A stretch of DNA of 64,000 bases, from positions 186,001 through 250,000 of the forward strand of contig NZ_JAJAPX010000002.1 in NCBI RefSeq assembly GCF_020523965.1, written 5' to 3'. The position numbers and the translations under genes are program-made. Positions 1 to 64,000 of the stretch are shown here, piece after piece (position 1 is the first letter of the stretch; every line of letters begins with the position of its first letter). A model generated the notes under the pieces. The model searched no databases. It saw only the letters and a program-made list of their open reading frames with translations, and was not told the origin of the DNA. This DNA is from Neotamlana sargassicola (GTDB lineage: Bacteria; Bacteroidota; Bacteroidia; Flavobacteriales; Flavobacteriaceae).

Positions 1-1
1 C

Positions 2-766
2 TATGAGAATTACGTAGAGCAGTTTAAAATATTTGTCGATTCTATTGTGTTAGGAGGCAGTATAAACTACAACGAAGAAGACGAAGAAGTAAAGCGTGTT
101 GTAGAAACTAGCGAAAACCCTATACGCAAAATAGCTTACCAAACTCCAGAATATACCGTTGAAGACGGTGAAACTTTATTAGAAACTCCCGAAGGCCCAA
201 TGCCAATAGAAGTTTTTGGTAAACACAACCTTAATAATTTAGCTGGTGCCAAATGGATTTGCCAACACATGGGTATTGATGAAGACGATTTTTACGAAGC
301 CATTTCAACTTTTAAAGGCGCTAGTAAACGTTTAGAGAAAATAGCCGAAAGTAGTACTAGTGTGGCTTATAAAGATTTTGCCCATTCGCCAAGCAAAGTC
401 GCTGCAACCACAAAAGCTGTAAAAGAGCAATATGCTAACCGTACTTTGGTTGCTTGTTTAGAGTTGCATACTTACAGCAGTTTAAATGCTGAATTTTTAA
501 AAGAATATAATGGCGCGCTCGATGCTGCCGATGTGGCTGTGGTATTTTACAGTCCGCATGCCGTTGAAATTAAAAAGTTAGAAGCTGTTAGCGAACAACA
601 AATAGCCGATGCTTTTAAACGCGACGATTTAATAATTTACACCAACCCAGACGATTTTAAAAACTATTTATTCTCACAGGATTTCGATAACAAATCACTT
701 CTTTTAATGAGTTCTGGTAATTATGGCGGGCTAGATTTTGATGTGGTTAAAAAATTAATTAACTGA
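2..766 (+). CDS. mpl: Mpl/MurC-type Mur ligase, C-terminal part (5' truncated by window)
   Basis: The frame is open from base 2, so the gene starts before the window; an internal GTG at 47 is not the start. The visible 254 residues match the central and C-terminal part of a Mur ligase, including FGKHNLNNLAGA (substrate region), a KRLE motif and YKDFAHSPSKV, which fits the DYAHHP-type motif of the C-terminal domain. The protein ends in MSSGNYGGLD, typical of flavobacterial 'peptidoglycan synthetase' (UDP-MurNAc:tripeptide ligase, Mpl). The family role is recycling of cell-wall peptides in the cytoplasm. MurC is the alternative. It converges on the ABC-3C operon. Confidence 0.85.
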   Translation, partial: YENYVEQFKIFVDSIVLGGSINYNEEDEEVKRVVETSENPIRKIAYQTPEYTVEDGETLLETPEGPMPIEVFGKHNLNNLAGAKWICQHMGIDEDDFYEAISTFKGASKRLEKIAESSTSVAYKDFAHSPSKVAATTKAVKEQYANRTLVACLELHTYSSLNAEFLKEYNGALDAADVAVVFYSPHAVEIKKLEAVSEQQIADAFKRDDLIIYTNPDDFKNYLFSQDFDNKSLLLMSSGNYGGLDFDVVKKLIN

Positions 767-774
767 TTTTGTTA

Positions 775-793
775 TCCTGAACTTGATTCAGGA
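775..793. repeat. Short REP-like palindrome downstream of mpl
   Basis: TCCTGAA and TTCAGGA form a perfect 7-bp inverted repeat around a 5-base loop, just after the mpl stop. The motif resembles palindromic repeats commonly scattered between genes in Bacteroidota. No T-run follows, so it is not a classic terminator. The remainder of the gap to 930 shows nothing clear. Confidence 0.5.
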
Positions 794-930
794 GTTTACA
801 AGGTGAGGTTTTGCTTTTATGGATTCCTCATCTGATGTTGGATGATAAAAAGCTTGGGTTTAAATAAGTTTAACCGTGGGATTGGGTGGTTTTGTTTTAT
901 GGGTTTGTGTATGATTTTTGCAGACCGTTT

Positions 931-2868
931 TTATATTAAACCACCGCCTTCACTTTTTACCCAATCTCGTATTATATATTTCTCAAAATTATCTTCCTTA
1001 GCGTGTTCTAATACTATAATTTGAGGTTTAACTTTTGTGTTTTTATGTATTAATTGAATTTCTTCATTTAAAACAGTAAATATGTTGATTACCTGTTTAA
1101 TGTTTTCATCATATTCTTCTGCGTCTTCAGAGTCTAATTCATTCTTTTTAGCTGTTCTTGGAAAATAAACTTGGCTTGGTTGATCGATCATTAAAAATGT
1201 CGGAATTATAGATTCAGAATTGCTACAAGATAAATGCAAGAAAGATAAAAACAAAGAAAGATGACAGGCTAACCAATTTGCTCCACTTCCCATTTCATAT
1301 AATCTTATTTTATCTGATTTGTGTTTATGATAAAAACTAAAATCATCAATATTAAAGTGAAAATCAATAGGTTTAAGTTCTTCTTCAAAATCTAATTTGC
1401 TTGCAATTCTATCCATTTGTTCTTTTATAAATAGTTCAGTTTCTACTTTGAATTGCTTGATATTCTTATATTTTGATATTCTTTTTTTGTACTCTTCTAA
1501 TTGTTCTTTTAACGCATTTAAATCACTATTGAACTTAGATAAATCGTTAGATTCTAAAAGATGTTTAATTGTCGTTTCTAACACACCTTTTTGGTGTATT
1601 ATTAACTCTCGTTTTCCTTTTATTTTTTCTACATCAACATTTTCTTTTGTGAGTATTTCAATATTCTTGGAAATTGATTTTATTTTTCCTTTTATATCCC
1701 TTAGGTCTTTTCTAAAATTCTCAATTATCTGTGTACTGTCTTTTGAAAATGTATTTACTTTAGTTAGTTCTTCTATTAGTTTATTTTTTGATTCATTTAA
1801 CTTATTTATATTTTCACTGATATGCGAAACTGAATTATCACAAAGAGGGCAAGCTAATTCATCAATTGAAGTATTATACTTTTGCTTTGCATTGGTTTCT
1901 TTTAGATGTTTTGCATAACCTAAACTATCTTCTGAATTTGATAGAAGACTGGCAATAGCATTTTCAATTTCATTTTTCTCAACATAGAGCACTTCTCTTT
2001 CATTTTCTAATTGAGCTAGTTTAGTAAATGATTTTGTTTGGTCTGTGAGTATTTTTGGAGGAGCAGGCAGATTAAGACCTATCTTTTTTAATTCACGTAA
2101 TGAAAGACCTTCCTCTAGAGTAAGGTCTAACATTGTATAGTAAATTTGTATTTGGTCTCTAATATTATCTATTTGGTTCGACTTTTTTTCTTGAATACGA
2201 GCTAAAACTTTTTCTTCAGCTGTTATTTTTCTTTCAGTTTCTTTAATTAGTTTCACCAATTGATAATATTCACTATCAACTATACCTAATAAAACTGGTA
2301 AAGCTTGAATAACTCTTTTACGTTTCGCTATGTCATCAAATCTATAGAATAATGAGTGTTTATTTGCAATTAAGTTTTGGTGTTGAAATAAAAAGGATAC
2401 TGCATCTCTAATAGATAACTTTCCTGTTTTCCATTCATTATATTCGGATTCAAAATTTTTAAATGACAAACCCAGTATTTCTTCAAATTCAGTTTGAACA
2501 TCATTCTTAATTGGTTTTAATGATACGTCATTAAAATAATCATACTTAATATCTTCAATTGTTTTATAATCGGTTTCAATCTTTAGATAAGCACTTTTCA
2601 TATTCCCTGTACTTGGTGCAGGACGACCTATAACAATGTAGAACTCATTTACTTTATAAACAACTACAAATAACTTTGCAAAATCAGTTATCTTACCAAC
2701 AGGAACACTAGACCTTGATGAAAATAAACAATAGTCAATTATTTCGATAAGTGCACTTTTACCAGTTTTAGAATCGCCAGTTATGATGTTTAGACCATCA
2801 TTGAAAGGAATGTGACGCTTATTCCCTGTATCATTAAAAATGGCTATTTGTTTTATAGTTGTACTCAT
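931..2868 (-). CDS. DUF3732-type ABC ATPase of an ABC-3C conflict system
   Basis: A 645-residue SMC/Rad50-like ATPase. The Walker A motif is GDSKTGKS (31-38). Long coiled-coil stretches flank a CPLC zinc-hook-like motif (C340, C343). Near the C-terminus come a signature-like MGSGAN, a Walker B ending in LMIDQPSQVYF (D562, with Gln563 in place of the usual catalytic Glu) and an EHA switch-type motif. The DQPSQVYF block is characteristic of DUF3732. It is the third gene of the operon, and its start overlaps the stop of the middle component by 4 bases. By family knowledge it is the motor or sensor ATPase of three-component ABC systems proposed to act against phages and plasmids. The triggering signal is unknown. 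Confidence 0.88.
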   Translation of the reverse strand: MSTTIKQIAIFNDTGNKRHIPFNDGLNIITGDSKTGKSALIEIIDYCLFSSRSSVPVGKITDFAKLFVVVYKVNEFYIVIGRPAPSTGNMKSAYLKIETDYKTIEDIKYDYFNDVSLKPIKNDVQTEFEEILGLSFKNFESEYNEWKTGKLSIRDAVSFLFQHQNLIANKHSLFYRFDDIAKRKRVIQALPVLLGIVDSEYYQLVKLIKETERKITAEEKVLARIQEKKSNQIDNIRDQIQIYYTMLDLTLEEGLSLRELKKIGLNLPAPPKILTDQTKSFTKLAQLENEREVLYVEKNEIENAIASLLSNSEDSLGYAKHLKETNAKQKYNTSIDELACPLCDNSVSHISENINKLNESKNKLIEELTKVNTFSKDSTQIIENFRKDLRDIKGKIKSISKNIEILTKENVDVEKIKGKRELIIHQKGVLETTIKHLLESNDLSKFNSDLNALKEQLEEYKKRISKYKNIKQFKVETELFIKEQMDRIASKLDFEEELKPIDFHFNIDDFSFYHKHKSDKIRLYEMGSGANWLACHLSLFLSFLHLSCSNSESIIPTFLMIDQPSQVYFPRTAKKNELDSEDAEEYDENIKQVINIFTVLNEEIQLIHKNTKVKPQIIVLEHAKEDNFEKYIIRDWVKSEGGGLI

Positions 2869-3341
2869 ATTTCTGTAATTCTAAGTTTTTTAAATACCGA
2901 TAAATACTGTTCTTTTCCTAAAATAACTCCTAAATTATACGCTGATTTATAAATAGGCTTTAAGTAAATATCTTTTTCTTCTCTGTAGTGAATTTTAGTC
3001 CTTGGAATCAAAAATTCATTTATATCTAAATCGATTTCATTAGCAAGAATAATAATAGCGGTATTTGTAGTTTTTCGATAGTCATTTATTCTTTGATTCA
3101 GAGAGCTAATGAAAATATCAAAATCTGGGTTTACAATAAAAGCATTGAATTTAGAATTTGCGTTTCGAGTTTTTAGTTTACTTTGAATTTGATTATTGTA
3201 AATAAATGGCAATACAAGATATACTAATTCAGTCTTTATACATTTTGAATTAACTGATTTTGCACCACTTAAAAAGTGATGTAAAATCTTACTAGTATGA
3301 AATGGTGAAAATACTAACCTTTCAATATCACTTGCTCTCAT
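2865..3341 (-). CDS. ABC-3C middle component
   Basis: A 158-residue soluble protein without recognisable catalytic motifs. The opening (residues 9-20, LVFSPFHTSKIL), a conserved LPFIY-like block near 45 and a closing YNLGVILGK helix fit the 'three-component ABC system middle component' families. Those proteins are thought to link the ATPase to the effector. The assignment rests partly on position: it sits between the nuclease-like gene (14-base overlap) and the DUF3732 ATPase (4-base overlap), implying tight translational coupling. Confidence 0.72.
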   Translation of the reverse strand: MRASDIERLVFSPFHTSKILHHFLSGAKSVNSKCIKTELVYLVLPFIYNNQIQSKLKTRNANSKFNAFIVNPDFDIFISSLNQRINDYRKTTNTAIIILANEIDLDINEFLIPRTKIHYREEKDIYLKPIYKSAYNLGVILGKEQYLSVFKKLRITEI

Positions 3342-4440
3342 CTTCTAATTTTAGGTTAATATCAATTGTTTTAATTTCTACATTATGTAATAAACGACCT
3401 TTGGGGTAATAAGGTCTTATGTTTCTTATTCCCTCGATAGTTGTTTTTGAAGAAATTTGACTAATACTATCATCAAAAAAGCGCCTTGATTTTTCATTGG
3501 TGTCGCACTTGTCAGTTAGTTGGTCTAAGTGACTATCTTTAAGCTCTAAAACAACATCTTTGATAACTTCATCATAGTTGTCAAGGTTTTCTGATAAACT
3601 AGTTCTTGCTTCAATCATTTTTCTTTGACTCTCAGAAGCTTTTAAATAATTATCCATTGCTTTTCCTATTTTCTTTTGATATTGGATATTATTTAACTCG
3701 TTTACAAAATGAAAATTAATTTTTGTTGAATCGTCAGATGTAGCCTTTGAAATTGGAAAATTCAAATCATCAATTTTGTATCTATTAGCAAACGATCTTG
3801 AATTTTCTCGGAAAGAGTCTATTACAATTTCCCAAATGTAATCTGTTGAATTAATTAGTTGAAGAGAAATATAACCAAATAGAAAACATATATATTCCTC
3901 TCTGTTTTTTGGTTCTATATGATTTGTAACTGCTGGATGTTCTAATAAAATATCTTTATAATATTCTTTTGCTGATTCTTGATTTGCTTTTATTTCAAAT
4001 TTTTCAAGAAGGTTTTCTAACTCTTTTTTATCAAATGCTTTTATATTATTGTAATACGCTTTAATTGTATCATTTGATGTTACAGCTAATATTTTCTTTT
4101 TTTTATCGGTTTTCTTTAATTCTTTCCACTTTTCAAATATTGAGCCTGTTTTTATTTCTGCTGTAGTATGAAGTATGAATCTGTCATAAAAACGGAAAGT
4201 ATCGTATTCTGTAATTATATTGGAAAGAGTTTTCCAGAAGTCAGGATGTGTGTCAATTAATTTTTTGTCATCTTTAATCGAATGTTTAACTTCTGTTGAT
4301 GTCTCTCCGTCTGAAATATCACCCAAACATTCTAAATAGATTTTTGTACCATCTTTTGCTTCAAAGCATTCTTTTAAAGCAACCATTTCTTGATATTTAA
4401 ACCCTAATATTTTAGTGGAAGCATCAGATTTTGAACTCAT
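3328..4440 (-). CDS. Cap4-like dsDNA nuclease effector of the ABC-3C system
   Basis: A 370-residue protein, counted from the ATG at 4440; an in-frame TTG at 4470 would add 10 unconvincing residues. The N-terminal domain (about 10-150) opens with GFKYQ. It has the restriction-endonuclease-like layout E37, D41 and E50-V-K52, followed by H53, as in DUF4297/Cap4 dsDNA nucleases. The C-terminal half (about 175-370) is helical and probably the ABC-3C C-terminal domain. It is first in the operon. By analogy it would cut DNA when the ATPase module is triggered; this is inference and no activity is shown here. Confidence 0.78.
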   Translation of the reverse strand: MSSKSDASTKILGFKYQEMVALKECFEAKDGTKIYLECLGDISDGETSTEVKHSIKDDKKLIDTHPDFWKTLSNIITEYDTFRFYDRFILHTTAEIKTGSIFEKWKELKKTDKKKKILAVTSNDTIKAYYNNIKAFDKKELENLLEKFEIKANQESAKEYYKDILLEHPAVTNHIEPKNREEYICFLFGYISLQLINSTDYIWEIVIDSFRENSRSFANRYKIDDLNFPISKATSDDSTKINFHFVNELNNIQYQKKIGKAMDNYLKASESQRKMIEARTSLSENLDNYDEVIKDVVLELKDSHLDQLTDKCDTNEKSRRFFDDSISQISSKTTIEGIRNIRPYYPKGRLLHNVEIKTIDINLKLEDESK

Positions 4441-4538
4441 ATTTTGGTTATTTTCTTTAATGGTACACAACTTAAATAATACAACATCCTTAAAATGAAT
4501 TATATCAGACGTTAAACGAATTTAGTAGAAATTTTTTA

Positions 4539-4557
4539 CAAAATCTATCGATTAGAT
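4539..4557. other. Inverted repeat between ABC-3C operon and cyclase gene
   Basis: AAATCTA and TAGATTT surround 5 bases, and a T-run follows on the plus strand. It lies between the cyclase gene's 3' end and the promoter side of the ABC-3C operon. It could be an operator of the latter or a terminator remnant; the orientation does not suit termination of the cyclase gene. Confidence 0.25.
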
Positions 4558-4607
4558 TTGTTTTTTAAAAAGCGTTTAAAAATTAGTATTCACCAGTTTT
4601 AGTAATT

Positions 4608-5705
4608 TCAATTAGTGTTTTCTGTAATAGTGTAAAGTTTTACAGGGTTTTCTTTTCCTCTTAATTTTTGATGCGCTATAAATTTGGGAGAAAACTCAGG
4701 GCCTAATTCTAAAATTTTTAATAGTGGTTCCGATACCAATAAATCTACAGAAAAGTCATTACATAAACTTTGTATTCTTGCGGTTGTGTTTAATGTGTCT
4801 CCAGTAAAAATAATGTCTTTCTTTATTTTTCCAATTTCCCCGGTAGTAACTTCACCAACGTGAATGCCTGCTTTAAATTTAGGGAAGTCTTTAAATTCGT
4901 TAATAAATAATTGTTTTTGCTCCAATAAATCATCTTTCATTTTAAAAAAGCATTTAATGCAATTTTCATTATTTTTAGCAAGGGAAACTTTCCAAGAAAC
5001 TACCATCTCGTCTCCAACATATTGGTAAATCTCACCAGAATATTTTATAACACCTTCAGAAATTATGTTGTAATACCATTTTAAAAATTTAAAATATTGT
5101 TTGTGTCCAATTTTTTCGGCAATTGCAGTAGAGGATTTCATATCGAGAAACATAAAAACTCTAAGTTCGTTTTTAGGTTTATGGTATTTGCCAATAATAA
5201 AATTCCAGAAGGCATTAGCGCCAACTTTTTCGCTTATTTCGTAGTAAAATAAGGTAAAAATAAGTGAGACTGCCATTTGAAAAGCAGTGCTAAAAAAAGT
5301 AATGCTGTTTAAAAAGTCTAAAAATTTTGTCCAAACTTCAGTGCTTAAAACAGTTGTTTTTAATTCTATGCTGGCTGCAATTGGGTAGGTTATGCATATT
5401 ATTACGAAAAGAAAAAGGGCGTATAAAATGAGCTTTCCAATAACTTTAAAAAAGAAACTTTTTTTGGTAAACAAATTGTTTATAAAAAGCAGTTCGATTA
5501 ACCCAATAATAAAACCAACCATGGTAACGGCGGGTAATGCAAACAGGACAATTTTGAAATTAAGTTTTATAGCGCCATTAGTGCTGTAATGGAAGTCTTT
5601 AGTAGCAGCATGTTCTATTACCAAAAATATAATACCAAATAGGAGCCATATAACACCAAACGGAATAATTTGTTTTATAATTCTATTAATTTTTTGGCTA
5701 GTCAA
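4608..5705 (-). CDS. Membrane-anchored class III adenylate/guanylate cyclase
   Basis: 365 residues. About four hydrophobic segments fill the first 155 residues. A class III cyclase domain (about 180-355) follows. It shows a metal-binding Asp in FLDMKSS, the IYQYVGDEMV hairpin, GIHVGEV, and the transition-state block FTGDTLNTTARIQ with Asn and Arg. All catalytic positions look intact, so it probably makes cyclic nucleotide from ATP in the cytoplasm. The start is TTG, because an in-frame stop lies immediately upstream and no earlier ATG exists. It is probably monocistronic. Substrate choice (ATP or GTP) cannot be settled. Confidence 0.82.
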   Translation of the reverse strand: MTSQKINRIIKQIIPFGVIWLLFGIIFLVIEHAATKDFHYSTNGAIKLNFKIVLFALPAVTMVGFIIGLIELLFINNLFTKKSFFFKVIGKLILYALFLFVIICITYPIAASIELKTTVLSTEVWTKFLDFLNSITFFSTAFQMAVSLIFTLFYYEISEKVGANAFWNFIIGKYHKPKNELRVFMFLDMKSSTAIAEKIGHKQYFKFLKWYYNIISEGVIKYSGEIYQYVGDEMVVSWKVSLAKNNENCIKCFFKMKDDLLEQKQLFINEFKDFPKFKAGIHVGEVTTGEIGKIKKDIIFTGDTLNTTARIQSLCNDFSVDLLVSEPLLKILELGPEFSPKFIAHQKLRGKENPVKLYTITENTN

Positions 5706-5804
5706 CTAAATGTTATTTTAATTAGAATATAAATTTTTTAAGGATTATTTTTTTTAATATTTATTAAGGGGCTTTTTAAAAGATATAAAAAAGACTGTTT
5801 TTTT

Positions 5805-5897
5805 TTATCTTGAAATTTCTAAAGTGAAGAATAGAGCTAATAAGGCAATTATTAAATAGTTTAAATCTAAACTTAAAATGGTATCTAAAATTTTCAT
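5805..5897 (-). CDS. Possible 30-residue membrane peptide or gene remnant
   Basis: An ATG-initiated frame of 30 codons sits downstream of the TolC gene on the same strand. It opens MKILDTILSLDLNYL, continues with a single hydrophobic helix and ends in FFTLEISR before TAA. The pattern resembles the first transmembrane segment of flavobacterial sterol-desaturase-like proteins, so it could be a truncated remnant. Nothing coding follows it. It is too short for firm support. Confidence 0.3.
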   Translation of the reverse strand: MKILDTILSLDLNYLIIALLALFFTLEISR

Positions 5898-5913
5898 ATC
5901 GAATTATAACTTG

Positions 5914-5942
5914 GTTTTGCCTCCAAAGGAGGACTAAAAAAC
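5914..5942 (-). terminator. Weak hairpin downstream of the TolC-exporter operon
   Basis: CCTCC and GGAGG pair around three bases (5920-5932), within an outer GTTTT/AAAAC pairing. It lies about 70 bases after the TolC stop in the direction of transcription. There is no good T-run, so it may be a processing or REP-like hairpin. The rest of the gap (5706-6004) shows only AT-rich sequence and the short frame at 5805-5897. Confidence 0.3.
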
Positions 5943-6004
5943 GTTTGCTAAATTCTTAGGAATGATAAAGTTAGTTAATTTTTTGCTTTAAAAGTGTTCT
6001 TATT

Positions 6005-7441
6005 TTAATTTTCAATGGTATTTAAAATCTGAGCAAAATTAGCTTTTGTGTTTAAAACCTTATTTATAACATCAATACGTTTAAGTTCGGTTTCAATAAG
6101 TTTGGCTTCGCGATAGTTTATTAAAAAAAGTGAGCCTTCACCTAATTGAAACTTTTTTTCTTCGGCAATAACTAGTTTTTTGTAGTCATTAACTAAGTTT
6201 TCTACAATACCATTTTGGGTTTCGTAGGAGTTAATTTCTTGTTGTACCGCATTTATTTTGTTTAGTAAACTTACACGTGTAGCCGATAAATCGAAATTTA
6301 TATCTTGTAATTTAATCTTTGCAAGTTTTAAATCGCCGCGCTCTTTTCGTAAAAATAAGGGTATGCCTACATTGATGCCGGCTTTGTAATTGGCAGTGTT
6401 TAAGGCGTTTATTTGCTCGTAATCGCTAGTTAAAAAGTTGTATTGTACATCAATTTTAGGGAGTAGATTGCTGGTTTTTAAACGTTTTTCAAGTACCAGT
6501 TGTTTTTGTTTAAACTCTAAGGCTTTTATTTTTGGGTGGTTTTCTAAAATACTATCAGTAACTTCTAAAATACTACTGTTTAAAACAGCATCAATTTTAA
6601 TAGGAGAATTTTCATCGGGTTTTAAACTGTAATCTAGTTCAACCGGCACATTGTTTTCTAACCACAAATAATTAGAAAGTTCTAATTGAGACTTTAAATA
6701 TTTAATACGCGATTTTTCTACATCAAGTGCTCTGTTCTTGTAATTTATACTTGCTTCAAGCGTATCTACTGCGGGTTTGTCGCCCGCTTCAAAACTTGAG
6801 ATAACGTTGTTTAAGCGCTGGTTGGCATTTGCTAAATAATCGTTATAAACTTTAAATTCTTGATACGATTTTAGCCAATTAAAGTAGGTTGAAATCGCGT
6901 TGTAAAGTACTTCGTTTACAACAGAACGTTGTTTGTTAATGGCAATATTTTTATAAAGTTTAGCTTGTTTTAAGGTGGTCATGCGCTTATTGGCCAAAAA
7001 ACCTTTAGCTAACGACATAGATACACCCACGCTATACAAACCATCTTCTGGAACCGTGGCTTCGGGGTTTAAATAGTAACCTTCATTATCTTCGTAATTT
7101 GCTTTAAGCTCAATACCATACCAAGTTGGTATTTTAAAAGCAGCGTTTAATTTGTTGTAATATTCGGTGCCTTTAAATTCTTTGTTGTTAAAATCGACTT
7201 GAACTTTAGGATCGAATGCGCCACGTGCTTTAAGCAATTTGGCTTCACCTTCGCTGGAGATAAGACGTGCTTGTTTTGCAATAGGATGAAATTGCTTAAC
7301 AATACCTAAATATTCTTCTAAAGTAAAAATACTATCGTTAGTTATTTGTGCTTCAGAAATAAACACAGAACTAAAGAATACTATTAAACTTAGTGTTTTA
7401 AGAAGAAAAACGGAGGTGTTTTTAAACATCATTTGTATCAT
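6005..7441 (-). CDS. TolC-family outer-membrane efflux protein
   Basis: 478 residues from the ATG at 7441. A longer frame to 7528 would overlap the HlyD gene and bury the signal peptide, so the shorter start is preferred. It has an N-terminal signal peptide ending near ISEAQ, then two long helical OEP repeats with the usual 'YQEFKVYNDYLANANQRL' type coiled coils. It forms the outer-membrane channel of a tripartite exporter. It begins 10 bases after the HlyD-type adaptor and is the last gene of a TetR-ABC-HlyD-TolC operon. Confidence 0.85.
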   Translation of the reverse strand: MIQMMFKNTSVFLLKTLSLIVFFSSVFISEAQITNDSIFTLEEYLGIVKQFHPIAKQARLISSEGEAKLLKARGAFDPKVQVDFNNKEFKGTEYYNKLNAAFKIPTWYGIELKANYEDNEGYYLNPEATVPEDGLYSVGVSMSLAKGFLANKRMTTLKQAKLYKNIAINKQRSVVNEVLYNAISTYFNWLKSYQEFKVYNDYLANANQRLNNVISSFEAGDKPAVDTLEASINYKNRALDVEKSRIKYLKSQLELSNYLWLENNVPVELDYSLKPDENSPIKIDAVLNSSILEVTDSILENHPKIKALEFKQKQLVLEKRLKTSNLLPKIDVQYNFLTSDYEQINALNTANYKAGINVGIPLFLRKERGDLKLAKIKLQDINFDLSATRVSLLNKINAVQQEINSYETQNGIVENLVNDYKKLVIAEEKKFQLGEGSLFLINYREAKLIETELKRIDVINKVLNTKANFAQILNTIEN

Positions 7442-7451
7442 TTTAAAATGA

Positions 7452-8819
7452 TTATTTTTCTTTTTTAGCGTCACTATTTTTTGAAGCTTCATGTCCAAAA
7501 GGGGTGTAAAAGTTTGGAGGGAAACCATTTATTTGTCGCCAAATTTCGTACCAAATTGGCACATCTTCAAGCAAGGCTATGGTTTGCGCACCAGAACCAA
7601 CTCTTAAGGCTTGTGGCCAAGGTTCGTAATCTGGGTCACGAGTTATTAAAACACGATATAAACCTTGGCTGTTAGCAAAGTTTTCAATCGCAACAATAAC
7701 GGCGCCATAGGTTCCGTAAGATACGTTTGGCCAACCACTAAAAACAATAGCAGGCCAACCATCGAATTGTACTTGCACGTGTTCGCCTAAATGCAATAGT
7801 GGTAAATCCATTGGCTTTACATACATTTCTACAGCCAAATCGTAGTTGGCAGGCATAATACCAACAAGTGGTTCGCCTTCTTTAAAGGTTTCGCCAATAC
7901 CAGATTTTATGGCTTTGTTTATGTAGCCATCCTGTGGGGCGGTAATATACTGCAAGCTGTTTCGTTTCGTATAATTTGCTAAACTATTTTCCAGTTTAGA
8001 TACCTGTGCTTCGGTATCTAGAGCACTCGATTGTGCGGTGTATAAATCGCTTTGCGCCTTGGCTAATTTATCGTTGTAAGAGGTAACAATGGTAGAAACG
8101 CTTAGCTCTGCATTAATAACTTCGTTTTTAGAGGCTAATAATTTGTTTTGTTGTGAAATTAATTTAGCATTGGCTTCTTGTAATTTGTTTCGAAACTCCT
8201 CTACATCTTTCACGGCTTTTAGGCCTTCTTCTTGTAGATTAACCGTTCGTTCAAATTGTGTTTGTGCAATAGTAGCTTTAATTTTTACCGCTTCTAAATC
8301 AATACTATCTGTTGTTACTTTTAATTTAGATTGAAGTAATTTGTTTTTTGCTTGTTCTAACTTTAATTTTTGTTCTTGTTTTAAGGCTGAATATTGATTG
8401 CGCAAGGCGTCAACTTTTGAATTATAAGAGTCTACAGAAGCAGATTTTACCCGAATTTGGTCGCTGGTGCGTTGGGTTAGTTGCTCATCGAAATAATCAC
8501 TTTTTATTTCGGATATTTTAATAATAGTATCGCCTTTTTTAACGTAATCGCCTTCTTGCACAAGCCATTCATCAATACGACCCGGAATAGGGGATTGTAA
8601 TGTTTGCGGACGCTGATTTGGTTTTAACGTCGTAACGTAGCCTTTACTGGTAATGTTTTGAGTCCATGGTAAAAGTAAAATAATAAGCACCAAAACAGAA
8701 CTTACAATAAGTAAGCGCCTAAATAATTTATGCTGATTGGTATGCAACGTGGCTTTTCCAGATTTATAACTATGTAAATCGAGAAAATTTGAAACTTTAT
8801 TTGTAGATATATTAAGCAT
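7452..8819 (-). CDS. HlyD-family periplasmic adaptor (membrane fusion protein)
   Basis: 455 residues. It has a short cytoplasmic N-terminus, one membrane anchor (about 34-52), a first half-lipoyl motif (IPGRIDEWLVQEGDYVKKGD, about 75-95), a long alpha-helical hairpin (about 110-290), the second half-lipoyl motif (APQDGYINK) and a beta-barrel domain. It links the inner-membrane ABC protein to TolC. It lies 5 bases after the ABC gene and 10 bases before the TolC gene, so the three are surely co-transcribed. The exported substrate is unknown. Confidence 0.85.
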   Translation of the reverse strand: MLNISTNKVSNFLDLHSYKSGKATLHTNQHKLFRRLLIVSSVLVLIILLLPWTQNITSKGYVTTLKPNQRPQTLQSPIPGRIDEWLVQEGDYVKKGDTIIKISEIKSDYFDEQLTQRTSDQIRVKSASVDSYNSKVDALRNQYSALKQEQKLKLEQAKNKLLQSKLKVTTDSIDLEAVKIKATIAQTQFERTVNLQEEGLKAVKDVEEFRNKLQEANAKLISQQNKLLASKNEVINAELSVSTIVTSYNDKLAKAQSDLYTAQSSALDTEAQVSKLENSLANYTKRNSLQYITAPQDGYINKAIKSGIGETFKEGEPLVGIMPANYDLAVEMYVKPMDLPLLHLGEHVQVQFDGWPAIVFSGWPNVSYGTYGAVIVAIENFANSQGLYRVLITRDPDYEPWPQALRVGSGAQTIALLEDVPIWYEIWRQINGFPPNFYTPFGHEASKNSDAKKEK

Positions 8820-8824
8820 AAGTT

Positions 8825-10489
8825 TTACGATTTAATAATTCGACCATCTTCTAAAGTTATATGCTTGTTACACATACGTTTCCAGAAATTAAGATTACTT
8901 ACTACAATAACACTCCAAGGGTTTGATGGTTCGCAAATAAAACTGAATATTTTTTCAGATTCTTCTATGTTAAACTGTTTTAATGGTTCTTCAAGTATTA
9001 AAACTTTAGGCTTTTTTAATATTGCTCTAGCTAATAATATTTTAGCCGAAATAAAATAAGGTATTTGTTTGCCTTCAGGGTTTAAAAGGGTGTTAAGCCC
9101 CTTTGGTTGTTGTTTTAAAAAGTTTGTTAAACCAACGCGTTCTAATACTTCAAAAATGTCGTCGTCCGATATTTCTTTATTACCAAAGGTTAAGTTTTCT
9201 CTAATGGTTCCCTCGAAAGGTGTTTCTTCAGACATAACCATGCCTAAATGCGACCGGTATTTATTAATATGTAAGCTTTCTAAGGATAAATTATTAATAA
9301 ATATATGGCCATCGGTTGGGGTTAAAACGCCAGAAATTAACTGTAATAATGTCGATTTTCCAGAGCCACTTTCTCCTTGTATTAAAATGCGATCTTTAGG
9401 TTCTATAGTAAACGAAATATCTTCTAAAATAGGTTTCTTTCTGTTTTCTACACGATAATCGGCATTATTTAGTTCTATGGTAATTGGTTTATTTTCAGAT
9501 ACTTCTTCGCCAGATTGTTTTTCAATTGATTTATCTACTACTTGTCCAAGTTTTTCTATGGCAGTTAATACATCGTAAAACGATTCTAAGCCTAAAATAA
9601 GTTTTTCAACAGATGCAATAATTAATAAGATGATGATTTCGGCAGCGACAAATTGTCCAATATTCATTTGTTGATGCAACACTAAATAACCACCAACAAG
9701 AAGTAGTCCGGCAGTAACAACCACTTTAAAGCCTATCATTTGTTTAAACTGAAGCACTAAAATACGGAAGTGTTTTTCACGAGAATCTACATAATCATAA
9801 ACTAAATCGTCTGTTTTTGTTAAAGCCAATTTAGTTTTACCCGAAAGTTTAAAGCTTATAACGGTTCGTGCAATTTCCTCTAGCCAGTGTGCTACTTTGT
9901 ATTTGTATTTCGATTCTTGTAAACTCGTATCTAAACCTTTTTGTGCGGTATATTTAAAAACAATAAAAATTAAACCTATTAGTAGTAAACCAAAAAGAAT
10001 AAAAAATGGGTGATAAAAAGCTAATAGAATTAATGCGAAAATAATTTGAATAAACGCCGAAGGAATATCAATTAAAATTTTAGATAGTCCTTTTTGAATA
10101 CTTAAGGTATCGAAAAAACGATTCGCCAGTTCTGGTAAATAGTAGTTTCGCATTTCGTTCATTTTAATTTTTGGAAACCTGTAAGCTAATTCAAAAGACG
10201 CTCTGGTAAAAATACGTTGTTGTATATTCTCAATAATTCGTATTTGAATTAGTTTTAAAATACCTGTAAAAGCAACGCCTGTGGTTACCAATATTACTAA
10301 AACTATCCATGAGGTAGATACTTGTCCGCCTTGTAATAGGGTAATAATAGCCTGAATACCTAATGGTAAAGTTAAGGCCAAAACACCTTCGAAAATAGCG
10401 AAATTGGCAACCTTAAAAATGTCTTTCTTTTCTAATTGTATTAAACCTAAAAAGCGTTTCCAGGGTGATAGTACGCTGTTATTTTTCAT
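8825..10489 (-). CDS. ABC exporter (fused membrane and ATPase domains) with degenerate ATPase motifs
   Basis: 554 residues: a six-helix type 1 exporter domain (about 1-310) and an ATPase domain (about 335-554). Walker A is intact (GESGSGKST, 372-380). The Q-loop reads GMVMSEETPF (no Gln), and the signature region reads GKQIPYFISAK instead of LSGGQ. Walker B is LILEEP, with Glu replacing the usual Asp, and the H-loop reads VVSNLN with no His. No C39 peptidase domain is present. It overlaps the TetR gene by 11 bases. It probably energises export through the HlyD/TolC partners, but hydrolysis may be slow or unusual. Confidence 0.8.
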   Translation of the reverse strand: MKNNSVLSPWKRFLGLIQLEKKDIFKVANFAIFEGVLALTLPLGIQAIITLLQGGQVSTSWIVLVILVTTGVAFTGILKLIQIRIIENIQQRIFTRASFELAYRFPKIKMNEMRNYYLPELANRFFDTLSIQKGLSKILIDIPSAFIQIIFALILLAFYHPFFILFGLLLIGLIFIVFKYTAQKGLDTSLQESKYKYKVAHWLEEIARTVISFKLSGKTKLALTKTDDLVYDYVDSREKHFRILVLQFKQMIGFKVVVTAGLLLVGGYLVLHQQMNIGQFVAAEIIILLIIASVEKLILGLESFYDVLTAIEKLGQVVDKSIEKQSGEEVSENKPITIELNNADYRVENRKKPILEDISFTIEPKDRILIQGESGSGKSTLLQLISGVLTPTDGHIFINNLSLESLHINKYRSHLGMVMSEETPFEGTIRENLTFGNKEISDDDIFEVLERVGLTNFLKQQPKGLNTLLNPEGKQIPYFISAKILLARAILKKPKVLILEEPLKQFNIEESEKIFSFICEPSNPWSVIVVSNLNFWKRMCNKHITLEDGRIIKS

Positions 10490-11159
10490 GCTTTAACGTG
10501 TTAAAGATTAAGTTTGTATAAAACTTAGTTACAGATGTCTTTTCGTTACAGTTGGTAATATTTTTAAAATGATTTTTAAAGAAGTGCTGTTGTAAGGCGC
10601 CTTCAATAATGGTGTTTGCTAAACTTAATGGGTATTTATAAGTGGTGTTAAAATCTGAAATTAATGAAGCAAAGCGTTTAACTACACGTTTGTAAGGCAT
10701 AAAAAAACCTTCTTCGTTTTCGTTATCTACCTCGTGTGTTAAATACACTTTGGCATTTTCGTTAATTACAATTTTATTAAGTAAAACCTCATTAATATGT
10801 TCGAAATTGCTGTCCTCCTTGGTGGTGCGAGTTAAAACAGCAATACTTTTTTTTAATTTTTTTTCTGGGTTTTTTAACGCAAAAGTTTCTAACACGAGTT
10901 GGTATTCTATCCAAACCCAATACCATGAAGTTAAATACATAAGTAAATGGTGTTTGCTCTCGAAATACCTGTAAATAGAGCTCTCGTTAGAATTTATAGC
11001 AGCGCCAAGTTTTTTAAAAGTGAACTGCTCAAACCCAAGTTCATCAATTAGTAAAATACTATGTTTTACAATGCGTTTTCCTAAATTAGAAGTTTCAGGG
11101 TCTTTTATAAATATGCCTTCGGGCACCTCAATTTTAAAACTTTCCAGTAAATCTATCAT
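10479..11159 (-). CDS. TetR-family transcriptional regulator of the exporter operon
   Basis: 226 residues. The helix-turn-helix domain spans about 30-80: IDELGFEQFTFKKLGAAINS, then SSIYRYFESKHHLL, the standard TetR recognition pattern. The C-terminal part is helical and variable (ligand and dimer domain). It is the first gene of the operon and overlaps the ABC gene, so it probably controls its own operon. The ligand is unknown. Confidence 0.82.
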   Translation of the reverse strand: MIDLLESFKIEVPEGIFIKDPETSNLGKRIVKHSILLIDELGFEQFTFKKLGAAINSNESSIYRYFESKHHLLMYLTSWYWVWIEYQLVLETFALKNPEKKLKKSIAVLTRTTKEDSNFEHINEVLLNKIVINENAKVYLTHEVDNENEEGFFMPYKRVVKRFASLISDFNTTYKYPLSLANTIIEGALQQHFFKNHFKNITNCNEKTSVTKFYTNLIFNTLKHEK

Positions 11160-11203
11160 TAAAAAATAATAATGGTATACATTACAAATTTAATAGTAAT
11201 ACT

Positions 11204-11230
11204 TTTAATATTGCGTTAATTAATATTAAA
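11204..11230. promoter_or_regulatory. Candidate operator in the tetR/FIST divergent gap
   Basis: TTTAATATT and AATATTAAA form a perfect 9-bp inverted repeat with a 9-base spacer. It lies 45-71 bases upstream of the tetR start and in front of the divergent FIST gene. A two-fold site of this size suits a TetR dimer. It is AT-only in its arms, so chance is possible. Confidence 0.35.
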
Positions 11231-11361
11231 TTTTGTTAAAGTTTTATCGACTATTTTATAAGTAAATTATTAAAATTACAGATGTTTGTATGAAAAAAAT
11301 CGGTTAAAGTGTAATTTTTTCACGATAAAAAGCTATATTGCAACAGTTTTGATTATCTATT

Positions 11362-12486
11362 ATGAAAGTAGACCAACTATTATTGTCTGAAAATAACTGG
11401 AAAACTAAATTAAGCTCGATTAATTTTAATCCTCAAGTATTCTTATGTTTTGTAGCAAATTCATTTGAGAGTAAAGAGTCTGTAGTTCAATTTTTAAAAG
11501 CAAGTTATCCTGATGCTTTAATTGCTGGTTGCTCTACTGTTGCAAGCATTAGTGGTGTTTCAGTAAGTAATAGAGATATGTGTGTAACAGCCATTAAATT
11601 TGATAATTCGACAATAAAAAAAGTTGCGGTTAAAATAGATAGTATATGTGGTAGTGAAAATGCAGGTGAGGAAATTGGAAAAAAACTTTATAACAAAGAT
11701 TTAAAACATGTTATTGTTTTTAGCGATGGTATTAATATAAATGGATCTGATTTAGTTGTTGGTTTAAAAAAGAAACTTCATAACGTGAGTGTATCTGGAG
11801 GTTTGGCCTCGACTAATATGGAGGATAATAAAAATTTTGTAATTAATGACGATGATATTGTTGCTAAAACGGTTGTTGGTATTGGATTTTATGGAGATCG
11901 TTTAAAAATAGGAAATGGTTCTCAAGGAGGCTGGGGTAGTTTTGGAGTTGAGCGTTTAGTTACAAAATTTAATAAAAACATCCTGTACGAAATTGATGGA
12001 GTTCCGGCCTTAACCATGTATAAAAAGTTTTTGGGCGATAAACTAAATGCGTTTTTAAAAAAGCCAGATTTAACTTTTTCATTTAGTATGAGAAATGGTA
12101 ATAGCGAGACTCGTACAGTGCGCGCTATTACAGGAGTGAATGAGGATGATCAAAGTTTAATTTTAGGAGGAAATATATACAACAATGCCTCTGTACGACT
12201 ATTAAAAGTTACTGTAGATAGATTGATTAATGGGGCTGAAGCTTCGGCTATTGCGGCAAAATTAACCGATAAAACAGAGCTTGCTATTTTATTTAGTTGT
12301 GTAGGTAGAAAAAACTTTTTAAAACAACTTGTAGAAGAGGAGGTTGAGGTTGTTAGCGACATACTTGGAGAAAATACTTGTATGACTGGATTTTATGCTT
12401 TTGGAGAGATAGGGCCTTTTAAAAATTTATCTACTTGCGAATTACATAACCAAACTATGACTATTACAACCATAACAGAATGTTAA
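11362..12486 (+). CDS. FIST-domain sensory protein
   Basis: 374 residues with FIST N-terminal (about 25-215) and FIST C-terminal (about 215-360) domains. Typical elements are the AGCSTVASISG block, VFSDGININGSDLV, the SGGLAS turn and the closing GFYAFGEIGP. FIST proteins are soluble small-ligand (possibly amino acid) sensors found next to signalling enzymes. Its stop overlaps the start of the hybrid histidine kinase by 7 bases, which points to a two-gene signalling unit. The ligand is not predictable. Confidence 0.88.
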   Translation: MKVDQLLLSENNWKTKLSSINFNPQVFLCFVANSFESKESVVQFLKASYPDALIAGCSTVASISGVSVSNRDMCVTAIKFDNSTIKKVAVKIDSICGSENAGEEIGKKLYNKDLKHVIVFSDGININGSDLVVGLKKKLHNVSVSGGLASTNMEDNKNFVINDDDIVAKTVVGIGFYGDRLKIGNGSQGGWGSFGVERLVTKFNKNILYEIDGVPALTMYKKFLGDKLNAFLKKPDLTFSFSMRNGNSETRTVRAITGVNEDDQSLILGGNIYNNASVRLLKVTVDRLINGAEASAIAAKLTDKTELAILFSCVGRKNFLKQLVEEEVEVVSDILGENTCMTGFYAFGEIGPFKNLSTCELHNQTMTITTITEC

Positions 12487-14231
12487 AAAATAACCAACAT
12501 AGACTACTAATAAGACAGCTTAAAAAAGCGGATTTAACCGAATTTAAGGATGAACGATTTTTAAAGTTTTTAAATCTAATTAATGAGGCCTATATAAATT
12601 ATGACGAGGACATAAAATATGTAGAACATGTTTTAGATAAAAGCTCCGAAGAACTTTTTAAAGCAAACCAAAAGCTAAAAAAAGAGAGAGACCAAACAAA
12701 AACACAACTGGAAAATATTGTTGCTAATGTTGGTGGAGTAATTTTTGAAACGGATTTAAAAGGTAATTTTACCTTTTTAAATGATGCCTGGAGAAAATAT
12801 ACTGGCTACACCGTAGAAAGCTCAATAGGTAAAAGTTTTCGCGAGTTTTTAATTGAAGAAGATATAGATAAGATTGGAAACTTAGAAAAAACGCTTTTGT
12901 ACACTAAATCTGCATCAAAAGAATTTATTTTTAAGTTTAAAAAAGACGAAAAATTATTTTGGTTCGAAGTAAAATCTAACCTAATAAAGGATGATTTTGG
13001 AGAAGAAGTTGGTTATATAGGTACAATAATAGACGTTACCGATTTAAAACAAACCGAGATAGAACTTCAAAAAGCAAATGAGGCAAAGGATGATTTTTTA
13101 TCAACCATGTCTCACGAAATTCGAACCCCACTAAACGCTGTTACGGGTTTAACCAATATTATGCTCATGGAAGATTACATGCCAGAGCAAGAAGAAAATT
13201 TAAAAGCACTAAAATATTCGGGAGAACATTTACTAGGTTTAATAAATGATTTATTAGATTTTAATAAAATTGAGTCCGGAAAAGTAGATTTGGTTGAGAA
13301 AACTTTTAATCTATCGTATTTTCTAGAAAATATTCAGTCGCATTTTGGTTTACGAGCTAAGAAAAAAGGTGTTGTTTTTAGTGTTGTAAAGCAAAATGGG
13401 GTACCTGATTTTGTAATTGGTGACGAGTTAAAATTAGCCCAGGTAGTTAAGAATTTATTGAGCAATTCTTTAAAATTTACAAAAAAAGGAAGTATTATTT
13501 TATGTGTAAATAATTTAGGTGTATCAGAAAATAAGATTGATCTTCAATTTAAAGTAAAAGATACAGGCATTGGTATTTCTAAAAATGTTCAAGAAACAAT
13601 TTTTGATAGTTTTATGCAGGCCACTAAAGAAACATCTTTAAAATACGGAGGCACGGGTTTAGGGTTAGCAATTTGTAAAAGACTTTTAAACCTGCAAAAA
13701 AGCGATTTAAGTGTTGAAAGCGAACTTGGAAAAGGATCGGTGTTTTCGTTTAAAATTACCTATAAAGCAAGTAATAGATTATCGGTTTACAAGCCGGAAT
13801 TAATTAAGCCAAAAACCGATTTTGCCCCCTTAAATTTAAAAGTTTTAATTACCGAAGACAATAAAATGAATGTTCTCATTTTAAAAAGATTCTTTAAAAA
13901 ATGGGAGGTTATTTTTGAAGTTGCAAATAACGGCAAAGAAGCATTAGCCTATTTTAGTAAACCTGATTTCGACTTTGATGTTGTGTTAATGGATTTACAA
14001 ATGCCCGTTTTAAATGGTTATGAAACAACAAAAGCCATTCGAAATTTATCCGATCGCGTAAAAGCAACCATTCCTATTGTTGCTTTAACGGCATTTGCAC
14101 AAAGCGATATAAAAACCAAAACCAAAGCTTATAAAATGAATGATTTTGTTGGCAAACCATTTGCGCCTGAAAAATTATATAATGTGCTTTATAAATATTG
14201 TAAAAACAACATAAAACCGCTGTCTGTTTAA
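12480..14231 (+). CDS. Cytoplasmic PAS hybrid histidine kinase
   Basis: 583 residues with no membrane segment. In order: a helical N-terminus with coiled coil (about 45-80), a PAS domain (about 78-195), the HisKA dimerisation helix with SHEIRTPLNAV (phospho-His212), an HATPase domain (about 310-420, with DTGIGIS and GGTGLGLAI) and a receiver domain (about 450-575, VLMDLQMP with phospho-Asp505). Because it overlaps the FIST gene, FIST probably supplies the input signal. No separate response regulator is nearby, so the output partner is elsewhere. Confidence 0.92.
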   Translation: MLKNNQHRLLIRQLKKADLTEFKDERFLKFLNLINEAYINYDEDIKYVEHVLDKSSEELFKANQKLKKERDQTKTQLENIVANVGGVIFETDLKGNFTFLNDAWRKYTGYTVESSIGKSFREFLIEEDIDKIGNLEKTLLYTKSASKEFIFKFKKDEKLFWFEVKSNLIKDDFGEEVGYIGTIIDVTDLKQTEIELQKANEAKDDFLSTMSHEIRTPLNAVTGLTNIMLMEDYMPEQEENLKALKYSGEHLLGLINDLLDFNKIESGKVDLVEKTFNLSYFLENIQSHFGLRAKKKGVVFSVVKQNGVPDFVIGDELKLAQVVKNLLSNSLKFTKKGSIILCVNNLGVSENKIDLQFKVKDTGIGISKNVQETIFDSFMQATKETSLKYGGTGLGLAICKRLLNLQKSDLSVESELGKGSVFSFKITYKASNRLSVYKPELIKPKTDFAPLNLKVLITEDNKMNVLILKRFFKKWEVIFEVANNGKEALAYFSKPDFDFDVVLMDLQMPVLNGYETTKAIRNLSDRVKATIPIVALTAFAQSDIKTKTKAYKMNDFVGKPFAPEKLYNVLYKYCKNNIKPLSV

Positions 14232-14238
14232 ACTATTT

Positions 14239-14682
14239 TTAAGCTCCAAATTGTCGTAAATGATGATCGAGGTGTTTATATTGTAGTTGTCCCCACTGTT
14301 CGTTTGTAAAATATCCAAAAGCCGGATGCGGTGCCCATTCGGTTTTGTTACGTTGGCTATGTACTTGGTTTATTAAGGCTAATAATTTTGCTTTTTCCTC
14401 TTTTAAATGTTTGGTTTCAGTGGTCTTTAAAAATTTTGCTGTTGGTAAATTTTTTCGCCATGGTTTATCGTTGTAAAAAGATTTTTTAAAAAACAACTTA
14501 GCAATCCAACTTGAAGTCATTCCAAAGGTTTTATTTTGTAGCATTATATCTAATGGACCTTGGCAATGCCAAACCATTTGCCCAACATTCATTTTACCCC
14601 AAAGTGCACTATTATTATCGGTTAAATTGTTAATTCGAGTCTCTAATTCTTGTTTTGCGTCAGGGCTAAATATAGATTTCAT
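14239..14682 (-). CDS. DUF1569 (DinB-like) protein
   Basis: 147 residues, soluble. The conserved blocks MVWHCQGPLD (about 33-42) and HPAFGYFTNEQWGQLQYKHL fit DUF1569, a DinB/YfiT-like four-helix fold with spaced histidines that could bind a metal. The function is unknown. It converges on the histidine kinase gene (7 bases apart) and is divergent from radC. Confidence 0.82.
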   Translation of the reverse strand: MKSIFSPDAKQELETRINNLTDNNSALWGKMNVGQMVWHCQGPLDIMLQNKTFGMTSSWIAKLFFKKSFYNDKPWRKNLPTAKFLKTTETKHLKEEKAKLLALINQVHSQRNKTEWAPHPAFGYFTNEQWGQLQYKHLDHHLRQFGA

Positions 14683-14728
14683 ACTACAGAATTTTTATTT
14701 CTAAAGTTACAATTTATATATTTATAAA

Positions 14729-15427
14729 ATGCAAGAAAAATCAACTTCGTTTTCCATAAAAAATTGGAGTCAAGACGATCAACCACGCGAAAAATTACTG
14801 CATAAAGGTAAAGGTGCGTTAAGCGATGCCGAATTAGTAGCCATTTTAATTGGTAGCGGCAATCGTGAAGAAAGTGCCGTGGCCTTGTGTAAGCGTATTT
14901 TAGCCAGTGTAAATAATAATTTAAGCGAGTTAGGAAAACTTTCAATAAAACAACTCATGGCTTTTAAAGGTATTGGAGAGGCAAAAGCTGTAAGTATTTC
15001 TGCAGCTTTGGAGTTAGGACGTCGTCGTCGCGGAGAAGAGGCACTTCAAAAAAAACAAATTACATCAAGCCATTCGGTTTTCGAAATGATGCAACCCATA
15101 ATTGGCGAATTACAACATGAAGAGTTTTGGATAATTTATTTAAACAATTCTAATAAAGTAATTCAAAAAAATCAACTTAGTAAAGGCGGTATAACAGGAA
15201 CACTTGTAGATGTTCGATTGGTGTTAAAGCAAGCGCTCGAAGTTGGAGCTACGAGTTTAATTTTATCTCATAATCATCCATCAGGAACTTTAAAACCAAG
15301 CAGTGCCGATAAACAAATTACCGCCAAACTTAAAGTGGCAGCACAAAGTTTAGATATAAAAGTGCTAGATCATGTTATTATAACCGAAAAAGCCTATTTT
15401 AGTTTTGCCGACGAAGCCATTTTATAA
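14729..15427 (+). CDS. radC: RadC family JAMM-domain DNA repair-associated protein
   Basis: 232 residues. An N-terminal helix-hairpin-helix region (about 65-90, LMAFKGIGEAKAVSI) is followed by a JAB/MPN domain with the complete metalloprotease motif H181-N-H183-P-S-G, then S-x-x-D194. Normal length for the family. Its precise role is unsettled despite the name. It begins a plus-strand run of envelope and metabolic genes. In related flavobacteria radC tends to lie near mpl, which suggests that the DNA between them here is accessory (inference). Confidence 0.93.
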   Translation: MQEKSTSFSIKNWSQDDQPREKLLHKGKGALSDAELVAILIGSGNREESAVALCKRILASVNNNLSELGKLSIKQLMAFKGIGEAKAVSISAALELGRRRRGEEALQKKQITSSHSVFEMMQPIIGELQHEEFWIIYLNNSNKVIQKNQLSKGGITGTLVDVRLVLKQALEVGATSLILSHNHPSGTLKPSSADKQITAKLKVAAQSLDIKVLDHVIITEKAYFSFADEAIL

Positions 15428-15508
15428 CCTATAATTAGCAAACTAACCTTAACCTTAAAAGCAAATTAAAACGGTTTAATTTGTTATTTTTAACCTAGAA
15501 TTAATTTA

Positions 15509-16810
15509 ATGCTTTTAGTTTACACTCATAAAATTACGCCACGATTAAAATATGTTTTTAAACATGTGTGTACGCGTATTTTAAAGGTTCAAGTTAGTTT
15601 TACTACAAAAATAGAAGATTTTATTGCGCACGACAGCTTAAAAATGTCTTATACCAAGCAGCCATTAAGTAATGAGTTTTTTATAAAAAGTCATGACATT
15701 TTATTCGAGCAAGGCTTAAGCGATGTAGAAATAAATGTGCAAGACTGGGAAAACACTAAATGTTTTTTTCCTAACGGAGAAAAAAGTGCCCTACCTTTCG
15801 ATATTTTCGCAGCTTCGTTTTATTTATTATCGCGTTACGAAGAGTATTTACCTCATGTTAAAGACGCTTATGGGCGTTTTCCGTCAAGCGAAAGTTTAGC
15901 TTTTAATTCGGGTTTTTTGCAACAACCTGTAATAGATATTTGGGCTTATAAGTTTAAAAACGCCTTGCAAGAGCAATTTGCAGATTATAACTTTTTAGAA
16001 CGAAAATATAGAATAAAACCAGTAATTGATGTGCCAACTGCGTATAATTATATGGCAAAGGGAATTGTTAGAACAATTGGTGGAACTATACGAGATTTAC
16101 TTCATTTTAGGTTTAAAAGTTTATACGAAAGGTTTGCGGTTTTAATTGGTTTTAGGCACGACCCGTTCGATACCTTTAAGTATATAATTAACAGGCAACG
16201 GTATTCAAAATATAAGTTTCAATTCTTTTTTTTGTTAGGTGATTATTCTACGTTCGACAAAAGTATAAGCGTGAACAATAAAAAATTTGTTTCTCTAATA
16301 AAGCATGTGGCCGATTATTGTTTAGTAGGTATAAAAGTATCGTATTTTGCATTAAACGATTTACGACTTTTAAAGAAAGAAAAGTTAAGAATGGAAGATA
16401 TACTAAACACGGCTTTACAAGCATCGCGACAATCTTTTTCTAAACTTAATCTTCCAGAATCTTATCGCAATTTAATTGAGTTAGAAATTAATGAAGATTA
16501 TACTATGGGATACGTAAATACCATAGGGTTTAGAGCAGGAACATGTACGCCATTTTTGTTTTACGATTTAGATTACGAAATACAAACACCTTTGTTAATT
16601 AACGCCTACCATCTTATGGATTATGCACTTTTAAAACATAAATCTTTATTAGATAAAAAACAGGTGTTAAATCAAATTATAAACGAAGTAAAGCAAGTAA
16701 ATGGAGAGTTTGTTGCTGTTTTTCATAATTATACATTTACAGACGAACCACGATGGCGAGGGTTTAAAGAATTGTTCAATTTAATATTAGATTCAGCTAA
16801 TGAAGCTTAA
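15509..16810 (+). CDS. Polysaccharide deacetylase-like family protein (flavobacterial type)
   Basis: 433 residues, without signal peptide or membrane segment. The N-terminal third (FDIFAASFYLLSRYEEYLPH, about 92-111) and the late block GFRAGTCTPFLFYDLDYE (about 345-362) are hallmarks of the large deacetylase-like proteins found in Bacteroidota. The NodB-like fold begins near VIDVPTAYNY, where the usual catalytic Asp pair is only partly preserved. The activity is therefore uncertain. Its stop overlaps the next gene by 11 bases. Confidence 0.75.
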   Translation: MLLVYTHKITPRLKYVFKHVCTRILKVQVSFTTKIEDFIAHDSLKMSYTKQPLSNEFFIKSHDILFEQGLSDVEINVQDWENTKCFFPNGEKSALPFDIFAASFYLLSRYEEYLPHVKDAYGRFPSSESLAFNSGFLQQPVIDIWAYKFKNALQEQFADYNFLERKYRIKPVIDVPTAYNYMAKGIVRTIGGTIRDLLHFRFKSLYERFAVLIGFRHDPFDTFKYIINRQRYSKYKFQFFFLLGDYSTFDKSISVNNKKFVSLIKHVADYCLVGIKVSYFALNDLRLLKKEKLRMEDILNTALQASRQSFSKLNLPESYRNLIELEINEDYTMGYVNTIGFRAGTCTPFLFYDLDYEIQTPLLINAYHLMDYALLKHKSLLDKKQVLNQIINEVKQVNGEFVAVFHNYTFTDEPRWRGFKELFNLILDSANEA

Positions 16811-17489
16811 GGGTATAACTGATGTGTTTTTCGATTTAGATCACACACTATGGGATTTCGATAAAAACTCGGCACTTACATTTCAAAAAATATTCAAAAC
16901 AAATCAAATTACAGTAAGTTTTGATGCTTTTATAACAGAATATGTTCCAATAAATGAACATTATTGGAAGCTTTTTCGAGAAGGGAAAGTAGAAAAAGAA
17001 GCCTTGCGTTTTGGTAGGTTAAATGATGCTTTTAAGGCTGTTAATTATTCTGTTGAAGCTAAAACAATTTATAAATTATCAGAAGATTATATTACCTATC
17101 TATCTAGTTTTAATTACCTTTTTGAGAATACATTCGAAATATTAAAATATTTACAAACCCATTATACTTTACACATTATTACTAACGGATTCGATAAGGT
17201 TCAGCAAAAAAAACTAGTGAATTCTAACATTCATAATTTTTTTAAAACAGTTACAAACTCTGAGACTGTTGGAGTTAAAAAACCCGATCCTAAAATTTTT
17301 AATTATGCCATGCAAATAGCAAATTGTAATGGGCAACAAAGTGTTATGATTGGCGATAATTTTGAAGCAGACATTTTAGGAGCACAAGCTGTTGGTATGG
17401 AAGCTATTTATTTTAATAAAGCAGATATAAATCAACGAAATAATCTTAATAGAGTCAATAATTTAATTGAACTAAAGCAATTTCTATAA
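16800..17489 (+). CDS. YjjG-type HAD pyrimidine nucleotidase
   Basis: 229 residues. HAD motif I is FFDLDHTLWDFD (nucleophile and acid Asp), motif II is IITNGF, motif III is the Lys in VGVKKPDPKIF, and motif IV is MIGDNFEADILGA. The DHTLWDFD block and length fit YjjG family 5'-nucleotidases, which hydrolyse non-canonical pyrimidine nucleotides. It overlaps the deacetylase-like gene, so the two share a transcript. Confidence 0.87.
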   Translation: MKLKGITDVFFDLDHTLWDFDKNSALTFQKIFKTNQITVSFDAFITEYVPINEHYWKLFREGKVEKEALRFGRLNDAFKAVNYSVEAKTIYKLSEDYITYLSSFNYLFENTFEILKYLQTHYTLHIITNGFDKVQQKKLVNSNIHNFFKTVTNSETVGVKKPDPKIFNYAMQIANCNGQQSVMIGDNFEADILGAQAVGMEAIYFNKADINQRNNLNRVNNLIELKQFL

Positions 17490-17541
17490 TTAACAATAAA
17501 CCAAGTTTTAAGTAGTTTATATATTTAAATTAATCGTATTT

Positions 17542-18066
17542 ATGTTTAAAATCATTCCCTTTTTTATTGGTATTATTTTGTTAACATCTTGTACAGAAGA
17601 GGTGGATTTTAACCAAGCAAACCAAATTCAAATTTCACCAACCGTAGAGTTAAGCCTTGTTTACTCCCAAGCCGATGTAAACGATTTTTTAGTAAATGGG
17701 CAGGAAGTGGTAACCACAGAAACCGATTTTATTGAAGTCGATATTTTCAACGATCAGTTTATTAATGATAATGTTACAAAAGTTGATTTGCATTTTGAAA
17801 CGGAAAACACTTTACCCAGAGAATTTCAATATGCAGTTAATTTTTATACCGAAACAGGAAATTATTTATATACCTATAGCTTTTCAAGTTTAGAAACTTC
17901 GCCACATATTGCCACTTTCGAAAATGATGATTTAAACATTATAAAAAATACATCCATATTAGAGTTTGTTATTTCTATGCTACCAGGTGAGGCATTAAAC
18001 AGTGAAACTCAAGGCGCTATTTCTCTCAAATCAAAAGGAATATTTTATTTTAATATAGAAAGTTAA
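17542..18066 (+). CDS. Hypothetical lipoprotein
   Basis: 174 residues with a type II signal ending LLTSC (acylated Cys17). The mature part is acidic and beta-rich, with no recognised domain. It ends one base before the next start, so it is probably co-transcribed with the DUF5723 outer-membrane protein and may be its surface or periplasmic partner (inference). Confidence 0.75.
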   Translation: MFKIIPFFIGIILLTSCTEEVDFNQANQIQISPTVELSLVYSQADVNDFLVNGQEVVTTETDFIEVDIFNDQFINDNVTKVDLHFETENTLPREFQYAVNFYTETGNYLYTYSFSSLETSPHIATFENDDLNIIKNTSILEFVISMLPGEALNSETQGAISLKSKGIFYFNIES

Positions 18067-18067
18067 A

Positions 18068-19480
18068 ATGAAGAATATTTTGTGGTTAGTAAGTTTTATA
18101 AGCGTGTTTTGCTTTTCGCAAAACAAGCAATTATTATATGGTTTTCCAGATATTCCTCAAAATTTACTGCTTAATCCTGGAGCCAATGTAAATCAAAATG
18201 GGCATGTTGGTATACCGTTATTGTCTCATTTTCATTTAAACGTTGGTACTTCAAAAGTAACGGTGTACGATTTATTTATAGATAACAATATAGATTTTAA
18301 TACGAAATTAAGGACAGCTATTTACGGTACAACAAGTAAAGATTTTTTTACGGCAACTCAGCAATTAGAACTCTTTTCAGGAGGGTTTGCTTACGGTCCG
18401 AGTTTTAATAAAGATAAATACATAAGTTTTGGTTGGTATCAAGAAACCGATTTTATCTCATATATACCAAGAGACTATGCTATTTTAGCTTACGAAGGTA
18501 ATGTTGGTAATACGAATAGAGTTTTTAATGTAGGTGATTTAAGTTTTAAATCAGAATTAATTTCTGTACTACATTTAGGTTTCAATAAAAAAGTTAACGA
18601 TAAATTCACTTATGGCATTCGCGGTAAAATTTACTCTAGTATAGCCAATGTTTCTTCTACAGCGAACAAGGGTTCTATTGTAACGAGAGTTGGTGATAAT
18701 AATTTATTGTCTCATACTTTTAATTTAGATATGGCGGTGCAAACCTCTGGTATTGCTAGTTTAATTAATGATGATAACTCTAATTTTAGTGAAGATATTT
18801 CAACCTTGCAAAAAAGGTTGCTTTTTGGAGGAAATTTAGGTTTAGGTCTCGATTTAGGGTTTACTTACCAAATTGATAAACAATGGCATGTCGACGGGTC
18901 TTTAGTCGATATTGGTTTTATTTCGCATAAAAAGGATGTTGAAAATTACGAGCTTAACGGCACTTATGTTTACGAAGGTATTGATCCGTTATTTCCAGAA
19001 ACCGATGGAGAAACCGCAGATAGTTACTGGAGTGAAATTGAAGAAGAAATTGAAGAATTGTTTAAAGTTGATACCACCACCACACGTTACACTACATTAA
19101 GACCTGTAAAGTTAAATGCTTCTTTAAATTATGCGTTTGGAAAAAAACGCCTTAAAGATTGCGATTGCTTACAAGAAAATGGAGGCTATATAAATCGTGT
19201 TGGTGCGCATCTGTATGCAATAAAAAGACCAAAATCACCTCAGTTTGCATTATCTGCTTATTATTACCGACGTTTGTTTAACGGGCTCGATGCCAAAGCT
19301 ACTTATACCATAGATAGTTATTCCTTTTATAATTTAGGTTTGGGGATTTCTACGAATATCTATGGATTAAATATTTATGCAATGGCCGATAATTTGCTTA
19401 ATTTTAAGAATATTTATGATGCACGAAGTGTATCTTTACAATTTGGTATTAATTATATATTTAATAAAAATGAAAATTAA
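18068..19480 (+). CDS. DUF5723 family outer-membrane beta-barrel protein
   Basis: 470 residues. A signal peptide ends near CFSQ. The mature start (GFPDIPQNLLLNPGA), the repeated amphipathic strands and the terminal strand LQFGINYIF fit the DUF5723 barrels of Bacteroidota. An acidic insertion (about 310-340) and a Cys-x-Cys pair follow. The role is unknown. It is flanked by a lipoprotein and a secreted coiled-coil protein in what looks like one operon. Confidence 0.8.
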   Translation: MKNILWLVSFISVFCFSQNKQLLYGFPDIPQNLLLNPGANVNQNGHVGIPLLSHFHLNVGTSKVTVYDLFIDNNIDFNTKLRTAIYGTTSKDFFTATQQLELFSGGFAYGPSFNKDKYISFGWYQETDFISYIPRDYAILAYEGNVGNTNRVFNVGDLSFKSELISVLHLGFNKKVNDKFTYGIRGKIYSSIANVSSTANKGSIVTRVGDNNLLSHTFNLDMAVQTSGIASLINDDNSNFSEDISTLQKRLLFGGNLGLGLDLGFTYQIDKQWHVDGSLVDIGFISHKKDVENYELNGTYVYEGIDPLFPETDGETADSYWSEIEEEIEELFKVDTTTTRYTTLRPVKLNASLNYAFGKKRLKDCDCLQENGGYINRVGAHLYAIKRPKSPQFALSAYYYRRLFNGLDAKATYTIDSYSFYNLGLGISTNIYGLNIYAMADNLLNFKNIYDARSVSLQFGINYIFNKNEN

Positions 19481-20315
19481 ATTATTTTTTTTAGGAGTAA
19501 GTTTACTTCTTTGTTCTGTTGGTTATTCACAAAAAAACTTAAATAACTACAAATATGTTGTAGTTCAAAATAAATACGATTTCTTAAAAGAAGCAGATCA
19601 ATACCAATTAAATTCGTTAACTAAATTTTTATTCGAAAAATATGGCTTCGAAGCTGTTTTAGAAGGTGAAAATTATCCAGAAGAGATGGCTTTTAATCGT
19701 TGTTTAGCTTTAAGCTCAGATGTTTTAAAAGATTCAGGTATGTTTAAAACCAAGTTGTCTGTGCAATTAAAAGATTGTAATGGAGCGGTGGTGTTTACTT
19801 CGCAGATAGGTGAGAGCCGCGAAAAAGAATATAAATTAGCTTATCATGAGGCTTTAAGAGATGCTTTTAAATCTATAGCGATCTTAAATCATAAATACGA
19901 GCCAAAAAAAGTGGTTAGTGCGCCAACACCAAAGGTAAAAAAAGAAGAAATAGCCACGGCTAACAATGAAAAAGAAGTGGCACGGTTAAAGCAGGAACTA
20001 GAAGTACTTAAAAAAGAGAAAGAAGCTTCAGCGAAGGCAGAAAAACCAATCGAGTCCCAACCAAAAAAAGTAGCACCAGTTGCAAAAAGCTTACCTGCTA
20101 AAGCTCAAATATTGTATGCTCAAGAAACACCAACAGGTTTTCAATTAGTAGACAGCACTCCAAAAGTAGTTTTCAAAATAAAAAAAACAGGTCGTAAAGA
20201 TTTGTTTTTAGTAGAAGGCGAAGATTCGGTTATTTACAAACAAGACAATAAATGGATTTACGAGTACAATACCGATGCTGGCGTACAGCAAAAGGAGCTA
20301 AATATTAAATTTTAG
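19470..20315 (+). CDS. Secreted hypothetical protein with coiled coil
   Basis: 281 residues from the ATG at 19470, which overlaps the DUF5723 stop by 11 bases and gives a clear signal peptide (FFLGVSLLLCSVGYSQ). A longer upstream frame is rejected. The N-terminal domain (about 25-150) is followed by a Lys/Glu/Ala-rich coiled coil (about 165-205) and a C-terminal beta-rich part. No family is firmly recognised. Probably periplasmic and functionally tied to the barrel upstream. Confidence 0.75.
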   Translation: MKIKLFFLGVSLLLCSVGYSQKNLNNYKYVVVQNKYDFLKEADQYQLNSLTKFLFEKYGFEAVLEGENYPEEMAFNRCLALSSDVLKDSGMFKTKLSVQLKDCNGAVVFTSQIGESREKEYKLAYHEALRDAFKSIAILNHKYEPKKVVSAPTPKVKKEEIATANNEKEVARLKQELEVLKKEKEASAKAEKPIESQPKKVAPVAKSLPAKAQILYAQETPTGFQLVDSTPKVVFKIKKTGRKDLFLVEGEDSVIYKQDNKWIYEYNTDAGVQQKELNIKF

Positions 20316-20325
20316 GCTTTTAGTG

Positions 20326-20350
20326 TTTAGTAGGCATTAGGGCATTAGGC
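20326..20350. repeat. Degenerate GGCATTAG repeat pair
   Basis: Two adjoining copies of a GGCATTAG-like word lie just after the preceding gene, ahead of the heptamer array. This resembles other short degenerate repeats in this window. Confidence 0.4.
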
Positions 20351-20460
20351 AATTGTTGCGTCTTGAATTTCTGTGTATGTATTGTTAGATGATTTATTCT
20401 TTTGTTAATAAAATATTTCTCTAATAGCACTATAATAATTCCATAAGTTTTAGTTTTTAA

Positions 20461-20586
20461 GAAACAAGAAACAAGAAACAAGAAACAAGAAACAAGAAAC
20501 AAGAAACAAGAAACAAGAAACAAGAAACAAGAAACAAGAAACAAGAAACAAGAAACAAGAAACAAGAAACAAGAAACAAGAAACAA
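20461..20586. repeat. Perfect heptamer tandem array (GAAACAA) x18
   Basis: Eighteen uninterrupted identical copies of GAAACAA fill 126 bases in the gap between two convergent genes, ending 9 bases before the rarA stop codon. The array holds a spurious frame encoding a Leu/Phe/Val/Ser/Cys heptapeptide repeat, which is not a gene. The perfection implies recent slippage expansion or selection. Confidence 0.97.
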
Positions 20587-20594
20587 CAAACAAA

Positions 20595-21878
20595 CTAATA
20601 CCCGTACTTATCCTTCCATCGTTCCTTTAAAAAACTACGATGCCCATTTTCACGAGCATTATTTCCGGGGTCGTAAAGTTTGGTGTTTTTAATTTCATCA
20701 GGCAAAAACTCTTGTTTTGCAAAATTGTTTTCATAGTTATGTGCGTATTTGTAATTATCGCTATAGCCCAAATCTTTCATAAGTTTAGTTGGGGCATTTC
20801 TTATTTCTAGAGGCACACTTAAATCACCAGTTTGTTTAACCAATTGCTGGGCTTTACCAATTGCAGCATAAGCCGCATTGCTTTTAGGCGAACAGGCCAA
20901 ATAAGTAGCGCACTGACTTAAAATAATACGCGATTCTGGGTAGCCAATGGTGGTTACCGCTTGAAACGTGTTGTTTGCAATAACCAAAGCTGTAGGGTTG
21001 GCATTACCAATATCTTCACTAGCAGCAATAAGCATACGGCGGGCAATAAACTTTACATCTTCGCCACCTTCAATCATGCGAGCAAGCCAATACACTGCCC
21101 CATTTGGGTCGCTACCGCGAATCGATTTAATAAATGCCGAAATAATATCGTAATGCTGTTCGCCAGTTTTATCATAGCGCACCGTATTGTTTTGTACTTT
21201 TTGCAAAACTACGTCATCGGTAATAACCACATCGTCCGTATCAAACGAATTCACAATTAGCTCAAATATATTAAGCAGTTTTCTGGCATCGCCACCAGAA
21301 AGTCGCAATAATGCTTTAGTTTCTTTTAATGTTATATTTTTTTTCGATATGTATTCATCTTCAGAAATAGCCCGCTTTAAAAGCGTTTCTAAATCATCTT
21401 TATCAAAAGCATTTAAAATATACACTTGACAGCGCGAAAGTAATGCCGAAATAACCTCAAAACTCGGGTTTTCGGTAGTGGCACCAATCAGTGTAACCCA
21501 GCCTTTCTCTACAGCTTGTAATAGCGAGTCTTGTTGAGATTTACTAAACCTATGTATTTCGTCAATAAATAAAATAGGGTTTTTGGTAGTAAACAAGCCA
21601 CCGCTGTTTTTGGCCTTATCAATAACCTCACGAACATCCTTAACACCAGAACTAATGGCGCTTAACGTATAAAACGGTCTACCAGATTGGTTTGCAATAA
21701 TATTAGCCAAAGTCGTTTTACCAATACCAGGAGGTCCCCAAAAAATCATCGACGGAATTAAACCCTGTTTAATATGCTGTGTAAGCGTACCATTTTTACC
21801 CACCAAATGCTCTTGGCTTACATAATCTTCCAAGGTTTTTGGTCGTAATCGTTCCGCTAAAGGCTCGTTTGCATTCAT
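20595..21878 (-). CDS. rarA: Replication-associated recombination protein A (AAA ATPase)
   Basis: 427 residues. Clamp-loader-like AAA core: Walker A GPPGIGKTTLA (about 49-59), Walker B LFIDEIHRF, sensor 1 GATTENPSFEV and an arginine finger in ALLSRCQVY. The C-terminal MgsA/WRNIP1 domain follows, with GGEDVKFIARRM and the late GYSDNYKYAHNY. It acts at stalled replication forks. Full length for the family. Monocistronic, convergent with the secreted protein gene. Confidence 0.95.
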   Translation of the reverse strand: MNANEPLAERLRPKTLEDYVSQEHLVGKNGTLTQHIKQGLIPSMIFWGPPGIGKTTLANIIANQSGRPFYTLSAISSGVKDVREVIDKAKNSGGLFTTKNPILFIDEIHRFSKSQQDSLLQAVEKGWVTLIGATTENPSFEVISALLSRCQVYILNAFDKDDLETLLKRAISEDEYISKKNITLKETKALLRLSGGDARKLLNIFELIVNSFDTDDVVITDDVVLQKVQNNTVRYDKTGEQHYDIISAFIKSIRGSDPNGAVYWLARMIEGGEDVKFIARRMLIAASEDIGNANPTALVIANNTFQAVTTIGYPESRIILSQCATYLACSPKSNAAYAAIGKAQQLVKQTGDLSVPLEIRNAPTKLMKDLGYSDNYKYAHNYENNFAKQEFLPDEIKNTKLYDPGNNARENGHRSFLKERWKDKYGY

Positions 21879-21909
21879 AAATGTAAAATTACAGAAATTT
21901 TTAGGTTTT

Positions 21910-22009
21910 GGGCGTGCCCCTTCATATAATTACGGGTCGCGCTTTCCGTTGCAAGTCCTCGCTGCGCTGTGGGCTTTCCACTGCAATCGCTCACGCGGGC
22001 ATACCTGCC
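21910..22009. repeat. GC-rich intergenic repeat-like block
   Basis: About 100 bases of markedly GC-rich sequence lie between the divergent rarA and rhomboid genes. The block begins with GGGCGTGCCC (an inverted repeat) and ends with GCGGGCATACCTGCC. It contains a small GTGG/CCAC hairpin. No frame runs through it. It looks like the dispersed GC-rich repeats seen in flavobacterial genomes; copy number cannot be judged from one window. Confidence 0.5.
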
Positions 22010-22059
22010 AATTTAGCACATAAACCAAACTTGGATACTTTTTTGCTATTTTAACAGCA

Positions 22060-22788
22060 ATGAATAAATCGCAACAATTTAAATTCTCAACAGGCGTAAT
22101 TGCTTACCCTGTATTTTTTGTTCTCACCATCTGGATTGTTTTTTGGGCCGAGGTTAGGTTTGGGTATAATTTTAGTAAATATGGCGTTTACCCACAAACA
22201 TTAAAAGGGTTGCGAGGCGTGTTGTTTAGTCCATTTATTCATGGTGGTATCGATCATATTTATCACAACACCATACCGCTGTTGGTTTTATCTACAGCCT
22301 TGTTTTATTTCTACAGACAAATCGCATGGAAAGTGCTTTTTTATGGCATTCTGTTATCAGGTTTCTTAACGTGGTGTATTGGTAGACCCTCTTATCATAT
22401 TGGCGCAAGCGGATTAATTTATGTATTAGTTAGTTTTACTTTTTTTAAAGGCATTTTTGCTAAATATTACAGATTAATAGCCTTGTCGCTTTTGGTTGTT
22501 TTTCTATACGGAAGCATGATTTGGTATACTATGCCGGTAGATAATAGTATTTCCTGGGAAGGCCATTTAGCCGGATTAATTACCGGATTATTGTTTGCTT
22601 TATTATTTAAAAAAGAAATAGCAAAACCTAAAAAGTTCGCTTGGGAAGAAGAACATTATAACGAAGACGATGATCCGTTTTTAAAACACTTCGACGAAAA
22701 CGGAAATTTTATAGAAAGTTTACCTGAAGATGGGGTGGAGGAAGAGCCGTTAGAAATACGTTATTTTCTAAAAAAGGAAGATGAGTAG
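22060..22788 (+). CDS. Rhomboid-family intramembrane serine protease
   Basis: 242 residues with about six membrane helices. Catalytic Ser117 is in GASG and the partner His169 is in EGHLAG. The helix 2 HxxxN element (IYHNT) and an early FIHGG loop are present. The acidic C-terminal tail (about 200-242) is cytoplasmic. It cleaves membrane protein substrates within the bilayer; targets are unknown. It converges on rlmB across a repeat-filled gap. Confidence 0.9.
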   Translation: MNKSQQFKFSTGVIAYPVFFVLTIWIVFWAEVRFGYNFSKYGVYPQTLKGLRGVLFSPFIHGGIDHIYHNTIPLLVLSTALFYFYRQIAWKVLFYGILLSGFLTWCIGRPSYHIGASGLIYVLVSFTFFKGIFAKYYRLIALSLLVVFLYGSMIWYTMPVDNSISWEGHLAGLITGLLFALLFKKEIAKPKKFAWEEEHYNEDDDPFLKHFDENGNFIESLPEDGVEEEPLEIRYFLKKEDE

Positions 22789-22806
22789 ACGGAAGTAGGC
22801 CGTATT

Positions 22807-22859
22807 CAGTAGGCAGTCACAGTTAACAGTCGCAGTATTCAGTAACAGTTTACAGTAGG
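22807..22859. repeat. CAGT array with strictly alternating 7- and 6-base spacing
   Basis: Eight CAGT words start at 22807, 22814, 22820, 22827, 22833, 22840, 22846 and 22853, giving steps of 7,6,7,6,7,6,7. The words between them vary. It is in the gap between two convergent genes, upstream of a heptamer array. Confidence 0.85.
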
Positions 22860-22968
22860 ATTAAGTGGTTGTAGAATAAAATTATTTTCGATAAAACCTT
22901 TTTTAGTGAATAAACAATTAATAAAAAATATGTTTTAAAATAGGTTGTAATTTATTGATTAGCAGTTT

Positions 22969-23031
22969 CAACCAACAACCAACAACCAACAACCAACAAC
23001 CAACAACCAACAACCAACAACCAACAACCAA
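22969..23031. repeat. Perfect heptamer tandem array (CAACCAA) x9
   Basis: Nine identical tandem copies of CAACCAA (63 bases) end 19 bases before the rlmB stop codon, again in a gap between convergent genes. It is not a CRISPR, because there are no spacers. The unit differs in sequence from the array at 20461 but has the same 7-base length and genomic setting. Confidence 0.97.
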
Positions 23032-23050
23032 CAGTCATCGGTCAAAAATA

Positions 23051-23785
23051 TTATCGTCTCTGTCTAACAGCTTCGTACAAAAATGCACCACATGCCACAG
23101 AAACATTTAACGATTCAATGTCGCCCAATAAGGGTAATTTAGCTTTATCGTCGGCCACTTTTAATACCGATGGATTAATACCTCTGCCTTCCGATCCCAT
23201 AATTATGGCGCAAGGTTCTGTAAACGAAACATCGTAAATCGTATTGTTAGTTTTTTCGGTAGCAGCAATTACTTTTATGCCCGATGCTTGCATATAAAAT
23301 ACGGCATCTTTAATATGGTCTACTCTACAAATTGGCACTTTAAATACGGCACCGGCACTAGTTTTTATAGTATCACCATTAATAGGGGCAGCGCCTTTTT
23401 TTTGTATAATTATACCGCTAACACCAGTACATTCGGCAGTTCTAATTATGGCTCCAAAATTTCTAACATCACTAAGTTGATCGAGTAGGAGGAAAAGAGG
23501 CGTTTTACCAGACTCCATTACGTTAACCACTAAATTTTCGATATCATAAAATTCTACAGGCGAAATTTGTGCCACAGCACCTTGATGATTTTTTTTAGTT
23601 AATCGGTTTAGTTTTTCTACAGGAACATAAGATTTGGCAATGCCTGTTTTATTAACTAACGACTCTAATTCGTTAAATAAATCGCCGTGTAAACCTTTTT
23701 GTAAAAAAACTTTATCAATAGTTTTTCCAGAATTTATCGCTTCAATTATAGCGCGAATACCAAAAATTTGTGTGCTATTTTCCAT
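23051..23785 (-). CDS. rlmB: 23S rRNA (guanosine-2'-O-)-methyltransferase RlmB
   Basis: 244 residues. An N-terminal L30e-like substrate domain (IFGIRAIIEAINSGKTIDKV) is followed by a SPOUT methyltransferase domain with the three conserved motifs: LLDQLSDVRNFGAIIRTAE, IIMGSEGRGI and PLLGDIESLNVSVA. It methylates the ribose of one guanosine in 23S rRNA (G2251 in E. coli). Other TrmH-family members are possible but the domain order fits RlmB. Confidence 0.92.
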   Translation of the reverse strand: MENSTQIFGIRAIIEAINSGKTIDKVFLQKGLHGDLFNELESLVNKTGIAKSYVPVEKLNRLTKKNHQGAVAQISPVEFYDIENLVVNVMESGKTPLFLLLDQLSDVRNFGAIIRTAECTGVSGIIIQKKGAAPINGDTIKTSAGAVFKVPICRVDHIKDAVFYMQASGIKVIAATEKTNNTIYDVSFTEPCAIIMGSEGRGINPSVLKVADDKAKLPLLGDIESLNVSVACGAFLYEAVRQRR

Positions 23786-23917
23786 CGGTGTAAAGGTATA
23801 AAAAGAACTTCATTTTAGTATGGTTATTTTGCGTCTTTAACCACATAATTAGCTTTTGGTATTATAAGTTAAGAACCTTATTAAAGGTTTGTTATTATAT
23901 AGTTTTTAATAAAAAAA

Positions 23918-23947
23918 ATAGCCGTTTAAATTAATTTAAACGGCTAT
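23918..23947 (-). terminator. Terminator of the SusC/SusD locus
   Basis: A perfect 30-base palindrome (arms ATAGCCGTTTAAATT) is followed by a T-run on the minus strand, 20 bases after the last lipoprotein gene. A strong intrinsic terminator for the minus-strand operon; it could also act on readthrough from the opposite strand less efficiently. Confidence 0.85.
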
Positions 23948-23967
23948 CTAATTTACTTAGAATTGAA

Positions 23968-24495
23968 TTACTCGTAATAAGTTGGATATAAGTCATCAAC
24001 TTTTGCTGTACTTTGATGACCTTTAAAAATATAAACTGTACCAGGGTCCCAACTAAATTCTGCTTCGAACATAATTGCATCAACAACTGTTCCTGTCGCA
24101 GTTGTGTATGAATCTTTAGTTATTACACCATTTGTAATAGTTACGGTGCCATCAGTATATAATTCAGGAGTATTTACATCACTTGAAAAAGTTAAAGCCT
24201 CAAGATCTAAAGTTGCTTTGGCTTTAAGTTCCATCCATGAGCCATGGTCATCTAACCAAAACGTATTGTCATTTTCTGATGTATTATAAATATCAATTTT
24301 TTGATAATCTCCTCCGTATGCAGGCGTTGTTCCATCTGGGTCTAGGGCAATAATCCACCAACCGCCGTCAATCTCGTCAACAACAATTCCATTTTCATCT
24401 GGAATTGATTCAACCTGATCACAAGAGACTATAGAGGATACAAGCACAAAACTAAATAGTATGTAGCATGTTTTTTTTAATATATTATATTTCAT
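23968..24495 (-). CDS. Lipid-binding-like lipoprotein of the Sus locus
   Basis: 175 residues with a type II signal ending SSIVSC (Cys25). The mature part begins with an acidic linker, then GGWWIIALDPDG and further beta strands, resembling the Bacteroidota 'lipid-binding, putative hydrolase' family (PF12888). It is the last gene in the SusC-SusD operon, 16 bases after the previous stop. Probably surface-exposed. The ligand is unknown. Confidence 0.65.
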   Translation of the reverse strand: MKYNILKKTCYILFSFVLVSSIVSCDQVESIPDENGIVVDEIDGGWWIIALDPDGTTPAYGGDYQKIDIYNTSENDNTFWLDDHGSWMELKAKATLDLEALTFSSDVNTPELYTDGTVTITNGVITKDSYTTATGTVVDAIMFEAEFSWDPGTVYIFKGHQSTAKVDDLYPTYYE

Positions 24496-24511
24496 ATTAT
24501 TCGTTTTAATA

Positions 24512-25255
24512 TTAAATCTGAGTTAAAGTATATTTCCAAGTATAGCCGTAAGCAGGCCATTCAGAGGTTACAGATATTGTACCTGCAGCTGCATCAACAG
24601 TAAATTCAGAAAGCGTAATAGTTCCTCCCCAAGGTAATGTTGAAGTTGTGTTGTTTAATGTGAAATCGTTAGCTGCAATATCATTGGCTACAATTGTTAA
24701 ACCTTTTGCCGAATAATCAGGACCATATCCGTACTCATGTTCGTACCAACCACCAATAGCATCTGAAATACCATAAATTCCATTTCCTAGGTCTTTAATA
24801 ATAATTGGACCTATATCGGCGGTAGCATATCCAGGAGAACGCACCAATGAGCTACAAGTATAAACGCCTGCAATACTTGTAACTAAATCACCATTACAAG
24901 GTTCCCAAACAACTTCTCTAAATGCAGTTGCAGGAATACCATCGTCGTTATAAGCAGAGTAAGAAACACTGTAAATATCGGCACCATCAACTGTAGTTCC
25001 TCCATAATATGTTCCAGAAATGCTTGTAAATAATTCTATTTCTGTGCCGCCTGCTTCAGCGATGGCACCAGGGTCTGAATAAGTTTCTGTATCACAAGGA
25101 AGTACAGTGTTTACATCACCGTCTAAAGTGATTTTAGGTAAATACGTAACTTGAGACACGTCTTCTGAACCAGGAGATTCAACACTAGGATCACAACTGG
25201 TAGCTAACAATCCTACGATTGATAACGTTACTAAAATTAATTTTGAATTTTTCAT
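24512..25255 (-). CDS. DUF5012-like surface lipoprotein
   Basis: 247 residues; type II signal ending LLATSC (Cys21). The first domain (about 38-115) is immunoglobulin-like, with TYSDPGAIAEAGG, typical of DUF5011/DUF5012 modules. The C-terminal domain is beta-rich, with aromatic Tyr/Trp/Gly-rich segments. Such proteins accompany SusC/SusD pairs as accessory surface glycan- or peptide-binding lipoproteins (family knowledge); the ligand here is not predictable. Confidence 0.7.
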   Translation of the reverse strand: MKNSKLILVTLSIVGLLATSCDPSVESPGSEDVSQVTYLPKITLDGDVNTVLPCDTETYSDPGAIAEAGGTEIELFTSISGTYYGGTTVDGADIYSVSYSAYNDDGIPATAFREVVWEPCNGDLVTSIAGVYTCSSLVRSPGYATADIGPIIIKDLGNGIYGISDAIGGWYEHEYGYGPDYSAKGLTIVANDIAANDFTLNNTTSTLPWGGTITLSEFTVDAAAGTISVTSEWPAYGYTWKYTLTQI

Positions 25256-25266
25256 ATTTGCAATTT

Positions 25267-26724
25267 TTAATTATCCCAAAAAATATTATCGGTAATTTCA
25301 CGTTGAGCTGGAGCATTTGGGTTTAAGCTACGTTCTGTTGATGGGTATAACCAAGCAGAAGGAAACTCTCCAGCAGGTAAAACTGATAAAGGTGGTGTTT
25401 GCCATATACCGTCTGTAAATATTCTACTAGCTGGTCTATCGAATCTTCTGGCTTCAATCCAACCTTCATCTTCTTGAGTTCCATTAAATGAAATCCATTT
25501 TTGAACACCTATTAAATCTAATTTGTCATCCAAAGCATCAGCACTAGAGTAACCTAATGTTGAAACATACGAAGTTCCGTCTAATCCTAAGTACGTAAAG
25601 TTTGATAATACTGCTGTTTCAAAGGCAGTAGTTTCATCGTCTGCAGTGCCATAGCGAGCTGCAGCTTCGGCTCTTAGGAACCAAACTTCCCATGGACTCA
25701 TTAATATTACTGGTTTAGAATCTCCATAGGCATAGTCAGAAGCTAAACTATAATTTGAAGATGGGTTTGTGAAATCTTCATTATCAACTGTACCTTGGTC
25801 AATACCATGTAAATTACCTTCAAAATCACCTGTTGTAGCCAATGTATAGAATACCTCGTCTCTAGGATCATTTAAATCCTGTAATACATTTAATGTTGCA
25901 TTACTCGCGAAATAGAACATACCTACACCAAACTCTGCTCTGGCAAACATTGGGTTTTGATCACCTGATACTCCAGAAAAAGGAATGAACGGCATGTCAT
26001 CTTCAGACTCAATAAAAGTTCCAGTTGAAACTAGAGATTGAATAGCGGCACCTTGAGGACTAACCTCTGATGTTCTCATTAAAATACGTAATTTTAATGA
26101 GTTTGCAAATTTTATCCACTTTGTAATGTCTCCTTCGTAAATAAAATCATCTTCTCCAATTAATTCTGTTTCAGCAACATCAAGATCAGCTAAGGCTTCG
26201 TCTAATATAGTAACTAAACCAGGGTAAATAATGGTTTCAGCAGAATCGTAATTAGGAGTTAAGTTTGATCCATCTTCAATAGCTCCAGAAACTGCTTCTG
26301 TAAATGGAATATCTCCAAAGTGATCTACTAATCCTTGATATAAGTAAGCCTTTAAAACATTGGCTACACCTCTATAAGCTGCAGATGTACTGTTTTTTGT
26401 AATATAATCTAAATCTGCTAAAGAATTAGCGTAAGCACGTTGCCAATAGCCGTCAAAATCTCCGGCTACTGATACATAACGTTCTTCGTTACCTATTGAT
26501 ACACCTATACCCCATGTATAGTATTGGCTCCAAACGAATGATTCGCTATAATTTAAATCGGTTTCAACTATATATCCCATAAATCCTATGGCAGCACTTA
26601 AAATTTGTGGGTCACCAGCAGAAGGGAATGTGTTGGGGTCTATATTAACTTCTTCTAAACTATCATTACATGAAAAGTTAAGTGTTAATAATAGAATTAG
26701 AAATATACTGAATTTGTTCTTCAT
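25267..26724 (-). CDS. SusD-like nutrient-binding outer-membrane lipoprotein
   Basis: 485 residues with a lipoprotein signal ending LNFSC (Cys19). The N-terminal part has the linker NIDPNTFPSAGDPQ and a tetratricopeptide-like helical region (YWQRAYANSLADL). The pattern fits the SusD-like_2 (PF12771) group rather than classical SusD, as does the late block EEGWIEARRFDRPAS. It is the lid protein over the SusC channel and captures the substrate. It begins 14 bases after the susC stop. Confidence 0.88.
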   Translation of the reverse strand: MKNKFSIFLILLLTLNFSCNDSLEEVNIDPNTFPSAGDPQILSAAIGFMGYIVETDLNYSESFVWSQYYTWGIGVSIGNEERYVSVAGDFDGYWQRAYANSLADLDYITKNSTSAAYRGVANVLKAYLYQGLVDHFGDIPFTEAVSGAIEDGSNLTPNYDSAETIIYPGLVTILDEALADLDVAETELIGEDDFIYEGDITKWIKFANSLKLRILMRTSEVSPQGAAIQSLVSTGTFIESEDDMPFIPFSGVSGDQNPMFARAEFGVGMFYFASNATLNVLQDLNDPRDEVFYTLATTGDFEGNLHGIDQGTVDNEDFTNPSSNYSLASDYAYGDSKPVILMSPWEVWFLRAEAAARYGTADDETTAFETAVLSNFTYLGLDGTSYVSTLGYSSADALDDKLDLIGVQKWISFNGTQEDEGWIEARRFDRPASRIFTDGIWQTPPLSVLPAGEFPSAWLYPSTERSLNPNAPAQREITDNIFWDN

Positions 26725-26738
26725 CGTATTATTTTTTA

Positions 26739-29700
26739 TTAAAATGATAATTGTAAGTTAAGTCCTAAACTTCTTGAAGAAGGAGTTTGTGTCGTTTCAA
26801 TACCTTGAGCGTTACCAGTTAATGCTGGTCCGTTTACTTCTGGATCGGCATATTTGTTTTCTTCAGGTAACCAGTACCAAAGGTTTTTACCGTATAGTGC
26901 GATTCTAGCACTTGATAAAAATGTATTGTCTGTAAAACTTTTAGGGAAACTATAACTTAATTCAACTTCTCTTAGTTTCAAGTAACTCGCATCGATTAAT
27001 TGCGTTGAAACAGGTGGGTCGTAATCTGTGAAATAATTTTGTTCTGTTATTGCATTAGTGTTTTCGGAGTATGTTCCGTCTCCATTATCTATAACAGAGT
27101 TAGGGAAAATGAAAGGCTCTCTATTATACACTGTTGTATTAACGTTGGTACCATTAAAGTTGGTGTTGTACTTAGTTTGTGATGCAAATTTACCACCTTC
27201 TTTTTTATCGAAAAGCATTCTTAATCCAAATCCTTTGTACTTAATGTTAGCACCAAAGCTTAATAAGTAATCTGGCTGGTAAGAACCTAAGTAAACGTCT
27301 TCATCAGTATAAACTGGGTAACCTGTATTGGCATCAACTATTACTTCTCCGTTTTCGTTAGTTTTAAAATCGTTTCCTTTAAAAGTACCAAATGGAAGAC
27401 CTTCTTTAGCTACAATAGTTACTGTAGTACCGGCAGCAAAACCGAAAGTACCTACTGTTAATTCATCAATATCGTCGGTGATTTTGATAACTTCGTTTTC
27501 GTTTTTGGTATATGTACCAAATACTTCAAAGTCAAGTCCTTCAACAACACCTTTTAGAGGCTCTAAAGATAATGTAAGTTCATGACCTTTGTTTTCCATT
27601 CTACCAATGTTACTTACAGTTTGAGTATATCCTGTAGAACGTGGTAAACTAATAGTTACAATTTGATCGTCGTGAATAGAGTGATAGTATGTGTACTCTA
27701 CATTAACTTTATTTCCAAAGAATCCTAAATCGGCACCAACTTCGTAAGTCGTTGTAAGCTCTGGCTTAAGTGTTGGGTTTCCAATTGTATTACCTATAGA
27801 GAAACCAGCAACACCGTTTTTAGGGAAAAACAATTCGTAGTCACCTAAATTTACTATTGAAGGGTTACCTACGAAGTAAGAGTTTAATAGGTAAAGACCT
27901 GCATCTTTACCAGATGTACCATAACTTCCTCTTAATTTTCCGTAATTTAAAACATCGTTTTTAATATTTAATAAATCTGTAAAAATTACAGAACCACCGA
28001 CTGCACCGTATAGAAACGAATTGTTTGCTGAAGGAAGTGTAGATGACCAGTCATTTCTGGCAGATAATTCTAAAAATGCTGCGTTTTTGTATCCAATCGT
28101 TGCGTTACCTAAAACACCATAAATACGATATTTAGATCTGTACATATCAGATGTTGGTGTTTGTGCACTATTAGATAAATTGTAAACTCCAGGTACAACT
28201 AAACCACCTACTGAACTACCAGTTATATCTTGTCTTGTTCTTTGGAAGAAGTTATAACCACCTGCAATACTGAAGCTCAAGTCTTCTGTAATATCGGTGT
28301 TATAGTTAACCATAATTGTTGCATCTAGGTTTTCTACTTTACTGTTGTAATTAATGTATTCACCTAAAGAACTATGTTTAGAATTTCGAGTAGCAAGTCC
28401 GAAATCATCTGTCCAAACTAATTGTTCAGCTGGAGTGAAAGTTGGTGTCCATACATCTGTTTGTGTGTTCACAATGTTACCACCAAAACGTCCAGAAATT
28501 GATAAATTATCTAAAAAGTTGTAAGTTAAAGCAGCATTACCAATAATGTTATCGATATTCCCTTCGTTACCATATTCGTTTAAAATATAATAAGGATTTA
28601 CAGAAGAATAAGACCCCCAGTAACCATTAATGTCATGGAAAGGGCTTGTGTAGTCTCTAAGTTCGTTAAACGGAATGTTAACCGGACTTTGAACAGCCAT
28701 TGCATATGCGTTGTTACCTTCAAAAGCACGAGAACCTTCTTGAGCTGTGTTTTGCTTCACGTTAGCATAACTTATTTTAAAATCTGAACGAAGTTTAGGG
28801 CTTAATTGAGCAGAAGCCTTAAAAGTTAGGTTATTTCTTTTGTAGTACGTGTTATCAAGAGTACCTGTTTGGTCGGTATTACCATAAGATGCAAAGTATG
28901 AAAACCCTTCATTAGAACCAGAAAAGTTTAAGCTGTTGGTTGTAGTATAACCTGTATTGAAGAAATCTTGAAGTTGATTTTGAACAGCGCTGTAAGGTCT
29001 TGTTAGAGCTTCTAAAGCACCATCGCCATCAGAATCAATTGGTGTAGTCCAAGGTCTTACTACACCATCGAATGCAGGACCCCAAGCCCAGTTTTCACCA
29101 GAATCTAAATGAGCATTATCGTAACCTTGGCCAAATTTGCTTTGACGTTGTAAAAGTACAATAGCCGTTTCCATAGAAGTAGAGCCATTGTAAGTAACTT
29201 TCATTTTGTTACCTTGACCGCTTTTTGTTGTAACTAAAACAACACCAGAGGCACCACGTGAACCATATAGAGAAGTCGCTGATGGACCTTTAAGGATTGT
29301 TACAGATTCAATATCGTCTGGGTTAATATCATTAAATCTGTTTCCGAAATCGGCATATCCTGTAGTTGAAGCACCAGCTCCACCAGAAGTAGCGGTGTTA
29401 TCAATAGCAACACCATCGACAACTATTAAGGCGTTGTTGTTACCTGTAAGAGAACCTTCACCTCTTAATACAATTCTTGTAGAAGCACCTACAGAACCAG
29501 AACCAGTAGATAATCTAACACCGGCAGTTTTACCTCTTAATGCTTCTAAAGCATTTTTACTTGGTGTAGAAAGTAAGTCTTCCGATTTCACCACTTGGTT
29601 AGCATAAACAACTTCTCTTGCGTTTCTGTCACCACTACCAAATGCAGTTACCACAACTTCTTCTAATGCTGCAGCATCTTCCGAAAGGGTAACATTGATT

Positions 29701-29969
29701 GTGCTCGAAGCACCTACTGTGATTTCTTTGGAAGAATATCCAACAAAACTGAATACAAGAATGTCTCCCGTATTGGCTTTAATTGCATATTTACCATCGA
29801 AATCTGAAGATGTACCAGAAGAGGTACCTTTTACTAAGACAGTTGCTCCAGGCAGAGGTAGTCCAGTACCATCTGAAACTATACCTGAAATTGTCTTTTC
29901 TTGTGCAAAAGTTAATTGCACAACAAACGCTAGTAATAGCGTTAAAATTCCACTAAACTTTGTTTTCAT
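26739..29969 (-). CDS. SusC/RagA-type TonB-linked outer-membrane transporter
   Basis: 1076 residues from the ATG at 29969, which gives a clean signal peptide (LTLLLAFVVQLTFAQ); a start at 29999 is less likely. A carboxypeptidase-regulatory-like domain (about 24-100) is followed by a TonB-box region (EEVVVTAFG), the plug (about 110-230, TSLYGSRGASGVVLVTTKSG) and a large beta-barrel ending in a Phe-terminal strand. It imports oligomeric nutrients with its SusD partner. No sigma/anti-sigma pair or degradative enzyme is next to it, so the substrate stays open. Confidence 0.93.
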   Translation of the reverse strand: MKTKFSGILTLLLAFVVQLTFAQEKTISGIVSDGTGLPLPGATVLVKGTSSGTSSDFDGKYAIKANTGDILVFSFVGYSSKEITVGASSTINVTLSEDAAALEEVVVTAFGSGDRNAREVVYANQVVKSEDLLSTPSKNALEALRGKTAGVRLSTGSGSVGASTRIVLRGEGSLTGNNNALIVVDGVAIDNTATSGGAGASTTGYADFGNRFNDINPDDIESVTILKGPSATSLYGSRGASGVVLVTTKSGQGNKMKVTYNGSTSMETAIVLLQRQSKFGQGYDNAHLDSGENWAWGPAFDGVVRPWTTPIDSDGDGALEALTRPYSAVQNQLQDFFNTGYTTTNSLNFSGSNEGFSYFASYGNTDQTGTLDNTYYKRNNLTFKASAQLSPKLRSDFKISYANVKQNTAQEGSRAFEGNNAYAMAVQSPVNIPFNELRDYTSPFHDINGYWGSYSSVNPYYILNEYGNEGNIDNIIGNAALTYNFLDNLSISGRFGGNIVNTQTDVWTPTFTPAEQLVWTDDFGLATRNSKHSSLGEYINYNSKVENLDATIMVNYNTDITEDLSFSIAGGYNFFQRTRQDITGSSVGGLVVPGVYNLSNSAQTPTSDMYRSKYRIYGVLGNATIGYKNAAFLELSARNDWSSTLPSANNSFLYGAVGGSVIFTDLLNIKNDVLNYGKLRGSYGTSGKDAGLYLLNSYFVGNPSIVNLGDYELFFPKNGVAGFSIGNTIGNPTLKPELTTTYEVGADLGFFGNKVNVEYTYYHSIHDDQIVTISLPRSTGYTQTVSNIGRMENKGHELTLSLEPLKGVVEGLDFEVFGTYTKNENEVIKITDDIDELTVGTFGFAAGTTVTIVAKEGLPFGTFKGNDFKTNENGEVIVDANTGYPVYTDEDVYLGSYQPDYLLSFGANIKYKGFGLRMLFDKKEGGKFASQTKYNTNFNGTNVNTTVYNREPFIFPNSVIDNGDGTYSENTNAITEQNYFTDYDPPVSTQLIDASYLKLREVELSYSFPKSFTDNTFLSSARIALYGKNLWYWLPEENKYADPEVNGPALTGNAQGIETTQTPSSRSLGLNLQLSF

Positions 29970-30209
29970 TTTAAAATTATTTGAATTAGTCAATGCCAAA
30001 AATCTTAATTATTAGTTAATAAAACAACAAAAACAAGTTAAAATTTAGAAAAAAGGGAAAAACGTTAACATAATAGCAACGATTTTTTAAGTTTATAGTA
30101 TAATCTTTAGCTGGCTGTGTTCTTTGTTTTGGTTATGATTTTTAAGGCATAAGTGTGGAATAATGAAGATGTTATGTTAAAAATAGCTTTTTTGTATTTA
30201 ATTTTTTAG

Positions 30210-31892
30210 TTAAAAACTGGTTTTTAAGCTAATGTGTATCTTGGAATTTGAAAAATTAAAATTAGAATCTTCAAATTTGCCATTTGCATAGTTTAATTTA
30301 AAAAGCCCTGATTTTGTTAGGATTCCTAGTCCTAAGCCATAGCCCAATAGTTTCTCTTTAGTTGATGTTATGTTGTTTTCAAAATAGGCTGCATCAAAAA
30401 TAGTATTGATGTAAATATTACTAGATAGCTGATAGCGATATTCTGTGTTTATTACGCTAAATAGGTTTGCGTAAATGCTGTTTTCTTCAAAACCGCGTAT
30501 AGAATTTATTCCACCGAATTGATAGAGTTCGTTTTCGAAGTATGCGTTGGATGATAACAAAGCGTTGTTTGTTTTTAAAAAAAAACTATTTCTATTATTT
30601 AAGTAAAATATATTGAAAGCTTCAAGTGTAAATTGTGATTGTTGTTGGTTGTTAATATTGGTTTTTCTATTTCCTAAGCCGCCTTCAATATAAAATTTGG
30701 ATTTAATTGGGAAAAGCAGGTTGTTTGAATTTAAACTTAGGTATTCGTAATTTAAAGTGTAGAAGGTTGATTCGTAATCGTCAATGTTTGTGTTTTGTGT
30801 TGTGTTAAGTAAATTGCTTGATGTGGTGCTGTTAATTCCTGTAGATATTTTGTGTTTAGCATTTATTTGATAGTTAAGTTTAGCGCTTTGATTGGCGGTT
30901 GTAAAGGAAGAGTCTTTTTTAAATATGCGTAAGGTTAAATCAATTCCTATCGGCGTGTTAAACAAATAGGGGGCTTTAGTGTTTATTTCGAAGGTTTGTT
31001 GGTCGTTTTCATCGCTTTTATAAAATATATTTAAAGATTCTCCGAAATTAAGGTTGTTTACGAGATTTAAACTTAAATAGCCATCAAATTGAATTTTATT
31101 GGTTTCTTCATTGGTTCCAAAGCCTAAAAAACCATCAAAATTGTTGCTTGGTATTTTATCAATGTATAAATATAAGGTTGTAGAGTCTTGGGTAAAAAGG
31201 ACTTCAGGAGACTTTAATTTGTTTGCAAAGTTTAAATTATTTAATTGATTGGTTTTAGTTTGTATCTCAGCTAAGTTAAATAACTGGTTTTGTTTAATTT
31301 TTAAATAATGTTTTAAATACGTTTTGGGGAATTTTTCGTAACCTTTAATAATAATGTTATTAACTACTCTTTTTTTTCTTGAATTTATTACAGTTAACTT
31401 TGCTTCTACCAAATCCTTGTTAATAGTGAAATTGGAAAGTTTTAGCTTAGTAAACGGGAATCCTGTTTTGGCGATTTCACGATTTAAGTAGTTTAAACTG
31501 TTTTCAATTTCTAAAAAAGGCAAATCAAAGTAGCTGCGAGTGTAGTTTTTCGATATTTTATTTATTATGTCTTCTTTTAAATATAATTCCTCGTAGTAAA
31601 CTCTTAATTGTTTATATCGTTTGTATAAGGATAATTGAATTGTGAATAAGGAATCGTTTATCTTTTTAAGCTTGTTTGGTTTTAATTCGATATATCCTTT
31701 TTTTTCTAATGTACGGGTAATAGTTTCAATTTCATTTTTTATAAATAGGGTGTTTGGGTGGGTTTTAGTGTAATTTGTTGAATCAATAATTTTGGTTTCA
31801 AGGTCTGTTTTACCAAATATCTTTAAATTAATGTTTTGTGAATACGCCGATCCAAAAACAAGAGTGCAAATAATAAGTAGTAAAAAACGCAA
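30210..31892 (-). CDS. Omp85/BamA-like outer-membrane protein with POTRA-like domains
   Basis: 560 residues. The signal peptide ends near GSAYSQ. The periplasmic part (about 20-230) has POTRA-like repeats. A 16-strand type barrel follows, with the Omp85 lid-lock motif SIRGFEEN (about 465-475) and a terminal aromatic strand. The start is TTG: an in-frame stop lies just upstream and no ATG would retain the signal peptide. The role could be protein insertion or secretion (TamA/TpsB-like). It is a single gene, divergent from rpsL. Confidence 0.82.
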   Translation of the reverse strand: MRFLLLIICTLVFGSAYSQNINLKIFGKTDLETKIIDSTNYTKTHPNTLFIKNEIETITRTLEKKGYIELKPNKLKKINDSLFTIQLSLYKRYKQLRVYYEELYLKEDIINKISKNYTRSYFDLPFLEIENSLNYLNREIAKTGFPFTKLKLSNFTINKDLVEAKLTVINSRKKRVVNNIIIKGYEKFPKTYLKHYLKIKQNQLFNLAEIQTKTNQLNNLNFANKLKSPEVLFTQDSTTLYLYIDKIPSNNFDGFLGFGTNEETNKIQFDGYLSLNLVNNLNFGESLNIFYKSDENDQQTFEINTKAPYLFNTPIGIDLTLRIFKKDSSFTTANQSAKLNYQINAKHKISTGINSTTSSNLLNTTQNTNIDDYESTFYTLNYEYLSLNSNNLLFPIKSKFYIEGGLGNRKTNINNQQQSQFTLEAFNIFYLNNRNSFFLKTNNALLSSNAYFENELYQFGGINSIRGFEENSIYANLFSVINTEYRYQLSSNIYINTIFDAAYFENNITSTKEKLLGYGLGLGILTKSGLFKLNYANGKFEDSNFNFSNSKIHISLKTSF

Positions 31893-31920
31893 ATCTGTGA
31901 ACTAAATTTTTGGATTTATT

Positions 31921-31953
31921 AATGTAAAACTAATGTAAAACTAACGTAAAACT
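31921..31953. repeat. Three 11-base direct repeats upstream of the Omp85 gene
   Basis: AATGTAAAACT occurs twice exactly and once with one change (AACGTAAAACT), head to tail. The 11-base step is one helical turn. The repeats lie 29-61 bases upstream of the TTG start of the Omp85-like gene, on the same side as its promoter, so they could be regulator binding sites. Confidence 0.6.
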
Positions 31954-32117
31954 AATAGATATAATGTGGTGAAATTATAAAAATATATTTTTTAAATAAT
32001 ATTATTAAAGTAATATGTTTAAGGTTAATGTTATTTAAAAACTTATTAGTACAATGCGTCTGTAAAAAACGTTTAGATGAAAAAAATGCCTATGATATGA
32101 AAATTAATGAATTAGGA

Positions 32118-32148
32118 TTTGAATTATTCAATAAAATTTCTACCTTTG
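32118..32148 (+). promoter_or_regulatory. Bacteroidota promoter for the rpsL operon
   Basis: TTTG at 32118-32121 and TACCTTTG at 32141-32148 are separated by 19 bases, the exact consensus for the primary sigma factor of Bacteroidota. It lies 43 bases before the rpsL start and would drive the str-S10-spc gene run. The rest of the gap from 31954 is AT-rich with no gene. Confidence 0.85.
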
Positions 32149-32191
32149 CAGCCCTTTTAACGAGGGATTATAAAAAATTAGTATAAAATAT

Positions 32192-32566
32192 ATGCCAACA
32201 ATTTCACAATTAGTACGAAAAGGAAGAGCCAAAATAACCAAGAAGAGTAAATCGGCTGCTTTAAATTCGTGTCCACAAAGACGTGGTGTATGTACTCGTG
32301 TTTATACAACAACACCTAAAAAACCTAACTCAGCAATGCGTAAGGTGGCAAGGGTTCGTTTAACAAACGGTAACGAGGTTAACGCATACATCGGTGGTGA
32401 AGGTCACAATTTACAAGAGCACTCGATAGTATTGGTTAGAGGTGGAAGGGTAAAAGATTTACCAGGAGTTAGATATCACATTGTTCGTGGTGCATTGGAT
32501 ACCGCAGGTGTTCAGGGTAGAACGCAACGTAGATCTAAGTATGGTGCAAAACGCCCTAAAAAGTAA
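32192..32566 (+). CDS. rpsL: 30S ribosomal protein S12
   Basis: 124 residues, full length. [13 protein letters not shown] contains Lys43 of the decoding-centre loop, and the late [10 protein letters not shown] block is intact, so the protein is of the common wild-type form at the streptomycin-linked lysine. First gene of the cluster, behind a consensus promoter. Confidence 0.97.
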
Positions 32567-32588
32567 TTTAAAACTTTAAGAAGAAGAC

Positions 32589-33065
32589 ATGAGAAAAAGA
32601 GCAGCGAAAAAAAGACCGCTTTTACCAGATCCACGTTTTAACGATCAGTTAGTAACTCGTTTTGTTAACATGATGATGTGGGATGGGAAGAAGTCTGTCG
32701 CTTTTAAGGTGTTCTACGATGCAATTGATATCGTAGATCAAAAGAAAACAGATGAAGAAAAAACAGCTTTAGAGTTATGGAAAGATGCTTTGTCAAATGT
32801 GATGCCTCACGTAGAAGTGCGTAGTCGTCGTGTTGGTGGTGCTACATTCCAAATTCCAATGCAAATTCGTCCAGATAGAAAAGTTTCAACAGCAATGAAA
32901 TGGTTAATTGGTTATGCTAGAAAGCGTAACGAAAAATCTATGGCCTTACGTTTGGCTTCAGAAATTTTAGCAGCAGCTAAAGAAGAAGGAGCGGCGGTTA
33001 AGAAAAGAGTTGATACTCATAAAATGGCAGAAGCTAACAAAGCATTCTCACACTTTAGATTCTAA
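32589..33065 (+). CDS. rpsG: 30S ribosomal protein S7
   Basis: 158 residues, typical length. The start [17 protein letters not shown] and [13 protein letters not shown] are signature S7 blocks. It binds the 3' major domain of 16S rRNA and contacts E-site tRNA. It lies 22 bases after rpsL and 6 before fusA. Confidence 0.97.
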
Positions 33066-33071
33066 AATAAC

Positions 33072-35198
33072 ATGGCAAGAGATTTAAAATTTACAAGAAA
33101 CATTGGTATTGCAGCTCATATTGATGCTGGTAAAACAACAACAACAGAGCGTATCCTTTATTACACTGGGGTTTCTCATAAAATAGGGGAAGTTCACGAT
33201 GGTGCTGCAACAATGGACTGGATGGAACAAGAGCAAGAAAGAGGTATTACAATTACTTCTGCTGCTACTACTTGTACTTGGAAGTTTCCATTAGAAAATG
33301 CAAAACCAACACCTCAAACAAAAGATTATCATTTTAATATTATTGATACTCCGGGTCACGTTGATTTTACCGTAGAGGTAAACCGTTCTTTACGTGTTTT
33401 AGATGGTTTAGTATTCTTATTTAGTGCAGTTGATGGTGTTGAACCACAATCTGAAACTAACTGGAGACTTGCAGATAACTATAAAGTGCCTCGTATTGGT
33501 TTTGTTAACAAAATGGACCGTCAAGGATCTAATTTCTTAGCAGTTTGCCAGCAGGTAAAAGATATGTTAAAGTCTAACGCTGTGCCAATTGTATTAAATA
33601 TTGGTGACGAAGCAGACTTTAAAGGTATTATTGATTTAGTGAAAAACCGTGCTATTGTATGGCACGATGAAACTCAGGGAGCAACGTTTGACGTTATTGA
33701 TATTCCTGAAGATATGAAAGAGGAAGCTCGTAAGTACCGTGCGCTTTTAATTGAAGAAGTTGCAACTTACGATGAGAACCTTTTAGAGAAATTCATGGAA
33801 GATGAAGATTCTATAACAGAAGAAGAAGTGCATGCTGCACTTAGAGCTGCTGTAATGGATATGGCTATCATTCCAATGATTTGTGGTTCTGCTTTCAAAA
33901 ATAAAGGTGTTCAGTTCTTATTAGACGCTGTATGTCGTTATTTACCTTCTCCAACAGATAGAGATAATATTGTAGGAACAAACCCTAGCACAGGTGAAGA
34001 TGCGGTGCGTAAGCCAGATGCAAAAGATCCTTTCTCAGCATTAGCATTTAAAATTGCAACCGATCCTTTCGTAGGTCGTTTAGCTTTCTTCCGTGCTTAT
34101 TCTGGTCGTTTAGATGCAGGTTCTTACATCTTAAATAACCGTTCAGGTAAAAAAGAGCGTATTTCTCGTATCTACCAAATGCATTCTAACAAACAAAATG
34201 CTATCGATTTTATTGAAGCGGGAGATATAGGTGCAGCAGTAGGTTTTAAAGATATTAAAACAGGTGATACTTTATCAGATGAAAAGAACCCAATTGTTCT
34301 TGAATCTATGGATTTCCCAGATCCAGTTATTGGTATCGCGGTAGAGCCTAAAACTAAGGCCGATGTTGATAAGTTAGGTATGGCTTTAGCTAAATTAGCT
34401 GAAGAAGATCCAACATTTACAGCAAGAACCGATGAGGCTTCGGGTCAAACAATTATATCTGGTATGGGTGAGCTTCACTTAGATATTATTGTAGATCGTC
34501 TTAAGCGTGAGTTTAAGGTTGAAGTAAATCAAGGTCAGCCACAAGTAGAGTATAAAGAAGCTATTACGCAACGTGCAGAACACAGAGAGGTTTACAAAAA
34601 GCAATCTGGTGGACGTGGTAAATTTGCAGATATTGTATTTACATTAGAGCCAGCTGAAGAAGGAACTGAAGGTTTAGTTTTCGAATCTCAAATTAAAGGT
34701 GGTAACGTTCCTAAGGAATTTATCCCATCTATTGAGAAAGGTTTCCAAATGGCAATGGTAAATGGTCCATTAGCAGGTTACGAAGTAGATGCTATGAAAG
34801 TAACTTTAACTGATGGTTCTTACCACGATGTGGATTCTGATCAATTATCATTCGAATTGGCTGCCAAGTTAGGATTTAAAGCTGCTGCAAAAGCTGCAAA
34901 AGCCGTAATTATGGAGCCTATGATGAAATTAGAAGTTATTACTCCTGAAGAAAACATGGGTGATATCGTTGGAGATTTAAACCGTCGTAGAGGTCAAGTA
35001 AGCGACATGGGAGATCGTAACGGTGCAAAAACAGTTAAAGCTATTGTGCCTTTATCAGAAATGTTTGGTTATGTAACCACGTTAAGAACATTATCTTCTG
35101 GTCGTGCTACTTCTACAATGGAATTTTCACACTACGCTGAAACTCCATCAAACATTTCAGAAGAGGTAATTAAAGCAGCTAAAGGAGTTGAAGCCTAA
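33072..35198 (+). CDS. fusA: Elongation factor G
   Basis: 708 residues. The GTPase domain has P-loop AHIDAGKT (15-22), switch [10 protein letters not shown] and NKMD. Domains II-V follow, with the HYAETPSN region near the C-terminus. It catalyses translocation of tRNA and mRNA on the ribosome. It sits between rpsG and rpsJ in the usual str-operon order. Confidence 0.97.
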
Positions 35199-35209
35199 AA
35201 TCTAAGAAA

Positions 35210-35515
35210 ATGAGTCAAAAAATCAGAATAAAATTAAAGTCTTACGATCATAATTTAGTAGATAAATCTGCTGATAAAATCGTAAAAACAGTAAAAAGTA
35301 CTGGTGCTGTTGTAACTGGACCAATTCCATTACCAACTCACAAAAAATTATTTACAGTACTACGTTCTCCGCACGTTAACAAAAAGTCTAGAGAGCAGTT
35401 TCAATTATCTTCTTACAAAAGATTATTAGATATCTACTCGTCGTCATCAAAAACAATTGATGCGTTAATGAAACTTGAGTTACCAAGTGGAGTGGAAGTT
35501 GAGATAAAAGTTTAA
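35210..35515 (+). CDS. rpsJ: 30S ribosomal protein S10
   Basis: 101 residues. [17 protein letters not shown] and GPIPLPTHK are standard S10 motifs. Normally the head of the S10 operon; here it is separated from rplC by a 151-base structured spacer, unlike the tight packing of the following genes. S10 also acts in Nus-dependent antitermination. Confidence 0.96.
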
Positions 35516-35548
35516 TTCTAAATTCAGAATTCTGAATTCGGAATTATA
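35514..35548. repeat. Degenerate AATTCNN heptads after rpsJ
   Basis: Five 7-base units that begin with AATT (AATTCTA, AATTCAG, AATTCTG, AATTCGG and AATTATA) lie head to tail, the first overlapping the rpsJ stop codon. They also form short EcoRI-like palindromes. Their 7-base phase matches the exact arrays at 20461 and 22969. Confidence 0.75.
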
Positions 35549-35557
35549 AAAACATGT

Positions 35558-35577
35558 CCCACCGATGCGGTCGCGGG
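35558..35577 (+). other. GC-rich hairpin in the rpsJ-rplC spacer
   Basis: CCCACCG pairs with CGGT and GGG around an ATG loop, with three unpaired bases (CGC) on the right side. It stands out from the AT-rich surroundings and precedes the terminator-like hairpin, so the two may form one folded RNA region. Confidence 0.5.
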
Positions 35578-35594
35578 AAAAACGGCAAAAATAC

Positions 35595-35634
35595 AATTCA
35601 AGGACGAAGCGTATTTTGTCCTTGAATTTTTTTT
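35595..35634 (+). terminator. Attenuator-like hairpin between rpsJ and rplC
   Basis: A perfect 11-bp stem (AATTCAAGGAC with its complement, 12-base loop) runs into eight T residues, the full pattern of an intrinsic terminator, inside the ribosomal operon. No promoter of the TAnnTTTG type is seen between it and rplC. It is probably a conditional attenuator controlling the downstream S10 genes, perhaps through a ribosomal protein such as L4 (inference from E. coli). Confidence 0.8.
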
Positions 35635-35666
35635 AAATAAGTAATAAATAAATTAATAATTAAATT

Positions 35667-36284
35667 ATGTCTGGGTTAATTGGAAAAAAAATCGGTATGA
35701 CCAGCATTTTCGACGAAAACGGGAAAAACATCCCTTGTACAGTAATCGAAGCTGGACCATGTATCGTTACCCAAGTCAGAACTGAAGAGGTTGATGGCTA
35801 TGAAGCTGTTCAATTAGGTTTCGATGACGCGACAGAAAAAAGCGCTACAAAAGCAGACTTAGGTCATGCTAAAAAAGCGGGTACTTCTGTAAAACGCAAG
35901 GTTGTTGAATTCAAAGGTTTTGATGAGGAGTACAAATTAGGTGATGCTATAACAGTAGATCACTTTGCTGAAGGTGAATTTGTTGATATTTCAGGTACAT
36001 CAAAAGGTAAAGGATTTCAAGGTGTTGTAAAACGCCATGGTTTTGGTGGTGTAGGTCAAGCTACCCACGGTCAGCATAACCGTTTAAGAGCGCCAGGTTC
36101 TATTGGTGCTGCTTCTTACCCTGCTAGAGTATTCAAAGGAATGCGTATGGCCGGAAGAATGGGTGGAGATAAAGTGAAAGTTCAAAATTTAAGAGTTTTA
36201 AAAGTAGTTCCTGAAAAGAATTTACTTGTTGTTAAGGGATGTGTTCCTGGACATAAAAACGCTTACGTAATTATTAGAAAGTAA
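35667..36284 (+). CDS. rplC: 50S ribosomal protein L3
   Basis: 205 residues. [17 protein letters not shown] at the N-terminus and the central [15 protein letters not shown] plus [14 protein letters not shown] loop reach toward the peptidyl-transferase centre. Its TAA stop shares one base with the rplD start (TAATG), so translation is coupled. Confidence 0.97.
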
Positions 36285-36913
36285 TGAAAGTAGCAGTTTT
36301 AGATATAAACGGAAAAGACACAGGTAGAAAAGCAGAGCTTTCTAACGATGTGTTTGCTATTGAGCCTAATAATCATGCGGTTTATTTGGATGTTAAACAA
36401 TATTTAGCAAACCAACGCCAAGGAACTCACAAATCTAAAGAAAGAGGTGAGATTTCTGGTAGTACTCGCAAGATTAAAAAACAAAAAGGAACCGGTACTG
36501 CAAGAGCAGGTAGTATTAAGTCTGGTGTATTTAAAGGTGGTGGTCGTATGTTCGGTCCAAGACCAAGAAATTACAATTTCAAACTTAATAAAAACCTTAA
36601 GCGTTTAGCACGTAAATCGGCTTTAAGTATCAAGGCAGGTGAGCAGTCAATTACTGTTCTAGAAGACTTTAATTTTGATACAGCAAAAACTAAAAACTTT
36701 ACAGCTGTGTTAAAGGCCTTAGAATTAGACAATAAAAAATCTTTGTTTGTGTTGGGCGCGTCAAATAATAATGTATATTTGTCATCGCGTAATTTAAAAG
36801 GTTCCGAAGTTGTAACTTCTTCAGAATTAAATACTTACAAGATTTTAAATGCAAATCAAGTGGTTCTTTTAGAGGGCGCTTTAGAAGGAATTGAATCAAA
36901 CTTAAGTAAATAA
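36284..36913 (+). CDS. rplD: 50S ribosomal protein L4
   Basis: 209 residues. The extended loop [20 protein letters not shown] lines the exit tunnel. In E. coli L4 also represses the S10 operon; here the candidate target is the spacer hairpin upstream of rplC. Starts on the last base of the rplC stop. Confidence 0.97.
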
Positions 36914-36920
36914 GAAACAG

Positions 36921-37211
36921 ATGAGTATCTTAATTAAACCTATAATCACAGAAAAAGCGACTGCTGATAGCGAGTTAAGAAACTGCTACACTTTCGAGGT
37001 GAATACAAAGGCGAACAAGATAGAAATTAAAAATGCGGTTGAAGCTGCATATGGTGTTTCTGTTGAAAAAGTTCGTACAATAAATATCCGTCCAGATAGA
37101 AATACTAAGTACACAAAAACTGGTATTCAACATGGTAAAACTAATGCTAAGAAAAAAGCATTAGTACAACTGGCGGAAGGTGAAATGATTGATTTATACA
37201 GTAACATGTAA
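36921..37211 (+). CDS. rplW: 50S ribosomal protein L23
   Basis: 96 residues, the normal bacterial size. LIKPIITEKAT and the NKIEIKNAVEAAYGV block are diagnostic. It sits at the tunnel exit and binds trigger factor and SRP. It follows rplD by 7 bases. Confidence 0.96.
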   Translation: MSILIKPIITEKATADSELRNCYTFEVNTKANKIEIKNAVEAAYGVSVEKVRTINIRPDRNTKYTKTGIQHGKTNAKKKALVQLAEGEMIDLYSNM

Positions 37212-37221
37212 TTAGACAAAA

Positions 37222-38049
37222 ATGTCAGTAAGAAAATTAAAACCAATCACACCAGGACAGCGTTTTAGAGTAGTAAATGGGTATGACGCCATAACTACTG
37301 ATAAGCCGGAAAAAAGTTTACTTGTTCCGAATAAAAGGTCTGGTGGTAGAAACAGTCAAGGAAAAATGACCATGCGCTATATTGGTGGTGGTCATAAAAG
37401 AAAGTATCGTATTATCGATTTTAAACGTAATAAAACTGGAATTCCAGCGGAAGTTAAGTCTATCGAGTACGATCCAAACAGAACAGCTTTTATCGCATTA
37501 TTGAATTATCAAGATGGTGAGAAAAGATACATTATTGCTCAAAATGGTTTACAAGTTGGTCAAAATGTAGTGTCTGGTACAGAAGGAATTGCTCCTGAAA
37601 TAGGAAATGCAATGCCACTAAGTGAAATTCCATTAGGTACAATAATCTCTTGTTTAGAGTTGCGTCCAGGTCAAGGTGCCGTTATGGCTCGTAGTGCTGG
37701 TGCATTTGCTCAATTAATGGCAAGAGATGGTAAGTTTGCTACGGTAAAATTACCTTCTGGAGAAACACGCTTAATTCTTGTAACGTGTATGGCTACAATA
37801 GGTGTAGTATCGAATTCAGATCACCAATTACTTGTTGGTGGTAAAGCAGGTAGAACGCGCTGGTTAGGACGTCGTCCAAGAACTAGACCAGTAGTAATGA
37901 ACCCAATCGATCACCCAATGGGTGGTGGTGAAGGACGTGCTTCAGGTGGTCACCCACGCTCTAGAAACGGTATTCCAGCTAAAGGATTTAGAACACGTTC
38001 TAAAACTAAAGCAAGTAATAAATATATTGTAGAACGTAGAAAGAAATAA
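37222..38049 (+). CDS. rplB: 50S ribosomal protein L2
   Basis: 275 residues. The [17 protein letters not shown] and [17 protein letters not shown] blocks, with the histidine needed near the peptidyl-transferase centre, are intact. Full length. Separated by only 3 bases from rpsS. Confidence 0.97.
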
Positions 38050-38052
38050 GAC

Positions 38053-38331
38053 ATGGCAAGATCATTAAAAAAAGGACCTTACGTTCATTATAAATTAGAA
38101 AGAAAAGTAGCTGCTAATGTAGAGGCTAACAAAAAAACAGTTATCAAAACTTGGTCAAGAGCTAGTATGATAACTCCAGATTTTGTAGGACAAACTATAG
38201 CAGTGCATAATGGCCGTCAATTTGTTCCTGTTTATGTAACAGAAAACATGGTAGGTCATAAATTAGGAGAATTTTCACCAACACGTTCATTCCGTGGGCA
38301 TGCAGGTGCTAAAAATAAAGGTAAAAAGTAG
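38053..38331 (+). CDS. rpsS: 30S ribosomal protein S19
   Basis: 92 residues. The start [19 protein letters not shown] and the C-terminal [18 protein letters not shown] are typical. It sits in the 30S head with S13. Usual S10-operon position between rplB and rplV. Confidence 0.97.
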
Positions 38332-38337
38332 TAAGCT

Positions 38338-38745
38338 ATGGGAAGTCGTAAAAAACAAATGGCAGACGCTATTAAGGAAGCAAAGAAGCAAGTTGCTTTT
38401 GCAAAACTTAATAACTGTCCTACATCACCAAGAAAAATGCGCTTAGTAGCCGATTTAGTAAGAGGTGAAAAGGTAGAAAATGCACTAAATATCTTAAAAT
38501 TCAATCAGAAGGAAGCTTCAGGTCGTTTAGAAAAGTTATTACTTTCGGCTATTGCTAACTGGCAAGCTAAAAACGAAGATGCTGATATTGAATCTGCTGA
38601 ATTATTCGTAAAAGAGATTAGAGTAGATGGCGGATCTATGTTAAAAAGATTACGTCCAGCTCCTCAAGGTCGTGCACATAGAATTAGAAAACGTTCTAAC
38701 CACGTAACATTAGTGGTTGGTGCTAACAATAACACACAAAGCTAA
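38338..38745 (+). CDS. rplV: 50S ribosomal protein L22
   Basis: 135 residues, slightly longer than E. coli L22. [20 protein letters not shown] and the tunnel-lining beta-hairpin ([16 protein letters not shown]) are clear. Packed tightly between rpsS and rpsC. Confidence 0.97.
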
Positions 38746-38754
38746 GATAGAAGT

Positions 38755-39474
38755 ATGGGACAAAAAACAAATCCAATCGGAAATCGCTTAGGTATTATCA
38801 GAGGATGGGAATCTAACTGGTACGGAGGTAATGATTATGGAGATAAGCTTGCCGAAGACGATAAAATTAGAAAATACGTTCACGTACGTCTTTCTAAAGC
38901 TAGTGTAAGTAGAGTAATTATTGAGCGTACGCTTAAACTTGTAACCGTTACTATCACTACAGCTCGCCCAGGTATCATAATTGGTAAAGGCGGACAAGAG
39001 GTAGACAAGTTAAAAGAAGAGCTTAAGAAAATTACTGGTAAAGAAGTTCAGATTAACATCTTTGAAATTAAAAGACCTGAACTAGATGCGTTTTTAGTAG
39101 CATCAAGTATTGCAAGACAAATAGAAAATCGTATTTCTTATCGTCGTGCAATCAAAATGGCTATTGCTGCTACAATGCGTATGAACGCTGAAGGAATTAA
39201 AATCCAAATTAGTGGTCGTTTAAATGGTGCTGAAATGGCACGTTCTGAACACTACAAAGAAGGACGTATTCCTTTATCAACCTTTAGAGCCGATATTGAT
39301 TATGCTTTAGTTGAAGCACACACTACTTATGGTAGATTAGGTGTAAAAGTATGGATCATGAAAGGTGAAGTATATGGTAAAAGAGAGCTTTCTCCGCTTG
39401 TAGGTTTATCTAAAAAGCAAGGAAAAGGTGGCGCTGGACGCGGAAACAAAGGACCTCGTCGCAGTAGAAAGTAA
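38755..39474 (+). CDS. rpsC: 30S ribosomal protein S3
   Basis: 239 residues. The KH domain carries the [12 protein letters not shown] loop, and the C-terminal domain includes [15 protein letters not shown] basic Gly-rich tail ends the protein. It forms part of the mRNA entry site. Confidence 0.97.
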
Positions 39475-39495
39475 TTTTTTATAAAGTAAAGAAAC

Positions 39496-39915
39496 ATGTT
39501 ACAGCCTAAAAGAACAAAATTTCGTAAGCAGCAAAAAGGACGTATGAAAGGAAATGCCGGAAGAGGGCACCAACTTTCAAACGGAACTTTTGGAATAAAA
39601 GCATTAGACTCTGTATTTATAACATCACGTCAAATTGAAGCAGCACGTATTGCCGCTACACGTTACATGAAAAGAGAAGGGCAACTTTGGATTAAAATAT
39701 TTCCGGACAAGCCAATTACAAAAAAGCCTCTTGAAGTACGTATGGGTAAAGGTAAAGGTGCCGTAGAATTATGGGTAGCTGTTGTAAAACCAGGAAGAGT
39801 ACTTTTTGAAATAGGTGGTGTGCCATTAGACGTGGCTAAAGAAGCATTACGTCTTGCAGCACAAAAACTACCAGTTAAAACTAAGTTTTTAATCGCTAGA
39901 GATTACGAAGCATAA
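39496..39915 (+). CDS. rplP: 50S ribosomal protein L16
   Basis: 139 residues. [19 protein letters not shown] and the [10 protein letters not shown] block, with an [10 protein letters not shown] loop, are diagnostic. It helps position A-site tRNA. Confidence 0.97.
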
Positions 39916-39927
39916 TAATTTAAGATT

Positions 39928-40119
39928 ATGAAACAATCAGAAATTAAAGAATTATCTGTTGCTGAGTTACAAGAAAAACTTAGTGAAGTAAAAAAGAGTT
40001 ATTCAGACCTAAAATTGGCTCATGCAATTTCTCCTTTAGAAAATCCAATTCAATTACGTAGTGCAAGACGCACTGTTGCAAGAATTGCGACCGAATTAAC
40101 TAAAAGAGATTCACAATAA
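39928..40119 (+). CDS. rpmC: 50S ribosomal protein L29
   Basis: 63 residues forming a two-helix hairpin, with the conserved RRTVARIATEL block near the end. Located in the standard rplP-rpmC-rpsQ order. Confidence 0.95.
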   Translation: MKQSEIKELSVAELQEKLSEVKKSYSDLKLAHAISPLENPIQLRSARRTVARIATELTKRDSQ

Positions 40120-40131
40120 TTCTGCTTAAAT

Positions 40132-40389
40132 ATGGAAACAAGAAATTTAAGAAAAGAACGTATAGGAGTTGTTACAAGTAACAAAATGCAGAAATCGATT
40201 GTGGTTTCTGAGGTGAAAAAAGTAAAACACCCTATGTATGGAAAGTTCGTGTTAAAAACAAAAAAATATGTTGCGCACGACGAGAAAAATGACTGCAACG
40301 AAGGAGATACTGTAAGAATCATGGAAACAAGACCTTTAAGTAAATCTAAATGTTGGAGATTAGTTGAAATAATTGAAAGAGCGAAATAA
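40132..40389 (+). CDS. rpsQ: 30S ribosomal protein S17
   Basis: 85 residues. OB-fold protein with the signature [19 protein letters not shown] and the later [16 protein letters not shown]. Begins 12 bases after rpmC. Confidence 0.96.
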
Positions 40390-40391
40390 TT

Positions 40392-40760
40392 ATGGTACAG
40401 CAAGAATCAAGATTAAAAGTAGCAGATAACACTGGAGCAAAAGAGGTTTTAACCATTCGTGTTCTAGGTGGTACTAAAAGAAGATACGCTTCTGTTGGTG
40501 ATAAAATTGTAGTTTCTGTTAAAGATGCTACACCAAACGGTAACATTAAAAAAGGTGCCGTATCAACTGCAGTAGTAGTTCGTACTGTAAAAGAAGTAAG
40601 AAGACCAGATGGATCTTATATTAGATTCGACGATAACGCTTGTGTATTATTAAACCCAGCGGGTGAGATGAGAGGTACACGTGTATTTGGTCCTGTTGCT
40701 AGAGAACTTCGTGATAAACAATTCATGAAAATTGTATCATTAGCACCAGAAGTGCTTTAA
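40392..40760 (+). CDS. rplN: 50S ribosomal protein L14
   Basis: 122 residues. [19 protein letters not shown] and the C-terminal [21 protein letters not shown] are typical. First gene of the spc group, only 2 bases after rpsQ, so there is no transcriptional break here. Confidence 0.97.
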
Positions 40761-40772
40761 TACATTATTAAG

Positions 40773-41084
40773 ATGACAAAGCTTAAAATTAAAACTGGAG
40801 ATACCGTAAAAGTAATAGCTGGAGATCATAAAGGTTCGGAAGGTAAAGTACAGAAGGTATTAATAGAAAAAAACAAAGCCATTGTTGAGGGTGTAAATTT
40901 GGTTAAGAAACACACTAAACCAAGTGCTCAAAACCCGCAAGGTGGTATTGTAGAGAAGGAAGCGCCAATTCACATCTCTAACTTATCGTTGTTAACTGCT
41001 AAAGGTGAAACAACTCGTGTAGGTTACAGAGTAGAAGGTGATAAGAAAGTGAGATTCTCAGTAAAATCTAATGAAGTAATATAG
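40773..41084 (+). CDS. rplX: 50S ribosomal protein L24
   Basis: 103 residues. KOW motif [18 protein letters not shown] at the N-terminus, then [14 protein letters not shown]. An assembly-initiating 23S rRNA binder. Two bases separate it from rplE. Confidence 0.96.
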
Positions 41085-41086
41085 TT

Positions 41087-41638
41087 ATGGCATATTCACC
41101 TAGACTTAAAGAAGAGTATAAAAGCAAAGTAATTGCAGCTCTTACAGACGAATTTGGATATCAAAATGTAATGCAAGTTCCAAAATTACAAAAGATAGTA
41201 ATATCTAAAGGTGTTGGTGCTGCAGTTGCAGATAAGAAATTAATCGACTACGCTGTAGAAGAATTAACTACAATATCTGGACAAAAAGCCGTAGCAACTT
41301 TATCTAAAAAAGACGTTGCTTCTTTTAAATTACGTAAAGGCATGCCTATTGGCGCTAAAGTAACTTTACGTGGTGAAAGAATGTACGAATTCTTAGATAG
41401 ATTAGTAACTTCTGCTTTACCTCGTGTAAGAGATTTTAACGGAATTAAAGCTACAGGTTTCGATGGTCGTGGTAACTACAACTTAGGAATCACAGAACAA
41501 ATTATCTTCCCTGAAATAAATATCGATAAGGTAAACAAAATTTCAGGTATGGATATTACATTTGTAACTTCTGCCGAAACAGATAAAGAAGCAAAATCAT
41601 TATTAACCGAATTAGGATTACCTTTTAAAAAGAACTAA
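41087..41638 (+). CDS. rplE: 50S ribosomal protein L5
   Basis: 183 residues. The [16 protein letters not shown] and [15 protein letters not shown] blocks are diagnostic. It forms the 5S rRNA complex with L18. Confidence 0.97.
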
Positions 41639-41641
41639 GAT

Positions 41642-41911
41642 ATGGCTAAAGAATCAATGAAAGCCCGTGAGGTAAAAAGAGCTAAAACAGTTGCTAAGTA
41701 TGCTGAGAAACGTAAAGCTTTAAAAGAAGCTGGCGATTACGAAGCATTACAAAAGTTACCTAAAAATGCTTCGCCTATTCGCATGCATAATAGATGTAAG
41801 CTTACAGGAAGACCTAAAGGTTACATGAGAAACTTTGGTATTTCTCGTGTTATGTTTAGAGAAATGGCTAACAAAGGCTTAATCCCAGGGGTTAAAAAAG
41901 CTAGTTGGTAA
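41642..41911 (+). CDS. rpsN: 30S ribosomal protein S14
   Basis: 89 residues, the long form without the zinc-binding cysteine set. The [19 protein letters not shown] block is clear. It follows rplE by 3 bases. It is followed by a 73-base spacer with a hairpin before rpsH. Confidence 0.96.
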
Positions 41912-41928
41912 AAAAAGAATTATAAATT

Positions 41929-41964
41929 GGTTTTAGGTTCAAGAGAAAGAGTTTCTTGAAAACC
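41929..41964 (+). promoter_or_regulatory. Hairpin in the rpsN-rpsH spacer (candidate S8 leader)
   Basis: TTCAAGA and TCTTGAA form a 7-bp stem with a 9-base loop (41938-41960). An outer GGTT/AACC pair closes it across a five-base left bulge. There is no T-run, so it is not a terminator. S8 is the spc-operon repressor in E. coli, which makes this a candidate site; the match to the known S8 site has not been tested. Confidence 0.45.
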
Positions 41965-41984
41965 ACTACCGCAAATTAATAAAT

Positions 41985-42383
41985 ATGTATACAGATCCAA
42001 TCGCGGATTATCTTACTAGAATTAGAAACGCAGTGCGTGCTAACCACAGAGTGGTTGAGATTCCTGCTTCTAATTTAAAGAAAAACATAACTAAAATATT
42101 ATTCGAGCAAGGATATATTTTAAGTTATAAGTTTGATGATTCAACTGTACAGGGAACAATTAAAATTGCTCTTAAGTACAACAAAGAAACAAAAGAACCA
42201 GTAATTAAAAAGCTTCAACGCATTAGTACTCCAGGTTTACGTAAGTATGCTGGTGCCGATGAGTTACCAAGAATTCTTAATGGTTTAGGTATTGCCATCG
42301 TTTCTACATCTCATGGTGTAATGACAGGTAAACAAGCCAAAAAAGAAAATGTAGGTGGCGAAGTTTTATGTTACGTTTACTAA
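41985..42383 (+). CDS. rpsH: 30S ribosomal protein S8
   Basis: 132 residues. [13 protein letters not shown] at the start and [19 protein letters not shown] at the end are diagnostic. It binds 16S rRNA helix 21 and is an autogenous regulator in E. coli. Confidence 0.97.
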
Positions 42384-42401
42384 TTTTAAAACCTAAAAGA
42401 A

Positions 42402-42944
42402 ATGTCAAGAATAGGAAAAAATCCAGTAGCCATTCCAGAAGGTGTAACAGTTAGTGTTAAAGATAACGCTGTAACTGTAAAAGGAAAATTAGGAGAATTA
42501 ACTCAAAGTTTCGATACAGTTGAAATTGCAGTAGAAGATGCAAACGTAGTTGTTTCTCGTTCTGCTGAAACTAAAGATCACAAAGCTAAACACGGTTTAT
42601 ATAGAGCGTTAATTGCTAACATGATTGATGGTGTATCAAAAGGGTGGACTAAAGAATTAGAATTGGTTGGTGTAGGTTATAGAGCATCAAACCAAGGACA
42701 AAAGTTAGACCTTGCTATAGGTTTCTCACACAATATCGTTATGGACATTGCTCCAGAAGTTAAAGTGGAAACTGTTTCAGAAAAAGGTAAGAATCCAATT
42801 GTAAAACTAACTTCTTTTGACAAACAACTTGTTGGTCAAGTAGCTGCTAAAATACGTGGCTTTAGAAAACCTGAACCTTACAAAGGAAAAGGTATTAAGT
42901 TTGTTGGTGAGGAAATTAGAAGAAAAGCAGGTAAATCAGCTTAA
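42402..42944 (+). CDS. rplF: 50S ribosomal protein L6
   Basis: 180 residues. [14 protein letters not shown] at the N-terminus and the C-terminal [13 protein letters not shown] are typical of L6. Part of the factor-binding region. Confidence 0.97.
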
Positions 42945-42955
42945 TAAATTTAGTT

Positions 42956-43312
42956 ATGGCATTAACAAAGAACGAAAGAAGATTAAGAATAAAAAACAGA
43001 ATTCGTAAGGTTGTTTCTGGTACAGAAGCAAGACCTAGATTAGCTGTTTACAGAAGTAATAAAGAAATTTATGCTCAAATAGTTGACGATGTAACTGGTG
43101 TAACACTAGGATCGGCATCTTCAAGAGATAAAAGTATAGATACTGCTAAAGTTAATAAAGTTGAAGCTGCTAAATTAGTAGGTAAGGCTATAGCTGAGAA
43201 AGCACTTAAAGCAGGTATAGAAACTATCGCTTTCGATAGAGGTGGTTATTTATATCATGGTAGAGTAAAATCATTAGCTGAAGGAGCTAGAGAAGCAGGA
43301 CTTAAATTCTAA
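42956..43312 (+). CDS. rplR: 50S ribosomal protein L18
   Basis: 118 residues. A basic N-terminal tail, then [18 protein letters not shown] and [20 protein letters not shown]. It binds 5S rRNA with L5. Confidence 0.97.
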
Positions 43313-43318
43313 GATATT

Positions 43319-43843
43319 ATGTTTCAAAAATATAAAAGCGCAGAGTTAGTAAAACCAAGTGGATTAGATCTTAAAGATCGTTTAGTTGGTGTACAGAGAG
43401 TTACAAAAGTAACTAAAGGTGGTAGAGCATTTGGTTTCTCGGCAATCGTTGTGGTTGGTGATGAAGCTGGTGTTGTAGGACAAGGTTTAGGAAAGTCTAA
43501 AGACGTAGCTAGTGCGATTGCAAAAGCGGTTGAAGATGCTAAAAAGAACCTAGTTCGTATTCCAATTATTAAAGGAACTTTACCTCACGAGCAAAAAGGT
43601 AAATATGGTGGTGCAAGAGTAAACATTATTCCTGCAGCTCCTGGTACAGGTGTAATTGCCGGTGGTGCTGTAAGAACAGTATTAGAAGCCGTTGGTGTAC
43701 ATGATGTATTATCTAAATCTCAAGGGTCTTCAAATCCGCATAACGTAGTAAAGGCAACTTTTGATGCTTTATTACAATTAAGAGATGCGAAAACTATTGC
43801 AAAGGATAGAGGGATTTCACTTGAACAAGTTTTTAACGCTTAA
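43319..43843 (+). CDS. rpsE: 30S ribosomal protein S5
   Basis: 174 residues. [20 protein letters not shown] and [19 protein letters not shown] are diagnostic of S5, involved in decoding fidelity. It precedes the short rpmD. Confidence 0.97.
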
Positions 43844-43855
43844 TAAGAATCAGAA

Positions 43856-44035
43856 ATGGCAAAGATTAAAGTAACAAAAGTTAAAAGCGCAATCAATCGT
43901 ACGTTAAGACAAAAAAGAACTTTAGAAGCTCTTGGTCTTAGAAAGATTGGACAAGTAAAAGAATTTGAAGCTACACCAAACATTCTTGGTATGGTTGCAA
44001 AAGTGTCACATTTAGTTTCTGTAGAAGAAGCTTAA
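43856..44035 (+). CDS. rpmD: 50S ribosomal protein L30
   Basis: 59 residues. The start codon lies 12 bases after the rpsE stop. MAKIKVTKVKSAINR and TLEALGLRKIGQVKEF are the expected L30 pattern. It fills the usual slot between rpsE and rplO. Confidence 0.95.
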   Translation: MAKIKVTKVKSAINRTLRQKRTLEALGLRKIGQVKEFEATPNILGMVAKVSHLVSVEEA

Positions 44036-44051
44036 AAAATAAAACTGAAAA

Positions 44052-44504
44052 ATGGATTTAAGTAATTTAAAACCTGCACAAGGTTCAGTAAAAAGCCAAG
44101 GAAAGCGCGTAGGTCGTGGTCAAGGTTCTGGTAAAGGTGGTACCGCTACACGTGGTCACAAAGGAGCAAAATCGCGTTCTGGTTATTCTAAGAAATTAGG
44201 TTTTGAAGGTGGGCAAATGCCGCTTCAAAGACGTGTTCCTAAGTTTGGTTTTACAAACATTAACCGCGTGGAGTATCAAGGTGTAAACTTAGACACTTTA
44301 CAACAATTGGTTGATGACAAGAAAATTAATGATACTGTAGATTTTGAATCATTATTCGCAAACCGTTTAGTTGGTAAAAACGATTTAGTAAAAATATTAG
44401 GTCGTGGTGAATTAAAAGCAAAATTAAAAGTATCTGCTCATAAGTTTACTGCTTCCGCTAAAGCTGCTATTGAAGCCGCAGGTGGTGAAGCTGTAACAAT
44501 TTAA
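44052..44504 (+). CDS. rplO: 50S ribosomal protein L15
   Basis: 150 residues. The Gly/Arg-rich N-terminal part (KRVGRGQGSGKGGTATRGHK) is diagnostic. The globular C-terminal domain is complete. It precedes secY by 14 bases. Confidence 0.97.
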   Translation: MDLSNLKPAQGSVKSQGKRVGRGQGSGKGGTATRGHKGAKSRSGYSKKLGFEGGQMPLQRRVPKFGFTNINRVEYQGVNLDTLQQLVDDKKINDTVDFESLFANRLVGKNDLVKILGRGELKAKLKVSAHKFTASAKAAIEAAGGEAVTI

Positions 44505-44518
44505 GACATTTTATAAGT

Positions 44519-45865
44519 ATGAAGTTTATAGAATCAATAAAAAATGTTTGGAAAATTGAAGAACTAAGAAACCGTATAGTAGTTACTTTAACGTTATTAT
44601 TAGTTTATCGATTTGGTGCTCAAGTAGTTTTACCTGGTATTGACGCTGCTCAATTAGGCGGCTTATCTGATAGTACAGATAGCGGTTTATTAGGCTTACT
44701 TAATGCGTTTACAGGTGGAGCGTTTGCAAATGCATCGGTATTTGCACTTGGTATTATGCCTTACATTTCTGCTTCTATTGTTGTTCAATTAATGGGAATT
44801 GCAATTCCTTATTTACAAAAATTACAAAAAGAAGGAGCTAGTGGTCAGAAAAAAATAACACAAATAACACGTTGGTTAACCATCGCTATTTGTTTATTAC
44901 AAGCACCAGGTTATTTAGCTAGTTTACCCGCATTAGGTATTCCTCAGAGCGCCTTTTTATTAGGAACTGGATTTACTTTTTATTTCTCTTCTGTTTCTAT
45001 ATTAGTAACGGGATGTATTTTTGCGATGTGGTTAGGTGAAAAAATTACCGATAAGGGAATTGGTAATGGTATTTCATTATTAATTATGGTTGGTATTATC
45101 GCTACTTTACCACAAGCATTTTTACAAAACGCAGCTACTAGATTAGAAGGTAATAACGTTATGTTAATTCTTTTCGAACTTGTAATTTGGTTTGTAATAA
45201 TATTAGCATCTATTATGTTAGTAATGGGTGTTCGTAAAATTGCGGTTCAATATGCAAGAAGAACGGCTACTGGAGGTTACGAAAAGGCGGCAGTTGCTGG
45301 TTCTAGACAGTACATACCATTAAAATTAAATGCTTCTGGTGTAATGCCAATTATATTTGCTCAAGCTATTATGTTTGTGCCTGGATTAATTGGAGGATCT
45401 TCTTTTTTAAAAGATACCAGTTTTGGAGCATGGTTAACTACAAATTATTCTGATTTATTCGGATTTACATACAACCTAACATTTGCTTTATTAATTATTG
45501 TGTTTACATATTTTTATACGGCAATTACGGTTCCAACTAATAAAATGGCCGACGATTTAAAACGTAGCGGTGGTTTTATTCCAGGTATCCGTCCAGGTTC
45601 TGAAACTTCGGAGTATTTAGATAAAATCATGTCTCAAATTACCTTACCAGGTTCTATATTTTTAGCTTTAATTGCAATATTCCCTGCATTTATAGTTAAA
45701 CTTATGGGAGTTCAACAAACATGGGCTATGTTTTTTGGTGGCACATCCTTGTTAATTATGGTCGGGGTTGCTATAGACACTATGCAACAAATAAATTCTT
45801 ATTTGTTAAATAGACACTATGATGGTTTGATGAAAACTGGTAAAAATAGAAAGGCAGTAGCTTAA
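44519..45865 (+). CDS. secY: Protein translocase subunit SecY
   Basis: 448 residues with ten predicted membrane helices. Conserved blocks include [30 protein letters not shown] and [11 protein letters not shown]. It forms the central channel of the Sec translocon in the inner membrane. Located in the classic place after rplO. Confidence 0.97.
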
Positions 45866-45875
45866 TTATTATACT

Positions 45876-46091
45876 ATGGCAAAACAAGCAGCAATAGAGC
45901 AAGACGGAACAATTATTGAAGCATTATCTAATGCAATGTTTCGTGTAGAATTAGAAAATGGTCACATTGTGACTGCGCATATATCTGGTAAAATGCGTAT
46001 GCATTATATTAAATTATTACCAGGGGATAAAGTAAAATTAGAAATGAGTCCTTATGATTTAACTAAGGCTCGTATAACCTATAGATACTAA
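45876..46091 (+). CDS. infA: Translation initiation factor IF-1
   Basis: 71 residues. An OB fold with [20 protein letters not shown] and [14 protein letters not shown]. It binds the A site of the 30S subunit during initiation. Ten bases after secY. Confidence 0.97.
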
Positions 46092-46096
46092 GACTC

Positions 46097-46213
46097 ATGA
46101 AAGTAAGAGCATCAGTAAAGAAAAGAAGCGCAGATTGTAAAATAGTGCGTAGAAAAGGTAGACTTTACGTAATTAACAAAAAGAATCCTAGATTTAAGCA
46201 AAGACAAGGATAA
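46097..46213 (+). CDS. rpmJ: 50S ribosomal protein L36, zinc-free type
   Basis: 38 residues, starting [17 protein letters not shown] and ending FKQRQG. Compared with canonical L36, which uses Cys11, Cys14, Cys27 and His33 to bind zinc, it has Ser11, Cys14, Asn27 and Phe33, so the zinc site is lost. It begins 5 bases after infA. Confidence 0.95.
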
Positions 46214-46225
46214 AAAAAATAATGG

Positions 46226-46316
46226 TCATTAGTAATTAGACGTTAGATGAATCTGTTTGAAATAGAAATGTTTAGGATTCTAACAACTAAAAGCTAACAA
46301 CTAAAAACTAAAATCA
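46226..46316 (+). repeat. Heptad-phased leader before rpsM (copy A)
   Basis: Thirteen consecutive 7-base units fill the gap to 2 bases before the rpsM ATG. The left part is made of NNNTTAG words (TCATTAG, TAATTAG, ACGTTAG) and the right part of words ending in CT (AACAACT, AAAAGCT). TTAG and CTAA boxes can pair, giving a long imperfect hairpin. It is near-identical to the leader before rpsK. Confidence 0.85.
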
Positions 46317-46318
46317 AT

Positions 46319-46687
46319 ATGGCAAGAATTGCAGGTGTAGACATACCAAAAAACAAAAGAGGAGTTATCTCTTTAACTTATATCTACGGTGTAGGTAGAA
46401 GCAGAGCAAAAGAAATTTTAGCTACAGCTAAAGTTGATGAAAGTACCAAAGTTCAAGATTGGACTGACGATGATATTAGCGGTATTCGTGAAGCTATCGC
46501 AGCCTTTACTATTGAAGGTGAGTTACGTTCTGAAACTCAATTAAACATTAAGCGTTTAATGGATATCGGTTGTAATAGAGGTATTCGTCACAGAGCGGGG
46601 CTTCCTTTAAGAGGACAACGTACTAAGAATAACTCTAGAACAAGAAAAGGTAAAAGAAAAACTGTTGCTAACAAGAAAAAAGCATAA
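46319..46687 (+). CDS. rpsM: 30S ribosomal protein S13
   Basis: 122 residues. [20 protein letters not shown] and the C-terminal [19 protein letters not shown] are diagnostic. First gene of the alpha group. Flanked on both sides by copies of a heptad leader. Confidence 0.97.
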
Positions 46688-46704
46688 GTAAAATAATTTA
46701 ACAG

Positions 46705-46803
46705 TCATTAGTTCATTAGTATTTGGACGTTAGAAGAATCTGTTTGAAATGTAAAAGTTTAGGATTCCAATAACTAAAAGCTAGCAACTAAAAACTAAAA
46801 GAA
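46705..46803 (+). repeat. Heptad-phased leader before rpsK (copy B)
   Basis: Fourteen 7-base units with one extra base after the first, ending 1 base before the rpsK ATG. Units ACGTTAG, TGTTTGA, AAAAGCT and AAAAACT are identical to those of copy A and occur in the same order. The shared order shows common origin by duplication. Confidence 0.85.
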
Positions 46804-46804
46804 T

Positions 46805-47188
46805 ATGGCAAAAACAAGCACAAAAAAACGTAAAGTTATTGTTGAGTCTGTAGGTGAAGCTCACGTTACAGCATCATTTAACAATATCATTATCTCACTT
46901 ACCAATAAAAATGGAGACGTTATTTCATGGTCTTCTGCCGGTAAAATGGGATTTAGAGGTTCAAAGAAAAACACACCTTATGCAGCGCAATTAGCTGCTG
47001 AAGATGCTGCAGGCGTAGCTTCGGAAGCAGGTTTAAAGAAAGTAAAGGTATACGTTAAAGGACCAGGTAATGGTAGAGAATCTGCCATCCGTTCAATCCA
47101 TAATGCAGGTATCGAAGTTACAGAAATTATCGACGTAACTCCATTACCACATAACGGTTGTCGTCCTCCAAAACGTCGTAGAGTATAA
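46805..47188 (+). CDS. rpsK: 30S ribosomal protein S11
   Basis: 127 residues. [19 protein letters not shown] and the C-terminal [18 protein letters not shown] are typical. It forms part of the mRNA exit platform. Followed by a terminator, which splits it from rpsD. Confidence 0.97.
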
Positions 47189-47211
47189 TTACATTTTAAT
47201 GTAAGTTAAAT

Positions 47212-47247
47212 AAATATCAGCTATTTATAGCTGATATTTGTTTTTTT
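47212..47247 (+). terminator. Terminator after rpsK
   Basis: A 12-bp perfect stem (AAATATCAGCTA arms, four-base loop) is followed after one base by seven T residues. It would end or attenuate the upstream ribosomal transcript before rpsD. Confidence 0.85.
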
Positions 47248-47250
47248 ATG

Positions 47251-47258
47251 TACATTTG
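47251..47258 (+). promoter_or_regulatory. Promoter -7 element for rpsD-rpoA-rplQ
   Basis: TACATTTG matches the Bacteroidota -7 consensus TAnnTTTG exactly. No clear TTTG lies 19 bases upstream; the terminator stem occupies that place. It lies about 107 bases before the rpsD start and would give a separate transcript for rpsD, rpoA and rplQ. Confidence 0.6.
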
Positions 47259-47292
47259 CAAACCGAAAAAAATAATATAAACAAGTATCAAC

Positions 47293-47348
47293 GAGAGAAA
47301 TACGTTTGTCGAAGGATAAGATTAAGACCTTAATTCACAAATTCTCTC
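47293..47348 (+). promoter_or_regulatory. Structured 5' leader of rpsD (candidate S4 control site)
   Basis: GAGAGAA (47293-47299) pairs with TTCTCTC (47342-47348). Inside lies a smaller hairpin, ATTAA/TTAAT. The closed stem ends 17 bases before the rpsD start. S4 is an autogenous repressor in several bacteria, so this leader is a candidate target. Confidence 0.45.
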
Positions 47349-47364
47349 ATAATTTAATTTTAAA

Positions 47365-47970
47365 ATGGCAAGATATACTGGTCCTAAAACTAAAATAGCT
47401 CGTAAGTTTGGCGAAGCTATCTTTGGAGACGATAAGTCTTTCGAAAAAAGAAATTACCCTCCTGGGCAACACGGAAACAACCGTCGTCGTGGTAAAAAAT
47501 CTGAATACGCTATCCAATTAATGGAAAAGCAAAAAGCTAAATATACTTACGGTATTTTAGAGCGTCAATTTAGAGGCTTATTTAAAAAAGCTAGAGCTGC
47601 ACAAGGAATTACTGGTGAAGTTTTATTACAACTTTGTGAATCTAGATTAGACAACGTTGTTTTCCGTATGGGAATTGCTCCAACAAGAAGTGGTGCAAGA
47701 CAATTAGTATCTCACAGACACATTACAGTTAATGGTGAATTGGTTAACATTCCTTCTTATCAATTAAAAGCTGGTGATGTTGTTGCTGTAAGAGAAAAAT
47801 CTAAATCTTTAGAAGCTATTGAAAGATCATTAGCGAACTCAAGTAATGTTTTTGAGTGGATTACTTGGAACAACGATACCAAACAAGGAACTTACGTTTC
47901 TGTTCCTCAAAGAATTCAGATTCCAGAAAACATTAACGAGCAATTCATTGTCGAATTATACTCTAAATAA
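47365..47970 (+). CDS. rpsD: 30S ribosomal protein S4
   Basis: 201 residues, without the cysteine zinc motif. [20 protein letters not shown], and the S4 RNA-binding domain with [20 protein letters not shown] and [11 protein letters not shown]. It nucleates 30S assembly. It has its own leader and promoter element. Confidence 0.97.
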
Positions 47971-47980
47971 TAATTAACAA

Positions 47981-48045
47981 TCATTGGTATTTGGCCAAAG
48001 GGTTTATTCGTACTTCTTCAAACTTATAAACCGCGCAACCAAATA
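47981..48045 (+). promoter_or_regulatory. Nested stem in the rpsD-rpoA spacer
   Basis: TATTTGG (47988-47994) pairs with CCAAATA (48039-48045), and within it GGTTTAT (48001-48007) pairs with ATAAACC (48026-48032). It starts with TCATTGG TATTTGG, recalling the heptads of the rpsK leader, so it may be a third, more diverged member. No T-run follows. Confidence 0.5.
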
Positions 48046-48067
48046 ACAATTAAAACGAAGAAAAACT

Positions 48068-49060
48068 ATGGCAGTATTTAATTTTCAAAAGCCTGATAAA
48101 GTAATCATGATCGATTCTACTGATTTCGAAGGTAAATTCGAATTCAGACCACTAGAACCAGGTTATGGTTTAACAGTTGGTAACGCATTAAGACGTGTGT
48201 TATTATCTTCTTTAGAAGGTTTTGCAATTACATCGGTACGCATCGAAAGTGTAGATCACGAATTCTCAACCATCGCAGGCGTTGTAGAAGATGTTACTGA
48301 AATTATTTTAAATTTAAAGCAAGTACGTTTTAAAAGACAAATTGATGATATCGATAATGAATCGGTTTCAATTTCAATTTCTGGTCAAGACCGTATTACT
48401 GCTGGCGATTTTCAAAAGTTTATTTCAGGTTTCCAAGTATTAAACACAGAATTAGTAATCTGTAACTTAGATCCTAAGGTTAATTTAAATCTTGAAATTA
48501 CAATTGAAAAAGGTAGAGGTTATGTTCCTGCCGAAGAAAATAAAAAAGCTTCTGCACCAATAGGAACTATTTTTACAGATTCAATTTATACGCCAATTAA
48601 AAACGTTAAGTATAGTATTGAAAACTATCGTGTAGAACAGAAAACTGATTATGAAAAGTTAGTTTTTGAAATTTTTACAGATGGTTCAATCACGCCACAA
48701 GACGCTTTAACAGAAGCTGCTAAAACATTAATTCACCACTTCATGTTATTCTCTGATGAGCGTATCACTTTAGAAGCTGATGAAATTGCACAAACTGAAA
48801 CTTATGATGAAGAATCACTTCACATGAGACAGTTACTGAAAACTAAGTTAGTCGATATGGATTTATCTGTACGTGCACTTAACTGTTTAAAAGCTGCAGA
48901 AGTAGATACTTTAGGAGATTTAGTATCATTCAATAAAAACGACTTAATGAAGTTCCGTAACTTTGGTAAAAAGTCTTTAACCGAGCTAGAAGAATTAGTA
49001 AACGTTAAAGGTTTAAACTTCGGAATGGACTTAAGCAAATATAAATTAGATAAAGATTAA
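48068..49060 (+). CDS. rpoA: RNA polymerase alpha subunit
   Basis: 330 residues. The N-terminal dimerisation domain ([20 protein letters not shown]) and the C-terminal DNA-binding domain ([18 protein letters not shown]) are both complete. Lies between rpsD and rplQ as in the standard alpha operon. Confidence 0.98.
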
Positions 49061-49132
49061 TTTTATTAACTCCTTTATAATTTGCTCTCCTAACAGGATA
49101 TAGTAGCAAGATAGAGGTTTAAAACAAAAGTC

Positions 49133-49606
49133 ATGAGACACGGAAAAAAAGTAAACCATTTAGGTAGAAAAACAGCTCACAGAAAAGCAATGTTAGCTAA
49201 TATGGCATGTTCTTTAATAGAGCACAAACGTATTAACACTACTGTAGCAAAAGCAAAAGCTTTAAAACAATTTGTTGAGCCGTTAGTAACAAAGTCTAAA
49301 GAAGATACAACACATAACAGACGTATTGTTATGTCTCGCTTAAGACAAAAAGATGCTGTTACCGAACTTTTTAGAGAAGTAGCTACAAAAGTGGCCGACA
49401 GACCAGGTGGTTATACACGTATTATTAAATTAGGAAATCGTTTAGGTGATAATGCCGATATGGCGATGATTGAGTTAGTAGATTATAACGAAATTTACAA
49501 CGCAGACAAGCCTAAGAAGAAATCAACAAGAAGAAGTAGACGAGGCGGTTCTAAACCTGCTGCAACTGCTCCAGTTGAAACGGAAGCTTCAAACGAAGAA
49601 GAATAA
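49133..49606 (+). CDS. rplQ: 50S ribosomal protein L17 with C-terminal extension
   Basis: 157 residues, about 30 longer than E. coli L17. The core ([20 protein letters not shown]) is standard. The extra tail is first Lys/Arg/Ser-rich, then acidic, as often seen in Bacteroidota. It ends the ribosomal cluster in front of a strong terminator. Confidence 0.97.
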
Positions 49607-49620
49607 AACGGAATTTAAAA

Positions 49621-49648
49621 AGATAAGCCAAAAGCTTATCTTTTTTTT
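49621..49648 (+). terminator. Terminator of the ribosomal cluster
   Basis: AGATAAGC and GCTTATCT form an 8-bp stem with a five-base loop. An A-run precedes it and an eight-T run follows, 15 bases after the rplQ stop. Confidence 0.9.
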
Positions 49649-49669
49649 ATTAATTAAAAACTGTAATAT

Positions 49670-50401
49670 ATGTTAAAAAAAATCACATGCTATTTAGTAC
49701 TTTTTGGAACCTTAAATTGTTTAGCTCAAACTAATTTAGGAACAAATGGATTAGGAGGTAATTCTAGGGAATCATCAAGCTTGTTTTCTGGTATGAAAGC
49801 AACAACTTATCATACTAATTTTAATGATAGAGACGGTAATAATATTGAGGGAACTCCATATTTATTTAGTCAGTGGAATAAACAGGCTAAAATATGGTTT
49901 GGGGAAAAAACTTTTGTTATTGATGCTGTAAACTATAACATTAAAGATGAAAGATTTGAGGTTAAATTTGATGACGATTCTATTTTTGTTTTAAGCCCAG
50001 AAATTAACAAGTTAAAACAAATAGCTATTGATTTGCTGGTTTTTAAGCCATTTCATAGTAACGAATTAAATACCGACGACTTCTATCAAGTATTATTAGA
50101 TGAAAATAGTTTTTCATTGTTATCAAAATATAAGATTAAAATAACTCCTGGTAGTATGGACCCGTTAACTAAGCAGTATTTAACGCCAAAACAATATGCA
50201 TCTGAAAAAGAGTTTTACTTAAGAACAGTTGCTGACGAAAAAATAAAACCTATTAAATTGAAAAAATCAGGGGTTTTAAAATTGATTCAAAGTAATTACA
50301 CAAGTCAGGTTAAAAGTTTTGCCAAAAAGGAGAAGTTGAAATACAACGAAATATCCGATGTCAAAAAAATATTCAGTTATTATTTTTCTATTAAAAGTTA
50401 A
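49670..50401 (+). CDS. Conserved hypothetical secreted protein
   Basis: 243 residues with a signal peptide ending NCLAQ. The body is Lys-rich with mixed strands and helices, and no recognised domain or catalytic motif. It has a terminator on each side, so it is a single-gene unit, probably periplasmic. No function can be proposed. Confidence 0.75.
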   Translation: MLKKITCYLVLFGTLNCLAQTNLGTNGLGGNSRESSSLFSGMKATTYHTNFNDRDGNNIEGTPYLFSQWNKQAKIWFGEKTFVIDAVNYNIKDERFEVKFDDDSIFVLSPEINKLKQIAIDLLVFKPFHSNELNTDDFYQVLLDENSFSLLSKYKIKITPGSMDPLTKQYLTPKQYASEKEFYLRTVADEKIKPIKLKKSGVLKLIQSNYTSQVKSFAKKEKLKYNEISDVKKIFSYYFSIKS

Positions 50402-50406
50402 AAAAG

Positions 50407-50441
50407 AAAGGATAAACTATTTTAGTTTGTCCTTTTTTTTT
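50407..50441 (+). terminator. Terminator after the hypothetical secreted protein
   Basis: AAAGGATAAAC pairs with GTTTGTCCTTT (one G-T pair) around 7 bases, followed by a T-run. Confidence 0.85.
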
Positions 50442-50467
50442 ATCAATTTTGTGAAACTTTTTTTTAA

Positions 50468-51571
50468 ATGAGATATCAAAAACGACAAAAGGCCATAGTT
50501 CTATTAGCGGATGGCACTATTTTTCACGGTAAGGCAGTAGCAAACAAACAAGGTACTGCATTTGGCGAAGTTTGTTTTAACACAGGAATGACTGGTTATC
50601 AGGAGATTTTTACAGATCCTTCGTATTTCGGTCAAATTATGGTTACAACAAATGCCCATATCGGAAATTATGGAACAAATACAGATGAAGTTGAATCGAA
50701 CTCTGTAAAAATTGCAGGTTTAATTGTAAAAAACTTTAGTTACGATTATTCAAGGGATGCAGCCGATGCGTCATTAGAAGAATTTTTAAATAAAAATAAC
50801 CTTTTAGCAATTTCAGATGTTGATACACGTGCACTTGTAAGTTATATTAGAGAGCATGGTGCAATGAATGCCATAATTTCAACAGAAGTTGATAATATCG
50901 AAGGTCTTAAAAAACAACTTGCTGAAGTGCCAAATATGGAAGGTTTAGAATTGGCTTCAAAAGTGTCAACTAAAGAACCATATTATTACGGCGACGAAAA
51001 TGCAACTTATAAAGTGGCAGCCTTAGATATTGGAATTAAAACTAACATATTACGTAACATTGCAAAACGAGATGTTTATATTAAAGTGTTTCCTTATAAT
51101 TCTAAATTCGAAGATTTAGAAGCGTTTAAGCCAGATGGTTATTTCTTGTCAAACGGACCTGGAGATCCAGAACCGTTAGTTGAAGCTCAGGAAGTAGCCA
51201 AGGAAATTATAAAAAGGAACTTACCATTATTTGGTATTTGTTTAGGTCATCAAGTTATTGCATTAGCTAATGGTGTTTCTACTTACAAAATGTATAACGG
51301 GCATCGTGGTATAAATCACCCAGTTAAAAATTTAATAACGGGTAAAGGTGAAATTACTTCTCAAAACCATGGATTCGCCATTAATAGAGAAGAAACAGAA
51401 GCAAATAAAGACTTAGAAATTACTCATGTGCATTTAAATGATAATACCATTGCAGGTATTGCCATGAAAGATAAAAATTGTTTCTCGGTACAATATCACC
51501 CAGAGGCTAGTCCTGGACCACACGATTCGTCGTATTTGTTCGATCAATTTATAGAAAATATTAAAAAATAG
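50468..51571 (+). CDS. carA: Carbamoyl-phosphate synthase small subunit
   Basis: 367 residues. The N-terminal CPSase domain (LADGTIFHGKAVANKQGT, FNTGMTGYQEI) is followed by a class I glutamine amidotransferase domain (FGICLGHQ with the nucleophilic Cys; His-Pro-Glu in YHPEASPG). It supplies ammonia from glutamine for arginine and pyrimidine synthesis. The large subunit gene carB is not adjacent. Confidence 0.97.
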   Translation: MRYQKRQKAIVLLADGTIFHGKAVANKQGTAFGEVCFNTGMTGYQEIFTDPSYFGQIMVTTNAHIGNYGTNTDEVESNSVKIAGLIVKNFSYDYSRDAADASLEEFLNKNNLLAISDVDTRALVSYIREHGAMNAIISTEVDNIEGLKKQLAEVPNMEGLELASKVSTKEPYYYGDENATYKVAALDIGIKTNILRNIAKRDVYIKVFPYNSKFEDLEAFKPDGYFLSNGPGDPEPLVEAQEVAKEIIKRNLPLFGICLGHQVIALANGVSTYKMYNGHRGINHPVKNLITGKGEITSQNHGFAINREETEANKDLEITHVHLNDNTIAGIAMKDKNCFSVQYHPEASPGPHDSSYLFDQFIENIKK

Positions 51572-51574
51572 TTT

Positions 51575-51614
51575 AAAAAACCTCAAAGCAGTTCGTTGTT
51601 TTTGAGGTTTTTTT
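51575..51614 (+). terminator. Terminator after carA
   Basis: AAAACCTCAAA and TTTGAGGTTTT pair across a 13-base loop and run into a T-tract. Confidence 0.88.
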
Positions 51615-51687
51615 ATTACTAAAACGTTATCGATATGTTTTTATGAAATTCTTTTGTAAAGCATGAAATAATAACAAGATTAAAACG

Positions 51688-51695
51688 TAAATTTG
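51688..51695 (+). promoter_or_regulatory. Candidate promoter -7 element for eno
   Basis: TAAATTTG fits TAnnTTTG, 29 bases before the enolase start. The -33 TTTG is not present at 19 bases, so this is tentative. Confidence 0.5.
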
Positions 51696-51712
51696 AATAA
51701 AATTAAGATTAA

Positions 51713-53014
<1,302 letters not shown>

Positions 53015-53034
53015 AACAACTTAAAATTTATACT

Positions 53035-53069
53035 AAAAAGCGGTTATTATTATAATAATCGCTTTTTTT
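53035..53069 (+). terminator. Terminator after eno
   Basis: AAAAAGCG pairs with CGCTTTTT, extended by TTATTA/TAATAA, and a seven-T run follows. Confidence 0.88.
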
Positions 53070-53192
53070 ATGCTCTTTTTTGTAGCAATACAAAAAATTG
53101 GTAAACCAATATTAATATATCTTTAAAAATCGAACCTAATTTTGTACTTTAGCGTTCGGCAAAATAAAACTTAAAATAATACTAAATTAAAC

Positions 53193-54482
53193 ATGGCAAA
53201 TACTGCTACAATTGAAATTAACGGGCAAAAAAATGAGTTCCCGTTATACACAGGAACTGAAAATGAAGTTGCAATAGATATCTCGAAACTTAGAGGCACT
53301 ACTGGTGGTGTAACAACCATCGATCCTGGTTATAAAAATACAGGATCTTGTGTTAGTGGCATTACCTTTTTAGATGGTGAGAAAGGAATTTTAAGGTACC
53401 GAGGCTATAGCATTGAAGAATTAGCAGAAAAAGCCGATTTTTTAGAAGTAGCATATCTTTTAATTTTTGGAGATCTTCCAACAACCGCCGAATTAGATAA
53501 ATTTCATGCAGATATTAAAAAGCATGCTGTTGTTGATGATGATGTGAAAAAGATTTTAGATGCTTTTCCAAAATCTGCGCATCCAATGGGGGTTTTGTCT
53601 TCATTAACAAGTGCATTAACGGCATTTAACCCGTCTTCTGTTAACGTTGAGTCTGAAGAAGAAATGTACAACGCTATTGTTCGTATATTAGGTAAATTCC
53701 CAATTTTAGTTGCTTGGACTATGCGTAAAAAATTAGGGTTGCCGCTTTATTACGGAGATTCATCTTTAGGATACGTTGAAAACATTTTAAAAATGATGTT
53801 TAAACAACCTAATGAAGATAAGTATACACAAAATCCAATTTTAGTAAACGCTTTAGATAAACTATTAATTCTTCATGCCGATCACGAACAAAACTGTTCT
53901 ACTTCTACAGTAAGAATTGTTGGTTCTTCGCATGCTGGATTGTTTGCGTCTTTATCTGCAGGTATCTCTGCGCTTTGGGGACCACTTCACGGAGGTGCAA
54001 ACCAAGCGGTATTAGAAATGCTTGAAGCTATTAAAGAAGATGGTGGCGATACAAAAAAATACATGGGAAAAGCTAAAGACAAAGCCGATCCTTTCCGTTT
54101 AATGGGCTTCGGACATCGTGTTTATAAAAATTTCGATCCTAGAGCTAAAATTATTAAAGTTGCTGCCGATGAAGTTTTAGGAGATTTAGGTGTTCAAGAT
54201 CCAATTTTAGATATCGCTAAAGGTTTAGAAAAAGAAGCTTTAGAAGACCAATACTTTGTAGATCGAAAATTATATCCAAACGTCGATTTCTATTCAGGTA
54301 TAATTTATCGTGCTATGGGTATTCCAGTTGATATGTTTACAGTTATGTTCGCATTAGGCCGTTTACCTGGTTGGATTGCACAATGGAGAGAAATGCGTTT
54401 ACGTAAAGAACCAATTGGACGTCCAAGACAAGTTTATATTGGTGAAAATGAAAGAGCTTTTAAGGCTATTGCCGACAGATAA
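53193..54482 (+). CDS. gltA: Citrate synthase
   Basis: 429 residues, the type II (large) form. Active-site histidine block LHADHEQNCSTSTVR, GPLHGGANQAVLEML and MGFGHRVYKNFDPRAK are conserved. It condenses oxaloacetate and acetyl-CoA. Ends at a terminator that overlaps the space to the next gene. Confidence 0.97.
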   Translation: MANTATIEINGQKNEFPLYTGTENEVAIDISKLRGTTGGVTTIDPGYKNTGSCVSGITFLDGEKGILRYRGYSIEELAEKADFLEVAYLLIFGDLPTTAELDKFHADIKKHAVVDDDVKKILDAFPKSAHPMGVLSSLTSALTAFNPSSVNVESEEEMYNAIVRILGKFPILVAWTMRKKLGLPLYYGDSSLGYVENILKMMFKQPNEDKYTQNPILVNALDKLLILHADHEQNCSTSTVRIVGSSHAGLFASLSAGISALWGPLHGGANQAVLEMLEAIKEDGGDTKKYMGKAKDKADPFRLMGFGHRVYKNFDPRAKIIKVAADEVLGDLGVQDPILDIAKGLEKEALEDQYFVDRKLYPNVDFYSGIIYRAMGIPVDMFTVMFALGRLPGWIAQWREMRLRKEPIGRPRQVYIGENERAFKAIADR

Positions 54483-54513
54483 AAATTAGTTTTAAAATAA
54501 AACTTTAAAATAT

Positions 54514-54548
54514 AAAGCTTCATAAGTCAGTTCTTATGAAGCTTTTTT
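54514..54548 (+). terminator. Terminator after gltA
   Basis: A 13-bp perfect stem (AAAGCTTCATAAG arms, six-base loop) with a T-run. The longer possible start of the next frame (54536) lies within this hairpin, which argues for the downstream ATG at 54560. Confidence 0.88.
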
Positions 54549-54559
54549 ATATTTACAAT

Positions 54560-55474
54560 ATGTTAAAACTAAATATTAAAAACGAAACATCTCGATTGCG
54601 CGCAGTTATTTTAGGAACAGCAGCAAGCAATGGTCCTGTACCAAAGCTCGAAGATTGCTACGATCCTAAAAGTAGAGAACATGTAAAAGCCGGTACTTAT
54701 CCTACCGAGCAAGCTATGGTGCAAGAAATAGAAGAAGTTGCAAATGTTTTTAATAAGTATAATGTGCAAGTTTTTAGGCCAGAGGTTATAAAAGATTGCA
54801 ATCAAATTTTTTCTCGAGATATTGCTTTTGTTATTGAAGATAAAATAATTCGAGCTAATATTTTGCCAAATCGAGAAGCCGAAGTTGAAGCCATTAAGCA
54901 TGTTTGGGATAAAGTGGCACCCGAAAATAGAATTATACTTCCAGAAGATTGTCACGTAGAAGGTGGAGACGTTATGCCGTGGAATGAATATATTTTTATT
55001 GGCACTTATTCTGGAGCAGATTACCCCAATTACATTACAGCAAGAACCAATAGGGCGGCTGTTTTGGCTATACAAGAATTGTTTCCTAATAAAATAGTTA
55101 AGTCGTTCGAGCTTCGAAAATCTAATACTAATGCTAAAGAAAATGCTTTGCATTTGGACTGTTGTTTTCAACCACTAGGAAAAGGTAAAGCTATAATTCA
55201 TAAAAATGGATTTTTAATAGAAGAAGAATATAATTGGCTAATTAATTTCTTCGGAATTAAAAATATTTTCGAAATAACTAAGGAGGAAATGTATCATATG
55301 AACAGTAATGTATTTTCCATTTCTGAAGAGGTTATAATTTCAGAAAAAAACTTTACAAGGTTAAACAGTTGGCTTCGCTCTGAAGGTTTTATAGTAGAAG
55401 AAGTTTCTTATGCCGAAATTGCTAAACAAGAAGGATTACTGCGTTGTTCTACTTTACCATTAATTAGAGATTAG
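54560..55474 (+). CDS. DDAH/amidinotransferase-fold hydrolase
   Basis: 304 residues from the ATG at 54560. Guanidino-modifying fold: an early SRLRAVILGT strand, FSRDIAFVIED, the HVEGGDVMPW block with the acidic residues of the active site, a central His in NALHLDC, and a C-terminal Cys in LRCSTLPL. The layout fits the dimethylarginine dimethylaminohydrolase / arginine deiminase superfamily. It probably hydrolyses a modified arginine or related compound in the cytoplasm; the exact substrate is open. Confidence 0.85.
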   Translation: MLKLNIKNETSRLRAVILGTAASNGPVPKLEDCYDPKSREHVKAGTYPTEQAMVQEIEEVANVFNKYNVQVFRPEVIKDCNQIFSRDIAFVIEDKIIRANILPNREAEVEAIKHVWDKVAPENRIILPEDCHVEGGDVMPWNEYIFIGTYSGADYPNYITARTNRAAVLAIQELFPNKIVKSFELRKSNTNAKENALHLDCCFQPLGKGKAIIHKNGFLIEEEYNWLINFFGIKNIFEITKEEMYHMNSNVFSISEEVIISEKNFTRLNSWLRSEGFIVEEVSYAEIAKQEGLLRCSTLPLIRD

Positions 55475-55877
55475 GGTACTTAAAATCTCTAAGCATAACA
55501 TATTCCTAAATTAAACAAATCAAAACGTGTTAAAAGAAAGTTATTAATGTAGCTGAATAAAACATGTTTGGTAAGGCCTATGCCAATACTTATTAAACTA
55601 ATTTGCCGGTAAGTAAAAAGCAATCTCTTTTTTAATCAAATAATGGATATATTTAATTTAGCGGTATCTTCCAAAGATGACTAATTATGGTCAATCTTTT
55701 ATAAAATCATCAGCATTATTAATTATGTAAGTAAATTATTAGTAGATTTTACTATTAACGAAAAGATGCGGCTTTTAACAAAAAAAAATAAAATACGATT
55801 AAAAAGTTGGTAAAACGTTTAACTTAGTTCTGTTTCAAATTAATCTAACTTCAAAATTCTCTCAATTAAAATTTTTA
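55475..55877. other. 403-base gap with no recognised gene
   Basis: AT-rich sequence on both strands, with no frame longer than a few codons that looks coding, no tRNA-like fold and no clear TAnnTTTG promoter. A short AAACGTTT palindrome near 55814 is the only notable word. It presumably contains the promoter of the following small gene. Confidence 0.5.
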
Positions 55878-56270
55878 ATGAAAATTAGTTACAAGCTTTC
55901 TTTCGGAACTATAAATGTATTAGAGCCCAATTTGGCGGAAGTGATAGTAAACGAAGGAATAATTTTTAATGAAATTATGGTAGATGAATACCATGACTTT
56001 TTATTAACTGTCCTAAAACCGCCATTTAGTCTTTTAATAAATAAAATAAATTCTTACTCGTACACTTATGGTGCACAGCAAATATTTTGTGATTTAAGCG
56101 AAATTCATGCAATAGGTGTTATGGTTTGGTCTTCTGCTAGTTTATTAGCTATCGATACATTAAAAAGTATAAATAATCATAAAGGGTGGAATATCAAATC
56201 ATTTAGAGATAGAGATGAAGCTATTTCATGGTTAAAAAAAGGGCTAGATACGGTTTCTCAAACGTTATAG
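55878..56270 (+). CDS. Small STAS/SpoIIAA-like protein
   Basis: 130 residues, soluble. The pattern (YKLSFGTINVLEPNLAEVIV, then INSYSY, and the C-terminal RDRDEAISWLKKGL) fits the STAS/SpoIIAA-like fold found in many short flavobacterial proteins. No catalytic residues are evident. It lies upstream of a SulP transporter that carries its own STAS domain. A regulatory role is possible but unproven. Confidence 0.6.
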   Translation: MKISYKLSFGTINVLEPNLAEVIVNEGIIFNEIMVDEYHDFLLTVLKPPFSLLINKINSYSYTYGAQQIFCDLSEIHAIGVMVWSSASLLAIDTLKSINNHKGWNIKSFRDRDEAISWLKKGLDTVSQTL

Positions 56271-56301
56271 TTTAAATCTTACTCATTTAATTTTTGGTTG
56301 G

Positions 56302-56332
56302 TTTGTGTGGCCGTATTTTAAGCTTAAATTTG
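56302..56332 (+). promoter_or_regulatory. Bacteroidota promoter for the SulP transporter
   Basis: TTTG at 56302-56305 and TAAATTTG at 56325-56332 have the exact 19-base spacing. It lies 20 bases upstream of the SulP start, so the gene is probably transcribed separately from the STAS-like gene. Confidence 0.85.
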
Positions 56333-56351
56333 CAACAATAAATATCGTGTC

Positions 56352-58013
56352 ATGACAAATTTTTTTAGAAAGCAGCGTCCAAACGTTAAAAACGACATTT
56401 TAAGCGGAATAACAGTCTCCTTGGCTATGATTCCTGAAGTAGTGGCCTTTGCTTTTGTGGCTCAAATCGATCCTTTAATGGCATTATCTGGGGCTTTTAT
56501 AATTGGTTTAATTACAGCTATTTTTGGTGGTCGTCCAGGTTTAATTTCTGGAGCAGCTGGTGCGGTAGCCGTAATTTTTGTTCACATGATTGCCGAAGGG
56601 CACACCAAGGGCATGCTTATGGATACACCAATAGAAAACATGGGCTTCTTCTATTTAATGGCTTGTGTAATTCTTATGGGAATTATTCAAATATTAGCAG
56701 GTGTTTTAAAACTAGGACGATTTGTTCGTTTAATTCCGCATCCTGTAATGATGGGGTTTGTAAACGGTTTATCTATCGTAATTTTCATGGCACAGGTAAA
56801 AATGTTTTCACATAAAACGTTGCAAGTTTCTAGTGCTGGAGTAAAAGAATATATTAGTCATTACATGCAAGGTACGGAGCTTTACACCATGATTGGCTTA
56901 GTGCTTTTAACTATGGGAATTATTTGGGGTTTACCAAAATTAACCAAAAAGTTACCAGCAGCCTTAACGGCTATAATAATTACTTCGCTAATTGTAATTG
57001 GTTTTAATTTAGATGTTACTACAGTTGGTTCGTATATTATTGAAGGTGGCGGAACAGGTTTAAAAGGCGAGTTTCCTACACCCAATATCGAGCTTTGGCA
57101 AAACTTACCTATAAATTTTGACACTTTAAAGTTTATTGCACTACCTGCATTTTTAGCGGCATCGGTTGGTTTAATTGAAACTTTAATGACTATGAATTTA
57201 GTAGATGAAATAACCGAAACTAGAGGAAACGGAAATCGTGAATGTGTTGCCCAAGGCGCCGGAAATATTATGTCTGGGTTATTTGGTGGAACCGGAGGTT
57301 GTGGAATGATTGGGCAAACTGTTATTAATATAAATGCTGGCGGACGCGGAAGATTATCTGGAATTATGATGGCGGTTACGTTATTATCGTTTATTCTTTT
57401 TGCAGATAAACTTATTGAAATGGTGCCCATTGCTGCTTTAGTAGGCGTTATGTTTATGATGGTTATCGAAACTTTTGCTTGGTCTAGTTTTCGTATATTA
57501 AAGAAAATACCTTTATCTGATGCTGTTGTATTAATTACAGTATCGTTAGTTACTGTTTTTGTAGATTTAGCCGTGGCTGTTTTTGTTGGGGTTATTATTT
57601 CTGCCTTATCTTTTGCTTGGGAAAATGCTAAACGTATTCGAGCTAGAAAGCGCATGCGAGAAGACGGTACAAAAGTTTACGAAATTTGGGGACCATTATT
57701 TTTTGGGTCGATTCAGGCATTTAATGAAAAGTTTGATGTGAAAACAGATCCAGACAAGGTGGAAATTGATTTTGTAGAATCAAGAGTAAGCGATCATTCT
57801 GCTATTGAAGCTATTTTTAATTTAGTTGAAAAATATGAAGCAGCCGGAAAAAAAATAAAGTTGAAGCATTTAAGTGAAGATTGCAAAGTACTTCTTTATA
57901 AATCCAGTCCTAAATTTAAAGAGGTGATTATTGAAGATGTTGAAGATCCGCGCTATCATTTAGCAGCAAATCCAGAACAATTCCCTAAACCATTATCGCA
58001 TTATAAATTATAA
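56352..58013 (+). CDS. SulP-family inorganic anion transporter
   Basis: 553 residues. A membrane domain (about 1-420, with some 12-14 helices) includes the SulP signatures LSGITVSLAMIPEVVAFAF and GGRPGLISGAAGAVAVI. A cytoplasmic STAS domain (about 440-530) follows. It takes up sulfate, bicarbonate or another anion with a coupling ion. Substrate cannot be deduced from sequence. A consensus promoter and a terminator frame it. Confidence 0.93.
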   Translation: MTNFFRKQRPNVKNDILSGITVSLAMIPEVVAFAFVAQIDPLMALSGAFIIGLITAIFGGRPGLISGAAGAVAVIFVHMIAEGHTKGMLMDTPIENMGFFYLMACVILMGIIQILAGVLKLGRFVRLIPHPVMMGFVNGLSIVIFMAQVKMFSHKTLQVSSAGVKEYISHYMQGTELYTMIGLVLLTMGIIWGLPKLTKKLPAALTAIIITSLIVIGFNLDVTTVGSYIIEGGGTGLKGEFPTPNIELWQNLPINFDTLKFIALPAFLAASVGLIETLMTMNLVDEITETRGNGNRECVAQGAGNIMSGLFGGTGGCGMIGQTVININAGGRGRLSGIMMAVTLLSFILFADKLIEMVPIAALVGVMFMMVIETFAWSSFRILKKIPLSDAVVLITVSLVTVFVDLAVAVFVGVIISALSFAWENAKRIRARKRMREDGTKVYEIWGPLFFGSIQAFNEKFDVKTDPDKVEIDFVESRVSDHSAIEAIFNLVEKYEAAGKKIKLKHLSEDCKVLLYKSSPKFKEVIIEDVEDPRYHLAANPEQFPKPLSHYKL

Positions 58014-58016
58014 TAT

Positions 58017-58047
58017 AAAAAAAGCATCTTTTAAAGATGCTTTTTTT
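58017..58047. terminator. Bidirectional terminator between SulP and peroxiredoxin genes
   Basis: A 12-bp perfect stem (seven A, then GCATC) with a 7-base loop and a T-run on both strands, between two convergent genes. Confidence 0.9.
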
Positions 58048-58069
58048 ATTTCTATTAGGAATTGATTTG

Positions 58070-58720
58070 CTATTTCAAAGCCTTTAAAGCTTCAATAATT
58101 TCATCAGGTTCAGATCTGGTTCTGTAGTCAACATTAACATAGTTCCATGTAACAATACCCTCTTTATTAATAATAAAGGTTCCTGGTATAGGCAACACAT
58201 TTGCATTACCGTTATTTATCTCTTTTAAATCAAGATTTCTATCTACGCGCATATGTTCCATTAAAAACTCAGGAACTTCCCATGCAACACCATAGTTTTT
58301 AGCTGTTTTAGCATCTTGATCAGACAAAACAGTAAATTCCATATTGCTCATTTCATTCTCTGTAAGCGACCCGTCTGGTACTTCTGGACTAACCGCAACT
58401 AAAGTGGCTCCTAAATCTTCAATTTCGTTTAATTTCGCTTGTAAAGCTCGAAGTTGTAAGTTACAATAAGGGCACCAACTACCACGGTAAAAGGTTAACA
58501 CAACAGGCCCGTTGTTTAATAAATTATATAGAGAAATAGTATCGCCTTTTGCATTAGGTAAATTAAAATCAGGAGCTTTTTCTCCAACTTTTAATGCATC
58601 AGCGCCTTCTTCAAAAGCTTTAGCTTTACTAATTACTTCATCAACGCCAGCCATAAAACTTGGTTTAGCTTTACGTCCTGCAGCTATTTTAGCATCGGTT
58701 TGCTCTCTTAATGTTTTCAT
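58070..58720 (-). CDS. Peroxiredoxin-like (AhpC/TSA) protein
   Basis: 216 residues. A helical N-terminal part (about 1-45) is followed by a thioredoxin-fold domain with FYRGSWCPYCNLQL: a CxxC pair at the peroxidatic position rather than the usual PxxxTxxC. This type is annotated as 'peroxiredoxin-like family'. It probably reduces peroxides or acts as a thiol oxidoreductase. No partner gene is next to it. Confidence 0.85.
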   Translation of the reverse strand: MKTLREQTDAKIAAGRKAKPSFMAGVDEVISKAKAFEEGADALKVGEKAPDFNLPNAKGDTISLYNLLNNGPVVLTFYRGSWCPYCNLQLRALQAKLNEIEDLGATLVAVSPEVPDGSLTENEMSNMEFTVLSDQDAKTAKNYGVAWEVPEFLMEHMRVDRNLDLKEINNGNANVLPIPGTFIINKEGIVTWNYVNVDYRTRSEPDEIIEALKALK

Positions 58721-58787
58721 GCGTTTTTTTGTGGCAAGATAATTATAAATTAAGGCTGGAGTGAGATTTTAGCATTTAATTCACATA

Positions 58788-59243
58788 TTACTTTACCCGA
58801 ACGCTATCTGGAACAAGTAAGGTATAATCCCCTTTATTTCTAATTACATCACGTACAATAGACGATGAAATATAGGAGGTTCGAGATGCAGTTAATAAAA
58901 ATACGGTTTCAATTTCCGAAAGGCTTCGGTTGGTGTGAGCAATGGCTTTTTCAAACTCAAAATCGGCAGGATTTCTTAATCCGCGTAAAATAAATTCAGC
59001 GTCCATAGCCTTACAATAATCCACCGTTAAACCTTTATAAGTAGTTACTTTTATCTTAGGTTCGTCTTTAAAAGCTTCTTCAATGAATTTCTTGCGTTCT
59101 TCTAACGAAAACATGTATTTTTTATCGGCATTAATACCAATAGCAACAATAATTTCATCAAAAAGAGGAATACCACGTGTAATAATATCGTGATGACCTA
59201 AGGTTAATGGATCGAAAGACCCTGGGAAAATTGCTCGTTTCAT
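58788..59243 (-). CDS. coaD: Phosphopantetheine adenylyltransferase
   Basis: 151 residues. AIFPGSFDPLTLGHHDII contains the nucleotidyltransferase HxGH-type motif, and the late LTASRTSYISSSIVRD block fits the ISSS-x-VR motif. It makes dephospho-CoA in coenzyme A synthesis. Downstream of ddl on the same strand. Confidence 0.96.
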   Translation of the reverse strand: MKRAIFPGSFDPLTLGHHDIITRGIPLFDEIIVAIGINADKKYMFSLEERKKFIEEAFKDEPKIKVTTYKGLTVDYCKAMDAEFILRGLRNPADFEFEKAIAHTNRSLSEIETVFLLTASRTSYISSSIVRDVIRNKGDYTLLVPDSVRVK

Positions 59244-59311
59244 ATTTATGTAAATTTCTAACTAATTAGAAATGTTAGTTTTAATGTTTTATTTTACTAA
59301 ACCCATAATTT

Positions 59312-60286
59312 TTATTTAAAGGCTTCTTCAATGGCATTATCAAATAAATCACTCATGCTAATTCCAGCCGCGGTGGCTTGTTGTGGTAAAATACTAGCTT
59401 TGGTTAAGCCAGGAACGGTGTTCATTTCAAGTAAATAAGGTTCGTCGTTTTTAAAAATAAATTCGCTTCGGCTAAAGCCTTTCATTTTTAAAACTTCGTA
59501 TACTTTTTTAGCGACAGCTATAACATTTTCTTCTTGTATTTTAGTTAATCTGGCTGGAGTTATTTCTTGGGATTTACCTAAATATTTTGCTTCGTAATCG
59601 AAAAAATCGTTTTCACTAACAATTTCTGTAATTGGCAATACTTTGGTTTCGCCTTTATAAGTTATAACGCCAATAGAAACCTCGGTGCCATCTAAAAACG
59701 ATTCAATTATAATTTCGTCGTCTTCTTTAAAAGCGACATCAATTGCATTTTGTAAATCTTCTTGTTTATGTACTTTGGTAACTCCAAAACTACTTCCTGC
59801 TTTATTGGCTTTTACAAAGCATGGTAAGCCTACTTTTTTGATTATTTCAGCTTCATTTATTTCATCACCCAAGTTTAAATAAAACGATTCGGCTGTTTTT
59901 ATACCATAAGGCTTTAAAATACTTAAAAAATCACGTTTATTAAAGGTAACTCCGGCTTGGTACATGTTACAGCTGGTGTGTGGAATGCCTAACAATTCCA
60001 AATAACCTTGCATATAACCATCTTCTCCTGGCGAACCATGAATGGCGTTAAAAACACAATCGAAAGTTATTTTTTCATTATTCACAGTAACCGAAAAATC
60101 GTGTTTGTTTATTGGGAACTCGTTTTCATTGTTATCAACATAAACCCATTTTTCTTTAAAAATATGTATGCGGTAAGGGTTGTATTTTTTAGTATCTAAA
60201 ACTTCGTAAACTACGTTACCGCTGTTTAAAGAAATTTGATATTCACTAGAATATCCGCCCATAATTATGGCTATATTTTTTTTCAT
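59312..60286 (-). CDS. ddl: D-alanine--D-alanine ligase
   Basis: 324 residues. ATP-grasp enzyme: IMGGYSSEYQISLNSG at the N-terminus, FNAIHGSPGEDG, KANKAGSSFGVTKV and the metal-binding end LLEMNTVPGLTKAS. It makes the dipeptide for peptidoglycan precursors. Divergent from the PASTA protein gene, and in a neighbourhood of cell-wall genes (PASTA, rodA). Confidence 0.96.
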   Translation of the reverse strand: MKKNIAIIMGGYSSEYQISLNSGNVVYEVLDTKKYNPYRIHIFKEKWVYVDNNENEFPINKHDFSVTVNNEKITFDCVFNAIHGSPGEDGYMQGYLELLGIPHTSCNMYQAGVTFNKRDFLSILKPYGIKTAESFYLNLGDEINEAEIIKKVGLPCFVKANKAGSSFGVTKVHKQEDLQNAIDVAFKEDDEIIIESFLDGTEVSIGVITYKGETKVLPITEIVSENDFFDYEAKYLGKSQEITPARLTKIQEENVIAVAKKVYEVLKMKGFSRSEFIFKNDEPYLLEMNTVPGLTKASILPQQATAAGISMSDLFDNAIEEAFK

Positions 60287-60397
60287 TTATATATTAATAG
60301 TTATGTATTGGTCTAAAATGTATAATAAAACGTATGTAATATTAGTTATAGCTAAAATAACCTATAATATGCAAAAGAAAAAACACTTGGGTTTTTA

Positions 60398-60405
60398 TAT
60401 ATTTG
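60398..60405 (+). promoter_or_regulatory. Candidate promoter -7 element for the PASTA-rluD pair
   Basis: TATATTTG fits TAnnTTTG and lies 20 bases before the PASTA gene start. A matching TTTG at the -33 position is not visible. Confidence 0.5.
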
Positions 60406-60425
60406 CTAGATAGAAAAATTAATAG

Positions 60426-60983
60426 ATGAGTTTTGTAAAATTCCTTTTCAGTAAAACCTTTTTAAAACAAATAGCATTAGCTGTACTTGTATTAGTCGTG
60501 CTTTGTTTTATATTATTAAAATGGTTAAATGTATCGACAAACCATGGTGATTTTGAAACAGTTCCAGATTTAAAAGGAAAATCAATTAGTGTAGCGCAGG
60601 TAGAGTTAGGCGATAATAATTTGGTGATGCAAATTCAAGATTCAGCGAATTATAATCCAGATTATCCTAAATTTTCTGTAATTGAGCAGGACCCTATTGC
60701 TGGAGCAAAAGTTAAAAAAGATCGCAAAATTTACATCACTTTAAACCCGTCGGGGTACCGAAAAATAAGAGTTCCAGACGGTTTAATAGATAAAACATTC
60801 CGTCAAGTAAAACCAACACTTGAAGCTTTAGGTTTTAAAATAGGAAAAATTAGTTATGTAGATAATTTAGGTAAAGATGTTGTTTTAAAATTATCTCATA
60901 AAGGAAAACCTTTAGAAGCTGGAGAAAAACTTGCAAAAACTTCGGTTATAGATTTAGTTCTTGGTAACGGAAATAGACCTTAA
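60426..60983 (+). CDS. PASTA-domain membrane protein
   Basis: 185 residues. One membrane helix (about 14-32) is followed by two or three PASTA-type repeats, beginning VPDLKGKSISVAQVEL and VPDGLIDKTFRQVKPTL. No kinase domain is attached. PASTA domains bind muropeptides or beta-lactam-like ligands in other bacteria, so a cell-wall role is likely. It overlaps nothing; rluD-type gene starts 3 bases after the stop. Confidence 0.87.
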   Translation: MSFVKFLFSKTFLKQIALAVLVLVVLCFILLKWLNVSTNHGDFETVPDLKGKSISVAQVELGDNNLVMQIQDSANYNPDYPKFSVIEQDPIAGAKVKKDRKIYITLNPSGYRKIRVPDGLIDKTFRQVKPTLEALGFKIGKISYVDNLGKDVVLKLSHKGKPLEAGEKLAKTSVIDLVLGNGNRP

Positions 60984-60986
60984 TAC

Positions 60987-62039
60987 ATGGAACATACGGT
61001 AGATAATTTCTCTGAAGAAGATGAAAACGATTTATACGAACACCATGCTTTTGTTGTTGAAAAAGGACAAAAACCACTTCGAATAGATAAATATTTAATG
61101 AATTTTGTTGAAAACGCTACGCGCAATAAAATTCAAAATGCTGCTAAAAACGGAAGTATATACGTTAATGGTATACCCGTAAAGCAAAATTATAAAGTAA
61201 AACCTCTGGATAATATCCGTGTTTTATTTACGCACCCGCCACACGAAAACTTATTGGTAGGTGAGGATATTGATATTGAAGTTGTTTACGAAGACGATAG
61301 CCTACTTGTTGTAAATAAACCTGCGGGTATGGTTGTGCATCCAGGGCATGGAAATTATTCCGGAACTTTAATTAACGCCTTAATTTATAGGTTTGAAAAT
61401 TTACCTAATAATTCAAGCGACCGTCCAGGTTTAGTACATCGTATAGATAAAGATACAAGTGGTTTACTTGTAGTTGCTAAAACCGAAGAAGCTATGGCGC
61501 ATTTGTCGCTACAGTTTGCCGAAAAGACTAGCGAGCGCGAATACGTGGCTTTGGTTTGGGGAAACATTGAAGAAGATGAAGGAACTGTTGAAGGTAATAT
61601 TGGAAGGCACCCGAAAAACCGATTGCAAAACACCGTTTTTTTAGGAGATGAAGCCGATAAAGGTAAGCCAGCTGTAACCCATTATAAAGTTTTAGAGCGT
61701 TTAGGCTATGTTACTTTGGTAGCATGTAAGCTAGAAACAGGAAGAACGCACCAAATACGTGTACACATGAAGCATATTGGTCATACTTTGTTTAATGATG
61801 AGCGTTACGGTGGCGAAAAAATATTAAAAGGAACTACGTTTACAAAATATAAACAGTTTGTAGACAATTGCTTTAAAGTACTACCAAGGCAAGCGTTACA
61901 TGCAAAAACTCTAGGCTTTAAACACCCAAAAACAGGTGAGTTTTTACGATTTAATTCTGAAATTCCCGAAGATATTGCAAATTGTATAGAAAAGTGGAGA
62001 GGCTATGCAAAGCATCAAGATTTAAGTGATGATGATTAA
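60987..62039 (+). CDS. RluA-family 23S rRNA pseudouridine synthase
   Basis: 350 residues. An N-terminal S4-like RNA-binding domain (RIDKYLMNFV, about 30-85) is followed by the pseudouridine synthase domain with the catalytic block LVHRIDKDTSGLLVVAK and ETGRTHQIRVHMKHIGH. RluD-like by length and domain order. It modifies uridines in 23S rRNA. Co-transcribed with the PASTA gene. Confidence 0.92.
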   Translation: MEHTVDNFSEEDENDLYEHHAFVVEKGQKPLRIDKYLMNFVENATRNKIQNAAKNGSIYVNGIPVKQNYKVKPLDNIRVLFTHPPHENLLVGEDIDIEVVYEDDSLLVVNKPAGMVVHPGHGNYSGTLINALIYRFENLPNNSSDRPGLVHRIDKDTSGLLVVAKTEEAMAHLSLQFAEKTSEREYVALVWGNIEEDEGTVEGNIGRHPKNRLQNTVFLGDEADKGKPAVTHYKVLERLGYVTLVACKLETGRTHQIRVHMKHIGHTLFNDERYGGEKILKGTTFTKYKQFVDNCFKVLPRQALHAKTLGFKHPKTGEFLRFNSEIPEDIANCIEKWRGYAKHQDLSDDD

Positions 62040-62078
62040 GCTTTTACTATAATTACCTCAATCTGTTTATTGATGTTT

Positions 62079-62711
62079 TTATTGTTTTGTTTTAGAATCT
62101 TTAATTTCTTTATTTAAGTGATCTAAGTAAAGAATGCCATTTAAATGATCGATTTCATGCTGAAAAATTACAGCTACAAAACCTTCAACAGTTTCAATTT
62201 TGTGTTGCCCATTTAAAGCGTCGTATTCAATATCTATAATTTGTGAACTACTGTTTAAGGTTTCTTTTCTGTTAGGTATAGACAAGCAGCCTTCTGTAAC
62301 CGTTTGTTTATCGGGAGAGTATTCTATTATTTTAGGGTTTAAATAAACTTCAAAAGGTGAATTTTCCTTATCTAATCGTTGTACCCAAATTATGTTTTTT
62401 AAAACACCAACTTGCGGTGCAGCAATGCCAACTCCTAAAGAGGTACTGTCAGTAACTGTGGCATAAAGGCGTTTAACAAAAAGTTGTAAAGCTTCATTTT
62501 TTGGTTCCGGATTAATGTAGCTACTTTTTTTTCGCAGAAGTAAAGAGTCGGTTTTATTAGTAATTTTATATACACGCATTGGCATGTTGCTTGTACCGGA
62601 GTTAATAAGTTTTAATTCTTTGTTTGAAAAGGCATTTTTAACAGAACTTTTGGCTATGGAGCAGGATGATAGTATTAAAATTAAAAATATGGAGGCATAA
62701 ACAGTTTTCAT
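62079..62711 (-). CDS. Peptide deformylase homologue with a lipoprotein signal
   Basis: 210 residues from the ATG at 62711; the alternative start 9 codons upstream adds nothing. It begins with a type II signal peptide ending LSSC (acylated Cys17). The rest carries all three deformylase motifs: GVGIAAPQVG, EGCLS (Cys142) and Q-H185-E186-I-D-H189. Metal and catalytic residues are therefore intact. Classical deformylases are cytoplasmic and lack any signal, so this one is predicted outside the cytoplasm. Substrate unknown. Confidence 0.88.
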   Translation of the reverse strand: MKTVYASIFLILILSSCSIAKSSVKNAFSNKELKLINSGTSNMPMRVYKITNKTDSLLLRKKSSYINPEPKNEALQLFVKRLYATVTDSTSLGVGIAAPQVGVLKNIIWVQRLDKENSPFEVYLNPKIIEYSPDKQTVTEGCLSIPNRKETLNSSSQIIDIEYDALNGQHKIETVEGFVAVIFQHEIDHLNGILYLDHLNKEIKDSKTKQ

Positions 62712-62810
62712 AATTTTAGGGGAATTATAATTAAACAATGCTATAACTTAGAGTAGTTATGTATTTAGGTAATATGGTTAATTGCAAGTAAAATATTTAC
62801 GTATTGCAGT

Positions 62811-64000
62811 TTACCATTCGTTTATTCTATTAGAATCTAATTTAATAAAAATAAACAATAAAATGGTAAAAGCCCAAAGCCCTGACCCACCATAACTAAA
62901 CATAGGTAAAGGAATACCAATGGTTGGAATTAACCCCATAACCATGCCAATATTTACAAAAAAGTGAATAAAAATAATAGCAGCTACACTATAGCCATAA
63001 ACACGACTAAATTGCGATTTTTGTATTTCGGCAAGGTGTAAAATTCTAAGAAGTAATAATACAAAAGTAACCACTACAAAAGTACTGCCCAGAAAACCCC
63101 ATTCTTCACCCACGGTGCTAAAAATATAATCTGTGTGTTGTTCGGGAACAAATTTACCAGTAGTTCTTGTGCCTTCTAAAAAACCTTTTCCAGTAAATCC
63201 ACCAGAACTGATAGCTTTTTCAGATTCGTTAAGGTTATAGGCGAAGGTTTTTTTCATGGCTTCAAGTTTAGCAGGATCTTTTTCTAAACGTAGCCATAAA
63301 CTTATTCGGTCTTGTTGATGTGGTTGTAAAATACTCTGATAGAAAAATTTTACACCAAACGCTATTGAAATAGCGACTACAACTAAAAATACAGCTTGGT
63401 AAATTCGAATACGTTTTTTATTGAAGTAATAAACGCCAATTATAATTATAGTAGAAATAACAGATGTAATTATAAATCCAAACTTTAAAGATAAAATAGC
63501 TAAAATTAAAGCAGAAAATGCCGTTATTAAATACACTTTAGGTAGACCTTCGCGGAATAAAACATAAATAAACGCGCCATAAACAATGGTACTTCCTGTG
63601 TCGTTTTGAAGTAACACTAAAATTGCTGGAATACCAATAATGGCAAATGTACGTAACTGGTCTTTAAAGGTTTTTATATTAGTATTTAAGTCGCTTAAAT
63701 GTTTGGCAATAGCCAATGCGGTGGCGCTTTTAGCAAATTCGCTTGGTTGAATGGTGAAACTGCCTATACCATACCAGGAAGTAGCGCCATTTACATTTTT
63801 ACCGAAAATAAAAAGGCCAATTAAACTTAACATAGAAACGATGTAAATAATACTAGCAAACCGTTCGTAAAATTTAGCATCGATAGCTAAAACCAACACA
63901 ATAAGTATAAGGTTTAAAAAAATAAAAACAAGTTGTTTTCCATAAGGTTGGCTTAAATCGAAATAATCTATATCAGTACCAACATGTGAAGCTGATAGAA
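62811..64000 (-). CDS. rodA: Rod shape-determining protein RodA (5' truncated by window)
   Basis: The frame stays open to the window edge; a GTG at 63899 is internal, and the residues before it (HVGTDIDYFDLSQPYGKQ) continue the family pattern. Multiple membrane helices, WYGIGSFTIQPSEFAK, the ALQNDTGST-like segment and GFTGKGFLEGTRTTG, EQHTDYIFSTVGEEWGFLG and the closing IPLPMFSYGGSG are SEDS-family signatures. It polymerises lateral-wall peptidoglycan with its transpeptidase partner (usually next to it, outside this window). Confidence 0.95.
   Translation of the reverse strand, partial: LSASHVGTDIDYFDLSQPYGKQLVFIFLNLILIVLVLAIDAKFYERFASIIYIVSMLSLIGLFIFGKNVNGATSWYGIGSFTIQPSEFAKSATALAIAKHLSDLNTNIKTFKDQLRTFAIIGIPAILVLLQNDTGSTIVYGAFIYVLFREGLPKVYLITAFSALILAILSLKFGFIITSVISTIIIIGVYYFNKKRIRIYQAVFLVVVAISIAFGVKFFYQSILQPHQQDRISLWLRLEKDPAKLEAMKKTFAYNLNESEKAISSGGFTGKGFLEGTRTTGKFVPEQHTDYIFSTVGEEWGFLGSTFVVVTFVLLLLRILHLAEIQKSQFSRVYGYSVAAIIFIHFFVNIGMVMGLIPTIGIPLPMFSYGGSGLWAFTILLFIFIKLDSNRINEW

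Follow-up and report, generated by a model that had tools for sequence, protein, structure and literature searches.

Intergenic heptanucleotide arrays with changing words in Neotamlana sargassicola and related Bacteroidota

Why do intergenic tracts of quite different sequence, within a single stretch of bacterial DNA, keep the same pitch of seven bases? The question is raised by a window of 64,000 nucleotides from Neotamlana sargassicola (Flavobacteriaceae; contig NZ_JAJAPX010000002.1, positions 186,001 to 250,000). A first-pass annotation of this window had listed two exact arrays, (GAAACAA)18 and (CAACCAA)9, together with AATTCNN heptads after rpsJ, leaders of 13-14 heptads before rpsM and rpsK, and a related start before rpoA. 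It had proposed that one mechanism, for example polymerase slippage or a heptad-reading protein, makes repeats of a fixed length rather than a fixed sequence. We followed these tracts through the genome, its sister species and the wider family.

Two exact arrays and their turnover among sister species

Both exact arrays were verified by exact unit counts and by Tandem Repeats Finder (Table 1). The GAAACAA array holds 18 exact units and was returned by the program with period 7, 19.3 copies and 99% matches, while the CAACCAA array holds 9 exact units and was returned with period 7, 9.3 copies and 100% matches. The 14-mer GAAACAAGAAACAA occurs 17 times, against a mean of 0.01 in shuffles, and three exact successive copies of GAAACAA are found at a single site in the whole 3.61 Mb genome; other loci of this genome also hold the heptad words. 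The gene that neighbours the GAAACAA array on the side opposite rarA has no Pfam match.

Table 1. Position of the repeat tracts and flanking genes within the window
Feature	Position	Strand	Remarks
Degenerate AGT-type tract TTTAGTG TTTAGTA GGCATTA GGGCATTA	20319..20350	+	After the stop codon of the upstream gene; Tandem Repeats Finder range 20331-20351
T-rich heptad pair GTTTTAG TTTTTAA	20447..20460	+	In register with the GAAACAA array; approximately its reverse complement (complementarity by eye)
GAAACAA array, 18 exact units	20459..20593		Convergent spacer; ends one base from the rarA stop codon
rarA/mgsA-type AAA+ ATPase gene	20595..21878	-	Flanks the GAAACAA array; MgsA_C match
Rhomboid family gene	22060..22788	+	Flanks the CAACCAA array
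Degenerate CAGT tract	22807..22856	+	Steps 7,6,7,6, that is, period 13
CAACCAA array, 9 exact units	22969..23033		Units at 22969-23031; convergent spacer
CAGTCAT CGGTCAA	23032..23045	+	In register with the CAACCAA array; probable remnant of the sister-species word CATCAGT
SpoU-family RNA methyltransferase gene	23051..23785	-	Flanks the CAACCAA array
AATTCNN heptads after rpsJ	35521..35545	+	Short palindromic hairpin; folding z -3.0 for 35516-35560
Conserved heptad-armed element before rpsM (S13)	46214..46320	+	Copy of the conserved element of about 100 bases
Conserved heptad-armed element before rpsK (S11)	46700..46806	+	Copy of the conserved element of about 100 bases
rpoA leader	47971..48067	+	Imperfect hairpin, weakly heptadic

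The same spacers differ among species of the genus. In the rarA spacer, the 18 copies of the present genome (G000) correspond to 7 copies in G001, to two degenerate heptads in G002 and to no array in G003, where a longer unrelated insert takes its place. In the rhomboid spacer, (CAACCAA)9 of G000 corresponds to no array in G001, to (CATCAGT)4 in G002 and to about 130 copies of CATCAGT in G003. The arrays thus have the features of heptanucleotide microsatellites, namely exact tandem seven-base units, in 18 and 9 copies, and a copy number that varies among relatives (18 vs 7 in the rarA spacer, 4 vs about 130 for CATCAGT in the rhomboid spacer).

At the right edge of the CAACCAA array, the units CAACCAA, CAGTCAT and CGGTCAA follow one another in register, and the sister-species word appears to survive there beside the present one, from which it differs at 3 of the 7 bases. 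Elsewhere in the genome, a spacer (L091:7676-7826) carries about 20 successive heptads that pass from AAGAATC to CAACAAC with the phase unbroken. Such in-register survival and such a series are what one would expect if arrays are inherited and altered by whole units and by point mutations. The proposal of a fixed length with changing words holds, the pattern is seen again at further loci and in further genera, and sister species swap words inside one spacer; what the proposal does not do is extend to all the listed tracts as products of one mechanism.

Taking this into consideration, we interpret the exact arrays as heptanucleotide microsatellites. They would grow by slippage at sites that tolerate insertions, and the pitch would be inherited while the words drift, a reading to which we give a probability of about 0.6. 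Slipped-strand mispairing at replication would lengthen or shorten an array by whole units; a point mutation may alter one unit, and amplification of the variant would then shift the word and leave the seven-base pitch as inherited. Insertions would do little harm at 3' ends or between genes that run in the same direction, which is why arrays would last in such places. Slippage, one of the causes first suggested for the window, is a fitting one, and the idea is already in print in the available text of PMC4692102.

Three other accounts of the arrays were tried and rejected. Heptads that supply stop codons in all frames after genes do not explain them, since the GAAACAA and CAACCAA arrays are free of stops in all six frames, and the words, as read from the letters, lend no support to Rho-type C-rich termination sites. 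A site-specific hotspot in the rhomboid spacer was rejected because a seven-base chain is present in only 1 of 18 orthologous convergent spacers from the 80 named loci, which is a weak test given that 12 of the 18 are just 0-4 bases long.

Period seven against other periods

Repeats were counted in four samples that together make up 3.28 Mb: 743,218 of the 3,611,638 bases (20.6%) of the own genome; 220,000 bases from three genomes of the same genus; 1,518,744 bases around rarA from 80 contigs, Bacteroidota by title; and 800,000 bases from seven further genomes of the family, each with matches in the ACT-pattern search described below. An array was defined as a non-coding, exact repeat of period 4 to 24, the minimum being three copies and 14 matching bases. 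By this rule all six arrays of the own genome and all three of the genus sample are at period 7, as are 7 of the 11 in the named contigs (the others being one at 5 and three at 8) and 4 of the 5 in the further family genomes (the other one at 6). The total is 20 of 25, among which several are orthologous or come from genomes chosen for scoring in the ACT search.

The 14-base rule is stricter for units shorter than seven and so favours 7 over 4, 5 and 6. When 14 matching bases are the only rule (periods 4-14), period 7 accounts for 20 of 34 arrays, with at most four each at periods 5, 6, 8, 9, 11, 12 and 14; when three copies are the only rule, it accounts for 20 of 44, next to 17 tetramers, two each at 5 and 6 and three at 8. 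Five of these three-copy tetramers are added in the own genome when the 14-base rule is lifted. Requiring four copies leaves period 7 with 11 of 14 non-coding arrays. Regions called as coding, over all samples, hold four arrays of period 7, two of period 4 and one each of periods 12 and 21.

A looser measure, in which a spacer is scored when one 4-mer occurs three times at a given spacing and is compared with five dinucleotide shuffles each, gave spacing-7 chains in 15 of 186 convergent spacers (2.0 expected), in 32 of 907 same-direction spacers (9.2 expected) and in 7 of 346 divergent spacers (8.2 expected, no excess). For spacing 6 the numbers are 2 convergent (3.2 expected) and 10 same-direction (9.0 expected), and for spacing 8 they are 4 (2.8 expected) and 16 (8.0 expected). 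The excess therefore peaks at 7, is smaller at 8 and is absent in the divergent spacers, where promoters lie. In the own genome spacing 11 is raised too, with 9 same-direction spacers against 3.0 expected.

The first-pass annotation had looked to autocorrelation at lag 7 over intergenic DNA genome-wide. In the 743,218 bases sampled, the exact arrays bear it out, all six being at period 7, but there is little lag-7 signal beyond these discrete arrays. With the two arrays removed, identity in the non-coding DNA of the window is 0.331 at lag 7, 0.331 at lag 6, 0.322 at lag 8 and 0.330 at lag 11, and in same-direction spacers of the genus sample, arrays kept, it is 0.329, 0.326 and 0.322 at lags 7, 6 and 8. 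The seven-base excess consists of discrete tracts and is no genome-wide texture.

In 120 genomes of the family, we also searched for ACT repeated five times at a fixed spacing. The pattern was found at period 7 in 82 genomes, at period 6 in 18 and at period 8 in 28, some of the period-8 matches being plain ACTA or ACTT tetramers. The words are highly varied (ACTTCTC, ACTAACC, ACTGATA, ACTCAAC and more), and ACT as an obligatory core was ruled out, since the letter-reversed TCA at pitch 7 matched many of the 120 genomes too. A preference for seven as sharp as this is not predicted by plain slippage.

Heptanucleotide arrays as such are of a kind already known. The 2007 survey of heptameric simple sequence repeats is reportedly that of Mrazek et al. 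These repeats were found in that year to be over-represented in many bacterial genomes, the proposed reason being the size of the DNA in the polymerase active site, and Rehm et al. (2015, PMC4692102) describe intergenic GGGAATC-type heptamers in Xanthomonas, with similar ones in Nostoc, whose length and sequence vary among relatives. As far as the available part of that paper goes, the window arrays are like them in their unit of seven, in their non-coding position and in their over-representation against other unit lengths; they differ in that their words are A+T rich and without G runs, and in the in-register word swap within one spacer.

A second likeness is with the TAACTGA direct repeats of Beggiatoaceae, Cyanobacteria and five Bacteroidetes. 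These repeats vary by indels in steps of seven bases and share their spacers with other heptamers, and in the type genome most sets lie no more than several bases ahead of a start codon (PMC4679880, in its accessible sections). The seven-base intergenic unit is shared, and the sister-species word CATCAGT is one base off (ACTGATG vs ACTGATA, from the letters). However, TAACTGA itself is not the word of the window arrays, which are built from GAAACAA and CAACCAA and are placed between convergent stop codons, not before starts. Tandem heptanucleotides are also a feature of the cyanobacterium Calothrix, where we take them to be the STRR sequences. There, several different ones occur in one genome (cited in PMC4692102), and the likeness, drawn from the description in that excerpt, is in the several words per genome, the phylum and the words being others.

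The leaders of rpsM and rpsK, and the rpsJ and rpoA tracts

The rpsM and rpsK leaders are not the plain runs of 13-14 heptads that they had been taken for. Each consists of two complementary, phased arms around a non-heptadic core, and the two are copies of a conserved element of about 100 bases. Its left arm repeats TTAG and its right arm, which reaches the start codon, repeats CTAA, both at seven-base steps, and between them lies the core GAATCTGYTTGAAAT-n-GTTTAGGATTC; in some genera the arms step by six or eight. The first 15 bases of the core have two exact copies in the own genome, both at these leaders. A search of 199 genomes of the family, from 198 genera, located the core pattern in 55 of them, which represent 54 genera. 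Of the 35 core sequences examined, from 32 loci, 29 precede rpsK and the other 6, spread over four genera, precede rpsM, as judged by the N-terminal protein sequence. Among 30 rpsM loci (30 of 36 genomes with a match), the element stands before rpsK in 11 and before rpsM only in the four loci of the same genus; for L225 and L232 the spacer upstream of rpsM was undelimited, but the letters show the end of rpmJ close to rpsM.

The element has no match to any Rfam family. The S4-Flavobacteria leader RF03141 was found at 47304-47342, before rpsD, and the two are alike in being conserved flavobacterial hairpin elements that precede a ribosomal protein gene, while the rpsM/rpsK element differs in sequence, in place and in its seven-base phased arms. 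In the available part of a survey of ribosomal leaders (PMC7247131), rpsM and rpsK leaders are given for Clostridia and Fusobacteriales, and the S4 leader before rpsD for Flavobacteria. A conserved element upstream of ribosomal protein genes, the mark of a ribosomal protein leader, is what we find here. The rpsM/rpsK leaders are an inherited cis-element, separate from the exact arrays, and probably a ribosomal-protein leader.

The proposed stems of the element were analysed in 37 aligned sequences. Pairing is found in 95.1% of their cells, and sliding brings this down to 46.2% at most. A total of 77 cells are changed on one side yet standard-paired, all via G-U, and 38 are unpaired. Changes on both sides are limited to one pair in one sequence, shuffles reach all five measures, and RNAalifold, run on 9 element sequences, reported no compensatory changes. 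Given the single both-side change and the equal scores of the shuffles, covariation is no proof of the structure of the element.

The remaining tracts also part from the exact arrays. The AATTCNN heptads after rpsJ are present, but they form a short palindromic hairpin that is not the same in the sister species. In the rpoA leader 7 is the best lag, yet with an identity of only 0.40; the match to the rpsM/rpsK model is weak (E 0.12 and 0.35) and the tract is chiefly an imperfect hairpin. One mechanism for all the listed tracts is thus not supported, the rpsM/rpsK leaders being an inherited element, the rpsJ tract a hairpin and the rpoA leader weakly heptadic.

Inverted arms and the origin of the arrays

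Some ACT arrays are accompanied by inverted arms. The 110 bases upstream, read on the same strand, contain AGT pairs at spacing 7 in 9 of 30 such arrays, from 30 genomes, against 0.6 expected from random positions within the same loci, a count that is no independent test as the arms were first spotted by eye in these 30 loci. Downstream, AGT pairs accompany 1 of the 30. The letter-reversed control TGA was found twice upstream and once downstream, and upstream AGT arms at other spacings number 4 at spacing 6 and none at 8. Two of the ACT loci (L181 and L182), from two genera and with different words, sit between atpD and atpC, the genes being read from the letters.

Inverted repeats of the same pitch are seen between infA and rpmJ. 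The gap between these genes is 5 bases in G000 and G001, 77 in G002 and 86 in G003, and the two longer gaps hold seven-base phased inverted repeats whose words differ from one species to the other. At 26 loci of other genera, inspection by eye of the stretch preceding rpmJ, 60 bases long except for a shorter one, revealed no such tract. This comparison shows that a phased inverted repeat can arise, or vanish, inside one genus.

Heptad blocks may also have a polarity. After stop codons, G exceeds C in 29 of 43 blocks (the reverse in 12, ties in 2), and before start codons C exceeds G in 13 of 20 (the reverse in 5). The contrast has p 0.004 in the sample that first brought it to notice, to which one spacer (L279) contributes several blocks. 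In a second set, the ACT loci, the direction is the same, 18 of 28, and not significant (p 0.25). Plain slippage does not predict the upstream reverse-complement arms of 9 of the 30 ACT arrays, nor does it predict the infA-rpmJ repeats of two sister species or the G-over-C bias after stops.

Such arms would follow from phased fold-back copying, in which a stalled polymerase slips in fixed steps and copies its own nascent strand, leaving inverted seven-base arms of which one, amplified later, becomes a long array. The excess of AGT arms upstream over downstream and the infA-rpmJ repeats in G002 and G003, which contrast with the 5-base gap of G000 and G001, are consistent with it, as is the finding that model R1, trained on the rpsM/rpsK element, matches, in other genomes, heptad hairpins that lack the core, at L190 (E 2.4e-5), L196 (0.0017), L192 (0.0055) and L181 (0.0079), loci chosen by the ACT pattern. 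However, the long arrays of the window have, by eye, no second arm of equal length, and same-direction spacers that bear heptads fold no better than chain-free ones (mean folding z -1.69, n=28, vs -1.74, n=120). A strict test for inverted partners in unbiased spacers found just 4 of 47 at pitch 7 against 1.24 expected, and 2 of 20 at pitch 8 against 0.71, in a set too small and weak to count. We consider fold-back copying unlikely. A wider proposal, slightly more doubtful again, is that the phased inverted repeats of Bacteroidota may form a distinct intergenic class, in which one process of about seven-base steps would make an AGT arm and then its ACT partner de novo, long arrays being amplified arms and one hairpin having been kept in one lineage as the rpsM/rpsK leader.

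Heptad tracts might instead be binding sites or structures in RNA, selected for the control of translation or termination. The rpsM/rpsK element is indeed kept across many genera, with stems that pair in nearly all aligned cells, many heptad tracts lie near stop or start codons, and translational regulation has been suggested for the TAACTGA repeats (MacGregor 2015, PMC4679880, in the text accessible). Nevertheless, the element has its one both-side pair change and is equalled by shuffled controls, both window arrays turn over among sister species, and folding is ordinary: next to the same-direction values above, convergent heptad spacers fold worse than controls (mean z -0.55, n=9, vs -3.65, n=60), and it is the spacers with spacing-8 chains that fold better than others (-3.45, n=13). 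The folding values thus offer no support for heptads having a general role in RNA structure, and the idea that they are RNA hairpins in general was rejected because folding does not differ at pitch 7. We regard selection for an RNA function as quite improbable. The heptad-reading protein once suggested for these tracts finds no support either, given how diverse the words are and that same-direction spacers with heptads fold like the rest.

A mobile origin, in which the tracts would derive from a transposable element whose ends are heptadic, is very improbable: identical words do occur at several loci, and the AGT arm comes first, resembling terminal inverted repeats of fixed polarity, but no second full-length copy of the G002 infA-rpmJ insert turned up when the four genomes were searched at E 0.001 (the left part of the insert alone gives three matches of 31-32 bases at 87-88% identity), and the 15-base rpsM/rpsK core occurs only twice in the own genome, both times locally.

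Growth by slippage thus remains our reading of the exact arrays. In the literature searched, which leaves most subscription journals outside and was available in part, we found no account of in-register word replacement, of polar phased inverted arms or of the rpsM/rpsK element. That bacterial repeats prefer seven-base units is already on record, and the accessible text explains this preference with only a conjecture. The genus offers a tractable case of it: four species carry different words at one pitch in the same spacers, and phased inverted repeats are present in two of them and absent in two. The rpsM/rpsK element, in turn, is a new and testable candidate through which a large family of bacteria may control the synthesis of ribosomal proteins.

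Spacers around rarA and downstream of rpsJ

The divergent spacer between rarA and the rhomboid gene contains a GC-rich block which, by eye, is nearly identical in the window's own genome and in two same-genus species (G001 and G002), is partially retained in a third (G003) and is still discernible in L035, a locus from another genus. On the other side of rarA, the G003 spacer (L034) holds 777 bases in place of the array, and these include, judging from a motif, a putative sulfotransferase-type coding stretch. A 113-base stretch lying between rpsJ and the next gene is identical in sequence in G001 and G002, yet the directly preceding tract is not the same; a terminator-like hairpin was seen by eye within this stretch, which is possibly a ribosomal-protein leader.

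Coordinates of features within the window or the named locus
Feature	Locus	Position	Sequence
Divergent rarA-rhomboid spacer	window	21879-22059	
113-base stretch between rpsJ and next gene	window	35554-35666	
S4-Flavobacteria ribosomal leader (RF03141), upstream of rpsD, 41.3 bits	window	47304-47342	
Inverted repeat phased at 8 bases, window's own genome	L015	7690-7768	GTTTANNN / AACTAAAC
Long inverted repeats, 8-base step, Sphingobacteriales genome	L157	9806-10000; 11273-11462	TGTGCTAA / TTAGCACA
ACT heptads	L185, L198, L196	each near 1500	

Other phasings

The L157 repeats lie between same-direction genes; the L015 repeat gave a folding z of -3.6. Spacing 11 was raised in the spacers of the window's own genome (16/325 vs 4.8 expected, the three spacer types summed over the genome sample), an excess that perhaps reflects helical phasing of A tracts.

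ACT heptads at RNA genes

In three genera, ACT heptads are immediately followed by a tRNA gene or 5S rRNA, as read from the letters, and their setting looks like that of rRNA operons.
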